A DNA stretch of 64,000 nucleotides from Saprospiraceae bacterium (GTDB lineage: Bacteria > Bacteroidota > Bacteroidia > Chitinophagales > Saprospiraceae): assembly GCA_020627535.1 (NCBI GenBank), contig JAHDGU010000001.1, positions 62,001 through 126,000 on the forward strand. The letters run 5' to 3'. The translations under genes were made by a program, and so were the position numbers. The notes under the pieces were generated by a model that saw only the letters and a list, made by a program, of their open reading frames with translations, ran no database searches and had not been told where the DNA came from. Positions 1-64,000 of this stretch are shown piece after piece. Positions within the stretch are counted from its first letter, which is position 1. Each line of letters begins with the position of its first letter.

Positions 1-32
1 TTGAACAGTGGTACGACCACCGATATATCCAT
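1..32 (-). CDS. Glycosyltransferase family 2, N-terminal fragment
   Basis: Only the first eleven codons lie inside the window; the gene runs off the left edge. They read MDISVVVPLFN, the usual first beta strand and nucleotide-binding start of a GT-A (family 2) glycosyltransferase. The ATG is 2 nt downstream of the stop codon of the preceding membrane-protein gene, so it is the next member of the same leftward operon. In other Bacteroidota a family 2 glycosyltransferase commonly sits beside DUF4199 and dihydroorotase-like genes, which supports the call. The sugar donor and acceptor cannot be guessed from this fragment. Confidence 0.6.
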   Translation of the reverse strand, partial: MDISVVVPLF

Positions 33-34
33 GT

Positions 35-508
35 CTATGAGCTCTTCTTGATTTGTACGATGAGGGCTGAGAGAACAAAGCCGCCCAGCAGGCCAAAGAT
101 AAAACGAAAGAGCCAATAGCCCATAGAGGGCAGTGAAGCCTGAACATCTGGAGACGGCTGATTATCAGCGTCTAATACTATACTGCTTATTCTCATACCT
201 TCTTGATGCCAGAGATCTACAAGTGTCGTATCAGAGTATAGTACTGCGATGTAAAAGACATACCAAAGAGCAGATGAAATCAGATAAACGCGAAAAGGAT
301 GTCCTACCCAGGTCCGATACATGGCACGATCAGCATCTGGCGCATCGGAAGTGGCTCGCCACTGGAGCGCGATGATGGGGATGAAGCTCAGCGCATGAAT
401 CACCATGCGAAACATGTAGCGAGGCTGAATCAAATAGCAAAGCAGGTATCCGGCAATGACCAGGATACCTGCTATGAGTCCGTATTTTATGGTGCGTGTC
501 AAGGGCAA
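35..508 (-). CDS. DUF4199-like small membrane protein (second copy)
   Basis: A 157-residue integral membrane protein with hydrophobic segments near residues 8-28, 32-48, 73-92 and 130-150 and a basic tail ending KKSS. It has the size and layout of DUF4199 proteins but is more divergent than the upstream copy. Its start codon directly abuts the stop of that copy, so the two are probably translated together. DUF4199 has no established function; its position next to a family 2 glycosyltransferase suggests a membrane-associated role in glycolipid or glycan synthesis, which is only inference. Confidence 0.6.
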   Translation of the reverse strand: MPLTRTIKYGLIAGILVIAGYLLCYLIQPRYMFRMVIHALSFIPIIALQWRATSDAPDADRAMYRTWVGHPFRVYLISSALWYVFYIAVLYSDTTLVDLWHQEGMRISSIVLDADNQPSPDVQASLPSMGYWLFRFIFGLLGGFVLSALIVQIKKSS

Positions 509-1069
509 TTATGCCGCGACGATCGGCTGGTCTTTTTTCATCACAGCTGCCATTATCACCGCTTTAAGGGCATTCCATATCAAGTAGATGAATGGCGCTA
601 CAAATACAGTGATAGGATTGAGTATCGTGCCCATGGCTCGCTCTGACATATTGATCAAGAACTCTGGTGAGCCTGCTTCTTCCATAGCTTCTCTTGACTG
701 CTCAGCGAGTGCTTGCATGGCTTCTTTCGTCGACTCAGGCATGAGGAATGAAAAGTAGATGAACGAGAACAGTGAACTTACCATATCGGCTACAAAGTAC
801 ATGAGTAGGCCAATGAGGAATGCTCTCCCAAGTGTCACCCAGCCACCATTAAGCTCGTCCCTGTATGTTTTCACAGAAGCATAGTTGAAATAAAGGCTGA
901 GTCCAAATCCGACTAAGGCGAATAGCAGACTGATTCCAACCTGCCCCATGGATTGGGAGGTCGGGTCTGTGAACATTTGGATGATCACTCCTAAGATACC
1001 TACAATAGATCCCAAGATGACACCATTTTTGATGGATATCCCTGTCCAAGAATTGTTTTGTTCTGTCAT
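509..1069 (-). CDS. DUF4199 domain membrane protein
   Basis: This 186-residue protein has four predicted membrane segments (about residues 15-32, 42-62, 80-105 and 150-172). A polar, probably amphipathic loop rich in Glu and Ala (about 112-140) precedes the last segment, and the C-terminus has a KKDQ motif. The pattern fits DUF4199, a family almost confined to Bacteroidota. It lies 34 nt downstream of the dihydroorotase-like gene and abuts a second, more divergent copy, suggesting a tandem duplication. No enzymatic motif is visible. Confidence 0.7.
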   Translation of the reverse strand: MTEQNNSWTGISIKNGVILGSIVGILGVIIQMFTDPTSQSMGQVGISLLFALVGFGLSLYFNYASVKTYRDELNGGWVTLGRAFLIGLLMYFVADMVSSLFSFIYFSFLMPESTKEAMQALAEQSREAMEEAGSPEFLINMSERAMGTILNPITVFVAPFIYLIWNALKAVIMAAVMKKDQPIVAA

Positions 1070-1103
1070 GATTGTGTGATTATTTGAGGTAAGATATTAA
1101 AAT

Positions 1104-2378
1104 TTACGCCTCTCTCAGCCAAAAGTTTTGACCAAGGAAACTTCCGTGGACGAGACCCTTGAGCTCTTTCTTGATTGGAGGATAGTTTTTGGATTTGGAC
1201 TGAGCGTCCGAAAGAGACCAAGTGTGCTTGCTCCTGCGATCAAAGAGTGTCAAATTCACCGCTGATTTTTCCTCTATGACCGGCGCTGCCTGGGATACGA
1301 TGGCGCGAGGATTGATCGACAAAAGTTCTACAAGCCGCGTGTCATCCAAGCTGTCGTAGAGGCAAGTATTGAGCATTGCATAGCATATGTCGAGCGTTGC
1401 TGCACCAAATTCTGATAAGCCGAATTCGACATCCTTGAGCTCAGATTCTTTGGGCTGATGGTTGCTAAAGACGTAGTCTATGGTCCCATCGCTGACGGCC
1501 CTGTGCAGTGCCCTTTGATCTGAAGCTGATCTAAGTGGTGGGATGACCTTAAGACCTGTATCAAAACCCTTGAGATCATCGTCTGTGAAACAAATATTGC
1601 TTACACTCGCTCCTAGGCTGAGATATGGATGTGATCTTTTATATGCCTTGGCTCTCTTGAGCGCATCTTGGCAGCTGATACCATGGATAGCCAGTTTAGC
1701 CTCGGCGTATTGTGCCAGCTCGACATCTCGCTGCACTCTGAGTATCTCCTCTACAGCAGGCATCGATCTTAGTCCCAGTGCTGTGGTTGCGACTGACTCA
1801 TGCACCTGAGCACCTTCGATCAGTCTGGGATACGATGGCATGTGAAAGAGCGGCTTGCCGATCTGCGACAGATATAGTAATGCTCTCAAGAGTGTATTGT
1901 CATCATCGATGCTCCGATCACCTCGGCCATATCCGACGGCTCCTGCATGATCCAGGTCATGCATCTCACTGAGTTGTCTCTCATCAGTGCTAGCTATGTG
2001 GCTGGCAATACAGTCTATATTGAGCAAGCGAAGGCGATCTGAGCTTGCTCTGATAAAGTGTATATCGCTGGCATGCTGGATGAGAGGTTGGGTATCAGGC
2101 CATATGGCCAGTCCCGTGTAACCTCCTCGCTTGGCAGTGCGCTCAAGACTATCAAAATCCTCTCTGTGCTCCCTGCCTGGTGCTCCGCTGTGGACAGCAA
2201 TATCATACCAGCCTGGAGACAAGGACATGCCTTTGGCATTCACGGAAGTCGCAGCTCTGGGCCGGAGCTCTTTACCAATACGCTTGATGATTCCTTGCGA
2301 AAGATGGATGTCCATTCGACGCTTGTGATGCGCACTTCTCGGATCGAGAATCTGGACATTCTTCAGGACTAGATTCAT
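1104..2378 (-). CDS. Dihydroorotase-like amidohydrolase, probably non-catalytic
   Basis: The 424-residue protein has the length and order of a class I dihydroorotase: an N-terminal composite beta-sandwich part, an amidohydrolase barrel and a C-terminal return to the sandwich. The metal site is damaged. Where active enzymes have DxHxH, this one reads D-I-A-V-H followed by SGAPG, so the first histidine is alanine. The late D-H-A-P-H motif is replaced by N-H-Q-P-K (about residue 308), losing the metal-binding aspartate. It probably belongs to the PyrC-like non-catalytic group, which in other bacteria can support aspartate transcarbamoylase; that partner role is inference. The gene is 13 nt downstream of the BatA-like gene in one operon. 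Confidence 0.8.
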   Translation of the reverse strand: MNLVLKNVQILDPRSAHHKRRMDIHLSQGIIKRIGKELRPRAATSVNAKGMSLSPGWYDIAVHSGAPGREHREDFDSLERTAKRGGYTGLAIWPDTQPLIQHASDIHFIRASSDRLRLLNIDCIASHIASTDERQLSEMHDLDHAGAVGYGRGDRSIDDDNTLLRALLYLSQIGKPLFHMPSYPRLIEGAQVHESVATTALGLRSMPAVEEILRVQRDVELAQYAEAKLAIHGISCQDALKRAKAYKRSHPYLSLGASVSNICFTDDDLKGFDTGLKVIPPLRSASDQRALHRAVSDGTIDYVFSNHQPKESELKDVEFGLSEFGAATLDICYAMLNTCLYDSLDDTRLVELLSINPRAIVSQAAPVIEEKSAVNLTLFDRRSKHTWSLSDAQSKSKNYPPIKKELKGLVHGSFLGQNFWLREA

Positions 2379-2391
2379 GTATGATGCTTGC

Positions 2392-4419
2392 TTATGCTTT
2401 CCAGAATCTCAGGAGCAGAGACTCCAGGACCAGGAAGATGAGCACAAAGATAACGCACCATTTCCACAGCGATTTGATACCATTCTGACCTGTCAGTGAG
2501 CTATCCATACCAGCCTCTAGAGTCTGCCCGTCATATACTTTCGCTCCTCCAAACACTCTCGATACCTCTTCCGCCTCGAGGCGATCCATCCTAGACTCTG
2601 CACGGTCATAATTGAATGCCATCTTGGCCACCGACTCATCCTGTTGCTTGACATCATAGATGCCTGCCTCCGTGATTCCCTGATCGACTACGATTGACAG
2701 AGCACCTGCCTGGCGTATTACTCTTGGGATGATTTCCGTCCTAGCATTGGAAAGTGTGAAGACAGGGTCTTGATTCCCATTTTCTTGACGAAGACGGTAG
2801 CTTGCTGCCTGGCCTATGAGGTGACTTGGAGATTTTTCTGCATTGGCACTGACAGCCATTCGATACAGCAGAGGCACGAAGATTTCTGCATTGCCGACGA
2901 GATCATTGTACTGCAGATCCAGTGGGCTGTAAAGAGCAAATAGATTGCCCTGACCGCGCTCTGATCTTGTGAGGTAGGGACTGCCGTCTCGATATCGCAA
3001 GATAGATCTGACGCCTATGCCAGTACTACGGCTTCCGCCAAAATGCCCTTTTGTCTGTGGCAGCGCCACGTTCTTTTGCTTCCGCAAAAAGACATTGTCA
3101 AAGACAAATTCTTGTTCGTTGAGGCTGGAGACCTTCTTCGTCTCTCGTTGAAAGTCGCCGAGTTGCAAACCATAGCTAGCTAAGAGACCCGAGTATGCTG
3201 CTGGTGCTGATTCGGCATGAGGTATGAAGAATACGTGTCCGCCTTGTTCCGTGAATTTTCGGAGCTCTGCTGCCAGACCTGATGAGACTTGCTTGAGCTG
3301 GTCAAGTATAATCAGTGAATACTTGCCAAAATCATTGTAGCTGATGTTGCGACTAGATTGCCAATCGGTATTGAGGATCGGTGTGGCTTCCAATGCGGCC
3401 TCGATGTATTTGTTCTTAGCTGACTCCTGCAAGACCAGCACGTCAATCCGTTCGGGAACAAGAAAGCTCAAATAGTACTTGTCGTCAAACTGTATGGGGT
3501 AATCTGTGATCTGTAATACCACATCATACCAGCCCGAGCTGGTTGGGGAAAAACTGGCGAGTTCATCTCGAGATTCACCTGGGGCCAGGCTGATCGTAGA
3601 TACCGGTTTACTCTGCCCCTGGTACTGTACATTGAGCCGGATATTGTCGATAGTCTGGTCTCCTCGATTACTGATGCGCACTTTGAGCTCGGTCTCTTCT
3701 CCTATGGCGATGACAGGACTCTCGATCCAGGCAGAATCTATAGAGATGTTACTTTCCTTCACGGAGGAAAATCGGGTGAGATACCACTGGATCGTAGTGT
3801 CGATAGTGATATTTTCGACTGCCTCATCACTTACACCAAAGTCACTCATCACAAAGACAGACAGATTGTCACTGTCTTGATCTTTCAGTGTCCGTGTCAT
3901 CTTACTCTGCAAGAGTTCTAAATCAAAAGGCTTAGGACTCGTGTTGATTTCTTCAATATAAGCGCTGACTTCGTCTCGATCGAGCATGTATTGATGTCTA
4001 GCCTCAAGATCATTGGTCAGCAGTGTGAATTTCTGCGTCTCTGGTGCACTAGACACAATTTCTAGAGCCCTTTGCTTTGCTTGTTGCAATAAGCTGGTCT
4101 CAGAGCTGGCATTGGTCATGGAAAATGAGTTGTCCATGATGAGTCCGATGTATGGCACACCCGTCAGGATCTTGTCATCCTGCTTCAGGAATGGCTGTGC
4201 AAAAGCCAAAACGAGAAATGCAAGAGCCAAAAGCCGCATGAGTAAGACGAGGAGATTTTTGAGGCGTGATCGAGCACTGACCTCCTCCTTGATTTCTTTC
4301 AGAAATGCCACATTGCTGAAGTACACTTTCTTGAATCTCCGGAAGTGAAAGAGGTGTATGATGATGGGTATGGCTAGCAGACCCAATGCCCATAAAAATC
4401 CCGGATATAAAAACTGCAT
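2392..4419 (-). CDS. BatA/VWA-domain membrane protein
   Basis: This 675-residue protein starts with the BatA N-terminal module: a membrane segment (residues 5-25), a basic arginine-rich stretch, then a second segment at about 55-75. A von Willebrand A-like domain follows; its MIDAS-like motif reads D-N-S-F-S near residue 92. The middle contains a CARDB/Ig-like beta region (about 225-320), then an alpha/beta domain that may resemble a class I glutamine-amidotransferase fold. A final membrane helix lies near 650-670. It is the first gene of the leftward operon with the dihydroorotase-like and DUF4199 genes, an order seen in many Bacteroidota. The name comes from Bacteroides aerotolerance genes, but this type has no proven function. 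A near-consensus -7 box (TAATTTCG) lies 4 nt before the ATG. Confidence 0.75.
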   Translation of the reverse strand: MQFLYPGFLWALGLLAIPIIIHLFHFRRFKKVYFSNVAFLKEIKEEVSARSRLKNLLVLLMRLLALAFLVLAFAQPFLKQDDKILTGVPYIGLIMDNSFSMTNASSETSLLQQAKQRALEIVSSAPETQKFTLLTNDLEARHQYMLDRDEVSAYIEEINTSPKPFDLELLQSKMTRTLKDQDSDNLSVFVMSDFGVSDEAVENITIDTTIQWYLTRFSSVKESNISIDSAWIESPVIAIGEETELKVRISNRGDQTIDNIRLNVQYQGQSKPVSTISLAPGESRDELASFSPTSSGWYDVVLQITDYPIQFDDKYYLSFLVPERIDVLVLQESAKNKYIEAALEATPILNTDWQSSRNISYNDFGKYSLIILDQLKQVSSGLAAELRKFTEQGGHVFFIPHAESAPAAYSGLLASYGLQLGDFQRETKKVSSLNEQEFVFDNVFLRKQKNVALPQTKGHFGGSRSTGIGVRSILRYRDGSPYLTRSERGQGNLFALYSPLDLQYNDLVGNAEIFVPLLYRMAVSANAEKSPSHLIGQAASYRLRQENGNQDPVFTLSNARTEIIPRVIRQAGALSIVVDQGITEAGIYDVKQQDESVAKMAFNYDRAESRMDRLEAEEVSRVFGGAKVYDGQTLEAGMDSSLTGQNGIKSLWKWCVIFVLIFLVLESLLLRFWKA

Positions 4420-4924
4420 TCTACGAAATTACTGCTATAAAGCTCTTTGGTCCCTATCGACCATAATCTCATTGGTCAATATCACAAGGCAACAAACGGT
4501 TCACGAGCAAATGACATTGTGATCTTCACACTCATTAGCGTAGACCTGGAAAATACTGACTCAGACCAGACAGATTCTTGTCATAGTCAATGCATGAAAT
4601 AGGCTTCGAAGGATAGAGGATTTATGCAATAGAATCGGGTGCTTGGTCGACGAGGCATAGCGAGCTATGGCGAGGAGAGTAAGTGCCTGATTATGAAGCA
4701 GAAATGCGCTATACACGAAGACTTGACACAGCCCACTTTTCTCGGAGATTTCTCATTTGGAAAGTGGCTTCTTATCCGGAACAAAATGTTGCAAACAAAA
4801 ATATCATCTAAACATGTACAAGGCATTCAATATCAGTGACTTATCTCTAGGGTAGAATGCTCCAAAAAATCCTAATGCACGAATTGGGTTATATTCAAGG
4901 CTTCAATTCAAGTCAAATCCAAAG
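4420..4924. other. 505-bp divergent intergenic region
   Basis: This region separates the leftward BatA operon from the rightward BNR-repeat gene. It should hold promoters for both. On the minus strand a near-consensus -7 box (TAATTTCG, 4424-4431) lies next to the BatA start. A 6-bp perfect inverted repeat with a 2-nt loop (catagc/gctatg, 4656-4669) is the only hairpin I noticed. A 66-codon open frame at 4639-4839 has no recognisable protein character and is not called. No RNA gene was recognised. Confidence 0.5.
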
Positions 4925-7900
4925 ATGAAAGCTAGACTACTACTTATCAGTTGCCTTTGGCTATTTTGCCTTTTGGCGGAAGCTCAGATTATTGACCTCA
5001 AGCAGTGGGAAGAGTACTCCGCTCGAAGTATAGGACCTGCAGGGATGAGCGGTCGAGTTACTTGTGTGGCTATCCATCCTGATCGCAAGAAAAACATCTA
5101 CGTCGGCACAGCAAGCGGAGGTGTGTGGCTGTCACAAGACGCTGGGCATAGTTGGGAACCAATCTTTGATGATCAGCCGATCCTCGCGATAGGTGCTATC
5201 GCGATCCATCCGCTCAATCCTGATCTCATCTGGGTAGGAACCGGTGAAGGCAATCCAAGAAACTCACATAATAGTGGTGCAGGAGTATTCAAGTCTATGG
5301 ATGGTGGCGAGTCTTGGGAGTACATGGGACTCAAGGAGACCAAACTTATTCATCGACTGATACTAGATCCTCATGACATGCATACGGCGTATGTGGCTGC
5401 TCTCGGATCAGCTTGGGGGCCTAGTCCTGACCGCGGTGTCTACAAGACCACCGATGGAGGATACTCTTGGGACAAAATTCTGTACGTCAATGACGAGACT
5501 GGCGTAGGTGACATGGTACAAGATCCGGATAATCCGATGAAATTGATCGCTGCGACCTGGGAATTTGGGCGTAAGCCCTGGACCTTCAATAGCGGAGGTG
5601 AAGGCTCTGGTTTGCACATCACATATGATGGAGGGGCCAACTGGACCAAGTTGAGCAGCGATGACGGCTTGCCCAAAGGAAAGCTGGGGCGCATAGGACT
5701 TGCTATATCACATTCTTCTCCGGAGAGAGTGTATGCACTCGTAGAAGCCAAGAAAAACGACCTCTACCGCTCAGATGATGGTGGCAAAAGCTGGAGAAAA
5801 ATGAATGCCAAAGGCAATGCTGGCAATCGTCCATTTTACTATGGAGACATCTATGTGGATCCAAGCAATGAAAATCGGATCTACAGTATTCACTCGACCA
5901 TCACACGGAGCGAAGATGGCGGCAGAAGCTTCCAAAGCTTTGTGCCCTGGCAAGAGGTACATCCTGATCACCATGCTCTGTGGATAGATCCAGAAGATCC
6001 TGACTATATGATCAATGGGAATGATGGAGGTCTAGCCATCAGCTATGATCGCGGGGAGAACTGGCGATTTGTCGAAAATCTTCCGGTGGGGCAGTTTTAT
6101 CATGTCAATCACGATATGGATGTGCCCTACAATGTCTACGGCGGCATGCAGGACAATGGATCATGGATAGGACCAAGTGCTGTGTGGAAGAGAGGAGGTA
6201 TGCGAAATGCTGATTGGCGTGAGCTATACTTTGGTGATGGATTTGATGTCGTACCTCGCCCAGATAACAATCGATATGGCTACGCTATGTCACAAGGTGG
6301 CAATGTTGCTTATTATGATCGTCTCACCGGCAACAATCGATTTGTCAAGCCCCTGCATCCCGACGGCGAGACTCTGCGCTTTAACTGGAATGCTGCCATC
6401 GCCCAAGACCCCTACAATGACTGTGGAGTTTACTATGGTAGCCAGTATGTGCACTACAGCAATGACTGTGGCAAATCATGGCGTATCATCTCCCCGGATC
6501 TCACGAGTAATGATAGCACCAAGCAAAAGCAAGCCACCAGTGGAGGTCTTACGATCGATGCTACACAAGCAGAAAATCACACGACCATACTCAGCATCGC
6601 ACCAAGTCCCGTTGATAGCGACGTGATATGGGTAGGTACGGATGACGGCCGCCTTCACATGACACGAGATGGTGGAGACACTTGGACACGAGTGGATATT
6701 CGGCTACCCGGTTGTCCTGCTGGAGCTTGGTTCCCTCATATCGAGCTCTCAAAGACAGATGCAAGCGAACTCATCGTCACGGTGAATAACTACCGACGCA
6801 ATGATTGGTCTGCATATGCTTATCATACGAAGGATGGCGGGACGACTTGGAAGCGCATCGCTGATGATCGACAGATAGGCGGTCATGTAATGTGTGTGGT
6901 GCAAGATGCTCAGGAGCCTGATCTTTTGTTCTTGGGCAGTGATGTGGGACTCTACTTCACAGTAAATGGAGGTCAGAAATGGCAAAAATTCACCAATGGA
7001 ATGCCACCAGCAAGCGTCCGGGATCTCAAGATTCATCAACGTGAAGATGACCTGATCATAGGCACATTTGGTCGTGCAATTTACATCTTGGACAATATCA
7101 AGCCACTGAGGGCACTGGCTCAGGATGCCAGCGCTTTCGCGCAAATGAAGGCCTTCAATGCACAGGACGCTTATCTCACTGGGATGCGCAGCGTGGATGG
7201 TACCCGATTTATCGCCAGTACATATTTTGTCGGGGAGAATAAGTCTCCCGCTGCTCGTCTGCCGATCTGGCTTCCGTCCAAAGACAAAGTTGATAAGGCA
7301 GAAACTGTGCAAGAAGCTCCGCAGAAGAAAAAGAAGAAAGGAAAAAAGGATATGTCTAAAGAGGATTCTTCAAAAGTTGAAGATCACAAGGATTCCACAG
7401 AAAAGACTGATCCACGCCTCTACATTCTTGATGCATCTGGAGATACGCTGAGAACTTTGCATCCTGAGCTAGAAGAAGGTATGAACTTCGTCTATTGGTG
7501 GATGGATCGCGATGGTGTGCGTATGCCATCTCGCTCTGAGCCCAAAGAAGATGCTGCACCTCCTGGTGGAGTATCCGTCTCTCCGGGAGTCTATAGGTAT
7601 GTCATTACAGATGGTGTATCAAGTAGCTCCGCCACAGTTGAAGTGAAGATGAGCCCTCATGCCGATATCACCTTGGCCGAGTATGAAGCAGCCGTGGCTC
7701 ATGAGCAATCCGTAGAAGATATGATGAGTCAAGCCTATGAGGCTCGTGAGCGCCTTCGCGAGATGAAGAAGCATGCTGATATGATCAGCAGCATGAATGA
7801 GGCATTCGACGAAGAGTTGCAGGATAGCCTCTCAGCAGAGACAAAGGATATCAAGAAATCTCTTTCACGACTTTTAGAGCTATTCTTTCCGCCAGCGGAC

Positions 7901-8134
7901 TTTAAAGGCATTGACAGCGTGACCAAAAGGCTGCCGACATATCTTTGGACTGCTAGGCGCTATGCTTCTCTTAATGAGCAGGCTACACTTAATGGAAATG
8001 CCCAAATTGCAATGGAAGATGCTCAGAGGGAGCTGGCTAAGGTGCTAGCAGAGATAGAGAAATTTGAAACCGAAGAGTGGTCAGGATATAGACAGTTCGT
8101 CGAGTCGTCTACTCTTCAAATATTCAAGGACTGA
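4925..8134 (+). CDS. Exported BNR/VPS10-type beta-propeller protein
   Basis: The 1069-residue protein opens with a signal peptide (residues 1-21, cleaved after AEA). A long array of BNR/sortilin-type repeats follows, with many S/T-x-D-G-G-x-x-W motifs between about residues 60 and 740, predicting one or two large beta-propellers. After the propellers comes a lysine-rich linker (about 800-830) and a Fn3-like segment containing the GVYRYVITDG-type motif. The C-terminal 170 residues look alpha-helical. Such proteins are often labelled glycosyl hydrolase or photosystem-stability-factor-like, but no glycosidase catalytic residues are recognisable, so the substrate is unknown. No T9SS C-terminal sorting domain is seen, so it may stay in the periplasm. 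It stands 23 nt upstream of the small zinc-ribbon gene on the same strand. Confidence 0.8.
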   Translation: MKARLLLISCLWLFCLLAEAQIIDLKQWEEYSARSIGPAGMSGRVTCVAIHPDRKKNIYVGTASGGVWLSQDAGHSWEPIFDDQPILAIGAIAIHPLNPDLIWVGTGEGNPRNSHNSGAGVFKSMDGGESWEYMGLKETKLIHRLILDPHDMHTAYVAALGSAWGPSPDRGVYKTTDGGYSWDKILYVNDETGVGDMVQDPDNPMKLIAATWEFGRKPWTFNSGGEGSGLHITYDGGANWTKLSSDDGLPKGKLGRIGLAISHSSPERVYALVEAKKNDLYRSDDGGKSWRKMNAKGNAGNRPFYYGDIYVDPSNENRIYSIHSTITRSEDGGRSFQSFVPWQEVHPDHHALWIDPEDPDYMINGNDGGLAISYDRGENWRFVENLPVGQFYHVNHDMDVPYNVYGGMQDNGSWIGPSAVWKRGGMRNADWRELYFGDGFDVVPRPDNNRYGYAMSQGGNVAYYDRLTGNNRFVKPLHPDGETLRFNWNAAIAQDPYNDCGVYYGSQYVHYSNDCGKSWRIISPDLTSNDSTKQKQATSGGLTIDATQAENHTTILSIAPSPVDSDVIWVGTDDGRLHMTRDGGDTWTRVDIRLPGCPAGAWFPHIELSKTDASELIVTVNNYRRNDWSAYAYHTKDGGTTWKRIADDRQIGGHVMCVVQDAQEPDLLFLGSDVGLYFTVNGGQKWQKFTNGMPPASVRDLKIHQREDDLIIGTFGRAIYILDNIKPLRALAQDASAFAQMKAFNAQDAYLTGMRSVDGTRFIASTYFVGENKSPAARLPIWLPSKDKVDKAETVQEAPQKKKKKGKKDMSKEDSSKVEDHKDSTEKTDPRLYILDASGDTLRTLHPELEEGMNFVYWWMDRDGVRMPSRSEPKEDAAPPGGVSVSPGVYRYVITDGVSSSSATVEVKMSPHADITLAEYEAAVAHEQSVEDMMSQAYEARERLREMKKHADMISSMNEAFDEELQDSLSAETKDIKKSLSRLLELFFPPADFKGIDSVTKRLPTYLWTARRYASLNEQATLNGNAQIAMEDAQRELAKVLAEIEKFETEEWSGYRQFVESSTLQIFKD

Positions 8135-8156
8135 GTACAAGACAAATGATACGATT

Positions 8157-8459
8157 ATGATCAATTTTTTAAGACGTCTTTTTGGACTCGGATCGGCAAG
8201 TGCTGGTCCCAGTAGGGCAGAGCTCACAGAGCTGAATGTCTGCCCCAATTGTTGGGGTAAGCAGCAGTACGAGGGTCAATACCAAAAGGCGCTTGCTGAT
8301 GCCACTAAGTCTAATCTTACTGGAGCTGCTCGAAAGACATTCATCCAGCAATTTGTCGAGACACATGTATCTGGCATATCATTGAAATCTGAGAAGGACA
8401 AAGTGCATTGTCCCAAATGTAATTTCAGGGCAGACAGAGGAGCGACAGGCGGCTGGTGA
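8157..8459 (+). CDS. Small zinc-ribbon protein, unknown function
   Basis: A 100-residue protein. I chose the ATG giving MINFLRRLFG; the longer frame from 8064 overlaps the end of the previous gene and its extra residues look non-coding. Two knuckles, CPNC near residue 27 and CPKC near residue 87, make a probable zinc ribbon whose halves are separated by a helical stretch with basic and glutamine-rich composition. There is no signal peptide. It probably shares a transcript with the upstream BNR gene and converges with the next gene, with only 6 nt between the stops. I do not recognise a named family. Confidence 0.7.
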   Translation: MINFLRRLFGLGSASAGPSRAELTELNVCPNCWGKQQYEGQYQKALADATKSNLTGAARKTFIQQFVETHVSGISLKSEKDKVHCPKCNFRADRGATGGW

Positions 8460-8465
8460 GACTGG

Positions 8466-9053
8466 TCAGTTTTGAAATTCGACCACGGCAGGTTTGCACG
8501 TCTCGACTGGAAGGATCGAGTCATCATTGCTTGCGAAGTTTGATCGGATTTCCCAGCTATCACCAAAGACAGATCGATAGCAGATCTTGATATCTATGTG
8601 GGATGATCTCTGGTCGACTTCGTACATGAGCTCCTTATATTCAGAAAGATCTAGAAAAATTAAGTCTTCTCCTGGCCGTATCACCGAATGGTTGATCGTC
8701 CGATTGGTGATGTATGTCTGGACACTGTCTGGCAAGCTCATATGATCCAAGAGATCCCACCAGTCTGGGTAGGACTTCTTCTTGTATTGCAAGTCTACTG
8801 ACTCGATGATTGCTGGGCCACTTCCTTGATTCTTGGCATGGAGCGCAAAGTGTGTAATACCATCTTCGTAGGCTCGACTCACTACGAACTCAAGGCGAGG
8901 CCATAACTGAGCTTTCATTGTTTCTCGCTGGAGCTCATTCTGCTGTGTCATGATGCGTGATTGGTACAGTGAGACCACCAAGGCACAGAGACTGATGACA
9001 CCTACAGCTATTGAGGTAGTCAGTGCTAGCCTAGAGTTGTTAACTTCTGCCAT
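8466..9053 (-). CDS. Membrane-anchored hypothetical protein
   Basis: This 195-residue protein has one N-terminal membrane segment (about residues 8-30), a short coiled stretch (about 31-45) and a soluble C-terminal domain rich in beta structure with a pattern like FALHAKNQGSGPA. That motif occurs in many small anchored proteins of unknown role, in which the domain may be an Ig-like fold. I recognise no enzyme motif. It is 33 nt downstream of the OmpA-type gene on the same strand and may be co-transcribed, although a near-match to the -7 box (TATCTTAG) also lies 5 nt before its ATG. Confidence 0.6.
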   Translation of the reverse strand: MAEVNNSRLALTTSIAVGVISLCALVVSLYQSRIMTQQNELQRETMKAQLWPRLEFVVSRAYEDGITHFALHAKNQGSGPAIIESVDLQYKKKSYPDWWDLLDHMSLPDSVQTYITNRTINHSVIRPGEDLIFLDLSEYKELMYEVDQRSSHIDIKICYRSVFGDSWEIRSNFASNDDSILPVETCKPAVVEFQN

Positions 9054-9086
9054 GAGGTCTAAGATAAGTTTCCTAGACCGATCTTC

Positions 9087-10712
9087 CTAGCCTCTGCCAG
9101 CGTCTGGTCCGGTAGGCCGGGACATACTCTGATCTGTACTAGTCGCAATGCGAAACTCAACTCGACGATTGATGTAGTCTTTCTCCTTTTTAAAATCATC
9201 TCCAGATGTTTCTGGGATGAGAGGAGCTTCTTCTCCGCCATATTGCAGTACAAACCTGCTTTCGCTGAGATTGTACGTCGCGATGAGGTATTGGATGGCA
9301 GAGTTGGCACGCTTCCAGCTCAAGACATTGTTGTAATCCTCTTGATTGCTCTGATCTGCATGCCCACTGACGACGATCCGTATCTCGGGATGATTGTGCA
9401 TCACAGTCGCCACATGGTGCAATTGTGGATAGTACTGAGGCTTGATGAAGTATTTGTCGAGGTCAAAGTGGATCATCGGTAGGTACCAATCAGCACTAGT
9501 GCTCATGGCATTGAGTCTCTGATCTATGATCCTCTCAACATCTTGTTCACTAAGCGTTTTTTCTTTCGGTACGATAGCCATGCCTTTTTCATCGTATTCA
9601 TATCCGGGTGGTGAGTATGGTTCTGTATCCATCGCATCGATGATGCCATCGCCATCACTATCCAGAGCGACACCACGTGTATCTACCGGAGCGCCCATGG
9701 GTGTATTGTTGTCCTGGTCAAACATGTCTATGATGCCATCCTTGTCAGAATCTGTGACGTCTAGTTCTGGGCGCGCCTTGAGCTCTGCCACATCGCGCAC
9801 GATGGGATCCATAGGATTGACCCAGTATAGCGGCTCGACTGACTTGCCTTTGGGACCGATATTGAAGGCTATGCGCAGAGTGGTTAGATGTAGGAGATCA
9901 TTGTCTGTCGTAAGATCAGTCCGTGTACGATGCGCAAAACCATCCAGGCGATCATTACCAGTAAAGACAAATCTATGATCCAGAGAAATGTTGACTCGAT
10001 CGCTGATCTTGCGAGAGATTCCTAGCCCTGCCAAAAATTCCCAGTATCTCTGCTTGTCTCCGAACTCTAGCCCATCATCCTCATATGTGGCCTCAGTTTC
10101 ATAGACGCCATCGAGTAAGTCTTCAGCAGCCTCACGGATATCTTCTTGACCAGAAATCGAGCTAAAAGCATAAGCTGCCTCATCTGCCGAAAAGACGTCC
10201 AACTCAGTGGTGTGGCCATAGAGTCCCACGCCACCATAGAGATATGCGCCCCAGATTGGTCTAGCCCGGTGAAATATGGTGTTTCCCAGATTGAAGACGG
10301 CTTGGAGACTCACGGAATTGTAACGGGTACGGAAGGCTCTGACAAAACTGCCTTCATCGTCATAGCCCGTCAAGCTTGGTATGTCTTGTTCGATGACACT
10401 AGTCGCGGCGATTCCGTCATCGACGAGGCTTTGCTGGCCGTAGAGATATTCTAGTCTGAGACTAAAGTTGTAGCCGATGGATTTGCGTAGATGTAGACCT
10501 ACGCCGTATCCTCCAGGGAAATTGCCATCAAGATCACTGGCGATAGCAAGATGGCCGAGATTGATCCCCAGCTCCAACTGAGACTTGGGTTTTTCACTGA
10601 AGCTGCTGGGTATGACAGTGACGCCATTGTCACTGCTATCTTGAGCATTCACCTTTATGAGGCTTATGACCAAGACGGCTATGGCTGAAAATTTTAGGAT
10701 TGTACGGTTCAT
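9087..10712 (-). CDS. OmpA-family outer membrane protein with thrombospondin type 3 repeats
   Basis: The 541-residue protein has a signal peptide (residues 1-23, ending VNAQ), an N-terminal beta-barrel of about 280 residues, then calcium-binding type 3 thrombospondin repeats (D-x-D-x-D-G-I-x-D motifs near residues 322 and 351). A C-terminal OmpA/peptidoglycan-binding domain follows (about 400-525, with the GHADQSNQ motif). The role is probably structural, linking the outer membrane to peptidoglycan. The tail ends in a short Pro/Gly-rich stretch. The 232-bp gap to the divergent ureohydrolase-like gene should contain its promoter. Confidence 0.85.
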   Translation of the reverse strand: MNRTILKFSAIAVLVISLIKVNAQDSSDNGVTVIPSSFSEKPKSQLELGINLGHLAIASDLDGNFPGGYGVGLHLRKSIGYNFSLRLEYLYGQQSLVDDGIAATSVIEQDIPSLTGYDDEGSFVRAFRTRYNSVSLQAVFNLGNTIFHRARPIWGAYLYGGVGLYGHTTELDVFSADEAAYAFSSISGQEDIREAAEDLLDGVYETEATYEDDGLEFGDKQRYWEFLAGLGISRKISDRVNISLDHRFVFTGNDRLDGFAHRTRTDLTTDNDLLHLTTLRIAFNIGPKGKSVEPLYWVNPMDPIVRDVAELKARPELDVTDSDKDGIIDMFDQDNNTPMGAPVDTRGVALDSDGDGIIDAMDTEPYSPPGYEYDEKGMAIVPKEKTLSEQDVERIIDQRLNAMSTSADWYLPMIHFDLDKYFIKPQYYPQLHHVATVMHNHPEIRIVVSGHADQSNQEDYNNVLSWKRANSAIQYLIATYNLSESRFVLQYGGEEAPLIPETSGDDFKKEKDYINRRVEFRIATSTDQSMSRPTGPDAGRG

Positions 10713-10921
10713 GTGAGATTATCTTGTTTTCACTCACTACGAATTTAATATCGACAGAGTGCTTATTCATTCATGATATGTGACAAATGACGTGGATTTT
10801 CTATTTATCGTGTCGTTCACTGTATGATTCATTTGGACGATAATCCAGTCCTAGTACATCGACAATGAGTGTTGATAGAATAATTGATAATCAGTTTACT
10901 ATGTATAAATGAAAATCGTAA

Positions 10922-10929
10922 TATATTTG
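10922..10929 (+). promoter_or_regulatory. -7 promoter box TATATTTG before the ureohydrolase-like gene
   Basis: An exact match to the Bacteroidota -7 consensus TAnnTTTG, 15 nt upstream of the ATG at 10945. This gives a predicted leader of roughly 8-10 nt. No good -33 TTTG element was found at the expected distance. Confidence 0.5.
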
Positions 10930-10944
10930 ATGAAAATCTAGAAT

Positions 10945-12039
10945 ATGCTACAGCATTGGCTCAAACCCGTACGCTTTGCCTCCATCAATGGCTATGACCA
11001 CCTCGAGAATAGTCAACTGGGAAAGCGTATCAATATCCATACGGAGAGTGAATTTCCAGAATTGAAGGAAGTAAAAGTGGCATTACTCGGGATCGGAGAA
11101 GCTGAGGCCCATACCGTAAGACAAGAGCTATATCAGATGATCTGGTCTTTTGGCGATGTCCAGCTGGCGGATATCGGGGATGTGCGCAAGACGGATGCCA
11201 ATTTTATCATCCCAGTGCTCCTAGAACTGAGGTCTGCTGGCATACTACCGATCATCATCGCCAATAGCAAGACCTATCTAGACATCCAGTACAAGGCATA
11301 TTTACAGAGTCAGGACGCATTTAAGATGGTGCTTGTCGACAGCAATGGTGGTCGGCTCCTTTCGAGGTCTATCAGGGAGAATATCAGCTTTGATATCCTC
11401 AATCGACCTCAGTTTAAACTCGTGGACTATTGTCTACTAGCACATCAAGCACATCTCATGGATCCTGAGATAGTGAGTGATGTTGAGCATCGCCACTTCA
11501 GTAGCATGAGACTTGGAGCTGTACAAGAAAATATCAAAGAAGCAGAGCCACTGATCAGAGATGCATCAGCATTTAGTTTCAGTCTGAGCTCCATTCGCTA
11601 TAGCGAGGCGCCAGGGCAGAGACAAAATTATCCCTCAGGACTATACTCAGAGGAGGCTTGCCAGCTATGCCGCTATGCGGGTATCAGTGACCATGTGGAC
11701 AGTTTTGGCATCTATGGTTATGTCGGGGGTATTGACTTTACACGTGTCACACAGACGATGGTGGCACAGCTGATCTGGTATTTCCTTGAAGGATATGCTC
11801 AGAGAAAGTCTGAGTGGCCTGATCGCCTGCAACAAAAGCAGGAGTATCTGGTCAATATCTCTGCAGTCGATCAGAGTTTATGCTTTGTAAGGAGTCTTCA
11901 AAGTGATCGGTGGTGGATGAAATGGAAGGAAAATCCTGAGTCTGATCAATATGTCCATATTCCATGCAGCTCGAGAGACTATCAGATCGCTGCCAAAAAT
12001 GAACTTTCTGATCGTCTTTATCAGCACATCATACGATAG
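10945..12039 (+). CDS. Ureohydrolase (arginase/formimidoylglutamase) homologue, metal ligands lost
   Basis: The 364-residue protein follows the arginase fold, and homologues are usually annotated as formimidoylglutamase. The manganese-binding motifs are not conserved. The GGDHS position reads I-I-A-N-S, the DAHxD position reads D-S-N-G-G, and the SxDxD position reads S-L-S-S-I, although the following APG and GGL-like segments (EAPG, PSGLYSEE) remain alignable. Catalysis by the usual two-manganese mechanism therefore seems impossible. Conservation of the fold suggests a structural or regulatory role. In Bacteroidota this type is often found near gliding or T9SS genes, and here it converges on murF-gldJ with 9 nt between the stops. 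It is not a recent pseudogene, because the frame is intact. Confidence 0.75.
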   Translation: MLQHWLKPVRFASINGYDHLENSQLGKRINIHTESEFPELKEVKVALLGIGEAEAHTVRQELYQMIWSFGDVQLADIGDVRKTDANFIIPVLLELRSAGILPIIIANSKTYLDIQYKAYLQSQDAFKMVLVDSNGGRLLSRSIRENISFDILNRPQFKLVDYCLLAHQAHLMDPEIVSDVEHRHFSSMRLGAVQENIKEAEPLIRDASAFSFSLSSIRYSEAPGQRQNYPSGLYSEEACQLCRYAGISDHVDSFGIYGYVGGIDFTRVTQTMVAQLIWYFLEGYAQRKSEWPDRLQQKQEYLVNISAVDQSLCFVRSLQSDRWWMKWKENPESDQYVHIPCSSRDYQIAAKNELSDRLYQHIIR

Positions 12040-12048
12040 GCGACCCGC

Positions 12049-13401
12049 TTAGCCGTCTTCTGATACTGGTGGCACATGCCATAGAGCTTCTAGGCCCATT
12101 GATCTTGATGCTTTCACGAGCACCTCTTTTCCTGGGGTGATTAGGCTAGAGTCGTCAGCCTGCAGCGCATCTACATTTTGATATGTTCGTAGAGTAATGC
12201 CAGCACTTTTCTCTGGTTCTAGACTTGCAGCTGCAGTTGCCATGGCTGGCCCAATAAGTACCAGCTCCTTGAAGCCTAAATCTATGGCCTCTTCCAAGAT
12301 CTCTTGATGAAACGCGGCTGATTGAAGCCCTAGCTCTTTCATGTCACCGAGGACTACAACTTTCTTGGATCCTTTCTTATCTGCGAAACTCTTCAGTGCT
12401 TCTGACATGCTACTAGGATTGGCATTATACGCATCTGCGATGAACTTGATATCATTTATCTCGATGAGTGTCGAGCGATTGTCTAGTTCATCAAACTGTC
12501 TCAGCACATCAATGATATCATCTGCCTCAACAGCGAAGTGCTCTGCCACAGTGACGGCAGTGCTGATATTTTTGATATTGTACAGGCCCTGGATCTTAGT
12601 AGCAATGTGCTCTTTCCGCGTACGCCAATGCATCTGGAACTCTAAGTGCTCGCCTTGCTTGACTTCACTAAAGTGACTGTGGAGAGCACTATACTCGTGG
12701 CCAAATTGCTGATTGTAGAAGATCTTATTGAATACGCGAGTCGACAACTGCAGCAAATGCTCTTCATTGCCGTCTACAAAGGCCGTGTGGTTGTGTTCGC
12801 CAAGAAAATCGTAGAGCTCTGACTTGCCTTTTTTGATGCCTTCAAGACCACCAAAACCTTCGATATGTGCGGTGCCAATGTTTGTGATCAGTCCATGATC
12901 GGGTAGGGCAATGTCGCAGAGCTCTGCGATCTCTCCGACATGATTTGCACCCATCTCCAGCACCATTAGATCTATGTCCTTTGTCTTGGATAGGATGCTG
13001 AGTGGTACGCCAATATGATTATTGAAATTTCTATAAGTCCCTGAGACTCTGTATTTCTTGGCGAGCATTGCCATGATCAGACTTCTTGTCGTAGTCTTCC
13101 CATTGCTCCCAGTGATGGCGAGTACAGGGCAAGCAAGAGTTTGTCTATGAAGTCGAGCGAGCTTTTGCAGGATCTTGAGGCTGTCCTTGATGATGATCAG
13201 CTTGGCGTGCTTTCGCGAAAATGGATTTTGTTGACAAACTACCAACTTCGCTCCTTTTTTGACGGCTTCTCTCACATAATCGTTGCCGTCAAAGCGATCA
13301 CCCTTCAATGCAAAAAAGATCTTGCCTTTGAGCGGTTCTCTGGTGTCTGTCGATACACCTGGGCTGTCTAGGTAGTGTTGGTAAAGTTCGCGTAGTGTCA
13401 T
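12049..13401 (-). CDS. murF: UDP-N-acetylmuramoyl-tripeptide--D-alanyl-D-alanine ligase
   Basis: MurF adds D-Ala-D-Ala to the UDP-MurNAc tripeptide with ATP in the cytoplasm, the last soluble step of peptidoglycan precursor synthesis. The 450-residue protein shows the Mur ligase layout: an N-terminal substrate domain containing the DTREP segment (about 19-23), the ATP P-loop TGSNGKTTT (about 97-105), the LEMGANHVGEI motif of the central domain and the AYNANPSSM motif that typifies MurF. The gene lies downstream of gldJ with a terminator between them, the same adjacency seen in flavobacteria. The start is the ATG at 13401. Confidence 0.95.
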   Translation of the reverse strand: MTLRELYQHYLDSPGVSTDTREPLKGKIFFALKGDRFDGNDYVREAVKKGAKLVVCQQNPFSRKHAKLIIIKDSLKILQKLARLHRQTLACPVLAITGSNGKTTTRSLIMAMLAKKYRVSGTYRNFNNHIGVPLSILSKTKDIDLMVLEMGANHVGEIAELCDIALPDHGLITNIGTAHIEGFGGLEGIKKGKSELYDFLGEHNHTAFVDGNEEHLLQLSTRVFNKIFYNQQFGHEYSALHSHFSEVKQGEHLEFQMHWRTRKEHIATKIQGLYNIKNISTAVTVAEHFAVEADDIIDVLRQFDELDNRSTLIEINDIKFIADAYNANPSSMSEALKSFADKKGSKKVVVLGDMKELGLQSAAFHQEILEEAIDLGFKELVLIGPAMATAAASLEPEKSAGITLRTYQNVDALQADDSSLITPGKEVLVKASRSMGLEALWHVPPVSEDG

Positions 13402-13414
13402 ATGCTAGCACAAC

Positions 13415-13446
13415 AAAAAAAGCCGCATGTAGGATGCGGCTTTTTT
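13415..13446 (-). terminator. Rho-independent terminator after gldJ
   Basis: The stem gccgcat/atgcggc (13422-13428 and 13434-13440) with a 5-nt loop is flanked by A on the left and T on the right. On the minus strand the stem is followed by a run of seven T. It lies between the gldJ stop and the murF start, so it should end gldJ transcripts. It is symmetric enough to work in either direction. This is one of only two clear intrinsic terminators I saw in the window. Confidence 0.8.
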
Positions 13447-13468
13447 GTATTTCTTTGGATTGATATTT

Positions 13469-14974
13469 TTAGTATCGTCTTTTCTTGGCATTGGGACCGA
13501 AGTCAACGCCTCCCGTATCATCGTTGCCCTCAGGGCCTCCGACTCTTGTCATGGCACATCTGAAGCCAATCGTCTTATCTCCACGAGCGGCGTTCTTGAA
13601 CCTTCTCGTACCAGGACTCAACCAATAAGCACGATCTGCCCATGATCCACCTTTGATCACGCGAGCATCGTCATTGATCAAACTGTACTTGCCGTAAGAG
13701 TAAGCAACGATTTCCTCATTATCACCATCCTCAAAGTTTCTTACATCTCCTGTCTTGTAGTTTTCTCTGTCCACAAGCATAGAATCTGTCTGAATGACTT
13801 TCTTGTAGTGTCCTAGGCTATCAAGAATACGCTGACCATTTTCATCTCTTTCGTATTCGTCAAAGATGTTTCCGCGGAAGGAGTTCAAGTCTTGATTCTC
13901 TGCATCTGACAGCGTAGAAGCGGTCATCGGACGATAAACATCGAGTGTCCACTCAGACACGTTTCCACCCATGTTGTAAAGACCAAAGTCATTTGGCCAT
14001 CCTTTTCTGACGCCAGTGGTGATATGCGCTTTGTCATTGAGTCTTCCAGCCATACCCATGTAATCACCCTTGCTTCTTTTAAAATTGGCAAGTTTGTAAC
14101 CTTGGTATTTGTCTCTTCGCTCGTAAAACATTTTATCTCCTGACCAAGGATAGATCCTTCTGTCAGTGATCAATTCATCCTGAGGACTTGCTTGATTGCC
14201 GACAAGTGCGAGAGCAGCGTATTCCCACTCTGCTTCTGTTGGGAGTCTGTAGCTCGGTAAGAGTATTCCATCGGTTTGCTTGACTGGTCGATCGCCACCT
14301 GTCACAGGATCAGGTAAATTCTCACGTACATTACCGGTGTAGACACCAGACAGATAAGTATCTGTAGTGAATACACCAGTCGTATCTCCAGAGCCTTGGA
14401 TCGGCGATGGGTTCAAAATGCCAGCCTCAATGAGCTTGTACTCATTGACACGGTCTGTCCTCCAGACACAGTATTCATTGGCCTGAAACCAATTGACACC
14501 TACTACTGGATAATCATTGTAAGCTGGGTGTCGGAGGTAAGTCTCGACAAACGGCTCATTGTAGGATAACTCTTCTCTCCAGACTAAGGTGTCTGGTAAA
14601 GCATTTCGATGTACCTCTGGATAGTTGGGATATACCCGGTTGAGCCAGAAAAGGTACTCTCTGTAGTTATCGTTGGATACTTCAGTCTCGTCCATGTAAA
14701 AAGACGAGACAGTCACGCGACGGGGTACGTTGTTCCATTCGTAAGTCACATCCTGCTCAGTGAGACCCATGGTGAATGTACCACCTTGGATGAGCACGAG
14801 ATTGGGACCAGTTTCCTGGCCTTTGTATTCAGATCTCTCGTATCCTCCCCATTCCTGGTCGTTGTACTTCCATCCTGTGTTGGACGAGCGATCTTGTGAC
14901 GTACGGTTACATGCAGCAGCACTTAGGATCAAAAGGCAGCTGAACAGGTACTGCCATCTTACTTTCACGTTCAT
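13469..14974 (-). CDS. gldJ: Gliding motility lipoprotein GldJ
   Basis: GldJ is an outer-membrane-associated lipoprotein needed for gliding and for stable type IX secretion components in flavobacteria. This 501-residue protein has a lipoprotein signal with the lipobox LSAAAC (cysteine at residue 22), then an FGE-sulfatase/SUMF1 domain. The domain contains the GGTFTMG and DETEVSN motifs, RLPTEAEWEYAA and the closing GFRCA. The formylglycine-generating activity is probably absent, as in other GldJ proteins. I placed the start at 14974 rather than 15022 because the lipoprotein signal begins there and a promoter -7 box lies between the two. Its neighbours murF, porU and porV match flavobacterial synteny. 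Confidence 0.9.
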   Translation of the reverse strand: MNVKVRWQYLFSCLLILSAAACNRTSQDRSSNTGWKYNDQEWGGYERSEYKGQETGPNLVLIQGGTFTMGLTEQDVTYEWNNVPRRVTVSSFYMDETEVSNDNYREYLFWLNRVYPNYPEVHRNALPDTLVWREELSYNEPFVETYLRHPAYNDYPVVGVNWFQANEYCVWRTDRVNEYKLIEAGILNPSPIQGSGDTTGVFTTDTYLSGVYTGNVRENLPDPVTGGDRPVKQTDGILLPSYRLPTEAEWEYAALALVGNQASPQDELITDRRIYPWSGDKMFYERRDKYQGYKLANFKRSKGDYMGMAGRLNDKAHITTGVRKGWPNDFGLYNMGGNVSEWTLDVYRPMTASTLSDAENQDLNSFRGNIFDEYERDENGQRILDSLGHYKKVIQTDSMLVDRENYKTGDVRNFEDGDNEEIVAYSYGKYSLINDDARVIKGGSWADRAYWLSPGTRRFKNAARGDKTIGFRCAMTRVGGPEGNDDTGGVDFGPNAKKRRY

Positions 14975-15009
14975 TATCTTACTGCGTTTGTGTGTAAATT
15001 TTCGGTCGC

Positions 15010-15017
15010 CAAATATA
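15010..15017 (-). promoter_or_regulatory. -7 promoter box TATATTTG for gldJ
   Basis: On the minus strand this reads TATATTTG, an exact TAnnTTTG match, 35 nt upstream of the chosen gldJ ATG. It lies downstream of the alternative ATG at 15022, which argues that the longer frame is not translated from this promoter. Confidence 0.55.
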
Positions 15018-15098
15018 GACAATTTCTAAACGCTCGATCTAGGACTTATTGTCTTACATCCAGTGCTTTTGTTTCGTATTTGACCTCACATGTCTTGA

Positions 15099-16619
15099 TT
15101 AGCCTCCTAAACTTCTGAGTTTTTTGATTTCATATAGGTAGTACTTGCCGTGTTTGACGGAGTATGGCTGAGATTCAAGTATCTCCGTGCTTAGGATGTG
15201 CGTTGGAACTTTAGTTTGCTCTTGACCCATCATTTGGACGACAGTCCAGTCTTGTTTAAATCTTTCATATGCCTCACCTCGCTCGGTCCATCTGGCTATG
15301 CTCTCTGCATCAGTCGGGATGAATTTGGGCACAAAGTAGATGTCTCTCTTTGCTCTCCTGGCAAATGCAGTATACTGATGACTATTGCTTGCTATGCCCC
15401 TTAATAGGAACAGAGATCCCGGACCAGTGGTGCTCTTGATGGTGTCGATCATCTCGAAGTAGGCGCTATCGCTGCGAGATTTTTGACTCTTGTCAAAATT
15501 CTCTTTTGTTTCAGCTATCAGCACAATACCTAAGGCGACAAGCACTACGACCTTGATATTCTTTTTGATCTTCGAGGAGAGTCGGCCATGCTCATTGATC
15601 CAAAGTATCATGACCAGGTTGAAGCACAGAAATGCGATGCTGCTTGATCTGAAGGGGAATAGTTTGAGCCCTAAAGAACAGGACTGCTGGCCGTAGAAAG
15701 CGTCCCAATAGGCAACTGCTACGTAGAGAAGATTACACGCTAGGATAGCAATCACGATCTGAGCTAGTCGCTTGGTAGCATGTTTTGAACTTGACCTTAG
15801 TACCCAAATACTCATACAGAGGCCAAGGATCGCACCCATCACTTGCCAAAAATGGAAATCATAAAAATAGTCCCACGTCTGAAATAAGCCAAGGTGATGA
15901 GGCAAACGATCATAACAAAATATATGATCGGCCTCTGTCGAACCTGCATGATCCATGAAGTAAGAAAAGTAGCAGTAGGCTATCCACGGAGCTGAGATCA
16001 GCGCAGCTATACCACCTAGACCCAAACTGTCCCGCCAGTTCTTTTGCCATAGCAACAACAGACAAAGTGCTACAATAATCCAAAATACAACGAGGATGTG
16101 CAAGTAAGCGGCAAGGCCCAAGAGCAATCCGCACAGGCGCCAGCGAGACTCGAGAAAGTAGTAAATGGCTGGAAATACCAAAGCATAGGCAAATGTCTTT
16201 GGCTCGATCGAGTAAAACAGCCACTCTCCACCAAAAAACGCCTGCCGACTCCAGATGGTGAGCTGAATGAAGATGAAAACCAATTTGCCATCGAAGCTCA
16301 ATCTGCGTGTGATCAGTGCAAGGCCGAGCGCATAGAGTAGGAAATTGAGCCCTCTGCCGATAAGAACTGTGCTCTCGTGGGATAGATAGAGTCTGATGTG
16401 GCCAAAGATCCAGTAAAAGATTGCCCGCGTCGGCTCACCATGACTGATGGAGATAGAATCAGGAATCCAATCTGGGTCTACGCTCTGTCGAGCAAATGTC
16501 AAGCACTCTTCACCACTCACTGCATAAATACCCAGTTTGTTGAGACAGAGCACGCTGAAAATAATCAAGACATGGATCCAGTAGATCCTGTTCGATTTCA
16601 GATTTGCTGCCCTTGACAT
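15099..16619 (-). CDS. Polytopic membrane protein, possible GT-C type glycosyltransferase
   Basis: A 506-residue membrane protein with about ten hydrophobic segments (first at about 12-33) and a soluble C-terminal part of about 130 residues. The periplasmic loop after the first helix contains the acidic stretch SGEECL, and topology and length resemble the GT-C superfamily that uses lipid-linked sugars. I see no diagnostic acceptor motif, so this is inference. It lies between the porP-like gene and gldJ on the same strand, but a perfect -7 box 4 nt before its ATG indicates its own promoter. Confidence 0.65.
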   Translation of the reverse strand: MSRAANLKSNRIYWIHVLIIFSVLCLNKLGIYAVSGEECLTFARQSVDPDWIPDSISISHGEPTRAIFYWIFGHIRLYLSHESTVLIGRGLNFLLYALGLALITRRLSFDGKLVFIFIQLTIWSRQAFFGGEWLFYSIEPKTFAYALVFPAIYYFLESRWRLCGLLLGLAAYLHILVVFWIIVALCLLLLWQKNWRDSLGLGGIAALISAPWIAYCYFSYFMDHAGSTEADHIFCYDRLPHHLGLFQTWDYFYDFHFWQVMGAILGLCMSIWVLRSSSKHATKRLAQIVIAILACNLLYVAVAYWDAFYGQQSCSLGLKLFPFRSSSIAFLCFNLVMILWINEHGRLSSKIKKNIKVVVLVALGIVLIAETKENFDKSQKSRSDSAYFEMIDTIKSTTGPGSLFLLRGIASNSHQYTAFARRAKRDIYFVPKFIPTDAESIARWTERGEAYERFKQDWTVVQMMGQEQTKVPTHILSTEILESQPYSVKHGKYYLYEIKKLRSLGG

Positions 16620-16623
16620 GACG

Positions 16624-16631
16624 CAAACTTA
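16624..16631 (-). promoter_or_regulatory. -7 box TAAGTTTG 4 nt before a start codon
   Basis: Minus strand TAAGTTTG, then CGTC, then the ATG at 16619. In Bacteroidota transcription starts about 5-7 nt after the -7 box, so the mRNA would begin at or next to the A of the ATG. The gene may thus be leaderless. Confidence 0.55.
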
Positions 16632-16647
16632 GCTTCGCTAGCATTGT

Positions 16648-17646
16648 CTAGCGAAATATCGCAAAGCAGTCGTTGTACTTACTCGGCTGGCTACCAGGAA
16701 GGATATAGGTCAGACTGATTTCATGCGCTCCACCTGTAGGAGCAGCAATCGACGATACAGTGATATCATAGCTGTAGCCCAGTCGCAGATTGCTCTGTCT
16801 CAATCCCGCAGATAGGATGATGGCATCCGGATTGGTCGGTGTGTGACGGTAAGCGATCCCAGCAAATGCAAAATCAAGCCCTAGGTAGCCACCAGCCTGA
16901 AATTGGTAAAAGTCACCCTGTTTGATCACAGCTATATTGGGGCTGATGAATGCGTTTTTGAATAGATAGCCATTAAGGCGCAGAGGGATTTCCATACCGG
17001 TTGTCATGCTCAGGCGCATCGGCAGTGTGCCGACGCTGTTGAGGTTGTTATTGAAGACTGTCTGATCCCCAGCATTGAGGTGCTTTGCAGAGAGACCTAG
17101 GTAGAACTGAGAATTGTAGAGGAGGAGACCTGCACCGAGATCAATATTACCGAAGCCAGTCTGCAGCGGCTCATTTTCTTCTCCCATGACTTGAGCGAGG
17201 CCAGAGACAGGATCGATTTGATCTTGGAAGACGAGTCGATCCCAGTCGAGACGTGATTGGATATAGCCGAGGTCAATGCCCAGCCTCACCGACCACTCTC
17301 GATCTATATGTAGTCTGTAGGCGTAGTGAACATTGGCCTGTAGCGTCTGGAAGATTCCTGCACCGGCATCATCGACAAGGATCGATAGGCCGATGCCACT
17401 ATTGTAATTATCAAAAAACTGATCATAACTCAAGGCATGAGTCTGGTACTGGCCAGGTAGTGATGGCCATTGGAGCCTACTATTGAGACCAAATCTTGTC
17501 GCCTGTGAGGCTCCAGCGAAAGCCGGATTGAGCAAGACTGGGCTCGCGAAGAACTGGCTGAATACAGGGTCTTGAGCCTTCAAGGATGTGCTGAGGCCAA
17601 TAGACATGGACAAGGCCAAGACAATATGTCGGAAGGTACTAAACAA
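16648..17646 (-). CDS. PorP/SprF family outer membrane protein
   Basis: PorP/SprF proteins are outer-membrane barrels that help secrete or anchor particular T9SS substrates, usually those with type B sorting domains. The mature protein opens with the family signature QDPVFSQFF followed by NPAFAG, and continues as a beta-rich barrel to the C-terminus. The signal peptide ends at SLKAQ. Only TTG starts are available: the one at 17646 gives a normal 25-residue signal peptide and is used here, while a longer frame begins at TTG 17697. The gene is divergent from porU, 145 bp away. Confidence 0.85.
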   Translation of the reverse strand: MFSTFRHIVLALSMSIGLSTSLKAQDPVFSQFFASPVLLNPAFAGASQATRFGLNSRLQWPSLPGQYQTHALSYDQFFDNYNSGIGLSILVDDAGAGIFQTLQANVHYAYRLHIDREWSVRLGIDLGYIQSRLDWDRLVFQDQIDPVSGLAQVMGEENEPLQTGFGNIDLGAGLLLYNSQFYLGLSAKHLNAGDQTVFNNNLNSVGTLPMRLSMTTGMEIPLRLNGYLFKNAFISPNIAVIKQGDFYQFQAGGYLGLDFAFAGIAYRHTPTNPDAIILSAGLRQSNLRLGYSYDITVSSIAAPTGGAHEISLTYILPGSQPSKYNDCFAIFR

Positions 17647-17790
17647 TGATGACTGTACTCGTATTTTTAAGCCTGAATTAATAGCTCTAAAGTACAATAG
17701 CCTGAAGCAATTAACGTTTCATTAACTCTAAAACGCACTTATAGCTAGCAGGGTATACTCTATTTCATACATCGAGAAAATCAACCGCTT

Positions 17791-20700
17791 ATGCTGCGCA
17801 TTTGTTCTTCCCTGAGGACTCTAGTACTTGGCACTTTTCTGGGGCTCATTTTATCGCTTGACGGTCTTGTGGCACAGCAGACGCTGAGTCACAGCATCGT
17901 ATGGGACTTGACTGTCCCGAGTTTTGAGGATGCCCTGACAGTTCAGTCTGGCTATATGGCTTTCGCCAAAACAGAGGCCATCGATTACCCTCTTGTCTCC
18001 GTAGCCCTCAAGGCTGGTGCAACGAGTGTTATCGATCTTCCTTCCTCTTGGGACGAGGAGTCGATTCCTAAAGATTGGCAATTAGAATACAACGTATCAT
18101 TTGCGCGAAAGCGCCCATACCTCATACATCAAGTCGTGCCCTATCGGCTACACACAGAGGGTAAGCTAGAGATTCTGAAGGAGTATGAGCTGGTCGTCAA
18201 GGAGCGAACTGCCGCAGAAGATCATGAGCTCATGCGTGATCCACCAATATTTGCAGAACAGTCAGTGCTGCGAAATGGACAGATCTATAAGATTGCCGTA
18301 AGAGAATCAGGAGTCCATGCTATCGACGCGTCATTCCTTCGTGAGCTCGGTGTGGATATTGATAATATCTCTACGGCTAATATCAATATTTATGGCAATG
18401 GGTCTGGTAAGTTGCCAGAGTGGCTCTGTGATAGTCGTAAGGATGACGTGCAGCCAGTTCAAATCATGATTGATGGAGGTGATGACGGACGTCTTGACGA
18501 TGGTGATAAGATTATTTTCTATGCGAATGGTCCGCATACTTGGTCCTACGATGAGGATGCGGAGATATACAGAAGAAACACAAATATCTACGATGACCTC
18601 TCCTACTACTTCATCAAGATCGAGGAAGATGGGGAGCCCGCTCACCGTGTAGGGCAGGTCAGTGAGACCGCTAGTGCACAGCAGACAATCAAGACCATGG
18701 ATCATATCATCCACATTGAAGATGATCGACTCAATGTGCTGGCAGACTTTGTTTCCACCAATGGATCCGGGCAAAGGTGGCTCGGTGATATCTACACGAA
18801 TCAGCGCAGCTTTGACTACAGTGATCAAATCAGCGTACCCGATGCAGTGATTGGTGGCGAGGCAACCGTGAATATGGAGTTCCTTGGTCGCGGAAATGTG
18901 CAGTCTCAAGTATTCCTCAGGACAGCTGGTCAGGAGTACGTCAGGTCGATGAGCTCTATCGTCCCGAGCAATAGTGAAGCCACCTATGCACGCGTAGGTC
19001 GCATCACAGAAAGATTTGAGCTCGACTCTGACAATCCTCAGCTGATTATTGAGTATCCAAGACCATCTTCAGCGACATTGTCAGAGGGCTGGCTAGATTT
19101 TGTGACATATACTGCAGAGAGAGAATTGAAGTTTCGCGACGATCAGATGGCTTTTCGCTCGGAGAAGTCACTACTGGCTGAAGTTTCTGAATATGTCATC
19201 ACGGACCTTCCTGAAGAGGCCGTGGTTCTAGACGTCAGCGGAGACGAGGTCGTATCACTAGAACTAGAACGTAGTGGTGATCAAGCAAGCTTCTCGCGCT
19301 CTGCAGAGAATATCCGAGAATATGTAGCATTTCTACCTGGGGCTAGCTTGTTGAGACCCACAGCAGTCGGAAGAGTCGCCAATCAGAACCTACATGCCAT
19401 ATCTGATGCCGAGATGATCGTCGTATATCATCCAGCATTTGAGGAGCAGGCATTGAGACTTGCAGAGCATCGTGCTGAGTACAGTGATCTCAAGGTCTAC
19501 GCTATTCCGCTGGAGCAAGTTTTCAATGAGTTTTCGAGCGGGATGAGAGATCCTACAGCCATCCGTGATATGTGTAAGATGATCTACGATCGCAATGAGT
19601 CCTTCAAGTATCTATTGCTCTTTGGAGATGGCTCATATGATGAGCGAGGGAGGTATGATGAGCTCGCCGATCAGAATTTTATCCCTGTCTATGAGACACC
19701 AGAATCCTTGGATCCAATTGATGCATTTCCATCCGATGACTACTATGCCTTGCTAGATGATGAAGATGGAGACATCCTTCAAGGGCTACTGGACATAGCC
19801 GTAGGCAGGCTACCAGCACGCACTGCAGAAGAAGCGCAGATCATGGTCGATAAGATCATCCGCTACGATACTGACGAAGAGGGTAAAGGAGAATGGCGAT
19901 TGAGGGTTGGCTTCATTGCAGATGATGAGGATACGAATACGCACATAGATGATGCAGAAGGAATCGCAAGTCTTACTCAAGCATCCAATGAATGGGTCAA
20001 TAAGGAAAAGATCTATCTTGATGCCTATCAGCAACTGAGCACACCAGGTGGCGAGCGCTATCCTGATGTGACCAGTGATATTGATGCCAATATTTTTAAA
20101 GGACTCCTCGTGACCAACTACATCGGTCATGGTGGAAATCTCGGATGGGCTCAAGAACGGATCTTGGCCATCGGTGATATTCGCAACTGGCAAAATCGTG
20201 ACAAGCTTACACTACTAGTGACAGCCACCTGTAGCTTCATGGCATACGACGATCCAGCCATCACTTCTGGTGGGGAGCACACTCTTATCAATGCCAATGG
20301 TGGAGCTGTCGCTCTCTTTAGCACAGTGAGGAGCGTGTTTTCGTCGAGCAATGAGCGCCTTACACGTGAGGTCTTCAAAAACATATTTGTGCCGATAGAT
20401 GGTAAGAGGCCCGCTATCGCAGAGATTATGAGACGAGCAAAGAATGCCAATTTCAATACCAGTACTCGGATCAACTCTAGAAAATTTACTGTATTTGGTG
20501 ATCCTGCGATGCCACTGGCGATCCCGATGTACGATGTCGTGACGACAAGTATCAATGGAGTAGCACCAAGCGAAGCTCAAGATACCCTTTCTGCGCTCGA
20601 ACAAGTGGAGATCACAGGAGAGGTGCGCACCGCAGCAGGAGAGCTGGCCAATGACTATAATGGAGAACTAGCAGTGACCATTTTCGATAAGAAGACCGTG

Positions 20701-21624
20701 GTCAATACGCTTGTCAATGACAGCGGTAGCCGTCTCAAGGAATTTGAGACCCAAAAGAATGTGGTCTTTAAGGGGAACGCACGTGTGATCAATGGCATCT
20801 TTGAGCTTTCATTTGTCGTGCCACGGGATATCAATCTCAGTTTTGGCAATGGCAAGATCAGCTACTATGCCAAGGCTGTAGATCAGCCAGACGCTAAGGG
20901 AGCATACTCTGATATCATCGTTGGAGGCTCAGATCCAGATCCTATCATTGATGATCAAGGACCAATCGTAAACTTGTATCTTGACGACCGATCCTTTGTC
21001 TCAGGTGATGAGACAGGGCCAAGTCCGCTGCTCATCGTAGATGTGGAAGACGACTATGGTATCAATGTCGTTGGCAACAGTATCGGACATGACCTCACCG
21101 GTGTGCTTGACGGAGATCGTACCCAAGAGTTTGTGCTCAATGAGTTTTTTGTCACAGAACTTGACCTTCCTACCAAGGGATCCGCTGAGTATCCACTCAA
21201 GGATCTAGTACCTGGTCCTCATCATATCGCTGTCAAGGCCTGGGATGTCGCCAATAACTCGACGGAGGCAGAGATCGATTTCTTCGTCGCATCCGATTTC
21301 GAGCTATTCTTGGACTATGTAGAGGTCTTCCCCAATCCAAGTTTTGAGGGAGCTCAATTTGGCTTTGGGCACAATCTTGCAGATATGCAACTCGACATTC
21401 GCCTAGTCCTATTTGATATGGCCGGCAGAGTGATCGATGAACAGGAGACAAGCGGATTCAGTGATGGTGGACGTGTCAGCGGACTGCAATGGGATCGTCC
21501 CAGTGCTGATATGCCTGATGGTGTGTACTCTTATCTCATAGAGGTCAGTGGTACACCAGCAGGATCGGACACCACACTGGAAGCTCACAGATACGGCAAG
21601 CTGATCTTGCTAGACGCCAAATAG
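17791..21624 (+). CDS. porU: Type IX secretion system sortase PorU
   Basis: PorU is the gingipain-like (peptidase family C25) cell-surface enzyme that removes the C-terminal signal of T9SS cargo and joins the cargo to anionic lipopolysaccharide. The 1277-residue protein has a signal peptide (1-28), an N-terminal beta domain, the C25 domain with the catalytic pair His780 in YIGHGGNLGW and Cys814 in TATCSF, Ig-like domains after it, and a C-terminal sorting-type domain starting with the VFPNPS motif. Length and layout match known PorU. It is followed 87 bp downstream by porV, its partner in the attachment complex. Confidence 0.93.
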   Translation: MLRICSSLRTLVLGTFLGLILSLDGLVAQQTLSHSIVWDLTVPSFEDALTVQSGYMAFAKTEAIDYPLVSVALKAGATSVIDLPSSWDEESIPKDWQLEYNVSFARKRPYLIHQVVPYRLHTEGKLEILKEYELVVKERTAAEDHELMRDPPIFAEQSVLRNGQIYKIAVRESGVHAIDASFLRELGVDIDNISTANINIYGNGSGKLPEWLCDSRKDDVQPVQIMIDGGDDGRLDDGDKIIFYANGPHTWSYDEDAEIYRRNTNIYDDLSYYFIKIEEDGEPAHRVGQVSETASAQQTIKTMDHIIHIEDDRLNVLADFVSTNGSGQRWLGDIYTNQRSFDYSDQISVPDAVIGGEATVNMEFLGRGNVQSQVFLRTAGQEYVRSMSSIVPSNSEATYARVGRITERFELDSDNPQLIIEYPRPSSATLSEGWLDFVTYTAERELKFRDDQMAFRSEKSLLAEVSEYVITDLPEEAVVLDVSGDEVVSLELERSGDQASFSRSAENIREYVAFLPGASLLRPTAVGRVANQNLHAISDAEMIVVYHPAFEEQALRLAEHRAEYSDLKVYAIPLEQVFNEFSSGMRDPTAIRDMCKMIYDRNESFKYLLLFGDGSYDERGRYDELADQNFIPVYETPESLDPIDAFPSDDYYALLDDEDGDILQGLLDIAVGRLPARTAEEAQIMVDKIIRYDTDEEGKGEWRLRVGFIADDEDTNTHIDDAEGIASLTQASNEWVNKEKIYLDAYQQLSTPGGERYPDVTSDIDANIFKGLLVTNYIGHGGNLGWAQERILAIGDIRNWQNRDKLTLLVTATCSFMAYDDPAITSGGEHTLINANGGAVALFSTVRSVFSSSNERLTREVFKNIFVPIDGKRPAIAEIMRRAKNANFNTSTRINSRKFTVFGDPAMPLAIPMYDVVTTSINGVAPSEAQDTLSALEQVEITGEVRTAAGELANDYNGELAVTIFDKKTVVNTLVNDSGSRLKEFETQKNVVFKGNARVINGIFELSFVVPRDINLSFGNGKISYYAKAVDQPDAKGAYSDIIVGGSDPDPIIDDQGPIVNLYLDDRSFVSGDETGPSPLLIVDVEDDYGINVVGNSIGHDLTGVLDGDRTQEFVLNEFFVTELDLPTKGSAEYPLKDLVPGPHHIAVKAWDVANNSTEAEIDFFVASDFELFLDYVEVFPNPSFEGAQFGFGHNLADMQLDIRLVLFDMAGRVIDEQETSGFSDGGRVSGLQWDRPSADMPDGVYSYLIEVSGTPAGSDTTLEAHRYGKLILLDAK

Positions 21625-21689
21625 TAGAGCTCCTAGATATCTTGTAATTAACTACACTCTCTACAAAATAATCCACTGCACTTAGACAT

Positions 21690-21697
21690 TATATTTG
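21690..21697 (+). promoter_or_regulatory. -7 promoter box TATATTTG for porV
   Basis: An exact TAnnTTTG match in the porU-porV gap, 14 nt before the ATG at 21712 and 26 nt before the second ATG at 21724. It suggests that porV can be transcribed separately from porU, and a leader of normal length would favour the second ATG. Confidence 0.5.
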
Positions 21698-21711
21698 CAA
21701 CTTCTTAATAC

Positions 21712-22923
21712 ATGCACAATTCCATGAAAAATTTCTTGCTGACTATCCTCCTTGCAAGTGTCACGATATGTTCTCTGCAAGCACAGTGTGTGCTAGGAGA
21801 TGACGGTACTTATCAAAGCCCAGCTGGTGGTGACTGCGCTAACTTGATCCTTACGGCTGTTCCATTTTTGAGGATCACTCCAGACGCACGCGCTGCATCT
21901 ATGGGTGATGCAGGAATCGCCATATCTCCTGATGCCAATTCGATTGCGTTCAATGCTTCAAAGCTGGCCTTCGCAGAAGAGCAGAGTTCTATATCTGCTA
22001 CTTACACACCATGGCTGAGAGAGTTGGGTGTGACTGATGTTTACCTCGCATATCTTGCGGGCTACTTCAAGATCGATGAACTCCAGGCATTCAGCGGGTC
22101 TCTGAGATACTTCAGTCTTGGAGACGTACAGTTTACCAATATGGACGGACAGAGCCTAGGAATCGGTAAGCCCAATGAATTTGAGATTTCTGCTGCCTAT
22201 GCAAGAAAGCTCTCTGATAAGTTGAGTGCAGGCCTTACGGCCAAATTCATTCTCTCCAACTTAGCAAATGGTGTGCAAGCGCCGGATGGTAGTGGTGAGA
22301 TCAATGCAGGTACTTCTGGTGCGGTGGATATCTCATTCACCTATCTTACTCAACTTGGTGGTGGTGATCTGACCGTAGGTCTTGCACTGACCAATATTGG
22401 TAGTAAGATTACCTACATCCAAGATCTCAATAAAGACTTCATCCCGACCAACTTTGGTCTTGGGCTCGCGTATTCGACAGATCTAGATGATTACAACAGT
22501 CTGACTTTTGCGTTGGACATCAACAAGTTGATGGTACCCACACCGATCATTCCGACTGACTCTACTCGCTATGATGTGGATCCTGCAGATGGGATCGCTG
22601 ATCACCGACAGAAAGGCTTGTTCTCTGGCATCCTTGGCTCATTTGGTGATGCTCCAGGAGGATTCACTGAGGAGTTGCAAGAATTCTATTTTTCACTAGG
22701 AGCTGAGTATTGGTACAATAAGCAGTTTGCCGTGAGACTAGGATATTTCTTTGAGCATCAGAACAAGGGTAACCGCAAGTACCTGACAGCGGGACTTGGT
22801 CTCAATTACCAAGAGTTTGGTCTCAATGTCTCTTATCTCGTGCCGACGAGCAATCAGAGAAGCGCCCTGGACAATACCTTGAGATTTAGCGTGACCTATA
22901 CGCCGAGCGGAGGAGAAGGCTAA
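21712..22923 (+). CDS. porV: Type IX secretion system outer membrane protein PorV
   Basis: PorV (LptO) is an outer-membrane beta-barrel of the FadL family. It receives T9SS cargo from the translocon and delivers it to PorU. The 403-residue protein has a signal peptide ending LQAQ (about residue 24). The mature part contains the hallmark sequences FLRITPDARAASMGDAG and DANSIAFNASKLAF. Two in-frame ATGs, at 21712 and 21724, are possible; both keep the signal peptide. Position directly after porU is the conserved order. The left arm of an inverted repeat begins 5 bp after the stop codon. Confidence 0.93.
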   Translation: MHNSMKNFLLTILLASVTICSLQAQCVLGDDGTYQSPAGGDCANLILTAVPFLRITPDARAASMGDAGIAISPDANSIAFNASKLAFAEEQSSISATYTPWLRELGVTDVYLAYLAGYFKIDELQAFSGSLRYFSLGDVQFTNMDGQSLGIGKPNEFEISAAYARKLSDKLSAGLTAKFILSNLANGVQAPDGSGEINAGTSGAVDISFTYLTQLGGGDLTVGLALTNIGSKITYIQDLNKDFIPTNFGLGLAYSTDLDDYNSLTFALDINKLMVPTPIIPTDSTRYDVDPADGIADHRQKGLFSGILGSFGDAPGGFTEELQEFYFSLGAEYWYNKQFAVRLGYFFEHQNKGNRKYLTAGLGLNYQEFGLNVSYLVPTSNQRSALDNTLRFSVTYTPSGGEG

Positions 22924-22927
22924 GAAA

Positions 22928-22962
22928 TTTTTGGTTTTCCGTTTTTGATTTCTGATTTGTTG
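22928..22962. repeat. Left arm of A/T-rich inverted repeat flanking a gene remnant
   Basis: This stretch reads TTTTTGGTTTTCCG followed by TTTTTGATTTCTGATTTG. It matches the reverse complement of 23465-23497 at about 26 of 30 positions. Together the arms bracket the four-helix-bundle remnant. A degenerate GGAATAAGGAATTC tract lies further in at about 23008-23021. Confidence 0.65.
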
Positions 22963-23078
22963 TAGTCTCGAAGCAGCTGAAGGACTTAAGTTCGCTTGGT
23001 CCAATTGGGAATAAGGAATTCTGAGTGTTAAACTCGTGAATATGGTCACATTCGCTCATGGGGGTGACATAAGAGAAT

Positions 23079-23454
23079 GTGAATAGTGATATTCTCAAAA
23101 AAAGAACAAGCACTCTGGCAGTATCTATAAGTACAGCTCATTGAGCCGTTATGGAACCAAAGGAAATATCATCATATCTCATCACAAGTCTCCAGAAGTT
23201 CGACTTCAGTAGCAAGCAACTACCGAGCGGCCTTGAGAGCAAGGAGTAATCGTGAGTTTTATGCTAAGCTATGTATCGTTGTCGAAGAGTGTGATGAGAC
23301 CTTGTTTTGGCTTGAGTTTATAGCTGACTTGGAGCTTTTACACTCTGCACTTCACGAATTAGAAAGATGTAGATTGTCTTACGAGGAGTTGCTGAAAATC
23401 TTTGCCTCGACAAAAACGACAATCGCAAGAAAGGTGAGCGAGCGAAAAGACTGA
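23079..23454 (+). pseudogene. Broken four-helix-bundle (S23/IVS family) protein gene
   Basis: The intact C-terminal part (from about 23182) reads S-R-S-S-T-S-V-A-S-N-Y-R-A-A, then ARSNREFYAKL, EECDETLFWLE and a final helix with KIFASTKTT. These match the conserved core of four-helix-bundle proteins first described from 23S rRNA intervening sequences. The N-terminal helix appears in another frame as a diverged DILKKRTSTLAVSI segment from 23079, interrupted by a TGA at 23142 and a frameshift near 23170-23185. Several members of the family are related to Avd, an accessory of diversity-generating retroelements, but no reverse transcriptase is present here. The flanking inverted repeats suggest the gene came in as part of a small element. 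Confidence 0.65.
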
Positions 23455-23464
23455 GCTCAGACCT

Positions 23465-23497
23465 CAATCAAAAATCAAAAATCGAAAATCAAAAATA
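23465..23497. repeat. Right arm of the inverted repeat
   Basis: It consists of reiterated A-T-C-A-A-A-A units and matches the reverse complement of the left arm at 22928-22962. Such AATCAAAAATC tracts appear next to rnpB here and, on the minus strand, also supply the T-rich tract after the rnpB hairpin. Confidence 0.6.
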
Positions 23498-23522
23498 CCA
23501 GAAGTAGCATTGCTACTTCTGG
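23487..23522 (-). terminator. Terminator of rnpB
   Basis: A perfect inverted repeat, CCAGAAGTAGC and its complement around ATT (23498-23522), lies immediately after the 3' end of rnpB. On the minus strand it is followed by TATTTTTGATTTTCG, a T-rich tract. This is a typical intrinsic terminator, although the T run is interrupted and partly derived from the repeat arm. Confidence 0.75.
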
Positions 23523-23525
23523 AAA

Positions 23526-23868
23526 GATTGCCATAAGCCGGATTCTGTCCCACCATGAGGCGGTCTCCATCATTTATCTCTGCTGTCTACCCCTTCTGGT
23601 GCCTAGAAGGCTTGAGCGAGCAACTCTTCAGGGCTAGGCCCTACCAGAATGTACATGACATTGCAGCTCGTGAGGTTTATCCATCTGGGCAGTTGCCTGC
23701 ACAGATCGTGCGCTCTTACCGCACGTTTTCACCTTTACCACTTGCGTGGAAGTCTAGCTTTCTGTGACACTATCTGTTCTTGATCGAGATCAAGACCCAT
23801 CTGTTAGATGGCACGATGCTCTACGCTGTCCGGACTTTCCTCTCCGACTGATCGGAGCGATGGAGTGG
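23526..23868 (-). ncRNA. rnpB: RNase P RNA (bacterial class A)
   Basis: RNase P RNA is the catalytic RNA that removes 5' leaders from tRNA precursors. On the minus strand the conserved regions occur in order: GAGGAAAGTCCGGAC near the 5' end, then AAAGGTGAAAACGTGCGG with TAAGAGCGCAC, then CAGGCAACTGCC, and ACAGAATCCGGCTTA close to the 3' end. The spacing fits a type A RNA of about 345 nt. Both ends are approximate, because the P1 helix could not be placed with certainty. A -7-like box TATCTTTA (23874-23881) lies just upstream. Several open frames across this interval are spurious. Confidence 0.93.
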
Positions 23869-23873
23869 CGTGG

Positions 23874-23881
23874 TAAAGATA
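23874..23881 (-). promoter_or_regulatory. Probable -7 box TATCTTTA of rnpB
   Basis: Minus-strand TATCTTTA matches TAnnTTTG except for the last base and lies about 6 nt before the likely 5' end of the RNase P RNA. The call rests on position as much as on sequence. Confidence 0.4.
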
Positions 23882-24010
23882 TTGATTGATGGAGTGAGTG
23901 AGCGAGTCAGTGAAGCCTCTTCGCCAGGTTACTCGGCGCGGGACGGGCATGAGAAGCAAAACGAGAGGTGATCTGCGCCATGCCTGTTGTGAGACTCGCG
24001 TCGCCCTGGA

Positions 24011-24583
24011 TCAATCGACAAATCTGACCACTCCGTCAGCCAACAAGTACTTGCTCCCATCTTCTGGACAGCTTGCTAGACCCTCTGTGTCAAACGCCAA
24101 TCTCAGTCCTCTGCGTGAAACCCAGCCCACGACTTTGGCCGGCATGCCCATGACCAAGGCGTAGTCTGGCACTTCCTTAGTAACAACCGCGCCGGCGGCG
24201 ATCAAGGCGTACTTCCCGATGGTGTTGCCGCAGATAATGGTGCTATTGGCGCCAATAGAGGCTCCTTTTTTGACGAGAGTCTGCTTGAACTCTTCTTTTC
24301 GCTCCACATTACTACGTGGGTTGATCACATTGGTGAAGACCATGCTTGGTCCAAGGAAGACATGGTCCTCACAGATGACTCCAGTGTAGATCGAGACATT
24401 GTTTTGGACTTTGACACCATGACCGAGCTTGGTATCATTAGCAACAAATACATTCTGTCCGAGAATGCATCCATTTCCGATTTCGGCTCGGGGCATGACA
24501 TGACAAAAGTGCCAGATCTTGGAGCCATTACCAATGGAAGCACCTTCGTCTATTACAGCTGTGGGATGTGCGAAGTAAGTCAT
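24011..24583 (-). CDS. Left-handed beta-helix N-acetyltransferase (WbpD/WlbB type)
   Basis: A 190-residue hexapeptide-repeat protein. It starts with MTYFAHPTAVIDEGASIG and contains the family motif GSKIWHFCHV, the VQNNVSIYTGV segment with its turn residues, the FTNVINPRS motif and the closing GMPAKVVGWVSR. This pattern fits WbpD/WlbB enzymes, which acetylate UDP-2-acetamido-3-amino-glucuronate with acetyl-CoA during O-antigen sugar synthesis. I took the ATG at 24583 because the longer frame to 24814 adds residues unrelated to the fold. The gene is upstream of rnpB on the same strand and divergent from a methyltransferase 54 bp away. A near -7 box (TATCTTCG) is 4 nt before the ATG. Confidence 0.8.
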   Translation of the reverse strand: MTYFAHPTAVIDEGASIGNGSKIWHFCHVMPRAEIGNGCILGQNVFVANDTKLGHGVKVQNNVSIYTGVICEDHVFLGPSMVFTNVINPRSNVERKEEFKQTLVKKGASIGANSTIICGNTIGKYALIAAGAVVTKEVPDYALVMGMPAKVVGWVSRRGLRLAFDTEGLASCPEDGSKYLLADGVVRFVD

Positions 24584-24637
24584 ATGACGAAGATAGTTTA
24601 TATGTTTTATTACTTTCGTTTGAAAATTTGATAGCCC

Positions 24638-25429
24638 TTGAGGAAATTTCATAAGGATAGAAACTACTACTATGATATGCAGCGGGAAGTGACTTCTCAG
24701 CATATCATTCCCTTCATTGAGAAAGTCCGTCCTCTCAAGCCTGGTGATAAGGTGATAGAGATCGGATGTGGCGAAGCAGGGGTGTTGGAAGCTTTCTTGT
24801 CTCGAGGGCATCAATGCACAGGAGTAGATCTGGCAGAGGGGAAAATAGAACTGGGGAGATCGAGGCAGAGCAACTTTATCGAATCAGGCCAGCTCAGGCT
24901 CGAATGTGCAGACGTCCTGGCACCAGGAGTCAAAGAATCCTTGGGAGCTCCTTTTGATGTGATTGTATTGAAAGATGTGATCGAACACATCCCTGATCAA
25001 GAATCATTTATCCCTCAGTTGAAATCACTCTTGAGTTCTGACGGGGTGATATTTTTTGGTTTTCCACCTTGGCAGATGCCATTTGGTGGACATCAGCAAA
25101 TGATCACCAATAAATTTCTCTCGAGAGTTCCTTATATCCATCTTCTTCCGCTCAAAGTCTACATGTGGTTGCTCAAAATGAGTGGTGAGAAAGAAAAGAA
25201 AAGAAATAGCTTGGCCTTCCACGTAAAAACAGGTATTTCGATAGAACGGTTTGAAAAATGTGTACGGCTTGCGCCAGATTTAGACCTTGCTCACAAGACA
25301 CACTTTCTTTTCAATCCGATATACTCCCTCAAATTTGGACTACCGACTTTGACCCAATTGCCCATATTGAGGTCAATTCCCTGGCTCAGAAATTTTTTCA
25401 CGACATGTGTCTACTATCTCGTTAAATAA
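24638..25429 (+). CDS. Class I SAM-dependent methyltransferase
   Basis: The 263-residue protein carries the SAM-binding motif VIEIGCGEAGVLEAF (about residues 40-54), the acidic VDLAEGKI after the second strand, and the motif IVLKDVIEHI (about 108-117). A C-terminal part with aromatic and basic residues may contact a membrane lipid or sugar. The start is a TTG; no ATG lies before the conserved RNYYYDMQREVT segment, so the first ATG (24677) would remove part of it. A near -7 box TACTTTCG is at 24611-24618. The substrate is unknown, but the neighbouring genes suggest surface glycan or lipid modification. Confidence 0.75.
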   Translation: MRKFHKDRNYYYDMQREVTSQHIIPFIEKVRPLKPGDKVIEIGCGEAGVLEAFLSRGHQCTGVDLAEGKIELGRSRQSNFIESGQLRLECADVLAPGVKESLGAPFDVIVLKDVIEHIPDQESFIPQLKSLLSSDGVIFFGFPPWQMPFGGHQQMITNKFLSRVPYIHLLPLKVYMWLLKMSGEKEKKRNSLAFHVKTGISIERFEKCVRLAPDLDLAHKTHFLFNPIYSLKFGLPTLTQLPILRSIPWLRNFFTTCVYYLVK

Positions 25430-25435
25430 GTTGAC

Positions 25436-26452
25436 TCATTGATAGTACTTCTTGACAAATCCGCTAGCCTCAGTCTTGCCAATCATCCATTGCCATAGTC
25501 CACTGAATACTCCGCATCCATAGGCAATGATCTGTATATGTAAGACAAGCATGGATAAGAGACCGATGTGAATACTGCCGTACATCAAGGAGGCTTGCAC
25601 AAGTGCAAAAAGACTGAGAACTAGGGCTAACAAGAGCCCTGCGCCGAGGAGCATTTGCGCGAAAGCGCTAAAAATACTCAGCACTCCTACAGCAAAGGCA
25701 GACACAAGAATGAGACTCGGAAGGAAAGCAATAGGCTTCCAAAACTCGGGGTACAGACGGCCGATATTGACGCGAGCCACGCCCCAATTAAAGATTTGCT
25801 TGAAAAAGCGGCGCATAGAAGTGCGTCTTTTGTGATAAACAAAAGCATCGGGAATCAGACCAACTCTGAAGCCTGCGGCATAAATCCTGATGGAGAAATC
25901 CATATCCTGCCCATGTCGTAACTTGCTCATACCGCCGATCTCATGGAAAACTTCCTTCTTGATGCCCATATTGAAACTACGCGGATAAAATTTGGTCAGA
26001 CTAGTTTTGGATCCTCGACTTCCGCCAGTCCCGATGAATGATGTCATCGTGTAGTTGATCGCTTTTAGCAGCGGAGAGAAATCGGGATGATAGGTGTCAG
26101 GTCCACCAAATGCATCCAGATCGTCTTTGCTCAAGTGTTCGTCAATTTGGGATAGATAGTGCTGTGGCACCATGCAGTCAGAATCCATGAAGAGAAAAAA
26201 CTCTCCACCTGCCTTGCTCATGCCGTGATTCCTCGCAGCTCCTGGACCTTGATTCTGTTGGCGCAGATAGAGTAGCTTGTAGTCGCTGGAGTAGGATGTG
26301 ATGAAATCCTGGGTGCCGTCAGTGCTGCCATCATCGACGATGACGACTTCAAAAGCGTCCGTATCAAAATCCATATTGTCGACACTCGCCAAGAGCTCTT
26401 GGAGCTCATCGAGTCGATTGTAAGTGGCTACGATGATAGAGTACTTAGGCAC
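25436..26452 (-). CDS. Family 2 glycosyltransferase with C-terminal membrane segments
   Basis: A 338-residue protein with a GT-A domain: the N-terminal strand YSIIVATYNR, the VDDGSTDGT motif (about 40-48), the D-x-D region FLFMDSDCM (about 92-100) and the later acidic GGMSKLRHGQDMDFSIR segment. The final 100 residues contain two or three membrane helices, so the enzyme is anchored on the inner face of the membrane. The start is a GTG; a perfect -7 box lies 5 nt before it. The gene converges with the methyltransferase (6 nt between stops) and is divergent from the YfhO-like gene. Confidence 0.85.
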   Translation of the reverse strand: MPKYSIIVATYNRLDELQELLASVDNMDFDTDAFEVVIVDDGSTDGTQDFITSYSSDYKLLYLRQQNQGPGAARNHGMSKAGGEFFLFMDSDCMVPQHYLSQIDEHLSKDDLDAFGGPDTYHPDFSPLLKAINYTMTSFIGTGGSRGSKTSLTKFYPRSFNMGIKKEVFHEIGGMSKLRHGQDMDFSIRIYAAGFRVGLIPDAFVYHKRRTSMRRFFKQIFNWGVARVNIGRLYPEFWKPIAFLPSLILVSAFAVGVLSIFSAFAQMLLGAGLLLALVLSLFALVQASLMYGSIHIGLLSMLVLHIQIIAYGCGVFSGLWQWMIGKTEASGFVKKYYQ

Positions 26453-26457
26453 AACGA

Positions 26458-26465
26458 CAAAGATA
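26458..26465 (-). promoter_or_regulatory. -7 box TATCTTTG 5 nt before a GTG start
   Basis: Minus strand TATCTTTG, then TCGTT, then GTG at 26452. This exact consensus match so close to the start implies a leaderless or nearly leaderless transcript for the glycosyltransferase gene. Confidence 0.55.
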
Positions 26466-26510
26466 GAAGCCAGGTAGCTGGCGTCACATGAAAATAAGGA
26501 CTAATGTGAG

Positions 26511-26518
26511 TACATTTG
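26511..26518 (+). promoter_or_regulatory. -7 promoter box TACATTTG of the YfhO-like gene
   Basis: An exact TAnnTTTG match 49 nt upstream of the ATG at 26568. It lies 8 nt before a short upstream open frame (26527-26571) that ends in an ATGA overlap with that start. Confidence 0.5.
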
Positions 26519-26526
26519 TTAAGCTT

Positions 26527-26571
26527 ATGACCTCGTCAAATCAGAAAGCGAGACAATATGTAAGTCCATGA
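26527..26571 (+). CDS. Possible 14-codon leader peptide before the YfhO-like gene
   Basis: The frame starts ATG ACC TCG and ends at a TGA that overlaps the ATG of the next gene as ATGA. It encodes MTSSNQKARQYVSP. It lies directly behind a perfect -7 box and, given the overlap, could couple translation. It is very short and may be chance. Confidence 0.25.
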   Translation: MTSSNQKARQYVSP

Positions 26572-29084
26572 AAATCAATCGATCTACTCTCATTGAGCAC
26601 TTGGCCGCCATCGTCATCTTGGTAGGCGTAGTCATCGTATTCTTCTTTCCTCAATACCAAGGACAACAGCTAAGGCAAACCGATATAGCTCAGGGTATAG
26701 CCATGCGCGGCGAGATCAATGAATACAAGGAAAAAACCGGCGAAAAATACTACTGGAACAATAGCATGTTTGGTGGGATGCCAGATGGCCTCCTGATCTA
26801 TGGACGAGATTACAATGTACTGAAGTATACTCGCGATATCACCTCGTTCTTCTTGGACAAGGCGACTGGGAATTTTTTGAGAATGGGCCTACTTTGTTAC
26901 TTGGCTTTGATCATATTGGGATTGAGTCCTTGGCTAGCCTTGCTCGCATCTTTGGCACTGGTGCTCAACGTAAACCATCTGGTGTTACTAGAGGCCGGGC
27001 ATAACAACAAGATTCGAGCGATGGCCTATTTCCCTTTGATTTTTGGAGGGATTTATTTGGCCTTCAATCGTGAAAAACTGCCAATGAAGATGCTAGGTGC
27101 GGCAATCTTTGGCGCAGGAGTGTCCATGAGCATCTACGAAAATCACCCACAGATGCTCTATTACTTCCTGCTCGCCACTGGCGTGTGGTTCGCGGCCTAT
27201 GTGATAGCGACAGGGAAGAAGGTCATAGATAGACAATTTGGCTTGACCGTATTGCTACTGGCAGGGGCATTTGTGCTGAGTGTTGGTTCCAATATGGCAC
27301 AGATACGCAGTACCCTTGCCATGGGAGCCAATACGATGAGAGGCGAACCCATCTTACAGGATGATGTCATGCAGAGTAGTAGTAGCGTCAAGGGGCTAGA
27401 CTGGGGCTATGCGACCCAATGGAGCAATAGCGTGGTGGATGTTTGGAGCCTCTTTATCCCTCGTGTAGCAGGAGGCGGTAGTGGAGAGGAAATGTCCAAG
27501 GACTCTGGTATCGGTAAGTACATGAGGATGACTGGCTCGAGACCTGATGCAGATGGGACCTACCTGGCTCCAATGTATTGGGGTAAACTTCCATCTACGA
27601 GTGGTCCCTATTATGTGGGTGCTGTTATATTTTTCTTGTTCGTACTGTCATTCTTCGTGCTTCCCGCAGCTCAGCGCATAGGCTTTGGATTGGCGATATT
27701 GTTGGCAGCCCTGATCTCGCTGGGGAACAACTTTGAGTCATTCAATCGCTTTCTTTTTGACCATTTGCCTTATTTCAACAAGTTTCGGGTGCCGAGCAGC
27801 TTTTTGCATGCCACCTCTTTCCTCTTTATTCTGCCTGCAGTGCTTGCTGTGAGGGCTTTCGCCCAAATGATTCACGATGAAGTAGACAGTAAGACATGGT
27901 TCAACAAGAAGCTGCTACCAGCCGTCATAGTCAGCAGTGGCTTTTGTCTTGTGTTTGTCCTGCTTGGTAAGTCATTGTACGATTTTACCGCTCTCACAGA
28001 TGGTGGATATCCGAAAGAGTTGCAGGATATATTGGTGGAAGATCGCGCCGGTATCATGGTGTCAGATGCCTTGCGGACTCTAGGATATGTGCTGCTTGCT
28101 GCAGTTCTATTATGGGTGTACGCCAAAGGATATCTGAAGAAACCATGGTATCTGTTTTTGGGCCTGATGCTGATCAGTTTTGTCGATCTGTGGCAAGTCG
28201 GACGACGCTACATCGACGAGAGCAACTGGGAAAAAGAGAAAGAGTATAGTGAAGTATTTGCCGAAAGGCCAGTGGATAAGCAGATCAAAAATCTGGAACC
28301 CAAAGGTAGATATGCATATCGAGTGCTCGATATGAGTGTCAATACATTCAATAATGCAAGTACGAGTTTCCATCACAATACGATCGGAGGTTACAATGCT
28401 GCAAAACCTCAGAGGATCATGGATGTGATTGACCGCCTCATCGTCCGTGGGAATCAAGGCGTACTTGACATGATGAATGCCAAGTATGTTATCAACCGTC
28501 AAGGGCAACTGCAGACCAATCCAGGTGCACTAGGCAATGCATGGTTCGTCAAAGAGGTCAAGGCTGTCAATAGCGCTGAGGAGGAAATCAATATGACAGG
28601 CACGATTGATCCTAGTTCGATAGCAGTGGTCAAGCTTGACGAGTTTGAAGCTGTCCAAGAGAAAAGTTACAGTGGTGAGGGGACAATATCATTGACAGAT
28701 TATGTCCCTGGAAGATTGGTGTACAGGGTAGAAACGAGTGCAGAGCAATTTGCTGTATTTTCCGAAGCGTGGTATCCCAAGGGATGGTCTTGTACCATAG
28801 ATGGAGAAGAGACGCCTTTGTTAAGAGCAAACTATATGCTGCGAGCTCTGGAGATTCCTGCTGGAAATCATGAGATCGTAATGACCTTCACACCATGGAC
28901 TGGTGGGAAAGCTGTGAGTCTGATCTGCTCACTACTTCTATTGCTGGCTCTCATCGGAGCGAGTTATCTGACCTACAGAGCTTCTTCGACATCTGAGATC
29001 GAGGCCTCGAGCCCAATGAAATCATCCGTAACTCCTACGAAGTCGACCCAAGGCAAGAAGCATAAAAAAACAAGAAAAAAGTGA
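26568..29084 (+). CDS. YfhO-like polytopic membrane protein
   Basis: An 838-residue membrane protein with about a dozen hydrophobic segments in the first 560 residues (first helix about 11-29) and a soluble periplasmic C-terminal domain, then one last helix near 795-815 and a lysine-rich tail. It matches the YfhO family layout; YfhO members are GT-C type proteins that, in Gram-positive bacteria, glycosylate lipoteichoic acid. The first periplasmic loop contains YYWNNSMFGGMP, typical of the Bacteroidota version. Its stop overlaps the GTG of the next gene by 4 nt, so the two are probably translated together. The transferred sugar is unknown. Confidence 0.8.
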   Translation: MKINRSTLIEHLAAIVILVGVVIVFFFPQYQGQQLRQTDIAQGIAMRGEINEYKEKTGEKYYWNNSMFGGMPDGLLIYGRDYNVLKYTRDITSFFLDKATGNFLRMGLLCYLALIILGLSPWLALLASLALVLNVNHLVLLEAGHNNKIRAMAYFPLIFGGIYLAFNREKLPMKMLGAAIFGAGVSMSIYENHPQMLYYFLLATGVWFAAYVIATGKKVIDRQFGLTVLLLAGAFVLSVGSNMAQIRSTLAMGANTMRGEPILQDDVMQSSSSVKGLDWGYATQWSNSVVDVWSLFIPRVAGGGSGEEMSKDSGIGKYMRMTGSRPDADGTYLAPMYWGKLPSTSGPYYVGAVIFFLFVLSFFVLPAAQRIGFGLAILLAALISLGNNFESFNRFLFDHLPYFNKFRVPSSFLHATSFLFILPAVLAVRAFAQMIHDEVDSKTWFNKKLLPAVIVSSGFCLVFVLLGKSLYDFTALTDGGYPKELQDILVEDRAGIMVSDALRTLGYVLLAAVLLWVYAKGYLKKPWYLFLGLMLISFVDLWQVGRRYIDESNWEKEKEYSEVFAERPVDKQIKNLEPKGRYAYRVLDMSVNTFNNASTSFHHNTIGGYNAAKPQRIMDVIDRLIVRGNQGVLDMMNAKYVINRQGQLQTNPGALGNAWFVKEVKAVNSAEEEINMTGTIDPSSIAVVKLDEFEAVQEKSYSGEGTISLTDYVPGRLVYRVETSAEQFAVFSEAWYPKGWSCTIDGEETPLLRANYMLRALEIPAGNHEIVMTFTPWTGGKAVSLICSLLLLLALIGASYLTYRASSTSEIEASSPMKSSVTPTKSTQGKKHKKTRKK

Positions 29085-30049
29085 AATCAAAAAGATATGC
29101 ACTGATAGGTGCTGCTGGTTATATCGCTCCTCGGCACATGAAGGCCATCAAAGATACTGGTGGAGAGTTGGTAGCGGCTTTGGACCCTAGTGATAGTGTG
29201 GGAATCATAGATAGTCACTTTCCTGATAGTGCTTTTTTTACGGAGTTTGAGAGATTTGATCGACATCTAGAAAAATTGAAGCGAGCAGGTAATCCCGTTG
29301 ATTACGTGGTGGTATGCTCTCCCAATTATCTGCACGACGCGCACATCAGATTTGGATTGCGTCTAGGAGCTGATGTTATCTGCGAAAAACCAATAGTCCT
29401 CAACCCCTGGAATATTGATGCACTGAAGGATATCGAAAAAGAAACTGGGAACAGCGTCTATAATATACTGCAACTACGGCTGCATGATAGTGTCAAAGAA
29501 CTGAAGGCAAAGGTAGATGGTGAACCATCAGACAAGATTTATGATATTGACCTGACGTACCTTACAAGTCGGGGTATGTGGTACTATGCGAGCTGGAAAG
29601 GGGACTTGGCCAAGTCTGGTGGCATAGCTACCAATATTGGTGTTCACTTCTACGATATGTTGATTTGGATATTTGGTTCTGTTCAGTCTTCCACCGTACA
29701 CCTTCATGAACACGACCGGGCTTCCGGAATACTTCATCTCGAGCGCGCTCGTGTGCGTTGGTTTCTCAGTATCAATTACGAAATGATCCCAGAAGCAATC
29801 AAAGCCAAAGGACTTCGGACTTATAGGTCTTTGACAATTGAGGATCAAGAATTTGAATTCAGCGGGGGATTTACAGAGCTGCACACCAAGAGCTATGAGG
29901 CCATTTTGGCTGGTCGCGGGTTTGGCTTGTCAGAGGTGGTGCCAGCCATATCCGTGGTACATGACATCCGGAATAGCGATGTTGCAGGTCCTGATGATGG
30001 AAGTCATCCTATGGCGCACAAGAGTCGTTCAAGTCATCCATTTGATTAG
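29081..30049 (+). CDS. Gfo/Idh/MocA family sugar-nucleotide oxidoreductase
   Basis: A 322-residue protein starting at a GTG that overlaps the YfhO stop. It has an N-terminal Rossmann fold (YALIGAAGYIAPRHMKAI), the motif CEKPIVLN (about 105-112) with the family lysine and the C-terminal alpha/beta domain including GGIATNIGVHFYDML. The RHMKAI segment and overall resemblance point to WbpB/WlbA, which oxidise the 3-hydroxyl of UDP-GlcNAc-uronate. That assignment fits a nearby WbpD-type acetyltransferase and a nucleotide-sugar dehydrogenase, but is inferred. The gene converges with a glycosyltransferase by a 4-nt stop overlap. Confidence 0.8.
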   Translation: MKSKRYALIGAAGYIAPRHMKAIKDTGGELVAALDPSDSVGIIDSHFPDSAFFTEFERFDRHLEKLKRAGNPVDYVVVCSPNYLHDAHIRFGLRLGADVICEKPIVLNPWNIDALKDIEKETGNSVYNILQLRLHDSVKELKAKVDGEPSDKIYDIDLTYLTSRGMWYYASWKGDLAKSGGIATNIGVHFYDMLIWIFGSVQSSTVHLHEHDRASGILHLERARVRWFLSINYEMIPEAIKAKGLRTYRSLTIEDQEFEFSGGFTELHTKSYEAILAGRGFGLSEVVPAISVVHDIRNSDVAGPDDGSHPMAHKSRSSHPFD

Positions 30050-31356
30050 TGACTTTTTATAAGTTTTAGGAGCTGGCGTGCCATGTTTTGTCTGCTATAT
30101 CTTTCTGGTGTGCTTGCGCACAAATACCTCGATTTTTTTTGTTGAAATTTTTCTGCGACGAGTTTTTGTAAAGCTATTTTCATATTGACAGTGTCTTCAT
30201 AATCAAATAGACCTGGGTGCCCGGATTCCCTAAGCACATATTCTGCGCCGCCATCTTTGGGGCCGATGCCGAAGATGGGCGTTTCGCTAGCCATATATTC
30301 AAATATCTTACCCGTCACGACTTTTTGTGATCCTGGAAGATTGGCGATAATAAATAATAAGGCATCAGAGCTCATCATTCGATCTATAGCAATCCGGTGA
30401 TCAGCGAAGCCGTGATAAGTAGTAATTGTTTCAAGCCCTGCATCTTTTAGGCTCTGCTTGACAGCTCCAGAAACGTTTCCGGTGAACTCCAAGCGAAACT
30501 TTTCTTTGAAGATTTGATCTTCCGATCTGAGCTCATTGATCACCTGCCACAATTGTTCTTGAATTTCAAGATTTTTGATCGTGCCTATATAACTCATGAT
30601 AAATTTATCTGTAGATACAGCTGGCGCTACAGAATCAAAATCAGCGTGATCGTATCCGTTAAAAATGATTTTTGTATTGGCATTTCGATCTAGAAATTCC
30701 TCTTGCATGGCAGGAGAGACGACCGTTACGAGATCCGCTGTCCCAATGACATCAGATTCCAAAGCAAGATCTATTCTTTGAGAACGGGGTGATTTATTGA
30801 GGCTATGATTGTAGTAGGCGCTGGTCCATGGATCTCTGAGATCCGCTATCCACAAAAATTTGGATTTTTTTCGCAAGGACAGTGCAATCAAGTGGCAGCT
30901 CTGGGGTGGGCCAGTGGTTATGACAGCGTCATAGCTCGAGGTCTTTAGCAAGCCTGCAAGCTTTGGTCTGGCCGTCCATACCCATGCTCGACGAGCGTCG
31001 GGGATAAACACATTCGCTCGCAGATATAGACCAGTTTTTGTGACTAGTCTCTTCCACCAACCAGATTCGGTGCTTGAATTGTCCATTCCTACTACACTCT
31101 TCTTGGTTTCTCGCCCCATGAGTCGATTGAAGAGGGAGATTGGTTCAAAACTCTTACACCTGTGGACTGTCCAATCTGAGTGAATTTCCGCGCCCAATTG
31201 CTCATCAATGGCAGGATAGCTCCCGTCCTTGGAGCAAATGACCGTGATATTGCAGCCCTCTTGATGCAGGTATTTTGCCATCTTCAGCCACCTCTGCACT
31301 CCTGGGCCAGAAGCTGGAGGCCAATAGTATGCGACAATGAGGATGTTCTTGGACAT
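30046..31356 (-). CDS. Glycosyltransferase, GT-B fold (family 4 like)
   Basis: A 436-residue protein. I chose the ATG that gives MSKNILIVAYYWPP, since the longer frame to 31557 adds 67 residues without fold character and crosses the divergent gene. The N-terminal domain has the glycine-rich PPASGPGVQRW loop, the second domain starts near KFIMSYIGTI, and the donor-binding end shows KIFEYMASETPIFGIGPKDG (an E-x-x-x-x-x-x-E region). It probably extends the surface polysaccharide at the cytoplasmic face. Divergent from the deacetylase-like gene (46 bp). Confidence 0.85.
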   Translation of the reverse strand: MSKNILIVAYYWPPASGPGVQRWLKMAKYLHQEGCNITVICSKDGSYPAIDEQLGAEIHSDWTVHRCKSFEPISLFNRLMGRETKKSVVGMDNSSTESGWWKRLVTKTGLYLRANVFIPDARRAWVWTARPKLAGLLKTSSYDAVITTGPPQSCHLIALSLRKKSKFLWIADLRDPWTSAYYNHSLNKSPRSQRIDLALESDVIGTADLVTVVSPAMQEEFLDRNANTKIIFNGYDHADFDSVAPAVSTDKFIMSYIGTIKNLEIQEQLWQVINELRSEDQIFKEKFRLEFTGNVSGAVKQSLKDAGLETITTYHGFADHRIAIDRMMSSDALLFIIANLPGSQKVVTGKIFEYMASETPIFGIGPKDGGAEYVLRESGHPGLFDYEDTVNMKIALQKLVAEKFQQKKSRYLCASTPERYSRQNMARQLLKLIKSH

Positions 31357-31388
31357 ATTCGACCCAGCGAAATTATAGGGTTTCTCGC

Positions 31389-31396
31389 TACTTTTG
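31389..31396 (+). promoter_or_regulatory. -7 box TACTTTTG 6 nt before a start codon
   Basis: TACTTTTG is followed by TGACTT and the ATG at 31403. The expected transcription start coincides with the start codon, so the deacetylase-like gene may be leaderless. Confidence 0.55.
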
Positions 31397-31402
31397 TGAC
31401 TT

Positions 31403-32686
31403 ATGAGCCTTCGTGTCAAGATTGATTTACCCAAACCCATCAGAGGAGCTATCAGGCACGCGTGGTCGGTGTTGGTTGAGTTTCTTGACTTGAGCTGGAC
31501 AGAATCGAAGGATACCTGCGACATTCTCATTGGTATGGATGCTAGCGCCGACATCAAAGTGTCGGATACATTCCTTCACATGATGGTGTCCAAATCCTAT
31601 AGACATGAAGATTGCTTTATTGACGAACCAGTCATACTTGATTCGTCGGGAGTTCCGGACTACTTGGGCAGTGCTTTTTATGCAATGAACTGTCTGCAAG
31701 AGTATGGTAGCGATAGTAGTGATAAGTATGGTCGATTTCGCTATGTGGATTCCTGGCAATATCGTTTTGACTGTGTGGATAGGCCCGTAGTGATGGACTA
31801 CTTTCGGAATATTTTCGATAATGTCATTTGTCTAAAATCTTCAGTAAAATGGCCTATGCGACCGTCACAGTTATGTGTGACACACGATATTGACTTTTTG
31901 TATCGGATGAAGTATTCTCGACCGATATTTCATTTAAAAAGGGGTGAGGTATTTCAGGCTTGCATAGGATTCTTCAAAGAGCTCCATTCGCATAGTGCAA
32001 GAAATATTGATCATATTCTTGATATGGTTAATGGCTTTGGGTATAAATCGATTTTCTTTTGGCTCTTGGACGAGAAATCTAAGATGTTGGGCCATGTCAA
32101 AGTTCAGAATTCTGACTATGATTTGAATAGTGAGTACGTGAGGTCTTGTATGCAAAGGATTGAGGCTTTGGGCTCGTTCAATGGATTGCATAAAAGTGTT
32201 TCAGACTTAAAATTTCAAGAAGAATTGACTTTGTTTCCGGGAGATATTCGAGTCAATCGAAATCACTACCTGCTCTTCAGACTGCCGAGTCACTTAAACA
32301 AACTTGATGAGTCAAATATCGATGAGGATCATAGCCTAGGATTTGCAGAGACATGGGGCTACCGAAATGGATGGTCTTTGCCATACAGGCCATATAATAT
32401 CAGCGCTCAATCAGCTTACAATGTTACTTTGGTTCCATTGAATATCATGGATACGACGCTAAGAGTCTATTCTAATGATCCTCGAGAAGAATTGGAAGAC
32501 AAGCTGTTAGATTATGTGACAAAAAGTCGCATCAATTCAGTCATTTCAATTCTCTGGCATAATCCCTATTTTACAGACCTTGAAAGGTATACTGGATATT
32601 TGGATGTGTTCGAAAGGATTTTGTCTTTGGCCAAGGAGCTTGGCATTAGAAATTATACACCTACGTTTTCCGGATCTAGTGCGTAG
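31403..32686 (+). CDS. Polysaccharide deacetylase-like protein
   Basis: The 427-residue protein has an N-terminal part of about 150 residues like that found before polysaccharide deacetylase (NodB-like) domains in Bacteroidota, then the domain itself. The metal-binding motif appears as T-H-D-I-D (about residue 157), an H-K-S motif is at about 264, and a late H-N-P motif is near 391. Such proteins are thought to de-N-acetylate glycan chains, but this one needs testing because some ligands of the second motif are unclear. Its 3' end overlaps the convergent sulfotransferase gene by 34 bp. The region is AT-rich. Confidence 0.7.
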   Translation: MSLRVKIDLPKPIRGAIRHAWSVLVEFLDLSWTESKDTCDILIGMDASADIKVSDTFLHMMVSKSYRHEDCFIDEPVILDSSGVPDYLGSAFYAMNCLQEYGSDSSDKYGRFRYVDSWQYRFDCVDRPVVMDYFRNIFDNVICLKSSVKWPMRPSQLCVTHDIDFLYRMKYSRPIFHLKRGEVFQACIGFFKELHSHSARNIDHILDMVNGFGYKSIFFWLLDEKSKMLGHVKVQNSDYDLNSEYVRSCMQRIEALGSFNGLHKSVSDLKFQEELTLFPGDIRVNRNHYLLFRLPSHLNKLDESNIDEDHSLGFAETWGYRNGWSLPYRPYNISAQSAYNVTLVPLNIMDTTLRVYSNDPREELEDKLLDYVTKSRINSVISILWHNPYFTDLERYTGYLDVFERILSLAKELGIRNYTPTFSGSSA

Positions 32687-33525
32687 AGCTCCGTAACTTT
32701 TTTGATTACTCTCTTTTGTTCTTCTGAGAGTTCCTTGTATCTTGTTTTGGAGTTTGCATTTCGTCTTTTGGATGTTATGCGTTGTATTCTTCGTTGATTG
32801 ATGCCATGGTTTTGTTGGCAAAAGGTAAGTAGAGAATCAGTTTTTGGAGTGTCAATGAATAGTTCTCTACTTGAAATAGTAAACTGTCGTGCATCAGGGC
32901 ATGAGCTCATAAAATCTCTGATGAAGTTGTTTGTTTCACAGTAGAGAGCTGCAATCTTTTCGGCTTGACTACTGTTATTCATGTCTATCTTTGTGGGAAT
33001 GAGGCGTCCATCATCGTACAGTAAAGTACCACTATACCAGTCTCTATTTAAACCACTAAGTACGAACTTGTTGATGTCCCTATAGAGATGGATGAACTTT
33101 GATTGAGGGAACAGCTCTTTTATCGCGTAAGCGAAGAAAGTGATTCGATTGTTGGTTTCTATGTAGTTAAGATCGTTGAGAAAGAGTTCTCTTATGGTTT
33201 CGTATCTTGTAGCTAGTAGTATGTCTTTTGAGCTCTCATCCTGGCTCAGTCCATACATGCGATCGCTGATGGCGCTTAATTCAGGTCTGCCTCTGTGCTC
33301 TACGTGGTGTCGATTAAGAAGGCTGAGAAGAGAAGTGAGTAGCGATGTGCCACATCGTCCTGTAGATAAAACGAAAATGGGTGATGAGTGATCAAGAATG
33401 TATTTTTCAAGACTGTTGGAAGGTACAGGGATCTTATGGACTATATTTCTGTGATGTATGTAGCTCTTGACATATAGTCTCGAGTGATGGGCAAAGTTCT
33501 TTATGAATTCCGTGATGTTAGACAT
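32653..33525 (-). CDS. Sulfotransferase family protein
   Basis: A 290-residue protein with the 5'-phosphosulfate-binding loop FVLSTGRCGTSLL (about residues 52-64) and a later NKFVLSGLNRDW segment that can serve as the 3'-phosphate site. It should transfer sulfate from PAPS to a sugar or lipid hydroxyl. The C-terminal 50 residues are strongly basic and helical. Placement in a glycan cluster suggests a sulfated surface polysaccharide, which is common in marine bacteria; that is inference. Confidence 0.8.
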   Translation of the reverse strand: MSNITEFIKNFAHHSRLYVKSYIHHRNIVHKIPVPSNSLEKYILDHSSPIFVLSTGRCGTSLLTSLLSLLNRHHVEHRGRPELSAISDRMYGLSQDESSKDILLATRYETIRELFLNDLNYIETNNRITFFAYAIKELFPQSKFIHLYRDINKFVLSGLNRDWYSGTLLYDDGRLIPTKIDMNNSSQAEKIAALYCETNNFIRDFMSSCPDARQFTISSRELFIDTPKTDSLLTFCQQNHGINQRRIQRITSKRRNANSKTRYKELSEEQKRVIKKVTELYALDPENVGV

Positions 33526-33567
33526 GCCTTGTGTTGTCTGAGCTCAGTTAAAGTTATGGTCTTTTGG

Positions 33568-33575
33568 TATCTTTG
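33568..33575 (+). promoter_or_regulatory. -7 box TATCTTTG next to the FkbM start
   Basis: An exact consensus match 2 nt before the ATG at 33578, 8 nt before an in-frame ATG at 33584 and 11 nt before one at 33587. Since transcription should begin about 5-7 nt after the box, 33584 or 33587 may be the real start. Confidence 0.5.
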
Positions 33576-33577
33576 AG

Positions 33578-34498
33578 ATGTCTATGATGGGGTATGTTGC
33601 ATTGTTTCAACGAGCAAGATTTCTTGCGAGCGAAATTGAGAAACTCGATATTAAGAATGCTGGTATTGAGGGCTCTGATGCCTATATTGATATTGAAGGC
33701 ATGCCACGGCTTTTCTCTTACAGGTCTTCAGATCGATTTTCATCATTGGTTTACCGTCTTCTTTCTCCTAGAGTACGCAAAATCGTTCCTGCAGATTGTT
33801 GTAAGGTTGCGTTTGATGTAGTTTGGAGATACAAGTATCCCCATCTTGATGTGTTTAATGATGGCTTGAGAGGTGAAACGCGTAGAAGATACTTGCATGT
33901 AAACCACATGGAAACTAGGTCGGATATGTCCCTAAATGTTGATGTTCAGAATAAATTCAGTTATTCAACGGATTCGGTCATATTGGACGTTGGTTCCCAT
34001 ATTGGTATGGGAGCTATAAGTACGGTGTTGAATTATGATGTAAAGCAGATCGTTTGTATCGAGGCCGATGAGCGCGCTTATGATCTTCTCTGCAAGAATG
34101 TCGAGAGTGCTGGTTTGCAGGACAAAATACATACGCGAAACATAGCTATATGGAGTTGCGTTGGTGCGATGTCATTTTCTAGTGGTCGATATCAGGCAAA
34201 TTTTATTTCTAGTGATTTGAATGAAGATCTAAAGGAGGTGACTACATTGGATGCGATCTGCAATGATCCTATGGTGCATGATGTAACCAATATTAGTTTG
34301 ACAATAAATCGCGCTGAGTATGATGCTGTTTTAGGAGCTAAGTCGATTGCGAGTAGTAAGAGTGTGGCGATTTGTGCAGCAGGTTGGTATCGTTATGGTG
34401 GTCGCTATGTAAGTGCCTTGCTGGGAGACATCTGTGCTGATTATGGAATGAATACCTATTCCACGTCGAGGAGAAAATTTCTTGCTTGGCACGACTAG
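33578..34498 (+). CDS. FkbM-like SAM-dependent methyltransferase
   Basis: A 306-residue protein whose central part reads SVILDVGSHIGMGAIS (about 129-144), the SAM-binding loop, then VCIEADERAYDLLCKNVE and the RNIAIWSCVG strand typical of FkbM-type methyltransferases. These O-methylate sugars or other small acceptors. The N-terminal 100 residues are unlike the family core and may bind the acceptor. Two other in-frame ATGs (33584 and 33587) fit the promoter box better than 33578. The gene belongs to the AT-rich block and runs the same way as the SGNH hydrolase gene that follows. Confidence 0.75.
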   Translation: MSMMGYVALFQRARFLASEIEKLDIKNAGIEGSDAYIDIEGMPRLFSYRSSDRFSSLVYRLLSPRVRKIVPADCCKVAFDVVWRYKYPHLDVFNDGLRGETRRRYLHVNHMETRSDMSLNVDVQNKFSYSTDSVILDVGSHIGMGAISTVLNYDVKQIVCIEADERAYDLLCKNVESAGLQDKIHTRNIAIWSCVGAMSFSSGRYQANFISSDLNEDLKEVTTLDAICNDPMVHDVTNISLTINRAEYDAVLGAKSIASSKSVAICAAGWYRYGGRYVSALLGDICADYGMNTYSTSRRKFLAWHD

Positions 34499-34628
34499 TG
34501 TGGTCAAGTACTCTTAAATTAGGTTAACTACCAATATGAATTTTCCTAGTCTAACATATTGGCTTAATTGATGTTTAATGTTATGATTCTTGAAATAATT
34601 GTTCTTAGAATAGCATAGAGCTGTCTGT

Positions 34629-35294
34629 ATGAAAATTGTAGTAGTTGGTAATTCCGTGGGTTTGAGGGTTAGGCCACCCATTGGTAAGAGCTATGCTGTT
34701 TTATTGAACAGTATGGAGAACGTGGACGTAATCAACTTAAGTCAGACCGCGAGACTTTCTAAATACTTTGCTATTAATACGGATCAAATTCTGTGTTATC
34801 CCGCCGATGTTGTTATAATTAATTTGGGAGTTGTAGATCTGTGTAGTCGCCCCGTTCCGTATTGGTATAATCGAATGATTAATAGACAAGGGTATACGCT
34901 GATAGGTCGTCTTGTTGTATATCTAAACCTAAAGCTTGTGTATTCAATGCGCAGATGGCTAGTTTACTTGCGCCTAAAGATGCCTTGGACTACATTACGA
35001 GAGTTTCGTCACAATATGAGTTATATCTTATCACGAATCAAGAAAGAGCAAACCGCTGAAGTCATTGTGCTTTCAATAAATAAGCCCTCTTCAAGGGTTG
35101 AGTATCGGCTGCCTGGATCAATTGATCGGATTGAAAAAGGTAATGAAATACTTCAAGAGCTTTGTGAGACGCACAGTTCTGATTATTTGCCATTACATTT
35201 AGATCAATTGACGGATTACCCCGACGGAGTTCATTTCAGCGAAAGTGGTCATCAAAAGGTTTTTGATCACATTAGGGACCTACTCAATCTTTGA
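34629..35294 (+). CDS. SGNH/GDSL-type hydrolase
   Basis: A 221-residue protein with the N-terminal block G-N-S-V (a variant of GDS), a central INLGVVDLC in place of the usual GxND block, and a C-terminal D-G-V-H-F-S-E-S-G-H, the Asp-His pair of SGNH enzymes. There is no signal peptide. Enzymes of this fold remove or add acyl groups on glycans and lipids. The altered third block makes catalysis less certain. The flippase gene that follows starts 32 bp after its stop, so the two are probably co-transcribed. Confidence 0.75.
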   Translation: MKIVVVGNSVGLRVRPPIGKSYAVLLNSMENVDVINLSQTARLSKYFAINTDQILCYPADVVIINLGVVDLCSRPVPYWYNRMINRQGYTLIGRLVVYLNLKLVYSMRRWLVYLRLKMPWTTLREFRHNMSYILSRIKKEQTAEVIVLSINKPSSRVEYRLPGSIDRIEKGNEILQELCETHSSDYLPLHLDQLTDYPDGVHFSESGHQKVFDHIRDLLNL

Positions 35295-35325
35295 GCTTTG
35301 GTCTCAGGATTTTGATAGATTTAAT

Positions 35326-36813
35326 ATGGGACTTATTGATCGACAGGCTACCAAAAGAACTCTCGTGAACTATGCGGGCGTCCTTATCGGTGGTATTGGG
35401 ATGCTTTCTGTTTATAGTAACTACAAAGAGTTTTACGGACTTTATCAGTTCTTGATATCTCTGGGTACTGTGATAGGCTCATTTGTGTTTGTAGGTGCTA
35501 CAAACATCCCTGTCAGATTCTTCCCTGAATGGAATTCTGCGAAAGGAGATGCGCCTGGACTCTTTAAGTTCACTGTGCACTACAGTCTTTTTTTTGGGAT
35601 TCTTATGTCGTGTTTATTGCTATCGGTGTTTTTTATATTTTCGGAATATCTAGCGCCATCGGGAACAGATGAGTTGTTTGAACGCTATTGGATGTGGTCG
35701 ATACTCGTTGGTTTTTTGCTCGGTGCACGCCGAATTCTCTCTTATTATGTCTCAGTGTTCAAACGCGTTGTAGTGCCGGCAATAGTATCGAACCTTTGGA
35801 GTAAAATTGTGGCTTTACTGCTTGTGCTCTTGGTTGGTTTGGGCGTTCTGAGCACTGATCAATTTGTGTTATTCATCATAGTAAGTCTTGCTTTGAGTTC
35901 CGTCATGTTGTTGATCTATCTCAGGCATTTGGGTCGGCTTGATTGGAGTGGTTACTCTTGGTACGTTGGCCGCACAAAGTTTAAGGAGATACTCACCTAT
36001 AGTGCATATGGTTTTCTCGCTTCTGTAGGAGCAGAGCTGGTCCTCAAGCTAGATAGCATTATGATCAGTCGTCTTATTGATCTTAAATCAAATGGTGTTT
36101 ATAGCATCCTAGTCTTTATAGTTTGTATTTCTGAAATTCCGCTACTGAGCATCCATGCGATTTTGAATCCATTCATATCTGAGAGCATGGCAGCTAGGGA
36201 CTACCAGAGAGTAAATTCTTTGTACAAATCCTATTCATCGTTGCTACTTGTTGTTGGCTTGATGATTTTCGGTTGTATTCTTTTGTCCATCGAGGATTTC
36301 GTTCATTTTCTTCCAAAAAGTTCTGAGTTTACTCATGTATTTGGTATAACTCTTTTTATTGGATTGTCCAAAATGGTGAATATGGCGACAAGCGTTAATA
36401 CACAAATTATTTTACATTCAGAGTACTATAGGTTCAACCTGTATATCACCTTGGTGCTAGGTTTTCTTAATATTCTTTTGAACTACTTCTTTATCAGCTC
36501 CTATGGGATCCTGGGTGCTGCGATGGCAACTTTTTCTGCAATGCTGCTATACAATGGTGCCAAAGTAGCGTACCTATACTATCGGTATACCATGTTGCCC
36601 TTTTCCTGGAGGTCTGTAGTTATTATTTCTTTGGCATTGATGATATATTTTGTGGTCACACTTATTCCAGGTACAGGTGAGCCGCTTATCAATATTGTGG
36701 TTAAATCAGTTCTGTATTTAGCCCTTTTTATAGGTGTTATCTATCATTTTCGGATTGATGCTAAGTTCGTATCCTATGTTGATTCAGCGCTAAAGACCGT
36801 ACTTCGAAGGTAA
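35326..36813 (+). CDS. Oligosaccharide flippase (Wzx-like), copy 1
   Basis: A 495-residue membrane protein with about twelve to fourteen hydrophobic segments, beginning MGLIDRQATKRT. Length and topology fit the MOP/PST flippase superfamily, whose members move undecaprenyl-linked repeat units across the inner membrane. I use the ATG at 35326, not the frame start at 35245 that overlaps the SGNH gene. It is clearly paralogous to the flippase at 38157: both start MG-I-RQ and share the AGVL segment and the FFPE motif. Very AT-rich (17 G+C of 60 bases at 35581-35640). Confidence 0.85.
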   Translation: MGLIDRQATKRTLVNYAGVLIGGIGMLSVYSNYKEFYGLYQFLISLGTVIGSFVFVGATNIPVRFFPEWNSAKGDAPGLFKFTVHYSLFFGILMSCLLLSVFFIFSEYLAPSGTDELFERYWMWSILVGFLLGARRILSYYVSVFKRVVVPAIVSNLWSKIVALLLVLLVGLGVLSTDQFVLFIIVSLALSSVMLLIYLRHLGRLDWSGYSWYVGRTKFKEILTYSAYGFLASVGAELVLKLDSIMISRLIDLKSNGVYSILVFIVCISEIPLLSIHAILNPFISESMAARDYQRVNSLYKSYSSLLLVVGLMIFGCILLSIEDFVHFLPKSSEFTHVFGITLFIGLSKMVNMATSVNTQIILHSEYYRFNLYITLVLGFLNILLNYFFISSYGILGAAMATFSAMLLYNGAKVAYLYYRYTMLPFSWRSVVIISLALMIYFVVTLIPGTGEPLINIVVKSVLYLALFIGVIYHFRIDAKFVSYVDSALKTVLRR

Positions 36814-36826
36814 ATTGCATTGATCT

Positions 36827-36854
36827 GTGTTGCTAGGTGAGTGTTGTTAGGTAA
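36827..36854 (+). repeat. Tandem 14-bp imperfect repeat at the dehydrogenase promoter
   Basis: Two adjacent copies, GTGTTGCTAGGTGA and GTGTTGTTAGGTAA, agree at 12 of 14 bases. The second copy runs into the -7 box (36852-36859). It could be an operator, or a slippage product. Confidence 0.45.
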
Positions 36855-36859
36855 GTTTG
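36852..36859 (+). promoter_or_regulatory. -7 box TAAGTTTG 4 nt before a GTG start
   Basis: TAAGTTTG, then CAAA, then GTG at 36864. This is an exact consensus match at leaderless distance, overlapping the end of a tandem 14-bp repeat. Confidence 0.55.
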
Positions 36860-36863
36860 CAAA

Positions 36864-38126
36864 GTGAAAATTGCACTAGTCGGCCTAGGATACGTTGGAT
36901 TGCCAATAGCTTTGGAATTTGCTGGCATCTTTGATGTCATTGGTTTTGATATAGATCAGCGCAAGATTGATATAGCTTCTATGGGCCGAGATCCCAATGA
37001 TGAGTTGGATCCTGGTGCTTTTGTTGACAAGAATATCACATTTACGAGTGATGAGCGGCTGCTTAAATCTTGCACCATCTACGTCATAGCCGTCCCTACA
37101 CCAGTTACTAGGTTCAAAGTACCAGATCTCAGGCCGCTCCAGTCTGCAAGCAAGACTGTGGCCAAGTACTTAAAGAAGGGAGACCTCGTTATCTACGAAT
37201 CAACTGTCTACCCAGGCTGTACTGAAGAAGATTGTGTTCCGATCCTAGAAGATCTTTCAGGGCTTAAGCTCAATGAGGACTTCAAGGTGGGCTACTCACC
37301 AGAGCGTATCAATCCTGGTGATAAGGTGCATACTTTGACCAATACAGTCAAAGTCGTATCAGGCTCTGATGAAGCCGCACTCGAGCAAGTAGCGAACCTG
37401 TACGAGAGTATCATCACCGCTGGAGTGCATAGAGCACCGTCCATCAAGGTGGCGGAGGCAAGTAAGATCATCGAGAATACACAGCGTGACGTCAATATAG
37501 CATTGATGAATGAGCTGTCGATCATCTTTGATCGTGCGGGGATCAATACGGCTGATGTCTTGGCGGCAGCAGGCACAAAGTGGAACTTTCTGAAGTTTTA
37601 TCCTGGATTGGTTGGAGGACATTGTATAGGCGTAGATCCATACTATTTGACCCACAAGGCCATTGAGCTGGGCTACTCTCCTGAAATGATCCTTACTGGA
37701 AGGAAGATCAATGATAATCTAAGCAAGCACGTCGCCAAGAAGGCCGTGAACCTCATATCAGAGCAGTCAGTACCAGTCCATGATGCACGAGTGCTAGTAC
37801 TTGGCATCACCTTTAAGGAAAATGTTAGCGATATTAGAAACTCAAAGGTGGTGGACGTTGTCAAGGAGCTGCAATCTTTTGGGATTTCAGTGGACATCAT
37901 GGACCCTCACGCTGCTTCATCAGATCTAGAAGCAAGCTATGGATTGAGCCTTGTCTCAGAGCCCAGAGCGCCTTACGATTGTATCATTCTTGCTGTCAAG
38001 CACGATGAATACCTCTCTTTTGATGAAGACTACTTTAAGTCACTCAGTCGAGGTAAAGGCGCTCTCATTGACATCAAGAGCCAATTCACTACACAGATTC
38101 ATGACATGCTATACTGGAGCTTGTAG
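36864..38126 (+). CDS. UDP-sugar 6-dehydrogenase (WbpA/TviB type)
   Basis: The 420-residue protein oxidises the C6 of a UDP-HexNAc to the uronic acid, using two NAD+ per turn. It has the Rossmann start IALVGLGYVGLP, the central YSPERINPGD segment with the helix EASKIIENTQRDVNIA, and the catalytic-cysteine motif GGHCIGVDPYYLTH (cysteine near residue 254). Details such as ERINPGD and GGHCIGVDPYYL favour UDP-GlcNAc/GalNAc dehydrogenases of the TviB/WbpA branch over UDP-glucose dehydrogenase. It starts at GTG and lies between the two paralogous flippases, with base composition closer to the rest of the chromosome than the preceding genes. Confidence 0.9.
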   Translation: MKIALVGLGYVGLPIALEFAGIFDVIGFDIDQRKIDIASMGRDPNDELDPGAFVDKNITFTSDERLLKSCTIYVIAVPTPVTRFKVPDLRPLQSASKTVAKYLKKGDLVIYESTVYPGCTEEDCVPILEDLSGLKLNEDFKVGYSPERINPGDKVHTLTNTVKVVSGSDEAALEQVANLYESIITAGVHRAPSIKVAEASKIIENTQRDVNIALMNELSIIFDRAGINTADVLAAAGTKWNFLKFYPGLVGGHCIGVDPYYLTHKAIELGYSPEMILTGRKINDNLSKHVAKKAVNLISEQSVPVHDARVLVLGITFKENVSDIRNSKVVDVVKELQSFGISVDIMDPHAASSDLEASYGLSLVSEPRAPYDCIILAVKHDEYLSFDEDYFKSLSRGKGALIDIKSQFTTQIHDMLYWSL

Positions 38127-38156
38127 ATGAAGTCGATCGTTGACTAGCACATCAGT

Positions 38157-39668
38157 ATGGGGATCATCGTACGTCAATCAGCCAAGTCTAGCATCATCCT
38201 ATTGGCTGGGGTCCTCGTAGGAGCTGTCAGTACGCTATTCATATACCCATTGTCGCTTGCATTTTATGGGAAGCTCAGATTTATTTTGAGTACTACTTCC
38301 TTGATGCTTCCTTTCTTAAATTTAGGACTCGGGGCAGTCGCCATAAAGTTTTTCCCAGAATTCAGGACTAGTGATTCCAAAACCAATCATGGCTTTTTAG
38401 GCTTTCTTTTTCTAGTGCAGCTGGTGGGATTGATTCTGATTTCTGCGCTCCTTTGGCTCTTTTCGACGGAGCTATTCACGGCTGTTTGGCTTCTCAAGCT
38501 TGATCCTGATGTGTTCTTTGACCACAAGTATCAGATCTATGCCCTGATCGTCTTGACTTGCTTTATTTCTATCATGAATGGCTATTTGGCCAGTCATAAT
38601 AGAATCGTGGTGCCAACGCTATTCACGACATTGAGCAATAAGATTTTCATTCCTTGTCTGGTGCTTCTCTATGTCGCTTTGGGTTCTGGTCAGGAATGGT
38701 TGACTTGGCTGCTGGTAGGCTTTAAGTTTGTTGTGGCGCTAGGTCTTCTGGTCTATTTGTGGTCTCTTCGGGTGCTCTTTCTGAAGATTGACTGGTCTTT
38801 CCTTACCAGATCAAGGAAGAAAGCCATTCTGGACTATGCAGGGATTGGCATCATTGGATCTATAGGTGGTCTTATTGTATTTAGGATTGACACTGTCATG
38901 ATAGCCGCTATGACCTCTGATTTTGTGAAGACGGGTATATATAGCATCGCGCTGTTTATAGCTGGGATTATGACCATTCCATCTACTTCTGTCTTGCGTC
39001 TATTGGGTGTGAGGGTTGCTGAGCACTTTCAGCAAGATGAGTATGCGAAGATTGCTGTTGTGTACAAGAGAGCTTCCTTAGTTCTTATGACCCTAGGCCT
39101 CGTTATTTTTCTTCCGATATACTTCAACCTGGAAGACCTCTTTGGATTCTTGCCAAAGACAGAAGAGCTTAAAACTGGTATATCGGTAGTGCTCTATCTC
39201 GGCGTGGCCCGTCTGATCCACATGACGACAGCGCTGAATGGTCAGATTATATCTTACAGTGCCTACTACCGATGGAATTTGCTTTTCGTTCTTCTGGTAG
39301 GTCTACTCACTGTAATTTTCAACCTTTGGTTGATACCAAAGTACGGTATCAACGGAGCTGCGATCGCTTCCCTTCTCTCTCTTTCATTCTTGAACATTCT
39401 GAAGAGTTTATTTATCTGGTTTGTCTTCAAGATGCAGCCTTTTCAGATAGAGACTGCCTACATTCTCGGGCTCGCAGGTCTGAGCACATTGGTGTTGCAG
39501 ATTCCCTTGTCCCTTGGGCCGGTGGTCAACATCATCTTGAGGTGCGGTGTGATAGCTGCAACTTTTGTATTGCCACTCTATTATTGGAAACTTTCCCCAG
39601 ATTTCAATTATATCGTAGACATTGGACTCAAGAGGATTAAGACACAGAAGAACTCTGAATCGCATTAA
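38157..39668 (+). CDS. Oligosaccharide flippase (Wzx-like), copy 2
   Basis: A 503-residue polytopic membrane protein, paralogous to the flippase at 35326. It begins MGIIVRQSAKSSIILLAGVL, shares the FFPE motif and ends with a similar C-terminal half containing LWLIPKYGINGAAIASL. It probably flips a lipid-linked glycan. It starts 30 bp after the dehydrogenase stop, so both are probably on one transcript. Its last 4 bp overlap the convergent PLP decarboxylase gene. Confidence 0.85.
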   Translation: MGIIVRQSAKSSIILLAGVLVGAVSTLFIYPLSLAFYGKLRFILSTTSLMLPFLNLGLGAVAIKFFPEFRTSDSKTNHGFLGFLFLVQLVGLILISALLWLFSTELFTAVWLLKLDPDVFFDHKYQIYALIVLTCFISIMNGYLASHNRIVVPTLFTTLSNKIFIPCLVLLYVALGSGQEWLTWLLVGFKFVVALGLLVYLWSLRVLFLKIDWSFLTRSRKKAILDYAGIGIIGSIGGLIVFRIDTVMIAAMTSDFVKTGIYSIALFIAGIMTIPSTSVLRLLGVRVAEHFQQDEYAKIAVVYKRASLVLMTLGLVIFLPIYFNLEDLFGFLPKTEELKTGISVVLYLGVARLIHMTTALNGQIISYSAYYRWNLLFVLLVGLLTVIFNLWLIPKYGINGAAIASLLSLSFLNILKSLFIWFVFKMQPFQIETAYILGLAGLSTLVLQIPLSLGPVVNIILRCGVIAATFVLPLYYWKLSPDFNYIVDIGLKRIKTQKNSESH

Positions 39669-40939
39669 GACCAAAAGCTGACGATATCTTCTAGCGTCTC
39701 CTTTTCCTTGCCGATCTGAAGCACTTTATTGCGCTGTGAGTAGACAATTACTTTAGGCATTCTGCGGCTACAGTGCTTAGACCATGTAGACAAGCTATTG
39801 GCCCCAGTATTTCTAATGATGACTCCATCACCGCGCTGATATTTTGGCAAGAACACATCCTTTTGCAATACATCTCCAGCAAAACAGAGTGGTCCTGCAA
39901 GATCATACTTTTCTGTGTCCTGGCGAGATTTCATCTTGCCTTGCGGATTTACAAGTGAATAGGCGTGCTTTTGAGCCGTCGATTGGTATACTTCTCTCAT
40001 GAAGCCGTCAGCTCCGATTTGCAGGATGAGTGTATGATACCCTTCATTTTGGCGAAAGCCAGCAACGCGGCTCCAAGTCCAGCCAGCATGTGCGTAAGTC
40101 CAGCGTCCAAATTCGGTGATGATTCTTGCTCCTTCTATCAATGATCGGCAGTTCTCCTCGATAGCCTTAGAATATCGCTCCAAGACAGGAGCCTGAGAAT
40201 CGTCAAGTCGAACGGATGCGCCTCCACCAATATCAAAGTACTCCAAGGGCTTCAGAGAGTTAGACTTGCGCAATTCGTTGATACTGGCAAATAGCTCAGC
40301 TACTTTCTTTAAGACGACGACGTTTCTCTCGATGCCATCGATGTCAGACCCAGCATGTATGTGCAATCCGACGATGTCAGGGCGGTGGCCGCAGTATCTT
40401 ACAATCTCATCATATCTGGTAATTGCCTCACCAAATTTGCTTCGAGCGGCCCCAACATCAAAGATCTCAGGAGCGCCAGAGTTCATCATCGGCAAGATTC
40501 TAAGACCCAAGTTCAACCCATGTCCAACTGGAAACAGGTCTAGCTCTTCAAGAGAATTGGCGTTGACATATGCACCTGGGAAGTTCTGTATGCAGTACTC
40601 GATCTCATCTTTGGTCTTAGCGGGACTATCCCATACCATGTTTTCGCTCGGGAATCCGGCCTTCCGAGCGATGACGAGTTCTTCCAAGCTGGCAGCCTCA
40701 GCACCAAATCCTTGACTTGCGATGTGCTTGAGCGTGCAGAGAAGAGGATGTGTTTTGATGGGAATCGCATGCAAACTTCCGACAGGAAATACCTCCCGCA
40801 AGTGATGGAGGCGCTGGTCGAGTATGTCAAGATCTACAAAGAAGATGCACTGATCGTCCTCCGAGAGATGGCCGAGCTCTTGAGACTTGTGTAGAGCCCA
40901 TTCGATGGTCGAATCGCTAGTGAGTAGAAGAGACGGCAT
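39665..40939 (-). CDS. Fold-type III PLP decarboxylase (diaminopimelate/ornithine type)
   Basis: The 424-residue protein has the alanine-racemase-like barrel of the diaminopimelate decarboxylase family. The lysine that binds PLP is in HAIPIKTHPLL (about residue 63), GLHIHAGSD and FDIGGGAS follow, the phosphate-binding glycine-rich element precedes ITEFGRW, and the C-terminal domain has GPLCFAGDVL at the place of the family's CxxxD signature. It should decarboxylate an amino acid or a carrier-linked substrate. It is the second gene of a pair: its start overlaps the upstream fold-type I PLP gene by 23 bp. It is not the housekeeping lysA, since no lys or dap genes are nearby. Confidence 0.75.
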   Translation of the reverse strand: MPSLLLTSDSTIEWALHKSQELGHLSEDDQCIFFVDLDILDQRLHHLREVFPVGSLHAIPIKTHPLLCTLKHIASQGFGAEAASLEELVIARKAGFPSENMVWDSPAKTKDEIEYCIQNFPGAYVNANSLEELDLFPVGHGLNLGLRILPMMNSGAPEIFDVGAARSKFGEAITRYDEIVRYCGHRPDIVGLHIHAGSDIDGIERNVVVLKKVAELFASINELRKSNSLKPLEYFDIGGGASVRLDDSQAPVLERYSKAIEENCRSLIEGARIITEFGRWTYAHAGWTWSRVAGFRQNEGYHTLILQIGADGFMREVYQSTAQKHAYSLVNPQGKMKSRQDTEKYDLAGPLCFAGDVLQKDVFLPKYQRGDGVIIRNTGANSLSTWSKHCSRRMPKVIVYSQRNKVLQIGKEKETLEDIVSFWS

Positions 40940-42320
40940 CAGGCACCAGTTTGTTAATCAAAAAGATGAGGTGCCTGTCATTGTGAAAATCAATACCAGT
41001 CTTGAGAAGCCGCCTGACATTATAGCTTCCTAGAGCGATTCGCAAAAATGCCTTGTCGCCATATATCACGGGTTGACCGATAAATACTCGAGCAAATTTC
41101 TTGAATCCTTGATGCCTAGAGGTAACCACAAGCTTGAATAGCTCTTTCATCTCCTCAGGTGTCAGATATCTCTCATCGTATTTGGCTCTGAAGGAGATGA
41201 TACTATCATTCGTCTGATCTTGATTTGGCATCAATTCAAGATTATCCTTTGCATTAATCTCTGAAGTACACAGCTCAAACCAATCGCGTATCAATCCTCC
41301 TGTATCCTCATGAGGCAATCTGTCAAACTCTCGCATCTCGTGAAGGGCACAGACCCATCGCATTGCAAGACCTCGATTTTCAAATGGCTGAAATCGGCTG
41401 CGCAGTTGAGGCAGACTGGGCGGTATATCATTTTGGCTGAAAAGCCGCTGATAGGGTGCGAAGTCAATGTCTTTTACAGACTCGAGCTTTCGAGATAGCG
41501 CTTTGGGGACCAGAAGCGCCCCGCAGAATGGAGGCGATTGATAAAACTTGCTTCCCGTAATCATGACCGCACATCCCTTGTCAAGAAGGTCATTGATTAA
41601 GATCTTACGATTTCTGAATTGACAGAGATCGACGACCCAGAGGATGTCTTTCTTGGTATCCGTCACGACCTTGATATCATTCTCGATGCCGGATTTACTG
41701 CCCACGACGAGATAGCCGATCATGGCACGGTCATCGATGTCCTTGACGTATCTAGAGATCGCAGTACGATGGTCATTGATCTCGCCATTTTCTGCTCTTG
41801 CTGGGAAGCTCTTGGTCTCAATGATCCCACTGTCAAACAGCTGCCCTTCTTCTTGCACCGACTCACCAAATTGATTTTGGGACATGAAATATTGGCCCTT
41901 GGCTGCCTTGATGGTGCCACTTCCCAGCTCTTCCGGACAACTCACTAGACTAAGAATCTCCTTGTCAGGATGAAGCAATTGAGAAAACAAAATAGGGTAG
42001 TAGGTCAGATCACTGCCACTGGGCGCGAGAAAGACGTCAAACCGGTCCTCTCCAGGGAAGTTGAGCAACTTCTTGAGACCAATCCTGATCATTCGGTAGA
42101 GCTGATGGATTTCACGCTCCATCGCTTCATGCAAGATCGCCTCCGTCTCCTCGTTCAGCGCGCTGCACGTGCAAGAGCCACGATTGAGCAAACCTTGATA
42201 ATCTGCAGGATTGACGAAGTACTTATTGGTCCCAAGTTCACTGAGTATCTCTATCCGCTTATCTCCTCCCTGTGTGATCAAACTCTCCAGATCCACAGCT
42301 GATTTTGGCTCTTCTATCAT
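40917..42320 (-). CDS. Fold-type I PLP-dependent enzyme, unknown reaction
   Basis: A 467-residue protein resembling class V aminotransferases. Visible features are APSGSDLTYYP (about 98-108), a glycine-rich EELGSGTIKAAKG near 132-144, VVDLCQFR with a candidate cofactor aspartate at about 233, and ITGSKFYQSPPFCG (about 257-270), whose lysine should bind PLP. I recognise no named family. The ATG at 42320 has a GAGGA sequence upstream; a longer frame begins at a TTG (42353). The 23-bp overlap with the following decarboxylase implies that the two enzymes act in one pathway, perhaps making an unusual amine or amino acid for the neighbouring glycan. Confidence 0.7.
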   Translation of the reverse strand: MIEEPKSAVDLESLITQGGDKRIEILSELGTNKYFVNPADYQGLLNRGSCTCSALNEETEAILHEAMEREIHQLYRMIRIGLKKLLNFPGEDRFDVFLAPSGSDLTYYPILFSQLLHPDKEILSLVSCPEELGSGTIKAAKGQYFMSQNQFGESVQEEGQLFDSGIIETKSFPARAENGEINDHRTAISRYVKDIDDRAMIGYLVVGSKSGIENDIKVVTDTKKDILWVVDLCQFRNRKILINDLLDKGCAVMITGSKFYQSPPFCGALLVPKALSRKLESVKDIDFAPYQRLFSQNDIPPSLPQLRSRFQPFENRGLAMRWVCALHEMREFDRLPHEDTGGLIRDWFELCTSEINAKDNLELMPNQDQTNDSIISFRAKYDERYLTPEEMKELFKLVVTSRHQGFKKFARVFIGQPVIYGDKAFLRIALGSYNVRRLLKTGIDFHNDRHLIFLINKLVPDAVSSTH

Positions 42321-42477
42321 AATCGCTTTGTTCCTCGCCGGCAAATTAAGCAATCTTGCTCATTCACACATGCAAAGGTAATTCACGGCGGTCTGAGGAG
42401 CCTTTCGGCAAAATGTGCTGTTGAGCTCAGATTTCTTCTGATCTCTTGGTTTGCTTGTCTTTTCTGACCTTTACGGC

Positions 42478-43257
42478 ATGAAGTACAGTAGTATCATCCT
42501 TTCTAGACAAGAAGCTTGGTTACGCATTATTATCAATCGCCCCAAGGCCCTCAATGCACTCAATAAGGCAGTATTTGATGATCTTGATCAGGCGATCGCA
42601 GAGATTGAAAGCGATTCATCGATAAGAGCTGTCAGCATAGAAGGCTCTGGCGACAAGGCCTTTGCGGCTGGTGCAGACATCACGGAGTTTCAGAGCCTCG
42701 ATGAGGAGTCCACTGTAGCGCTTTCGCGCAAAGGGCAGAGAATCATGCAGAGACTGCAGGATTTGAGAGTACCTGTTTTTGCTCTGATCAAAGGATACGC
42801 ACTCGGTGGAGGTCTTGAACTTGCATTGGCTTGTCACTGCCGTGTGGCGAATGTTTCGGCCAAATTTGGACTTCCAGAAATCAACCTTGGCCTGATGCCC
42901 GGCTATGGTGGTACCGTGCGCATGAGCAATCTGATCGGAACGACCAAGGCGATGTACCATACTCTCACGGGAGACATGCTAGACGCTGAAGCGGCCCATC
43001 ACGCTGGCCTTATCGCCAAGGTTATACCCGATGAAGACTTTGAGGAGCAGACAGCCAAGATGATGAGAAAGTTGGCCGCAAAAGCACCCATAGCAGCTTC
43101 AGCAATTATTCAAGCTCTTAAGCCTGGTTACACAGCGTCAGAAGACGCAATGGCTTACGAGTCCAAGGAATTTGGCAGACTCATGATGACACAAGACGCT
43201 CAAGAAGGTGCCAGTGCATTTGTCGAAAAAAGAAAACCAATCTTCACGGGGAATTAG
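42478..43257 (+). CDS. Enoyl-CoA hydratase/isomerase family protein
   Basis: A 259-residue crotonase. FAAGADITEF (about 61-70) and KGYALGGGLELALACH supply the two oxyanion-hole peptide groups. The glutamates expected in active hydratases are present as LELALACH (Glu near 111) and PEINLGLMPGYGGT (Glu near 131). It probably hydrates short trans-2-enoyl-CoA in fatty-acid degradation or butyrate-type metabolism. The ATG at 42478 is preferred because residues before it in the longer frame do not resemble the family. It is divergent from the PLP pair. Confidence 0.9.
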   Translation: MKYSSIILSRQEAWLRIIINRPKALNALNKAVFDDLDQAIAEIESDSSIRAVSIEGSGDKAFAAGADITEFQSLDEESTVALSRKGQRIMQRLQDLRVPVFALIKGYALGGGLELALACHCRVANVSAKFGLPEINLGLMPGYGGTVRMSNLIGTTKAMYHTLTGDMLDAEAAHHAGLIAKVIPDEDFEEQTAKMMRKLAAKAPIAASAIIQALKPGYTASEDAMAYESKEFGRLMMTQDAQEGASAFVEKRKPIFTGN

Positions 43258-43563
43258 GCTATTTCACAGCTCTTTTAGTCAAAAGTTCGCACTATTGGTT
43301 TATCGGATGATCTGGCGCAATGCGTTCTGCTTTTCAAGCGAGTTCCCGAGCTAAGCAAGGAGGGTATAGACCACTCCTTCTTGTGCTTCTCGAGGGCGCA
43401 CCAGCACCAGATCATGCAGATTAACTCTCTACGGAGCAAGCTGAGACAGAGACGAGCTCAGCAAGCAAAGGAGCCACGAGACGCCATAAGTCAGCATTCT
43501 CAAATGGCAACCGAAGACGCCAAGAAAATCGATCGCTCAATCGATCACCCACTTTGTGGCCCA
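43258..43563. other. 306-bp gap between convergent genes
   Basis: This is the only convergent gene pair in the window with a real gap. I find no tRNA, clear terminator or convincing open frame; a frame at 43381-43776 mostly lies antisense to the START-like gene. A weak CTTTT/AAAAG stem (about 43275) and a repeated ATCGAT around 43529-43545 are the only structures noticed. Confidence 0.4.
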
Positions 43564-43947
43564 CTACCCACCAGTAGCGATCCTGAGCCGAGCGATCTGA
43601 CTATCCCAGACTTGTTTTTGGTCTTCAATCTCATCTTCATCGCAGAAGTCTGTGATCTCACAGATGGTTTCTTCGGTGACTTCAGACTTGTAGAAGCGAA
43701 ATTCCCAGTACTCTTCATCTCCTTCTGCCTCTTCCCAGACAAATCGAAGACGTTCTTCCTCGATGTCATGAATTAATGTGGCTTTCTCCTCGTATCCTTC
43801 CCATGAGAATGTGTACAGATCATCATTTTCGACATCCACGCCATCGCAGTACCATCTGATAAGGCACTCAGGTGCAGTGATGAATTTATATAGTATAGCA
43901 GGAGAAGCCCTGAAGATATATTCTAGTTCAAATGAAACTCTTTTCAT
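43564..43947 (-). CDS. START-like domain protein
   Basis: A 127-residue protein of the SRPBCC helix-grip fold. The N-terminal strand FELEYIFRASPAILYKFIT and the following CLIRWYCDGVDV segment resemble small START-like proteins that are conserved in Bacteroidota. The middle is strongly acidic. No ligand is known. It lies immediately upstream of and divergent from rpoD, separated by 248 bp, an arrangement I believe recurs in the phylum. The name describes the fold only. Confidence 0.75.
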   Translation of the reverse strand: MKRVSFELEYIFRASPAILYKFITAPECLIRWYCDGVDVENDDLYTFSWEGYEEKATLIHDIEEERLRFVWEEAEGDEEYWEFRFYKSEVTEETICEITDFCDEDEIEDQKQVWDSQIARLRIATGG

Positions 43948-44195
43948 AATTGCGCATCAATACCGGCTTGTTGTTCAGCCTCAAGCCTATATTACGATTT
44001 TTTCTTTAACCAAAAGCTTATTTTGGAAATTTCGGCAAATGTGGCTTTTTTTTTCAACACATTGTATGAATTTCTTTCATACGTAATCTTCAGACTACCT
44101 GCCTCGTGTCATTTAGACACAATGTTTACTTTTATGTCACCCATCAGGGCGATAATCAATCAAGTTAACAATCGAGCGAGGAATTTTAGGGGTAG

Positions 44196-45065
44196 ATGAG
44201 ACAGTTGAAAATTACCAAATCTATCACCAATAGAGAGAGCCAATCTCTAGAGAAGTATCTTCAAGAAATCGGAAAAGTTGATCTTCTCACTCCCGAAGAA
44301 GAGGTCAAGTTAGCCCAAGCTATCAAGCAAGGAGATCAGCAAGCGCTAGAGCGCCTCACCAAGGCCAATCTCAGATTCGTAGTTTCAGTCGCTAAGCAAT
44401 ACCAGAATCAAGGTCTGAGCCTAAGCGACTTGATCAATGAAGGTAACCTTGGTCTGATCAAAGCTGCTCAGAGATTTGATGAGACTAGAGGCTTCAAATT
44501 CATCTCATATGCCGTATGGTGGATCAGACAGTCTATCCTTCAGGCACTGGCAGAGCAGTCTCGGATCGTCCGTCTACCACTCAATAAGGTAGGATCGCTC
44601 AATAAGATCAATCGTGCCTTCTCTGAATTGGAACAGGCCTATGAGCGTGAGCCTTCTTCGGATGAGCTAGCGGATGCCTTAGATCTCGCCTCCAAGGATG
44701 TGGAAAACACTCTCGGCGTAGCTGCAAGACATGTTTCCATGGACGCTCCTTTCGTCTCTGGAGAGGATAGCTCACTTCTCGATGTACTGGAAAATACCAA
44801 AACACCCACGACAGATAAGGACCTGGCCTATACTGAGAGTCTGAGAGGCGAGGTCGAAAGATCACTCGGAACCCTCACAGAGCGCCAAGCATCCGTCATC
44901 AAGCTTTTCTTTGGTATAGGCGTAGAACATCCGATGTCGCTGGAGGACATTGGATTGCAATTTGGACTGACCAGAGAGCGTGTAAGGCAGATCAAGGATA
45001 AGGCTATTGGTAAGCTGCGAGCCACCAAAAGAAGCAAACTACTCAAGCACTTCCTGGGAGCCTAG
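44196..45065 (+). CDS. rpoD: Primary sigma factor RpoD/SigA
   Basis: The 289-residue protein is the housekeeping sigma factor. It lacks region 1.1, normal for Bacteroidota. Region 1.2 contains [16 protein letters not shown], regions 2.1-2.4 run through [28 protein letters not shown] and [12 protein letters not shown], region 3 begins at SRIVRLP, and region 4.2 ends with [22 protein letters not shown]. It should recognise the TAnnTTTG and TTTG promoter elements found throughout this window. Its last 4 bp overlap the stop of the convergent Lrp-type gene (shared CTAG). Confidence 0.95.
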
Positions 45066-45565
45066 TGCTCTTCATGAGTGGCGTGAATCCCATTGGTCGG
45101 ATTCAGCAATTCCAAGGGCTTTACAAAGTGTTCTTCCAAACTGAGAAACGTTTCTAACTTCTCAATTCCGGGAATCTGTGAGATTCTATTGAGCAATACT
45201 TTTTTGAGATGCTTTGCATTTTTGGAAGCGACATTTACCAGCATGCTGTACCTACCTGTCGTGCTGTAGCAACTAAGGACCTCTGGGATTTCCTTGAGTT
45301 TTTGGACGATTTCATCAAGATTGGCCTGGGCGTGTATATCCATGCCGATAGTCGCACGGAGGTGATATCCCAAGGTTTCCATGTCCAGATTGATACCGGA
45401 TCCTTTGATGATGCCCATCTCTCTGAGCTTCTTCGTTCTCACATGGATCGTACCACTTGATACATTGAGCTCCGAAGCCATATCGGAGAATCGAGTTTGA
45501 GCATTTTCCTGTAGGATTTCCAGAATTCTTAAATCAACCTTGTCGAGGGAAATCCCATTTTTCAT
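45062..45565 (-). CDS. Lrp/AsnC family transcriptional regulator
   Basis: A 167-residue protein. The N-terminal winged helix-turn-helix contains [18 protein letters not shown] and [16 protein letters not shown]. The C-terminal RAM (ligand-binding) domain starts near [13 protein letters not shown]. Homologues bind amino acids and act as octamers or dimers. No binding site can be stated. Homologues in Bacteroidota often lie near rpoD or feast/famine genes, but no target is evident here. Confidence 0.9.
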
Positions 45566-45650
45566 CTAATAAGTGTTAACTGAGCTAAAATCTCGTTAGG
45601 CTAAGGGCTAGATCGCCGATAACTTTCTAATTTGACGGTAACAAAGCATT

Positions 45651-47141
45651 ATGGTCACAAACAAACTGAAACCTTCGCGCTCCAAATCGGATTGGACGCC
45701 ATTGATCTACGCCCTCATATTGGCATTAGGCATCTTTATAGGAAATACACTGAGTCAAAAATCTCAGGCTAGCATCACATCAAAGGATCTTAGCGATGAC
45801 AAGGAGTTGTCTTTGATCAAATTAGAACAGGTCTACCAGTATCTGGAAAACCGATACGTCGACCAAGTGAAATTCTCTGATCTCACTGATGAGGCTATTT
45901 CTAATGCTCTCAAGGCTCTAGATCCGCATAGCTACTATGTGCCAAGTCAGGACGTCAAGGACTTCAATGATCGGCTGAATGGGCACTACTATGGCCTTGG
46001 TGTTGAAACCACCTTGATCAATGATCGCTTATTTATTACCAATGTACATGACGATACCCCTGCTGAAGCCAATGGACTACAGTCAGGAGACGAGATCCTC
46101 AGCGTAGATGGCGTTGAGGTCAATCCCGAAACAGATGTTGCGCTCCTTATGTCCAAGTTCAAATCTATGAGACACAGAGACATACAGCTGCAGCTCAGAT
46201 CCAGAGAAGAAGAAGAAATCCAAACAGTTCGCATTTCTAAATCTCGTATTGAAGTACCAAGTGTGACGGCTAGCTTTATGCTTGATGAGCAGACAGGATA
46301 TGTCAAAATCAAGCGATTTAGCCTAGATACTTACGCTGAATTTATGGGGGCGCTAGAACCGCTCATCGAAGATCAAGAAATGAGCAATATTGTCATTGAT
46401 CTCAGAGGCAACCCAGGAGGTTACCTCAAACAAGTTGTTGATATTCTCGCGCAGTTCTACACCGAAGAAGATATCGTCCTCGTCTCCACAGAAGGGATCA
46501 ATAGCAAAAAGATTGAATACAAGAGCACTGGAAAAAACTTCTATCAGATTGACAAGATCGCCGTCCTTATAGACAATGTATCCGCGTCTGGTAGTGAAGT
46601 GCTGGCAGGAGCTATTCAAGATACAGATCGAGGGATCATCGTCGGTGCCAGCTCATTTGGCAAGGGACTCGTACAAGAGCGCTATGAGCTCATAGATGGA
46701 TCAGAGATACGATTGACGACATCAAGGTATTTTACACCATCTGGTCGCTCGATTCAGAAAATCTACGAGTCTAGCGCCAATGCAGAGTCTGACAGCACCC
46801 AAAAATACACCAGCACGAATGGGAGACCATTGGAGACGCACTGTGGGATTGTGCCTGATATTATGGTTGCAGACACAGCATGGACAGAGGTGATGCGTGA
46901 GGCATTCATGGAGTGTTGGCTCTTGGAATCTGATGGCGAAGAGACTGTGCAGGATCTCGTGAGCTGCCTCCAATCCAAAAATCTCAAACTACCAGACTCC
47001 TTTATAGAAGATAAGCTGCTCTTATTGTCAAGAAGCCCACAAGACGCACTATCTCAGCTCAAGGATAAAGACGAGGCCATACTCAAGGCTCTCGAGTACA
47101 TCCGATCTGATGAACTCTTTCAGACTGTGGTCAGACATTAG
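45651..47141 (+). CDS. C-terminal processing peptidase, family S41
   Basis: A 496-residue protein with one N-terminal membrane anchor (about 15-37), an S41 N-terminal helical region (LEQVYQYLENRYVD), a PDZ domain (about 105-190, beginning YGLGVET and including GLQSGDEILSVDG), and a protease core. The catalytic serine lies in SASGSEVLAG and the lysine in SSFGKGLVQ; a G-x-T-like FTPSGRSIQ segment follows. It probably trims periplasmic proteins. The C-terminal 110 residues are an extension usual in the Bacteroidota Ctp proteins. It overlaps the stop of the convergent YrdC-like gene by 4 bp. Confidence 0.92.
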   Translation: MVTNKLKPSRSKSDWTPLIYALILALGIFIGNTLSQKSQASITSKDLSDDKELSLIKLEQVYQYLENRYVDQVKFSDLTDEAISNALKALDPHSYYVPSQDVKDFNDRLNGHYYGLGVETTLINDRLFITNVHDDTPAEANGLQSGDEILSVDGVEVNPETDVALLMSKFKSMRHRDIQLQLRSREEEEIQTVRISKSRIEVPSVTASFMLDEQTGYVKIKRFSLDTYAEFMGALEPLIEDQEMSNIVIDLRGNPGGYLKQVVDILAQFYTEEDIVLVSTEGINSKKIEYKSTGKNFYQIDKIAVLIDNVSASGSEVLAGAIQDTDRGIIVGASSFGKGLVQERYELIDGSEIRLTTSRYFTPSGRSIQKIYESSANAESDSTQKYTSTNGRPLETHCGIVPDIMVADTAWTEVMREAFMECWLLESDGEETVQDLVSCLQSKNLKLPDSFIEDKLLLLSRSPQDALSQLKDKDEAILKALEYIRSDELFQTVVRH

Positions 47142-47746
47142 TCGCTGTCTCCTTCAAATTCCAACTGGCCCTTCGCACCATAGGAGGCGTAGACGGGCGA
47201 AGGAGATAAAAATGACTCTGCCATCCCATCGATCACGCAATCTACATATGATTTTAGACCCTGAGCCTTTTGCTCATAGTCTTCCGTATCGCCTAGCGGC
47301 AGACTGATGAGGCTTTCGCCCAAATGTCTCAATACGGTCAAAAGGCTCTCTTCACGGACCAATCTGATATGATACTTAGTCCCTAATTTTTTTGTGTTGA
47401 TCGCGTACTCAGGATGTCGCAGTGCCAGTGCTTTTTCATGGATACTGATCAAAGTATCCACTCTTGGGTGTATACGAGGAGCGAATTGTTTGAGATCTTC
47501 GAGACTTGCCGTCAAAATGGTCAAAGGATCGGCAATGTCAAATCTCGATTTGATATCCTCAATGCGGTCGATATTACTTTGATCCACTCGTGCGAGTATA
47601 GCGTAGTGGTAATCTATAGGGCAGATGAGCAGTTCCCCATTTTGCAAGGATTGCAAACTAGAGCTCATTAATTGCAGCATGCATTCAATATTTTCTGTCT
47701 GGGCAATGTTATGTACTAAGGGTGAATCATTCTTGTAGCTGATCAC
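47138..47746 (-). CDS. Divergent YrdC/Sua5-like protein
   Basis: A 202-residue protein that appears related to the YrdC/TsaC fold, which makes threonylcarbamoyl-AMP for the t6A modification of tRNA. The recognisable parts are GELLICPIDYHYAI, IEDIKSRF, and PLTILTASLEDLKQFAP, which follow the order of TsaC. However, the substrate-binding P-T-D-T-x-Y-G-L signature is P-I-D-Y-H-Y-A-I, the KxR motif is K-S-R, and the downstream region is unusual. It may be an inactive or repurposed paralogue. The start is a GTG. It converges on the S41 peptidase gene with a 4-bp overlap. Confidence 0.5.
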   Translation of the reverse strand: MISYKNDSPLVHNIAQTENIECMLQLMSSSLQSLQNGELLICPIDYHYAILARVDQSNIDRIEDIKSRFDIADPLTILTASLEDLKQFAPRIHPRVDTLISIHEKALALRHPEYAINTKKLGTKYHIRLVREESLLTVLRHLGESLISLPLGDTEDYEQKAQGLKSYVDCVIDGMAESFLSPSPVYASYGAKGQLEFEGDSD

Positions 47747-47796
47747 ATGTCATTGACATATTTTTACTCAGCTATATCAACAGATTATTGGCCAAT

Positions 47797-50076
47797 ATGG
47801 TATGTAAGCACAAAGGAACTCTTCTTAGTCTCTCAATTTTCTTGGCGATTGGTGTCATATCACCACTATCTGCGAGGCATATTATTGGTGGAGAAATTAC
47901 CTATATCTGTCAGGGAGAAGGAAACAGTCCTGATACGAGAAACTACCAGTTTGTCATGAATATTTACAGAGACTGTAGTTCCAATGGTGCTCCTTTTGAC
48001 AATCCTGCAGAGCTCGGTATCTATCGACGCACCATAGGCGGGAGTTGGGAATATGTGGAAACCCTCACTGTACGTATCAATACCAGTTTCCCGATCGATC
48101 CCACTAGGGATAATCCTTGCTTGATCGTGCCACCAGACATATGCGTAGAAGAAGCTACATATGTCTTTGAGGTATTCAATCTCCCTGTGATTGATCAGGA
48201 ATACATGGTGGCCTATCGCCGCTGTTGTCGTAACAATAGTATCAACAACATCATAGATCCTGGAGGCTCAGGAGCGACGTACTCTGTCACGATCACACCT
48301 GCTGCACAGCAGTTGTGCAATAGCAGTCCGATCTTCAATGACTTTCCACCCATTGTCATCTGTGCTGAAGAAGATATCAATTTTGACCACAGCGCTTCTG
48401 ATGCAGAAGGAGATCAACTCGTCTATGAGTTTTGCAGCCCATTACTTGGAGGGGGTAACCGAGGATCATTTGAAAATCCCGGCTCTGAGCGTGCCTGTGA
48501 TGGAATCACACCCGATCCAGCAGAATGCCCTCCGCCATTTTTTCCGGTCAACTTTATCGTGCCTACCTACTCACCTACAGCTCCCATGGCAGGGGATCCT
48601 GTCGTGAGCATTAATCCGATTACTGGTCGTATCTCTGGAGTACCTGAGATATTGGGGCAATTCGTAGTAGGTGTGTGTGTCACTGAGTTTCGTGATGGGG
48701 TTGAGCTTAGCCGGATACAGCGTGATTTCCAGTTCAATGTTGCATTCTGTGAGCAGAGCGTCTTCGCTGGTATCTCTGCTGATTCCATGTTGACTACGAG
48801 GCTCTTTCAGATCAATAGTTGTGGGAGTCAAACGGTCAACTTTGAAAATCAAAGTGGTAACATCAACTTCATTGATAGCTATATCTGGGAGATGCTGATA
48901 GATGGAGATACAGTGAGGCAAACCACTCGAGATGCAACATATGAGTTTCCGGATATTGGAAATTACCAAGGACAGATGATCGTCAATCCAGGGACAGACT
49001 GTTCAGACACAGCATTCATTGATGTCAATATTTTTCCAGAGATCATTGCCAGCTTTGATTTTGACTATGACACATGCATAGCGGGGCCAGTAGACTTTAC
49101 AGACCTGAGTTCTACAGGTGCTGATTCCTTGGTCCGGTGGCTCTGGACTTTTGGAGATGGCAATAGTTCGTCCGAGCCAAGCCCAAGCCATTTGTATGAA
49201 TCTCCTGGATTTCAGGATGTGATGCTCACTGTCGTGGATAACAACCGCTGCTCTGATGATAGTGTGGCGACCATTCAGTATCAGCCCGCTCCAGCGATCA
49301 TTGTACTGGAACCAGACAGATTTGTTGGTTGTGCGCCTGGCGATATCTTTTTCAATAATCTTTCTACGCCGATAGATAGTACCTACGATATCCTTTGGGA
49401 CTTTGGGGACGGGAATATGAGCGATGAAATCAGTCCGACCAATTTTTATGAAGAGCCTGGAATCTACTCGATCAGTATTGACGTCACTTCACCCATAGGC
49501 TGTATGATCTCTGCACAGTTTCAAGACTACATCCGAGTACTCCCAGGACCTATTGCAGCATTCACTTTTGATCCAGCCAATCCTACTAGTTTCAATAGTC
49601 TAGTACAGTTTACTGACTTGTCCACTGATGCGATCAATTGGCAGTGGTTTTTCGGCGATGAATCTGTGAGTTTTGATCAAAATCCGAGCTACAATTTTAG
49701 AGATACAGGTGTCCAGGAGATCATACTTGTAGTCGGACATGAGAGTGGATGTACGGATAGTGCATTTGCGACACTTGATATCCAGCCCATCGTCAACTAC
49801 TACTTACCCAATGCCTTTAGCCCCAACAATGATGGTATCAATGACACTTATCGAGGCATAGGCGCGATAGAGGACATTGTCCAGTTTGAGCTTACGATAT
49901 GGAATCGCTGGGGCGAGAAAGTCTTTGAGACCAATGATCCCAATGAAGGATGGAATGGTAGAAAAAACAATGTAGGGGTCGATGCGCCACTTGGTGTCTA
50001 TTCAGTCATTGTCCAGTATACTGAGCCAAGGGGCAAGGCTGTCACTCTTGAAGGAATCGCTACACTGATTCGATAG
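47797..50076 (+). CDS. Secreted PKD-domain protein with gliding-motility C-terminal domain (T9SS type B)
   Basis: A 759-residue exported protein with signal peptide (about 1-26), an N-terminal cysteine-rich region (residues about 27-300, in which CICAEED, YRRCCRNN and similar motifs may form disulfides), several PKD domains (WTFGDGNS near 450, ILWDFGDGN near 535, WFFGDES near 620), and a C-terminal domain with NYYLPNAFSPNNDGIND. That domain is the CHU_C/gliding motility-associated type B T9SS sorting signal. It is probably an adhesin, secreted with help from a PorP/SprF protein like that at 16648. I prefer the ATG at 47797 over the TTG at 47788. Confidence 0.85.
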   Translation: MVCKHKGTLLSLSIFLAIGVISPLSARHIIGGEITYICQGEGNSPDTRNYQFVMNIYRDCSSNGAPFDNPAELGIYRRTIGGSWEYVETLTVRINTSFPIDPTRDNPCLIVPPDICVEEATYVFEVFNLPVIDQEYMVAYRRCCRNNSINNIIDPGGSGATYSVTITPAAQQLCNSSPIFNDFPPIVICAEEDINFDHSASDAEGDQLVYEFCSPLLGGGNRGSFENPGSERACDGITPDPAECPPPFFPVNFIVPTYSPTAPMAGDPVVSINPITGRISGVPEILGQFVVGVCVTEFRDGVELSRIQRDFQFNVAFCEQSVFAGISADSMLTTRLFQINSCGSQTVNFENQSGNINFIDSYIWEMLIDGDTVRQTTRDATYEFPDIGNYQGQMIVNPGTDCSDTAFIDVNIFPEIIASFDFDYDTCIAGPVDFTDLSSTGADSLVRWLWTFGDGNSSSEPSPSHLYESPGFQDVMLTVVDNNRCSDDSVATIQYQPAPAIIVLEPDRFVGCAPGDIFFNNLSTPIDSTYDILWDFGDGNMSDEISPTNFYEEPGIYSISIDVTSPIGCMISAQFQDYIRVLPGPIAAFTFDPANPTSFNSLVQFTDLSTDAINWQWFFGDESVSFDQNPSYNFRDTGVQEIILVVGHESGCTDSAFATLDIQPIVNYYLPNAFSPNNDGINDTYRGIGAIEDIVQFELTIWNRWGEKVFETNDPNEGWNGRKNNVGVDAPLGVYSVIVQYTEPRGKAVTLEGIATLIR

Positions 50077-50082
50077 GCATTG

Positions 50083-53000
50083 CTATCTGATACGTCGGCC
50101 TAGACCGACAATCAGGATCTGATCATCTCGAGATATATGATAGCTCGCCGAGATTTTGAGCATTTTCAAGAGATCTAGACTCAGTCCTCCGCCCACAGCT
50201 GGATGCCATAGTTCACTTTTTTCGCTCTCGACCCATACACGGCCTATATCGGCACTAGCGATCAGACCTAGTTCAAATGGTAGTCCGACATTCATTACGG
50301 AGAGCAAGTCAAAGTACAGGTCATTGGTCCAAGCGAGCGAAGCATCTCCACGATACCTGCCTTGTCTCAGACCTCTTACGCCCTCCAAGCGGCCGATGGC
50401 CGGTGCTTGGAAAAACTCATATCCATCTCCCACTGCGTGATAAGCCAATTTGCCAGCATAGCGCAAGCGCTGATCTAGCGTCAGTGGGTGATGTATGGTC
50501 AATGAAGTTTTGATATCTACAAAGCTGCCACCTTCTTCTCCTAGCGCCGATATGTATGAAGGGCGAATCACGAAGCCGATCCCTCTTTTGGGCCGCAATT
50601 CATCATCTATGTAGTCAAAGATTGCCCATGTGGAAGCGGACAAGTAGCCTTTCCACTCTTCTAGATAGTCTGGAATCTGAGCTAGCGGCGTCTCGATAAA
50701 TCGACCATCATTTTCGCGTAAGCGGTAGCTATCATAGCTCACCCCAAGTCCCAGACGCCATGGCGATATGTAGTCACGCTGTAGTCCGAGATCTCCGTGT
50801 ATGCGCTCTTGGCGTACCCTGTGAAAAGAAATATCGTCTTCCTTTGGATCGTATGCTGACTGGTTGCCGAGACCAAAAAAGTTGAGATTCCATGTCGGCC
50901 CGTGATAAGATAACCCATACAGAAGGTCAGTCTTACCGATCAGATGATTCCATTCTGTCTCATAAGACAAACTCCAGGCACGTGTCTGAAAGATATAGGA
51001 GGCCTTGACCTGATGCTGACTTTTGTAGGGGGCCTTCTTGAAGCCATAGTCAGTATAGGTATAATTGTAGCCAAGTCCAAATCCATCTTCATTGTTGGCA
51101 GCTGGCAGAGGCAGTCCGAGTCCGTAGTCGTATTGCCTCTCATTCCAGTCAGGAACATAGTAGGACTTATCGGGTAGTCCTCTCAGGCTGATCGATGCTT
51201 CTGGGTGAATCTGACTGCTTGTCGTCTTGTCATATACGCGCACAGCCCTTGAAGAGGGTGGACGTAGGTCCTCATAATCGTCTGGATCTCTGCCGCCCAA
51301 TATGGTCAATTTCGGTCCTTTCCCCTCACCTTGGATCGTAAATAGATCCTCTCCCTCTAGGCCCCAAAGGAAGATTCGCTTCGTCTCGTCATCATAAAAA
51401 CGTCGAGAGTACAGCAGCTCCTTGTCTTTATCACCCTTGTATTTGAATCGCTCCACCAGTGTGAAGTCCTCCGCATAACTGATGACGAAGTGATCCTTCT
51501 TCTCTGTGCCTAGGACATCGACATCTCTGGCCAAGATTTCATAGTACTTGCGCGCCATGATATCCATATTTTCCTGACGCTTCAGCAAAAATTCCTTGAT
51601 CTCTGCTCCATTAAAGTCTTGAGCATTTTGAGGCAGGCGGCTGAGACCTGCATCGATATGTGATTCTTCTAGCTGGGTTTCTATCTCCCTGATGGCCACT
51701 TCCCAGTCGGACCACTCTAGGCTATTGAGATACCAGCGGTCCACATGTCGATTATTGAAGTTAAACCACTTGAGTCTCTTTGTCTCAGGCGAGAAGCTTT
51801 GAAATTTACGGACTGTAGGGATGGTCCGCTTGACGATGCTTGTGAGCAGCCCGTCAAACTTACTATAAGCCTGATCTCGATCTCGTGGGATGGGGCGATA
51901 CAAGGTCTTGTCATCTTGCTCGATACTTGCCCAGCGCCACTGATCTTGGTGTCTATCCCAGTCTCCGATGAGATGATCAAAGAGTCTTGCCTTGATAGTG
52001 AAAGCTCCATCAACTTCATGGCTATACTTGGAGGTGATGGCCTCCGTCATATCGGTGGTTGAGACGATTTCTGGGCTTTCGCCAAAATGTACTGTCCCAT
52101 TCCAGAGCTTTCCATCAGGGCGCTCCTCCAGAAGAAAGAGTTGGTCGCCATACTTCGGGTTGTAATCACCGAGTGCCTTTTGTTGAGGTACATAGTATAG
52201 CTCTGGGGTCGTATGATAGAGACCAAGTGCATCTGCCATAGGTGAGATGCTGAAAGCCGCATATGGATGTGACACCGTGAAGAAGTCTTCCACAAGCCCA
52301 AGGACTACGGTCTCATCAAAGACACCACCCGTGAGGCGATTGGCATCCTTGTGCAATGCTCGTAGTGCATATTCCCGACCATCCTTGGCTTCTAGTCGAA
52401 GACTATTGGTCTGGAAGCCACCACCTTTTCGTACAGGTGTGAGTCCACCTAGATGCGAGCTCAAGTCAAGTGTAGGCGCTACGATCGGCTCGTAGTATAG
52501 GCTCCTATACCAATCGCCAAAGATGCTGCGGTGAAACTTTTGTTTGTCATCACCGCTATAGATGCTTGTACGATAGTTTTCTTCAAGTGCATCGGACAAA
52601 TTTGTGATATCAAAGTGCTCGTCAGCTTGAAATAGCATTTTGGCGTAAGCCTCATGCACACCATCCTCGCCGACAGTCACAAACTCTACACGGACAGAGC
52701 CATCGGTGTAGCTCTTGAGTCTCGCATAGCCCATCTGGCCAGTAGTAAACTCTGCTTGACCGCCAATACGGGTAGGCGTCTGCTTAGTACCTGCGCCACT
52801 GACAATCTGATGTACACCATCCATATCGATCAACTGTAGATTGTGATCATGTCCCGAGGCGAGTATGACTTTTCCGTGATTTTCAATGAGTGGTCTCAAA
52901 TGTTGCTGGAGCCACCTCATAGCCTGTCCTGTGACATCTTCTTTCTGACCACCATCTATACGAAGAAGGTGACCCAAGGATCCCAATATCGGAAGAGGAA

Positions 53001-53784
53001 TCAGTGCTTTTTTAGAGAATTCACTAACTGGAAAAAAATGGCTTTTGGCACTGAAATGCCCGCCATGTGAGCCGTAACTTGCCATCGGATGGTGAAGGCA
53101 CACAAGTACTGTCTGAGCTTGACTTTTATTGAGCAGCTTGTTGAAGGCTGCCGGAAATTGATTATAGTGACTTACCTCACATGATGGATCTAGCTCTATA
53201 CGCCCAGCATAGTCTTCGATGAGCCATTCTGTATCAAGTATGATGAGATGAAGGTGCTCTGAAAGTTTGATCAATTCCGGTCCGGGACACCCGTCCTCTG
53301 GTAGGAAGACATTTTTCTTGTCGAGATGCTTCTTGACATATTTTTCTTGTCTGGCTAGACCTTTGAGACCATCATTGTACCAATCATGATTGCCCGGGAT
53401 CAGCACTGCTGTCCCCATCATATCTCGCATCACTTCGATCTGCGCATCAAGATTGGCCTCTGCAGTGCTTCGATCTGGGTCATCTTTTGTCGGCATGCCG
53501 AGGGGATAGATGTTATCTCCTAGGTAGACCAGTGAATGATTGAGGGCAGACTTGTCGATCTCGCTTGCTACTTGCTTGAGTACTGGAGGTGCTTCTCCTT
53601 CATGCAGTTTACCAGCATCACCGATCAGGAAGACTACTTGGTCAAGTTGAGCTGAGGGTGGCAATGCTGCTGATTGATGCGCAGCTTTTGGTGAAATCTT
53701 AGTCTTGTATGTGGCGCATGATCCTAGAAGTAGAGAGCAGCAGAGAATGGGGAGCCAGGTTTGGATATTGGGAAGTTTTGACAC
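50083..53784 (-). CDS. Calcineurin-like phosphatase fused to an outer-membrane beta-barrel
   Basis: A 1233-residue lipoprotein with lipobox LLLGSCAT (cysteine at about 23). Residues about 50-400 form a metallophosphatase: FLIGDAGK, YLGDNIYP, GNHDWYN, LHHPMASYG and SGHDHNLQ supply the metal ligands. The centre (about 430-850) lacks a family I can name. The last 300 residues look like a BamA/surface-antigen type beta-barrel, with alternating aromatic strands and the sequence LEGVRGLRQGRYRG. It starts at GTG; a perfect -7 box is 4 nt upstream. Acting at the outer membrane is inferred from the barrel; the substrate is unknown. Confidence 0.8.
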   Translation of the reverse strand: MSKLPNIQTWLPILCCSLLLGSCATYKTKISPKAAHQSAALPPSAQLDQVVFLIGDAGKLHEGEAPPVLKQVASEIDKSALNHSLVYLGDNIYPLGMPTKDDPDRSTAEANLDAQIEVMRDMMGTAVLIPGNHDWYNDGLKGLARQEKYVKKHLDKKNVFLPEDGCPGPELIKLSEHLHLIILDTEWLIEDYAGRIELDPSCEVSHYNQFPAAFNKLLNKSQAQTVLVCLHHPMASYGSHGGHFSAKSHFFPVSEFSKKALIPLPILGSLGHLLRIDGGQKEDVTGQAMRWLQQHLRPLIENHGKVILASGHDHNLQLIDMDGVHQIVSGAGTKQTPTRIGGQAEFTTGQMGYARLKSYTDGSVRVEFVTVGEDGVHEAYAKMLFQADEHFDITNLSDALEENYRTSIYSGDDKQKFHRSIFGDWYRSLYYEPIVAPTLDLSSHLGGLTPVRKGGGFQTNSLRLEAKDGREYALRALHKDANRLTGGVFDETVVLGLVEDFFTVSHPYAAFSISPMADALGLYHTTPELYYVPQQKALGDYNPKYGDQLFLLEERPDGKLWNGTVHFGESPEIVSTTDMTEAITSKYSHEVDGAFTIKARLFDHLIGDWDRHQDQWRWASIEQDDKTLYRPIPRDRDQAYSKFDGLLTSIVKRTIPTVRKFQSFSPETKRLKWFNFNNRHVDRWYLNSLEWSDWEVAIREIETQLEESHIDAGLSRLPQNAQDFNGAEIKEFLLKRQENMDIMARKYYEILARDVDVLGTEKKDHFVISYAEDFTLVERFKYKGDKDKELLYSRRFYDDETKRIFLWGLEGEDLFTIQGEGKGPKLTILGGRDPDDYEDLRPPSSRAVRVYDKTTSSQIHPEASISLRGLPDKSYYVPDWNERQYDYGLGLPLPAANNEDGFGLGYNYTYTDYGFKKAPYKSQHQVKASYIFQTRAWSLSYETEWNHLIGKTDLLYGLSYHGPTWNLNFFGLGNQSAYDPKEDDISFHRVRQERIHGDLGLQRDYISPWRLGLGVSYDSYRLRENDGRFIETPLAQIPDYLEEWKGYLSASTWAIFDYIDDELRPKRGIGFVIRPSYISALGEEGGSFVDIKTSLTIHHPLTLDQRLRYAGKLAYHAVGDGYEFFQAPAIGRLEGVRGLRQGRYRGDASLAWTNDLYFDLLSVMNVGLPFELGLIASADIGRVWVESEKSELWHPAVGGGLSLDLLKMLKISASYHISRDDQILIVGLGRRIR

Positions 53785-53788
53785 TTGA

Positions 53789-53796
53789 CAAATCTA
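53789..53796 (-). promoter_or_regulatory. -7 box TAGATTTG 4 nt before a GTG start
   Basis: Minus strand TAGATTTG, then TCAA, then GTG at 53784. An exact consensus match at leaderless spacing for the phosphatase-barrel gene, in the short gap after the DUF5683 gene. Confidence 0.55.
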
Positions 53797-53842
53797 CTGA
53801 GATTGCCCTATGATAAAGCTATCTCCAGGAGGCTTTCTTGAC

Positions 53843-54433
53843 TCAAAAACTATAGCTCAAGCCAATATGAACGACTGGAGCAGAATTCATCAGATCTATA
53901 TCCGAGCGGATCATAGGAGATAGACCGCTGAGATCTTCCGAGACGTCAAAGGTGCTGAGATGAGCATCCACGAATGCATCTACACTATTGAGCAACCAAG
54001 CAACTCCGAGGATGACCCCGCTGATCTGTTGATTTTTGCGTGCTTCGCGCCTTAGGCGTTGAAGCTGATCTAGACTTAGTGTTCCCGTGTATTCACCACG
54101 AAGGCTTTCATTGATATCATTGGTCAAGACTTTGAACTGCTTCCCATTGAAACTCAAGAGGCCAATAGAGCCTCCGATGGCTCCGTAGACTAGTGGAAGC
54201 TTCCAGTACTTTTTATTGTAGACTTGTCCGGCTCCGGGAAGTACTAGACTGTATAGAGCAGCCTTTCCAGGTCGCCCAGAGAATAGCTTGGCTTTTTCGA
54301 CGGGAGCCGCCGCGGTTGCGCCAGTATTTACAGTTAAATCTTGTGTCGTATCTCGTATGATCTCTGGCCTCTGGGCTGATAGGCAAGCAGAGGCAGCACA
54401 AAGAAGGGCGATTATGATTGATCTAGAGAGCAT
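53843..54433 (-). CDS. DUF5683 membrane protein
   Basis: A 196-residue protein with a signal peptide (about 1-20), then an AAAPVEKAKLFS-type linker and the segment SGRPGKAALYSLVLPGAGQVYNKKYWK, the DUF5683 signature. Further hydrophobic helices lie at about 84-102 and 141-156. It is probably an envelope protein. DUF5683 is commonly next to parB in Bacteroidota, as here (37 bp downstream of it). Function unknown; the GAGQ(x)Y motif also appears in other small membrane families. Confidence 0.8.
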   Translation of the reverse strand: MLSRSIIIALLCAASACLSAQRPEIIRDTTQDLTVNTGATAAAPVEKAKLFSGRPGKAALYSLVLPGAGQVYNKKYWKLPLVYGAIGGSIGLLSFNGKQFKVLTNDINESLRGEYTGTLSLDQLQRLRREARKNQQISGVILGVAWLLNSVDAFVDAHLSTFDVSEDLSGLSPMIRSDIDLMNSAPVVHIGLSYSF

Positions 54434-54470
54434 GATCTACTCAATGAACGAGAAATTCTGACAAATCGTG

Positions 54471-55361
54471 TCAGTCCTGAATCGCATCGATGATGCTATT
54501 GAAGTGGTCCAAGTCAGAGAAAGCCACGATGATCTTACCACTACCATTTTGAGACAACTGAAGATCCACCTTGGATCCTACGTAGTCACTCAGTGCCTTG
54601 CGAGCGGATTCCCATTCTGGTGATAGCATATTGGATGCTTTCGTAGCAGCTTTTACATTGGGTGTCGTGGTGCTTCTGATCAGCGCCTCTAGCTGTCTCA
54701 CACTGAGCTGCTGGCTGATGCATCTCTGGTAGAGTGAGAGTTGCTGATCGACATGATCTACACCCACCAGTGCTCGCGCATGACCCATGGTGATCTGAGC
54801 TTGTCGGAGTCCATTTTTGATGGAGGGTGGCAGTTTGAGGAGCCTAAGGTGATTGGTGACGCTGGTACGATTTTTTCCTAGTCTTTTGGAAAGCTGATCA
54901 TGTGTGAGCTGGCATTCATCTATGAGTCTCTGATAGCCAAGGGCTACTTCGAGGGCATTGAGGTCTTGACGCTGGATATTTTCGATGATCGCCATCTCGA
55001 GCATGGCCTGATCATCTGCGATACGGATGTAAGCAGGTACTGCTGCGAGTCCTGCCATCTTACTCGCTCTAAATCGTCTCTCACCGGAGATGAGCTGAAA
55101 ACGATCACCTCCCATACTTCTTACAGTGATGGGCTGTATGAGACCGTGTTCTTTGATCGAGTCGGACAACTCTTGGAGGGCCTGAGGGTCAAAATCTGTC
55201 CTCGGCTGCATAGGATTTACCTCAATCTGTTCGAGGCTGATTTCTGCTATGCTGCTCGCCAGTTGCTTGACTGTCTCGGTCTTTTTGTCGATATCGATGT
55301 TGTCGATGTCGGATATGAGCGCTCTGAGCCCTTTGCCAATTTCCAGTTTTCTATTGCTCAT
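54471..55361 (-). CDS. parB: Chromosome partitioning protein ParB
   Basis: ParB binds parS sites, spreads along DNA with CTP and helps segregate chromosomes. The 296-residue protein has the ParB/Srx CTPase motif GERRFRASKMAGL (about 95-107), preceded by IEVNPMQPRTDF; the DNA-binding helix-turn-helix is QLSKRLGKNRTSVTNHLRLL, and a C-terminal dimerisation domain follows. Its start lies 3 nt after the parA stop, so the pair forms one operon. I found no obvious parS palindrome (GTTTCACGTGAAAC-like) in this window. Confidence 0.93.
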   Translation of the reverse strand: MSNRKLEIGKGLRALISDIDNIDIDKKTETVKQLASSIAEISLEQIEVNPMQPRTDFDPQALQELSDSIKEHGLIQPITVRSMGGDRFQLISGERRFRASKMAGLAAVPAYIRIADDQAMLEMAIIENIQRQDLNALEVALGYQRLIDECQLTHDQLSKRLGKNRTSVTNHLRLLKLPPSIKNGLRQAQITMGHARALVGVDHVDQQLSLYQRCISQQLSVRQLEALIRSTTTPNVKAATKASNMLSPEWESARKALSDYVGSKVDLQLSQNGSGKIIVAFSDLDHFNSIIDAIQD

Positions 55362-55364
55362 AGA

Positions 55365-56150
55365 CTATAGGCTAGGTTGTAGCTCTGCGGTTTTATTGTC
55401 CTCGAGAAATTCTGTTGCAAGTTGCAAAAACATCTTGGCTCCAGTGCTCCTTGCATCATACAGAAGTACAGGCATCTTGAGACTAGGGGCTTCACCGATT
55501 CGTGAGTTTCGGAATATGACTGTGTCATAGATGCGGTTTCCACTAGCCCTGAGTTCTTGTTCCACCATCTTGGCAAGTCTGAGCCTGCGATCATACATGG
55601 ATAGAAGTATGCCTTCAATCTTGAGCTCTGGATTGAGCTTGTTTTTGACGAGCATGATGGTATTCTTGAGCTTGCCCAGTCCTTCTAGTGCATAGATTTC
55701 GCACTGGATAGGAATGATCACGGCGTCAGCAGCTGTGAGTGCATTGAGCGTCAGGAGTCCAAGTGAGGGTTGGCAGTCAATGAAGATGAAGTCATAGTCA
55801 TCTTTGATTTTGTGCAGTGACTCTCGCATGATGAATTCACGACGCTCGCGCACTGCCATCTCGAGATCTGCACCTACCAAGTCAATATTGGCCGCAATGA
55901 GGTCGAGATTGGGTGTGGAACTGTGATGGATCGCTTCTTTGGCAGCTAGACCTTCGACCAAGCACTCATAAAGTCCGGATTTGTAATCCTGCTCCAGTAG
56001 GCCAATACCACCACTTGCATTCCCTTGTGGGTCCGCATCTACGATGAGAACTTTGTATTCTAGGATGGCCAATGACGCCGCTAGGTTGATGGTCGTCGTG
56101 GTTTTCCCTACGCCGCCTTTTTGATTAGCTACAGCAATGATCTTTCCCAT
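55365..56150 (-). CDS. parA: Chromosome partitioning ATPase ParA
   Basis: ParA is the deviant-Walker ATPase that moves ParB-parS complexes. The 261-residue protein opens with [20 protein letters not shown], the Walker A motif with its extra lysine, and contains the [11 protein letters not shown] (about 39-49) and [16 protein letters not shown] (about 119-134) motifs. Small size and lack of an N-terminal HTH indicate the chromosomal, Soj-like type. It starts 3 nt downstream of the UPF0173 hydrolase stop, so the hydrolase, parA and parB can be co-transcribed. Confidence 0.95.
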
Positions 56151-56153
56151 ATC

Positions 56154-56837
56154 TCAAAATTCCATAGTGTCACCGATGGCCGGTAAGTGCAACTCTATCT
56201 GATGCTGTGTAAAGTAATTTTTGACTTCCTCTTTGTCTTCAATGACAATATATCCAAAAGTGTCATAGTGGCAACCAATCACTCGCTGAGCTTCCACAAA
56301 CTTGGCAGCTATCGCAGCTTCTTTGTAACCCATAGTGAAATGATCCCCGATGCAGAGTATAGCCACATTGACCGGTGGGCAAGTCATCGGTATGAGCTTC
56401 ATATCCATGGTGAGTGCAGTATCGCCAGATAGGTATATGCAATGCTCGTCGGTATAGACCACAAAGCCCGCTGGATTGCCGGCATAGCTTCCATCTGCAA
56501 ATCCGCTAGTGTGGATGGCATTCACCATCTTGATGTGCAACCCATCAAGATGCACGGTACCTCCGTGATTCATCGGTAGGGTGTCAAGACTTTTGGCCTT
56601 GAAGTGATTCGCGATTTCATAGCACGAAATCACAGTGGCAGATTGCATTTTGGCGACAGCCTCGACATCCAATGTGTGATCCTCATGACCATGGGTCACT
56701 AGTACATAATCGGCTGGGATCTTTGAGATATCAATGGACTTGGCAAGTTCATTGGCGGTGACGAATGGATCTACAACCAAATGCTTGCCAGCAAGTTCTA
56801 TATGAAAGCCGCCATGTCCGAGATATCTGATCTTCAT
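56154..56837 (-). CDS. UPF0173 metal-dependent hydrolase
   Basis: A 227-residue metallo-beta-lactamase fold protein with the metal site T-H-G-H-E-D-H (about 48-54), a conserved GHGGFHIE opening and YLSGDTALTMDMKLI (about 134-148). It fits the UPF0173 family by length. A perfect -7 box (TACTTTTG) is 17 nt before the ATG, with AGGAG between. The substrate is not known. It leads the parA-parB operon, a link seen elsewhere but not explained. Confidence 0.88.
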   Translation of the reverse strand: MKIRYLGHGGFHIELAGKHLVVDPFVTANELAKSIDISKIPADYVLVTHGHEDHTLDVEAVAKMQSATVISCYEIANHFKAKSLDTLPMNHGGTVHLDGLHIKMVNAIHTSGFADGSYAGNPAGFVVYTDEHCIYLSGDTALTMDMKLIPMTCPPVNVAILCIGDHFTMGYKEAAIAAKFVEAQRVIGCHYDTFGYIVIEDKEEVKNYFTQHQIELHLPAIGDTMEF

Positions 56838-56854
56838 AAGCGAGGAATCTCCTG

Positions 56855-56862
56855 CAAAAGTA
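56855..56862 (-). promoter_or_regulatory. -7 promoter box TACTTTTG of the UPF0173-parAB operon
   Basis: Minus-strand TACTTTTG matches TAnnTTTG exactly. The ATG is 17 nt further on, with an AGGAG sequence between, so this transcript has a short leader with a Shine-Dalgarno-like site, unlike the leaderless cases. Confidence 0.55.
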
Positions 56863-56934
56863 GCAATATTTGGAGGCTCATATTGTTAATTACACCATAC
56901 AAAAGCAGCGCTGACGCGCAAAAGTATCTCGCGA

Positions 56935-57483
56935 ATGATCACTATCATCAATGGAACAAATAGGGCAAGGGCGTTGACATCTCTGGTCACCAAAATGGTA
57001 TCAGAAATTCTTACTGAAGAGGGCGTAGATATACGTGTCATCGATCTCGCTGAACTGCCATCTGATATACTGCATAGCCACATGTACGACGCTTCCCAGA
57101 TGAGTCCAGCGCTCAAGCAGATACAGGAGTCTTCCCTGCTTCATGTACAGAAGTGGATCGTGATTTCACCAGAGTACAATGGAAGTGTTCCTGGAGTCTT
57201 GAAATTGTTTTGGGATGCTATATCCATCAATGAATACAAAAAGACATTCAAGGGCAAAACGCTCGGTTTGATTGGTGTGGCAAGCGGAAGAGCAGGAAAT
57301 CTCCGAGGTCTTGATCATTTTGCCGCGGTTGCCAATCATGTCGGCATGACGGTCTATCCAGACAAAAGGCCAATCAGTCAGGTAGGAAGCTTTCTCAATG
57401 ATGACAAGACTGCAGTGGTTGACCAGGGACTGATATCGGGCATAAGAGAATGGTGTAAGTCATTTATAGCCTACAGCGCTTGA
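56935..57483 (+). CDS. NADPH-dependent FMN reductase family protein
   Basis: A 182-residue flavodoxin-like protein. The phosphate-binding loop is IINGTNRARALTS (about 4-16), the substrate/FMN segment is VISPEYNGSVPGVLK (about 78-92), and GLIGVASGRAGNLRG (about 114-128) is the third flavin-binding region. It probably reduces FMN or quinones/azo compounds with NADPH. It overlaps lipB by 4 bp (57480-57483) and so is translationally coupled to it. No link between the two activities is known. Confidence 0.85.
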   Translation: MITIINGTNRARALTSLVTKMVSEILTEEGVDIRVIDLAELPSDILHSHMYDASQMSPALKQIQESSLLHVQKWIVISPEYNGSVPGVLKLFWDAISINEYKKTFKGKTLGLIGVASGRAGNLRGLDHFAAVANHVGMTVYPDKRPISQVGSFLNDDKTAVVDQGLISGIREWCKSFIAYSA

Positions 57484-58199
57484 ATAAAACTCAAAGTAGT
57501 TTGCCAAAAGTCCTTGTAGAAGATCTCGGTCTCATTGATTACAAAGAGGCGTGGGAGTATCAGACGGCTGTTCACCGGGCTCTTATTGATGATAAGAGGA
57601 AGCATCGAGATGATGAGAACTATGTCCCAGAGCACAGATTACTCCTCTGTGAGCACCCTGCTGTACTTACATTGGGAAAGAGCGGCAAGGAAGATCATCT
57701 GCTCACGAAAGAAGTAGATCTATCTGTCGCAGGTATCCAATACTATAAGATCAATCGCGGTGGTGATATCACCTATCATGGTCCTGGCCAACTGGTGGTA
57801 TATCCATTGCTAGATCTTGAAGATTTCTACAGGGATGTACACCGCTATGTGAGAAGTCTTGAAGATCTTGTCATCCGGAGTTTGGCTGACTATGGTTTGA
57901 GAGCTGAGAGGCATGAAGGATACACTGGTGTGTGGATGGCCGATAAACCGAAGCGCAAGATCTGTGCGATCGGTGTACATCTGAGCAGGTGGGTCAGTCT
58001 TCATGGCTTGGCCCTCAATGCAAATCCAGAGCTAGCGCACTTTGAGCACATCGTGCCCTGCGGTATCAGTGATCCTGATAGATTTGTTACCAGCATACAA
58101 AAAGAGCTCGGCCGCCAGGTGCCTATGCCTGAGCTTAAATCCAGAATCTTGGATCACTTCGCAGAAGTATTTGAGGCTGAACTCGTCCATAAAAATTGA
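57480..58199 (+). CDS. lipB: Octanoyltransferase LipB
   Basis: LipB transfers octanoate from acyl carrier protein to lipoyl domains, the first step of lipoate synthesis. The 239-residue protein has RGGDITYHGPGQLVVYPLLDL (around 99-119), the lysine in KICAIGVHLSRWV and the catalytic cysteine in IVPCGISD. The start is a TTG overlapping the previous gene; a second TTG (57501) is possible. No in-frame ATG precedes the conserved core. Catalytic residues are intact. Confidence 0.93.
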   Translation: MNKTQSSLPKVLVEDLGLIDYKEAWEYQTAVHRALIDDKRKHRDDENYVPEHRLLLCEHPAVLTLGKSGKEDHLLTKEVDLSVAGIQYYKINRGGDITYHGPGQLVVYPLLDLEDFYRDVHRYVRSLEDLVIRSLADYGLRAERHEGYTGVWMADKPKRKICAIGVHLSRWVSLHGLALNANPELAHFEHIVPCGISDPDRFVTSIQKELGRQVPMPELKSRILDHFAEVFEAELVHKN

Positions 58200-58212
58200 T
58201 GACTTTTGTGCC

Positions 58213-58749
58213 ATGAGTGAAGATGCGCAACTAGCAGGAAAGAGAGTCGAAGAGTCTAAAACGACCATGACAGAACTCATCATGCCAAATGATACTAATC
58301 CACTGGGTAATCTTATGGGTGGGAATCTTATGCGATGGATGGATATAGCTGGTGGAATCTGCGCCAGTAGGCACTGTGGCAATCAGTGCGTCACAGCTGC
58401 TGTGGATCATGTGTCATTTGAGTCGCCCATACATCTTGGAGATGTCATCACGATCACTGCTCAAGTCACACGCGCTTTTAATACCTCGCTTGAGGTCTAT
58501 CTGGAGGTGTTTGCCAGCAATGCCAAAAACACCAATCCGCGAAAGTCAAATCACGCTTATCTGACCTTTGTAGCATTGGATTCTGACAAGATGAAACCGA
58601 CAAAAGTGCCACCAGTCATACCTCTATCAGCGCAAGAGAAGGCTCTCTTTGATGCAGCTGTCAGAAGGAGAGAAATTCGCCTGATTCTGAGTGGTCGCAT
58701 CAAACCGGAGGATGCGACAGAGATGCGCCAGTTTTTTGATGCCATGTGA
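58213..58749 (+). CDS. Acyl-CoA thioesterase, hotdog fold
   Basis: A 178-residue protein beginning MSEDAQLAGKRVEESKTTM. The hotdog core is MPNDTNPLGNLMGGNLMRWMD, as in YciA/BFIT-like long-chain acyl-CoA thioesterases; the D in RWMD and HVSFESPIHLGD help form the active site. A GACTTTTG box (one base off TAnnTTTG) lies 4 nt before the ATG. I rejected the longer frame from 58042, which overlaps lipB. The C-terminal 35 residues are a charged tail. It abuts the convergent gene with no gap. Confidence 0.88.
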   Translation: MSEDAQLAGKRVEESKTTMTELIMPNDTNPLGNLMGGNLMRWMDIAGGICASRHCGNQCVTAAVDHVSFESPIHLGDVITITAQVTRAFNTSLEVYLEVFASNAKNTNPRKSNHAYLTFVALDSDKMKPTKVPPVIPLSAQEKALFDAAVRRREIRLILSGRIKPEDATEMRQFFDAM

Positions 58750-60477
58750 TCATTGGAGCACAATCCGCAGGCTAGGCGCACCGTGTTGATTTAGAAGCCT
58801 GAGAAAATAGATTCCAGGAGGTAGTTCTGACAGATTTATGTCGGAACCAGCACCTAGGGCTATCAAAGTACCTTCCCATCCAGAGAGCGACCAGCTTCCG
58901 TCATAGCCGTCAAGTTGAGATCGTCCTGTAGTGGGATTGGGAAAGAGTCTGTAGGATTGACGACTTCCTTGATAGGTCGAGCTCAGGAAGTCTTCGCAAG
59001 GATCTACTCCTTGATCAAATCTAAGCTTGGCGGGTATGGTTTTCTCTGGTGATTCGGACTCTAGTCCAAGACTGGGCCATGATAATTGCGCATGGACATA
59101 CTCCATGGGCTGCTTGTCGAGATAGAGACTGGCAGTCAGTAGGGAATCAGTACCGCTTGGCGTGATGTCTCCCTGGACACTGTTCCCCCATTCGAAATGA
59201 TCTTCTCCTTGCAAAAAATAGAGCCCTTTAAGAAACTCAGTACTAGTGACCTCATTCCCGACAAAATTTTGTCCATCACTAGGTGGATTAAAATTCATGA
59301 AGATGCCAAATCCTTCAGCTCGGTTTCTGAAGAAGGTATTGTGAGGTCCATTGCGACCGTGAGAATCATCAATAACAATGTTTTGAATAAGATTACTCTC
59401 AAAGAGATTGAGATACGGCCAATTTCCATGAAGTACAAGTTCACCAGCACTGTCATCAGGCAAGCCAGCTTGCTCCCAAAAGGGATCAAACGAATAGTTG
59501 TAAGCGATGACATTTCCGTTGGCGCCGGCTTGGAGCAAGATTGAATGCCTCAAATGCTCTAGGACATTGTCATATATATGATTTTGTCCAGAACCCATCT
59601 GCAATACGACGCCATATGCGCGTCCACCACCACCGTAGTCATGCCCATCTACCATATGGCTCTTCTGGACGAGGCAGCCATGCGAGAAGCTCAGTGCGAC
59701 ATGTGCGAAGTTGCAGCGCTCAGAATGAACTCCGCTAATCTTACAGCGCACAGCCCACCTCAAGTCGATATTTCGTCTTTGGCTACTCGAAGGACTGTTG
59801 TTTTGTAGAGACAGACAACGAATCTGGACATTCTCTGCTGGTCTGACCTCTCTCAGAATGAGCTCAGTGGTGTCATAGTCACGCCGGAGAGGATAGGCAA
59901 TCCATAGAGAGTCTCCGTTGACACTGTCTAGTTCAAGGATCTGGCCAGTGCTGTTGATCGCCCAGTCATTATGGACCTTGTCAAGATCATTATTATTGAC
60001 CCACAGATATTGGGATTGAACTTGAGAAAAGTCTTGTTCAGCTTCTAAAATGAGTAGGCTGTCGCCTCTTTGCAGCGCGTCATGGAATCGATAGCGTCGA
60101 TCGCTCAAAACCGTGCCGCGGATCCTGATCAAATCACTATCCATCTGCTCAAACTGGAGGATGGTAGCCCTTCCATCACCCAAGAGAGATGTGTGAGAAT
60201 TCAAGACTATTGTTTCTTCAAATCGATAGGTTCCTGATGGGAAGTAGTACTGCACTGAGTCTGGATACATCTCTTGCAGGTCCCTAAATCTATCACTATT
60301 GTCTAGGCCGAGAGTGTCTAGACCATGTTCCAGGACATTCACCATTTCAAAGTTGTGATCCTCGATATCGCTCACAAGATCCTGCCAGGCTATACTCCGA
60401 TCAGTAGGCAAGTCCTGCGCTGCGAGGACAGTAGCACATATCCAGAGCAATAGTGTGGACTGCGATCTAGCCATCAT
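58750..60477 (-). CDS. Secreted right-handed beta-helix protein with T9SS C-terminal domain
   Basis: A 575-residue protein: signal peptide (about 1-19, ending VLAAQ), a right-handed parallel beta-helix region (about 60-430; N-x-x and aromatic-rich coils such as GQNHIYDNVLEH and NVIAYNYSF), and a C-terminal T9SS type A sorting domain (LFPNPTTGRSQL through GIYFLRLLNQ). Its first coil contains FPSGTYRFEETIVLNSHTSLLGDG, which is typical of pectate-lyase superfamily proteins, but no polysaccharide-lyase active residues could be assigned. I use the ATG at 60477 in place of 60600 because the signal peptide starts there. It overlaps the SDR gene by 11 bp. Confidence 0.8.
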   Translation of the reverse strand: MMARSQSTLLLWICATVLAAQDLPTDRSIAWQDLVSDIEDHNFEMVNVLEHGLDTLGLDNSDRFRDLQEMYPDSVQYYFPSGTYRFEETIVLNSHTSLLGDGRATILQFEQMDSDLIRIRGTVLSDRRYRFHDALQRGDSLLILEAEQDFSQVQSQYLWVNNNDLDKVHNDWAINSTGQILELDSVNGDSLWIAYPLRRDYDTTELILREVRPAENVQIRCLSLQNNSPSSSQRRNIDLRWAVRCKISGVHSERCNFAHVALSFSHGCLVQKSHMVDGHDYGGGGRAYGVVLQMGSGQNHIYDNVLEHLRHSILLQAGANGNVIAYNYSFDPFWEQAGLPDDSAGELVLHGNWPYLNLFESNLIQNIVIDDSHGRNGPHNTFFRNRAEGFGIFMNFNPPSDGQNFVGNEVTSTEFLKGLYFLQGEDHFEWGNSVQGDITPSGTDSLLTASLYLDKQPMEYVHAQLSWPSLGLESESPEKTIPAKLRFDQGVDPCEDFLSSTYQGSRQSYRLFPNPTTGRSQLDGYDGSWSLSGWEGTLIALGAGSDINLSELPPGIYFLRLLNQHGAPSLRIVLQ

Positions 60478-61240
60478 ATTTTCTGCCGCTACGGTCCAGG
60501 TGGTTACTTGATGCTTGCTGGGTCCCCATGAGCAGAATATCTTGGACATTGACGTGGGCAGGTCGAGTCGCCATGTAGACAATGGCTTCTGCCACATCAC
60601 TAGACTTTAGTGGATTGAAGTCTTCGTAGATCTTGGCTCTGCTCTGATCACCAGAAAATCTCACCAAAGCAAACTCGGTTTCCTCGACATGAGCTGGACT
60701 CACCTGGCCCACTCTGATTCCATGCTTGTATAGGTCAAGGCGCATGGATTTTGTCAGGGCATCGACGGCGTGCTTTGTGGCACAGTAGACATTGCCATTG
60801 GGGTAGACCTCGTGTCCTGCTGTGCTGCAGACATTGATGATCTGTCCACTTTGACGTTTGACCATCCCCTGACTGACATACTTTGTCATGTAGATCAAGC
60901 CCTTGATATTGGTGTCGATCATCTCATTCCAAGCCTTGCTGTCACCTTCATGAATTGGGTCAAAGCCTCTGGCGAGTCCTGCATTGTTGATCAGGAGATC
61001 AATTGTGCCCCATTCTGCTGGCAGCTCCAAGATCAGTTTCTGGCAAGCCTCCTCAGATCTGACATCATAGCTAGCTACATGTACACTTGATCCGGTGGCT
61101 TGGAGTTCATTTTGGATCTGCTTGAGTCTCTCTTGCCTTCTTCCCGTCAAGATGAGTCTCCAGGACATTTGGGCGAAAGCCCTGGCAGTCGCTAGACCGA
61201 TACCGCTCGTGGCTCCCGTGATTAGTACCGTCTTGCTCAT
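60467..61240 (-). CDS. Short-chain dehydrogenase/reductase (SDR)
   Basis: A 257-residue classical SDR. TGATSGIGLATA (about 7-18) binds the nucleotide, NNAGLA (about 85-90) is next, and the catalytic residues are in ICSTAG-type serine context followed by YCATKHA (Tyr and Lys). It probably acts on a small alcohol or carbonyl with NAD(P)H. It overlaps the upstream thioredoxin-like gene by 4 bp (61237-61240) and the following beta-helix gene by 11 bp, so the leftward operon runs from the small conserved gene at 63075 to 58750. Confidence 0.92.
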   Translation of the reverse strand: MSKTVLITGATSGIGLATARAFAQMSWRLILTGRRQERLKQIQNELQATGSSVHVASYDVRSEEACQKLILELPAEWGTIDLLINNAGLARGFDPIHEGDSKAWNEMIDTNIKGLIYMTKYVSQGMVKRQSGQIINVCSTAGHEVYPNGNVYCATKHAVDALTKSMRLDLYKHGIRVGQVSPAHVEETEFALVRFSGDQSRAKIYEDFNPLKSSDVAEAIVYMATRPAHVNVQDILLMGTQQASSNHLDRSGRKYDG

Positions 61241-62544
61241 GGCTTGATATCTTGTAGCATCTGCTCAAATTCTGCTGGCCACTGCTCATAGCCAGGTGTC
61301 GCTGGCCCGTTGAATCCCGTATGGATATGTTTGACCTGATTGTTCTTGTCTAGGAATATGAGAGTGGGGTAGGAGATGATGGCATTTAGCGCTGGAAGTG
61401 ATTTGGCCGCTTCGGATTTTCTGTAGGAGCCTGCGACGGCAAATGGATACGGGACATCTAGTTTTTCTCGATAGCGCTTCACTGCCTGCTGGGCAGCTTC
61501 ATCTGCCTGCTTCTCGAAGGCAAGCGCCATGACGGCGATGTCATCTTGTGGGTTTTTCTTCAAGAATTCTCTCAAAAAGAGCGTTTCGTCCTTACAATTT
61601 GGACACCAGGTTCCCATGATCTGTATGATCTTGCCCTTTCCGCGATATTCCTCACTGTCGGGAGATAGTATTTTGCCGTCAGGCGTCTCAAACTCAAATT
61701 CCAATCTGTCATATCCTTCCTTGAGATATGTCAGCTCACTTGCTGATTTCAACCAGTTTTCTTCACTGCGCTTCGCTGTCCAATTGCTCAGATAGTGCTT
61801 CCCAGAGCGAAAGATTCCTGTCGCCTTGCCCTCGTCATCCTGACTGGCACGGAATAGGAATGCATGACTTCCGTCAAATACCGAGAGGAACAATTGATCT
61901 TCAACGACATTACCCTCTAGATAGCGGTAGTCACCAGTCTCCGTCTGAAATGTGCCTGTGACGATATTTCCTTCTTGCTCAAATCGTCCCATAGCGCGAT
62001 ATGGATCATCAGTGTCGTGGTCAAAAAGCACTTGCCAGCTTCCGCTCCAGTCAGTCGTCCCTGCTTGACTCTCATGGGTGAATCTGTAGTCTTGGCCGTG
62101 AATCGCCTTGAAGGGTATCCGGTATTCTCCACGATTGAGATCAAACCAGTTTCCGTCTAGATATCTCTCATTGAAGGTCGCGGTGATAAACGAATTGTAC
62201 AGTGGGAAGTCTATCCGTACAGTATCGTTACCACCGTTGAGCTGGGCGGGCATCCAAGTGATATCATCGACTTTGATACGCTCTTCACCGTTGTGGATGA
62301 GAGCGTACATGTCACCGGCATCGTCATACTGGATTTCAAAGACAAAAGGCAGTTCCTTATCACGAATCTGATGGATGCTCTTACTTGTTTCTTTGCTGAA
62401 ATTCCTCACGCCTTCATCTAGGAAGAGTACTGCACGCCACTCGCCAGGGGGCAGTTGTGTGTAGGTGTTTGCCATTTCCACACAGGAGCTTAAGGCTGTG
62501 GCTGTCGCCAAAATGAACAGCGCTTTTCCCACGAATTTTTTCAT
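61237..62544 (-). CDS. Lipoprotein with TlpA/thioredoxin-like domain
   Basis: A 435-residue protein with lipobox LSSCVE (cysteine about 21), an N-terminal beta-rich region of about 250 residues that may bind a substrate (similar to parts of DUF4369-type redoxins), and a C-terminal thioredoxin fold with the active motif G-T-W-C-P-N-C (about 312-318). It should be a periplasmic or outer-membrane thiol oxidoreductase. Immediately downstream of the small conserved gene, with no intergenic base, and overlapping the SDR start. Confidence 0.87.
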   Translation of the reverse strand: MKKFVGKALFILATATALSSCVEMANTYTQLPPGEWRAVLFLDEGVRNFSKETSKSIHQIRDKELPFVFEIQYDDAGDMYALIHNGEERIKVDDITWMPAQLNGGNDTVRIDFPLYNSFITATFNERYLDGNWFDLNRGEYRIPFKAIHGQDYRFTHESQAGTTDWSGSWQVLFDHDTDDPYRAMGRFEQEGNIVTGTFQTETGDYRYLEGNVVEDQLFLSVFDGSHAFLFRASQDDEGKATGIFRSGKHYLSNWTAKRSEENWLKSASELTYLKEGYDRLEFEFETPDGKILSPDSEEYRGKGKIIQIMGTWCPNCKDETLFLREFLKKNPQDDIAVMALAFEKQADEAAQQAVKRYREKLDVPYPFAVAGSYRKSEAAKSLPALNAIISYPTLIFLDKNNQVKHIHTGFNGPATPGYEQWPAEFEQMLQDIKP

Positions 62545-63075
62545 CTAAGAAGATTTTGATTCTCCACGAAACTGATCATCCTTGTACTTAAAGAGGACAT
62601 TGAAACTTGTGAGACTACCGTAAATTCTGGTGATGTATTGTTGAAGATTTACTTTCTCTTCATCGGTGAGCTTGCTGGAGTTGATGCGCTGTTCCATCAC
62701 CCTGAGTCGATCTCTGACCATGACGATTTTGTGAAAGAAAGTGTCGATGGGCATCTCCTTGGGCTTGAGCCCGTCATCATCAGGACGTAAGATGAGGGTG
62801 CCTCCTTGCCACTTATCACCAAGTTCTACTTTGGAGTCAAGCCCATTATAAGATTGCAAGATCTTGATCAGAGCTTTCTCAGCTTCTGTGAAGCTCACTG
62901 CATCAGAGGGCTCAACGGCTTCGATGATGTCCCAAGCTGTGTAGTCCTTGCCGACAAGCTTCTTTCCATGCATGTGAAAGACGACATCATAGGCGGCCCC
63001 ATGCAGTTTCGTGACGACTCCAGTGCCATAGGATGGATGATTGACTCTACTTCCTACTCCAAGTATTTCTGACAT
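62545..63075 (-). CDS. Conserved protein with N-terminal SH3/Tudor-like segment
   Basis: A 176-residue protein whose first 45 residues read GVGSRVNHPSYGTGVV and YDVVFHMHGKKLV. This resembles the small beta-barrel found in RapA, UvrD and CarD-type proteins. The rest is helical, with the conserved DKWQGGTLILRPDD and a C-terminal coiled region. I do not recognise a named function, and an RNA polymerase-binding role is only a suggestion. It abuts the symporter gene with 9 bp between and lies upstream of the thioredoxin-like lipoprotein on the same strand. Confidence 0.7.
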   Translation of the reverse strand: MSEILGVGSRVNHPSYGTGVVTKLHGAAYDVVFHMHGKKLVGKDYTAWDIIEAVEPSDAVSFTEAEKALIKILQSYNGLDSKVELGDKWQGGTLILRPDDDGLKPKEMPIDTFFHKIVMVRDRLRVMEQRINSSKLTDEEKVNLQQYITRIYGSLTSFNVLFKYKDDQFRGESKSS

Positions 63076-63084
63076 TCTCGTGTG

Positions 63085-64000
63085 TTATTCTGATGTTATT
63101 TGATAAAAGTCATCCAGTTCATTTGGTTGAGGATTTCCAAGCTTATCTTCTGACTTGGCTACGACAAGAGAGACTGTTGCGTCTCCTGTCACATTGGTGA
63201 CGGTCCGCATCATATCAAGTGGTCTGTCCATAGCAAAGATGAGGGCTAGACCTCCTTCGGGAATGCCTACCGCGCCGAGCACAATGACCAGCATCACCAT
63301 GCCAGCACCTGGTACAGCGGCACTACCGATTGACGCTAGGAGAGCAGTCGCCAGTATGGTCAATTGATCTCCAAGGCCTAGATCCATGCCAAAGGCCTGT
63401 GCGATAAAAACTGCAGCTACTCCTTGATAGAGACTTGTGCCATCCATATTGATGGTAGCCCCGACAGGCAGCACAAAGCTGCTGACCTCATCATCGACGC
63501 CGAGATGCTCGGTGACACGTTCCATAGTGACTGGAAGCGTAGCTGCACTACTGCTGGTGCTGAATGCCAAAAGCTGCGCAGGAGAGATTTCTCGAAAAAA
63601 CCTCCCTATGCCCATGCCAACATATGATCTGATGACAAGTGGATAGACGACAAATATCATGATCGCCAGACCGATCACTACACACAAGGCGTATAGTCCT
63701 AGCGCAGCGAAGAGGTCCGCAGTAGGTGCATTGGCCACTAGGTCAGCTAGCAAGGCAAATACACCATAGGGTGCCATCAGCATGATGATATCTATGATCT
63801 TGAGAATCACATCGTTCATGCCCTCTACGAGCCTCTTGACAGGCTCGGCTTTGGCCGGGTCGATGAGGAGTAATCCGATCCCAAAGAGTATCACAAAGAA
63901 TATGACCTGAAGCATGTTTCGATTGTTCCCTGCAGCAGCAATGAAGTTGTCAGGTACGATATCGACCAATGGCTGCAAGGGACTGGTCTGCTTCCTAGCG
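63085..64000 (-). CDS. Dicarboxylate/amino acid:cation symporter, partial
   Basis: The visible C-terminal 305 residues of a DAACS (GltP-like) transporter; the frame stays open to the right edge. The serine-rich reentrant loop STSSSAATLP (about 150 from the visible start), the NMDGTSLYQG motif in TM7, and a second loop ASIGSAAVPGAG are all present. It co-transports an acidic amino acid or C4-dicarboxylate with sodium or protons. The C-terminus ends DDFYQITSE. It is the likely first gene of the leftward operon, but its start is not in the window. Confidence 0.92.
   Translation of the reverse strand, partial: ARKQTSPLQPLVDIVPDNFIAAAGNNRNMLQVIFFVILFGIGLLLIDPAKAEPVKRLVEGMNDVILKIIDIIMLMAPYGVFALLADLVANAPTADLFAALGLYALCVVIGLAIMIFVVYPLVIRSYVGMGIGRFFREISPAQLLAFSTSSSAATLPVTMERVTEHLGVDDEVSSFVLPVGATINMDGTSLYQGVAAVFIAQAFGMDLGLGDQLTILATALLASIGSAAVPGAGMVMLVIVLGAVGIPEGGLALIFAMDRPLDMMRTVTNVTGDATVSLVVAKSEDKLGNPQPNELDDFYQITSE

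Follow-up and report, generated by a model that had tools for sequence, protein, structure and literature searches.

An overlapping pair of PLP-enzyme genes in Bacteroidota: a predicted class-V-like fold-type I protein without a named family and its diaminopimelate decarboxylase-like partner

Two overlapping genes of a Saprospiraceae bacterium encode pyridoxal phosphate (PLP) enzymes, here termed PLP1 and DC, which recur as neighbors in other genomes and probably constitute a translationally coupled two-enzyme module in which an amino acid with no distal amine is converted to an amine. The window analyzed is a stretch of 64,000 nucleotides (assembly GCA_020627535.1, contig JAHDGU010000001.1, positions 62,001 to 126,000), and the positions below are counted from its first letter:

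40917..42320, minus strand: PLP1, predicted fold-type I (class-V-like) PLP enzyme of a putative new family; 467 aa, ATG at 42320, stop at 40917
39665..40939, minus strand: DC, fold-type III decarboxylase resembling diaminopimelate decarboxylase (DapDC), carrying CFAGD instead of CE[S/T][G/S]D; 424 aa, ATG at 40939
40917..40939, minus strand: overlap of the PLP1 and DC reading frames, 23 bp
41520..41561, minus strand: ITGSKFYQSPPFCG of PLP1, with the PLP lysine (K258) and a glycine-rich turn
41628..41642, minus strand: PLP1 codons 227-231, the last being D231 (pyridine-nitrogen Asp of DxxQ, followed by Q234)
41916..41939, minus strand: PLP1 codons 128-135, CPEELGSG, including E131 (at the position of the stacking His of NifS-like enzymes, by alignment)
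39872..39895, minus strand: DC motif GPLCFAGD (C352, F353, D356)
42373..42380, minus strand: TACCTTTG, putative promoter element read from the sequence, 60 bases upstream of ATG 42320

Layout and pairing of the two genes

Both reading frames and their 23-bp overlap, as described in an earlier reading of the DNA without database searches (the sequence-only reading), were found on the minus strand. ATG 40939 is the sole ATG, GTG or TTG codon of the DC frame from its upstream stop to 100 bases beyond the PLP1 stop, and PLP1 has an in-frame TTG at 42353, upstream of its ATG. The element at 42373..42380 resembles the -7 promoter box of Bacteroidota. Upstream of the cassette lies a divergent enoyl-CoA hydratase gene. 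A glycan locus occupies the plus strand at 25-39.7 kb (glycosyltransferases, YfhO, a sulfotransferase, two flippase-like proteins and a UDP-sugar dehydrogenase), and the cassette had thus been rightly placed, as to position, at the edge of a polysaccharide locus; it is convergent with this locus, the DC stop overlapping the last flippase-like gene by 4 bp, and therefore stands outside the glycan operon.

Relatives of PLP1 (38-66% identity) were found in 79 public loci, which were fetched by two peptide patterns taken from four paired sequences, a procedure that favors close relatives. These loci come mostly from Saprospiraceae and Cryomorphaceae/Schleiferiaceae; a few others are MAG contigs whose labels read Calditrichota, cyanobacterium, Acidimicrobiales, and Deltaproteobacteria. 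At 75 of the 79 public loci, DC lies directly downstream of PLP1 and in the same orientation. The remaining four comprise two loci cut at a contig end (L096 and L097), one in Thiorhodococcus drewsii whose next open reading frame (ORF) was read as a transposase (L093), and one close to a contig end where phage-like ORFs come next (L099). The nearest usable DC start overlaps PLP1 in 59/76 cases, a count that the choice of the nearest start itself favors, and stands at -4 in 38/76. The distance matrices of the two proteins correlate with r 0.924 (72 of 76 pairs; the best of 1000 permutations reached 0.183), a value to which shared descent contributes. Pairing with DC is still seen at ~24-30% PLP1 identity (L020, L021).

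Since relatives occur in so many loci with DC adjacent in nearly all, the cassette is not a chance arrangement, and since the genes are adjacent in dozens of distantly related bacteria, they probably encode two steps of one pathway. The adjacency, the overlapping frames and the correlated distances bear out the joint function proposed in the sequence-only reading: far from being rarely adjacent elsewhere, the two genes are regular neighbors, and their homologues did not prove to be a characterized standard pathway pair. Searches of the open-access literature returned no description of the pair, a statement limited to those searches.

Families and active sites of PLP1 and DC

Neither Pfam (best 0.011, with an unrelated model) nor NCBIfam gives PLP1 a credible match, and there is none among PDB sequences with a single sequence, a 42-row profile or a 23-row profile. 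Among 23 chosen, diverse members of the family (alignment A7, down to 22% identity), none has a credible Pfam match and none reaches the gathering score of aminotransferase class V (PF00266). The absence of a recognizable named family, already suspected, thus holds across these databases, and by sequence PLP1 is a new family within a known superfamily. The fold can be placed through a predicted structure. An AF2 model built from a 42-sequence alignment (A5, made of the window sequence and 41 of 44 non-redundant PLP1 proteins; L049, L074, and L097 were left out) has a pLDDT of 90.0 and a pTM of 0.90, and matches the NifS-like protein 4ixo with Z 23.9 over 325 residues (3.2 A, 8% identity; Foldseek/VIA). 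AGXT and AEP transaminase lie less than 1 Z unit from this top match, and no single class V enzyme stands out. Against a class V profile of six sequences, hhalign gave a probability of 88.8 (E 2.8e-7) in global mode and 61.6 (E 7.7e-5) in local mode. The alignment places K258 on the PLP lysine, and D231 and Q234 on the class V DxxQ motif; with the modeled fold, these Asp, Gln, and Lys positions assign PLP1 to the class-V-like enzymes of fold type I. The model and the structural matches confirm, at the level of a prediction, the fold that had been read from the motif ITGSKFYQSPPFCG (41561-41520), whose lysine is K258.

In NifS-like enzymes, a histidine stacks on the PLP cofactor. According to hhalign, it is E131 of PLP1 that aligns with this residue. 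K258, D231, Q234, and R427 are invariant among the 23 members (23/23), as are E131, K209, R22, R175, R236, R321, and Q416. The additional invariant arginines suggest that the substrate of PLP1 may be anionic.

DC is a fold-type III decarboxylase, as the sequence-only reading had it, and belongs to the Orn/DAP/Arg group (Pfam, 2.1e-22 and 9.5e-12); it exceeds the gathering scores of PF02784 and PF00278 and has the catalytic Lys, His, Glu, and Cys. Its closest profile match is the DapDC 2p3e (8.3e-60) and its closest structural match the DapDC 3c5q (Z 41.8 over 380 residues, 2.3 A), followed by BtrK, DokD, FslC, and ODC. The altered CxxxD motif is likewise real: DC has CFAGD where DapDC chains have CESGD, CESSD or CETGD. 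In alignment A6 (the window plus 34 of 38 DC proteins, leaving out L033, L037, L038, and L041), K62, H195, S198, E276, C352, R315, and F353 are invariant (35/35), and by alignment to the Thermotoga maritima DapDC (2YXX) they correspond to K46, H179, S182, E246, C314, R285, and E315, respectively. Residue 279 (R249 in Thermotoga) is Arg in 18 sequences, Gln in 16 and Ala in 1, N381 stands at the position of the phosphate-binding Tyr (Y343 of 2YXX) in 34/35, and the DapDC lid motif (THPYIxTG in the aligned chains) is missing. By sequence, DC is a new subfamily within a known superfamily.

The roles of the active-site residues have been described for T. maritima DapDC, in which E315 reads the distal amine of the substrate, as an Asp or Glu does in ODC, ADC, and DapDC (PMC8277567). 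In the same paper, an E315F substitution lowers the activity on DAP from 675 to 36 mU/mg (~95% lost), and confers weak activity on 2-aminopimelate (21 mU/mg), alpha-aminoadipate (3.2 mU/mg), and D-norleucine and D-Phe (~4 mU/mg). Because DC has Phe at the position of E315 and retains the equivalent of R285, and given the behavior of the mutant, the substrate of DC is predicted to be an amino acid without a distal amine, its distal acid possibly held by R315. The analogy with Thermotoga is imperfect, since residue 279 is Gln or Ala in 17/35 and Asn replaces the Tyr in 34/35.

The DapDC matches would also fit a second diaminopimelate decarboxylase, with the pair serving lysine or peptidoglycan precursor metabolism. 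This is highly improbable, as DC scores 175.3-175.8 bits against the lysA model TIGR01048 (cut-off 297.9), and a canonical lysA elsewhere in the same genome scores 379.1 bits; the Glu-to-Phe change is universal among the 35 sequences, the lid motif is gone, and the corresponding Thermotoga mutant loses most of its DAP activity (PMC8277567). A lysine assignment was rejected on the two lysA scores. A third fold-type III paralogue is found in this genome at C1:185621.

A place in a polyamine pathway, with DC as a carboxynorspermidine- or ornithine-type decarboxylase fed by PLP1, would agree with a weak similarity to nspC (38.3 bits), and there would be room for a substitute, since nspC exceeds its cut-off in 0/8 cassette- or DC-bearing genomes. 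The score is nevertheless far under the 409 bits required by TIGR01047, and the Asp or Glu that reads the distal amine in ODC, ADC, and DapDC (PMC8277567) is Phe in every DC aligned, which makes this explanation very unlikely. Other assignments were rejected by their scores or by gene content: an NIS siderophore (0 matches to the synthetase IucA/IucC, PF04183, in the genome; FslC model 61.3 against 500 bits), an exosortase-associated decarboxylase (TIGR03099, 88.7 against 478 bits), and a beta-alanine supply replacing panD, which is present in this genome (and in 6/8 of the cassette- or DC-bearing genomes, G113 and G378 being the two without it). PADLOC gave no match to a defense system for 6 proteins. 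Of the sequence-only statement that nothing here is a lysine, polyamine or siderophore gene, the lysine and NIS siderophore parts stand, and the polyamine part has become less likely rather than settled.

Other partners and genomic surroundings

In an unbiased sample of 395 evenly drawn Bacteroidota genomes, PLP1 was found in 15, the same number by single-sequence and by profile search. Five of these have the PLP1 and DC pair (G000, G103, G197, G359, G378), and three (G079, G083, G392) have PLP1 with a group II decarboxylase, one of them as a fusion. The other seven have Flavobacteriaceae-like forms with an N-terminal extension and neither decarboxylase in the flanks inspected (~9 kb in 3, ~1.5 kb in 4); for the extension of the Flavobacteriaceae and fused forms, neither Pfam nor the PDB gave a credible match. 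Among loci of remoter PLP1 relatives, a group II decarboxylase (PF00282) is adjacent to the relative in L025, L142, and L143 and fused to it in L023, and these decarboxylases are 43-44% identical to the one overlapping a Rhizobium tumorigenes PLP1 homologue. Further relatives of PLP1 are carried on 33 rhizobial plasmids. Of six inspected, only L107 is paired, its gene overlapping one for a group II decarboxylase that shares 43-44% identity with the partners of the G079, G083, and G392 forms; L108 and L109 lie downstream of NRPS genes, L106 lies beside dat/dmpA, and two others have unannotated surroundings. As two unrelated decarboxylase folds partner a single PLP1 family, decarboxylation is probably the shared logic of these partnerships, and the seven genomes with neither enzyme in the inspected flanks suggest that PLP1 can work without a decarboxylase.

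Conversely, a CFxGD DNA pattern matched 10/395 genomes. G340 and G113 have a true DC-like gene and no PLP1, G378 has a second, unpaired DC-like copy, and the matches in G246, G366, G277, and G128 contain no DC-like ORF. From these unpaired genes it follows that the substrate of DC need not always come from PLP1. The canonical Tyr is still present in the unpaired proteins of G340 and G113 (GAY...YNSR); the paired ones mostly have GAN...HCSR instead.

The product of the pair was suggested in the sequence-only reading to decorate the adjacent glycan; attachment to a neighboring surface polysaccharide could, for instance, be through an amide bond to a uronic acid. Besides the glycan locus with its UDP-sugar dehydrogenase that the cassette abuts in the window, several Saprospiraceae loci embed it amid UDP-sugar dehydrogenase, sugar transferase, DegT, and CapD-like genes. 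At least one of nine glycan families counted lies near the cassette in 29/79 loci (78 public loci plus the window, L050 having given no anchor) and at least two different ones in 10/79, all ten of Saprospiraceae type, but none in 50/79 (raw counts). Neighbor family c34, tried as a capsule protein, had no Pfam support and was excluded from these counts. The cassette in the window is convergent with the glycan operon rather than part of it, and the nearest relative of PLP1 (66% identity) sits in other surroundings, its neighbors having been read by eye as thioredoxin-like and rhodanese. Other neighbors include a TseH-like/DUF6695 protein, encoded immediately upstream of the cassette and in its orientation in 28 loci, and a YfhO-like gene, on the opposite strand in 18. 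Because the neighbors vary and few loci have glycan genes, the cassette looks self-contained; the suggestion keeps some ground in that glycan decoration is possible in one lineage, and is unlikely as the general function of the pair.

Proposed mechanism and comparison with known systems

For the amine-forming module favored above, we infer the activity of both enzymes, the order of the steps and the amine as end product. In the first step, PLP1 would take an alpha-amino or alpha-keto acid with an anionic side chain and make or reconfigure an unusual amino acid, a transaminase-like step being the default guess. In the second, which is the better supported of the two, DC would decarboxylate this amino acid to the amine. 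Overlap of the frames would serve to keep the proteins stoichiometric and could help to hand over the intermediate.

The intermediate might instead be a D-amino acid, supplied by PLP1 as a racemase/epimerase or D-transaminase, with DC as a natural D-amino-acid decarboxylase. In Thermotoga, DapDC and the E315X variants work on D-centers (PMC8277567), E131 lies opposite the lysine by alignment and could serve as a second acid/base, and dat and dmpA, beside one rhizobial homologue, are D-amino-acid genes. DC, however, has not conserved the lid by which the D-carboxylate is recognized, and BtrK, of the same fold, is named in the PDB as an L-glutamyl-ACP decarboxylase. The other partners of PLP1 are group II decarboxylases, which act on L-amino acids. 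By analogy, the D-specificity of DapDC would favor such an intermediate, and both the lost lid and the group II partner count against one, which leaves this explanation distinctly unlikely. A broader and speculative reading, to which we give somewhat limited credence, is that PLP1 founds a fold-type I family whose cofactor is covered by an acidic residue and whose chemistry is new; it might, for instance, racemize an acidic amino acid or rearrange its side chain. Together with DC it would form a new route to amines via a D- or other non-proteinogenic amino acid, and in other bacterial groups the family would have acquired, on a separate occasion, a partner decarboxylase of another, unrelated fold.

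Few enzyme groups are as well catalogued as the PLP enzymes. PLP1 is a good place to seek new chemistry, since it is widespread, its catalytic residues are invariant, the residue over its cofactor is unusual, a decarboxylase is paired with it, and none of the 23 members searched has a credible Pfam match. Once its product is identified, functions would follow for dozens of genes, now without names, of marine Bacteroidota and rhizobial plasmids. As the Glu-to-Phe change of DC is a natural version of the E315F mutant, which was engineered so that 2-aminopimelate could be decarboxylated on the way to a nylon-6 precursor (PMC8277567), the substrate question is directly testable and its answer could be useful.

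Among known systems, class V aminotransferases (NifS, AGXT, AEP transaminase) share with PLP1 the modeled fold (Z 22-24), the DxxQ motif, the lysine and a carboxylate-type Arg. PLP1 differs from them in its low identity (8-14%), the Glu at the ring-stacking position, a unique N-terminal GGDxR...Y...SxT motif, an SK(S/T)G motif, the additional invariant Arg residues, and the lack of a Pfam match. The LysA DapDC enzymes (2YXX, 3C5Q) share with DC the fold (Z 40-42), the PLP lysine, the His, the Glu, the Cys of the partner subunit, and one distal-carboxylate Arg. DC departs from them in having CFxGD rather than CE..D, in the loss of the lid motif, and in the replacement of the phosphate-binding Tyr by Asn (34/35) and of the second distal Arg by Gln or Ala (17/35). 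BtrK is likewise of fold type III (Z 37.3) and, as predicted for DC, acts on a side chain without a free distal amine; unlike DC, it has a CTPED motif and, in the pairwise alignment, no equivalent of R315. Among the neighborhoods read, no ACP or ligase gene is conserved beside the cassette. Similar in logic is the 1,3-diaminopropane route, in which a fold-type I aminotransferase, diaminobutyrate aminotransferase, is coupled or fused to a PLP decarboxylase. PLP1 is not of class III, however, and DC is of fold type III; only the group II partner of the distant PLP1 relatives resembles diaminobutyrate decarboxylase (2qma among its matches).

Neighbours of the cassette

In 28 loci, the gene directly 5' of PLP1, the class-V-like fold-type I PLP enzyme, shares its strand and encodes a TseH-like/DUF6695 protein (cluster c3). 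In many Schleiferiaceae-type loci, YfhO-like genes, a family also present in the window's glycan locus, adjoin the cassette of PLP1 and the DapDC-like decarboxylase.

L049:8904-9968, same strand as PLP1, TseH-like/DUF6695 protein (c3 example)
Window 26568-29084, YfhO-family membrane protein, within the glycan locus

Plasmid-borne and fused relatives

On the Sinorhizobium medicae and Rhizobium jaguaris plasmids (L108 and L109), NRPS genes lie directly upstream of PLP1 homologues that carry only the annotation hypothetical protein; a phosphopantetheinyl transferase is encoded close by. In genome G079, PLP1 forms part of a three-part fusion, in which an N-terminal extension is followed by the PLP1 domain and a group II PLP decarboxylase.

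L023:7658-11299, three-part fusion protein, 1214 aa, one chain

DapDC-like proteins of Streptomyces and Arthrobacter plasmids (L112, L114) carry the motif GP[CA]CF[AS]GD. The Arthrobacter protein is annotated as a diaminopimelate decarboxylase, yet it lacks the glutamate that reads the distal amine, and it is likely misannotated.

A cassette flanked by methyltransferases

On a contig labelled Prochloraceae cyanobacterium (L040), a class I methyltransferase and an O-methyltransferase flank the cassette on the same strand, an arrangement that resembles a small natural-product locus.
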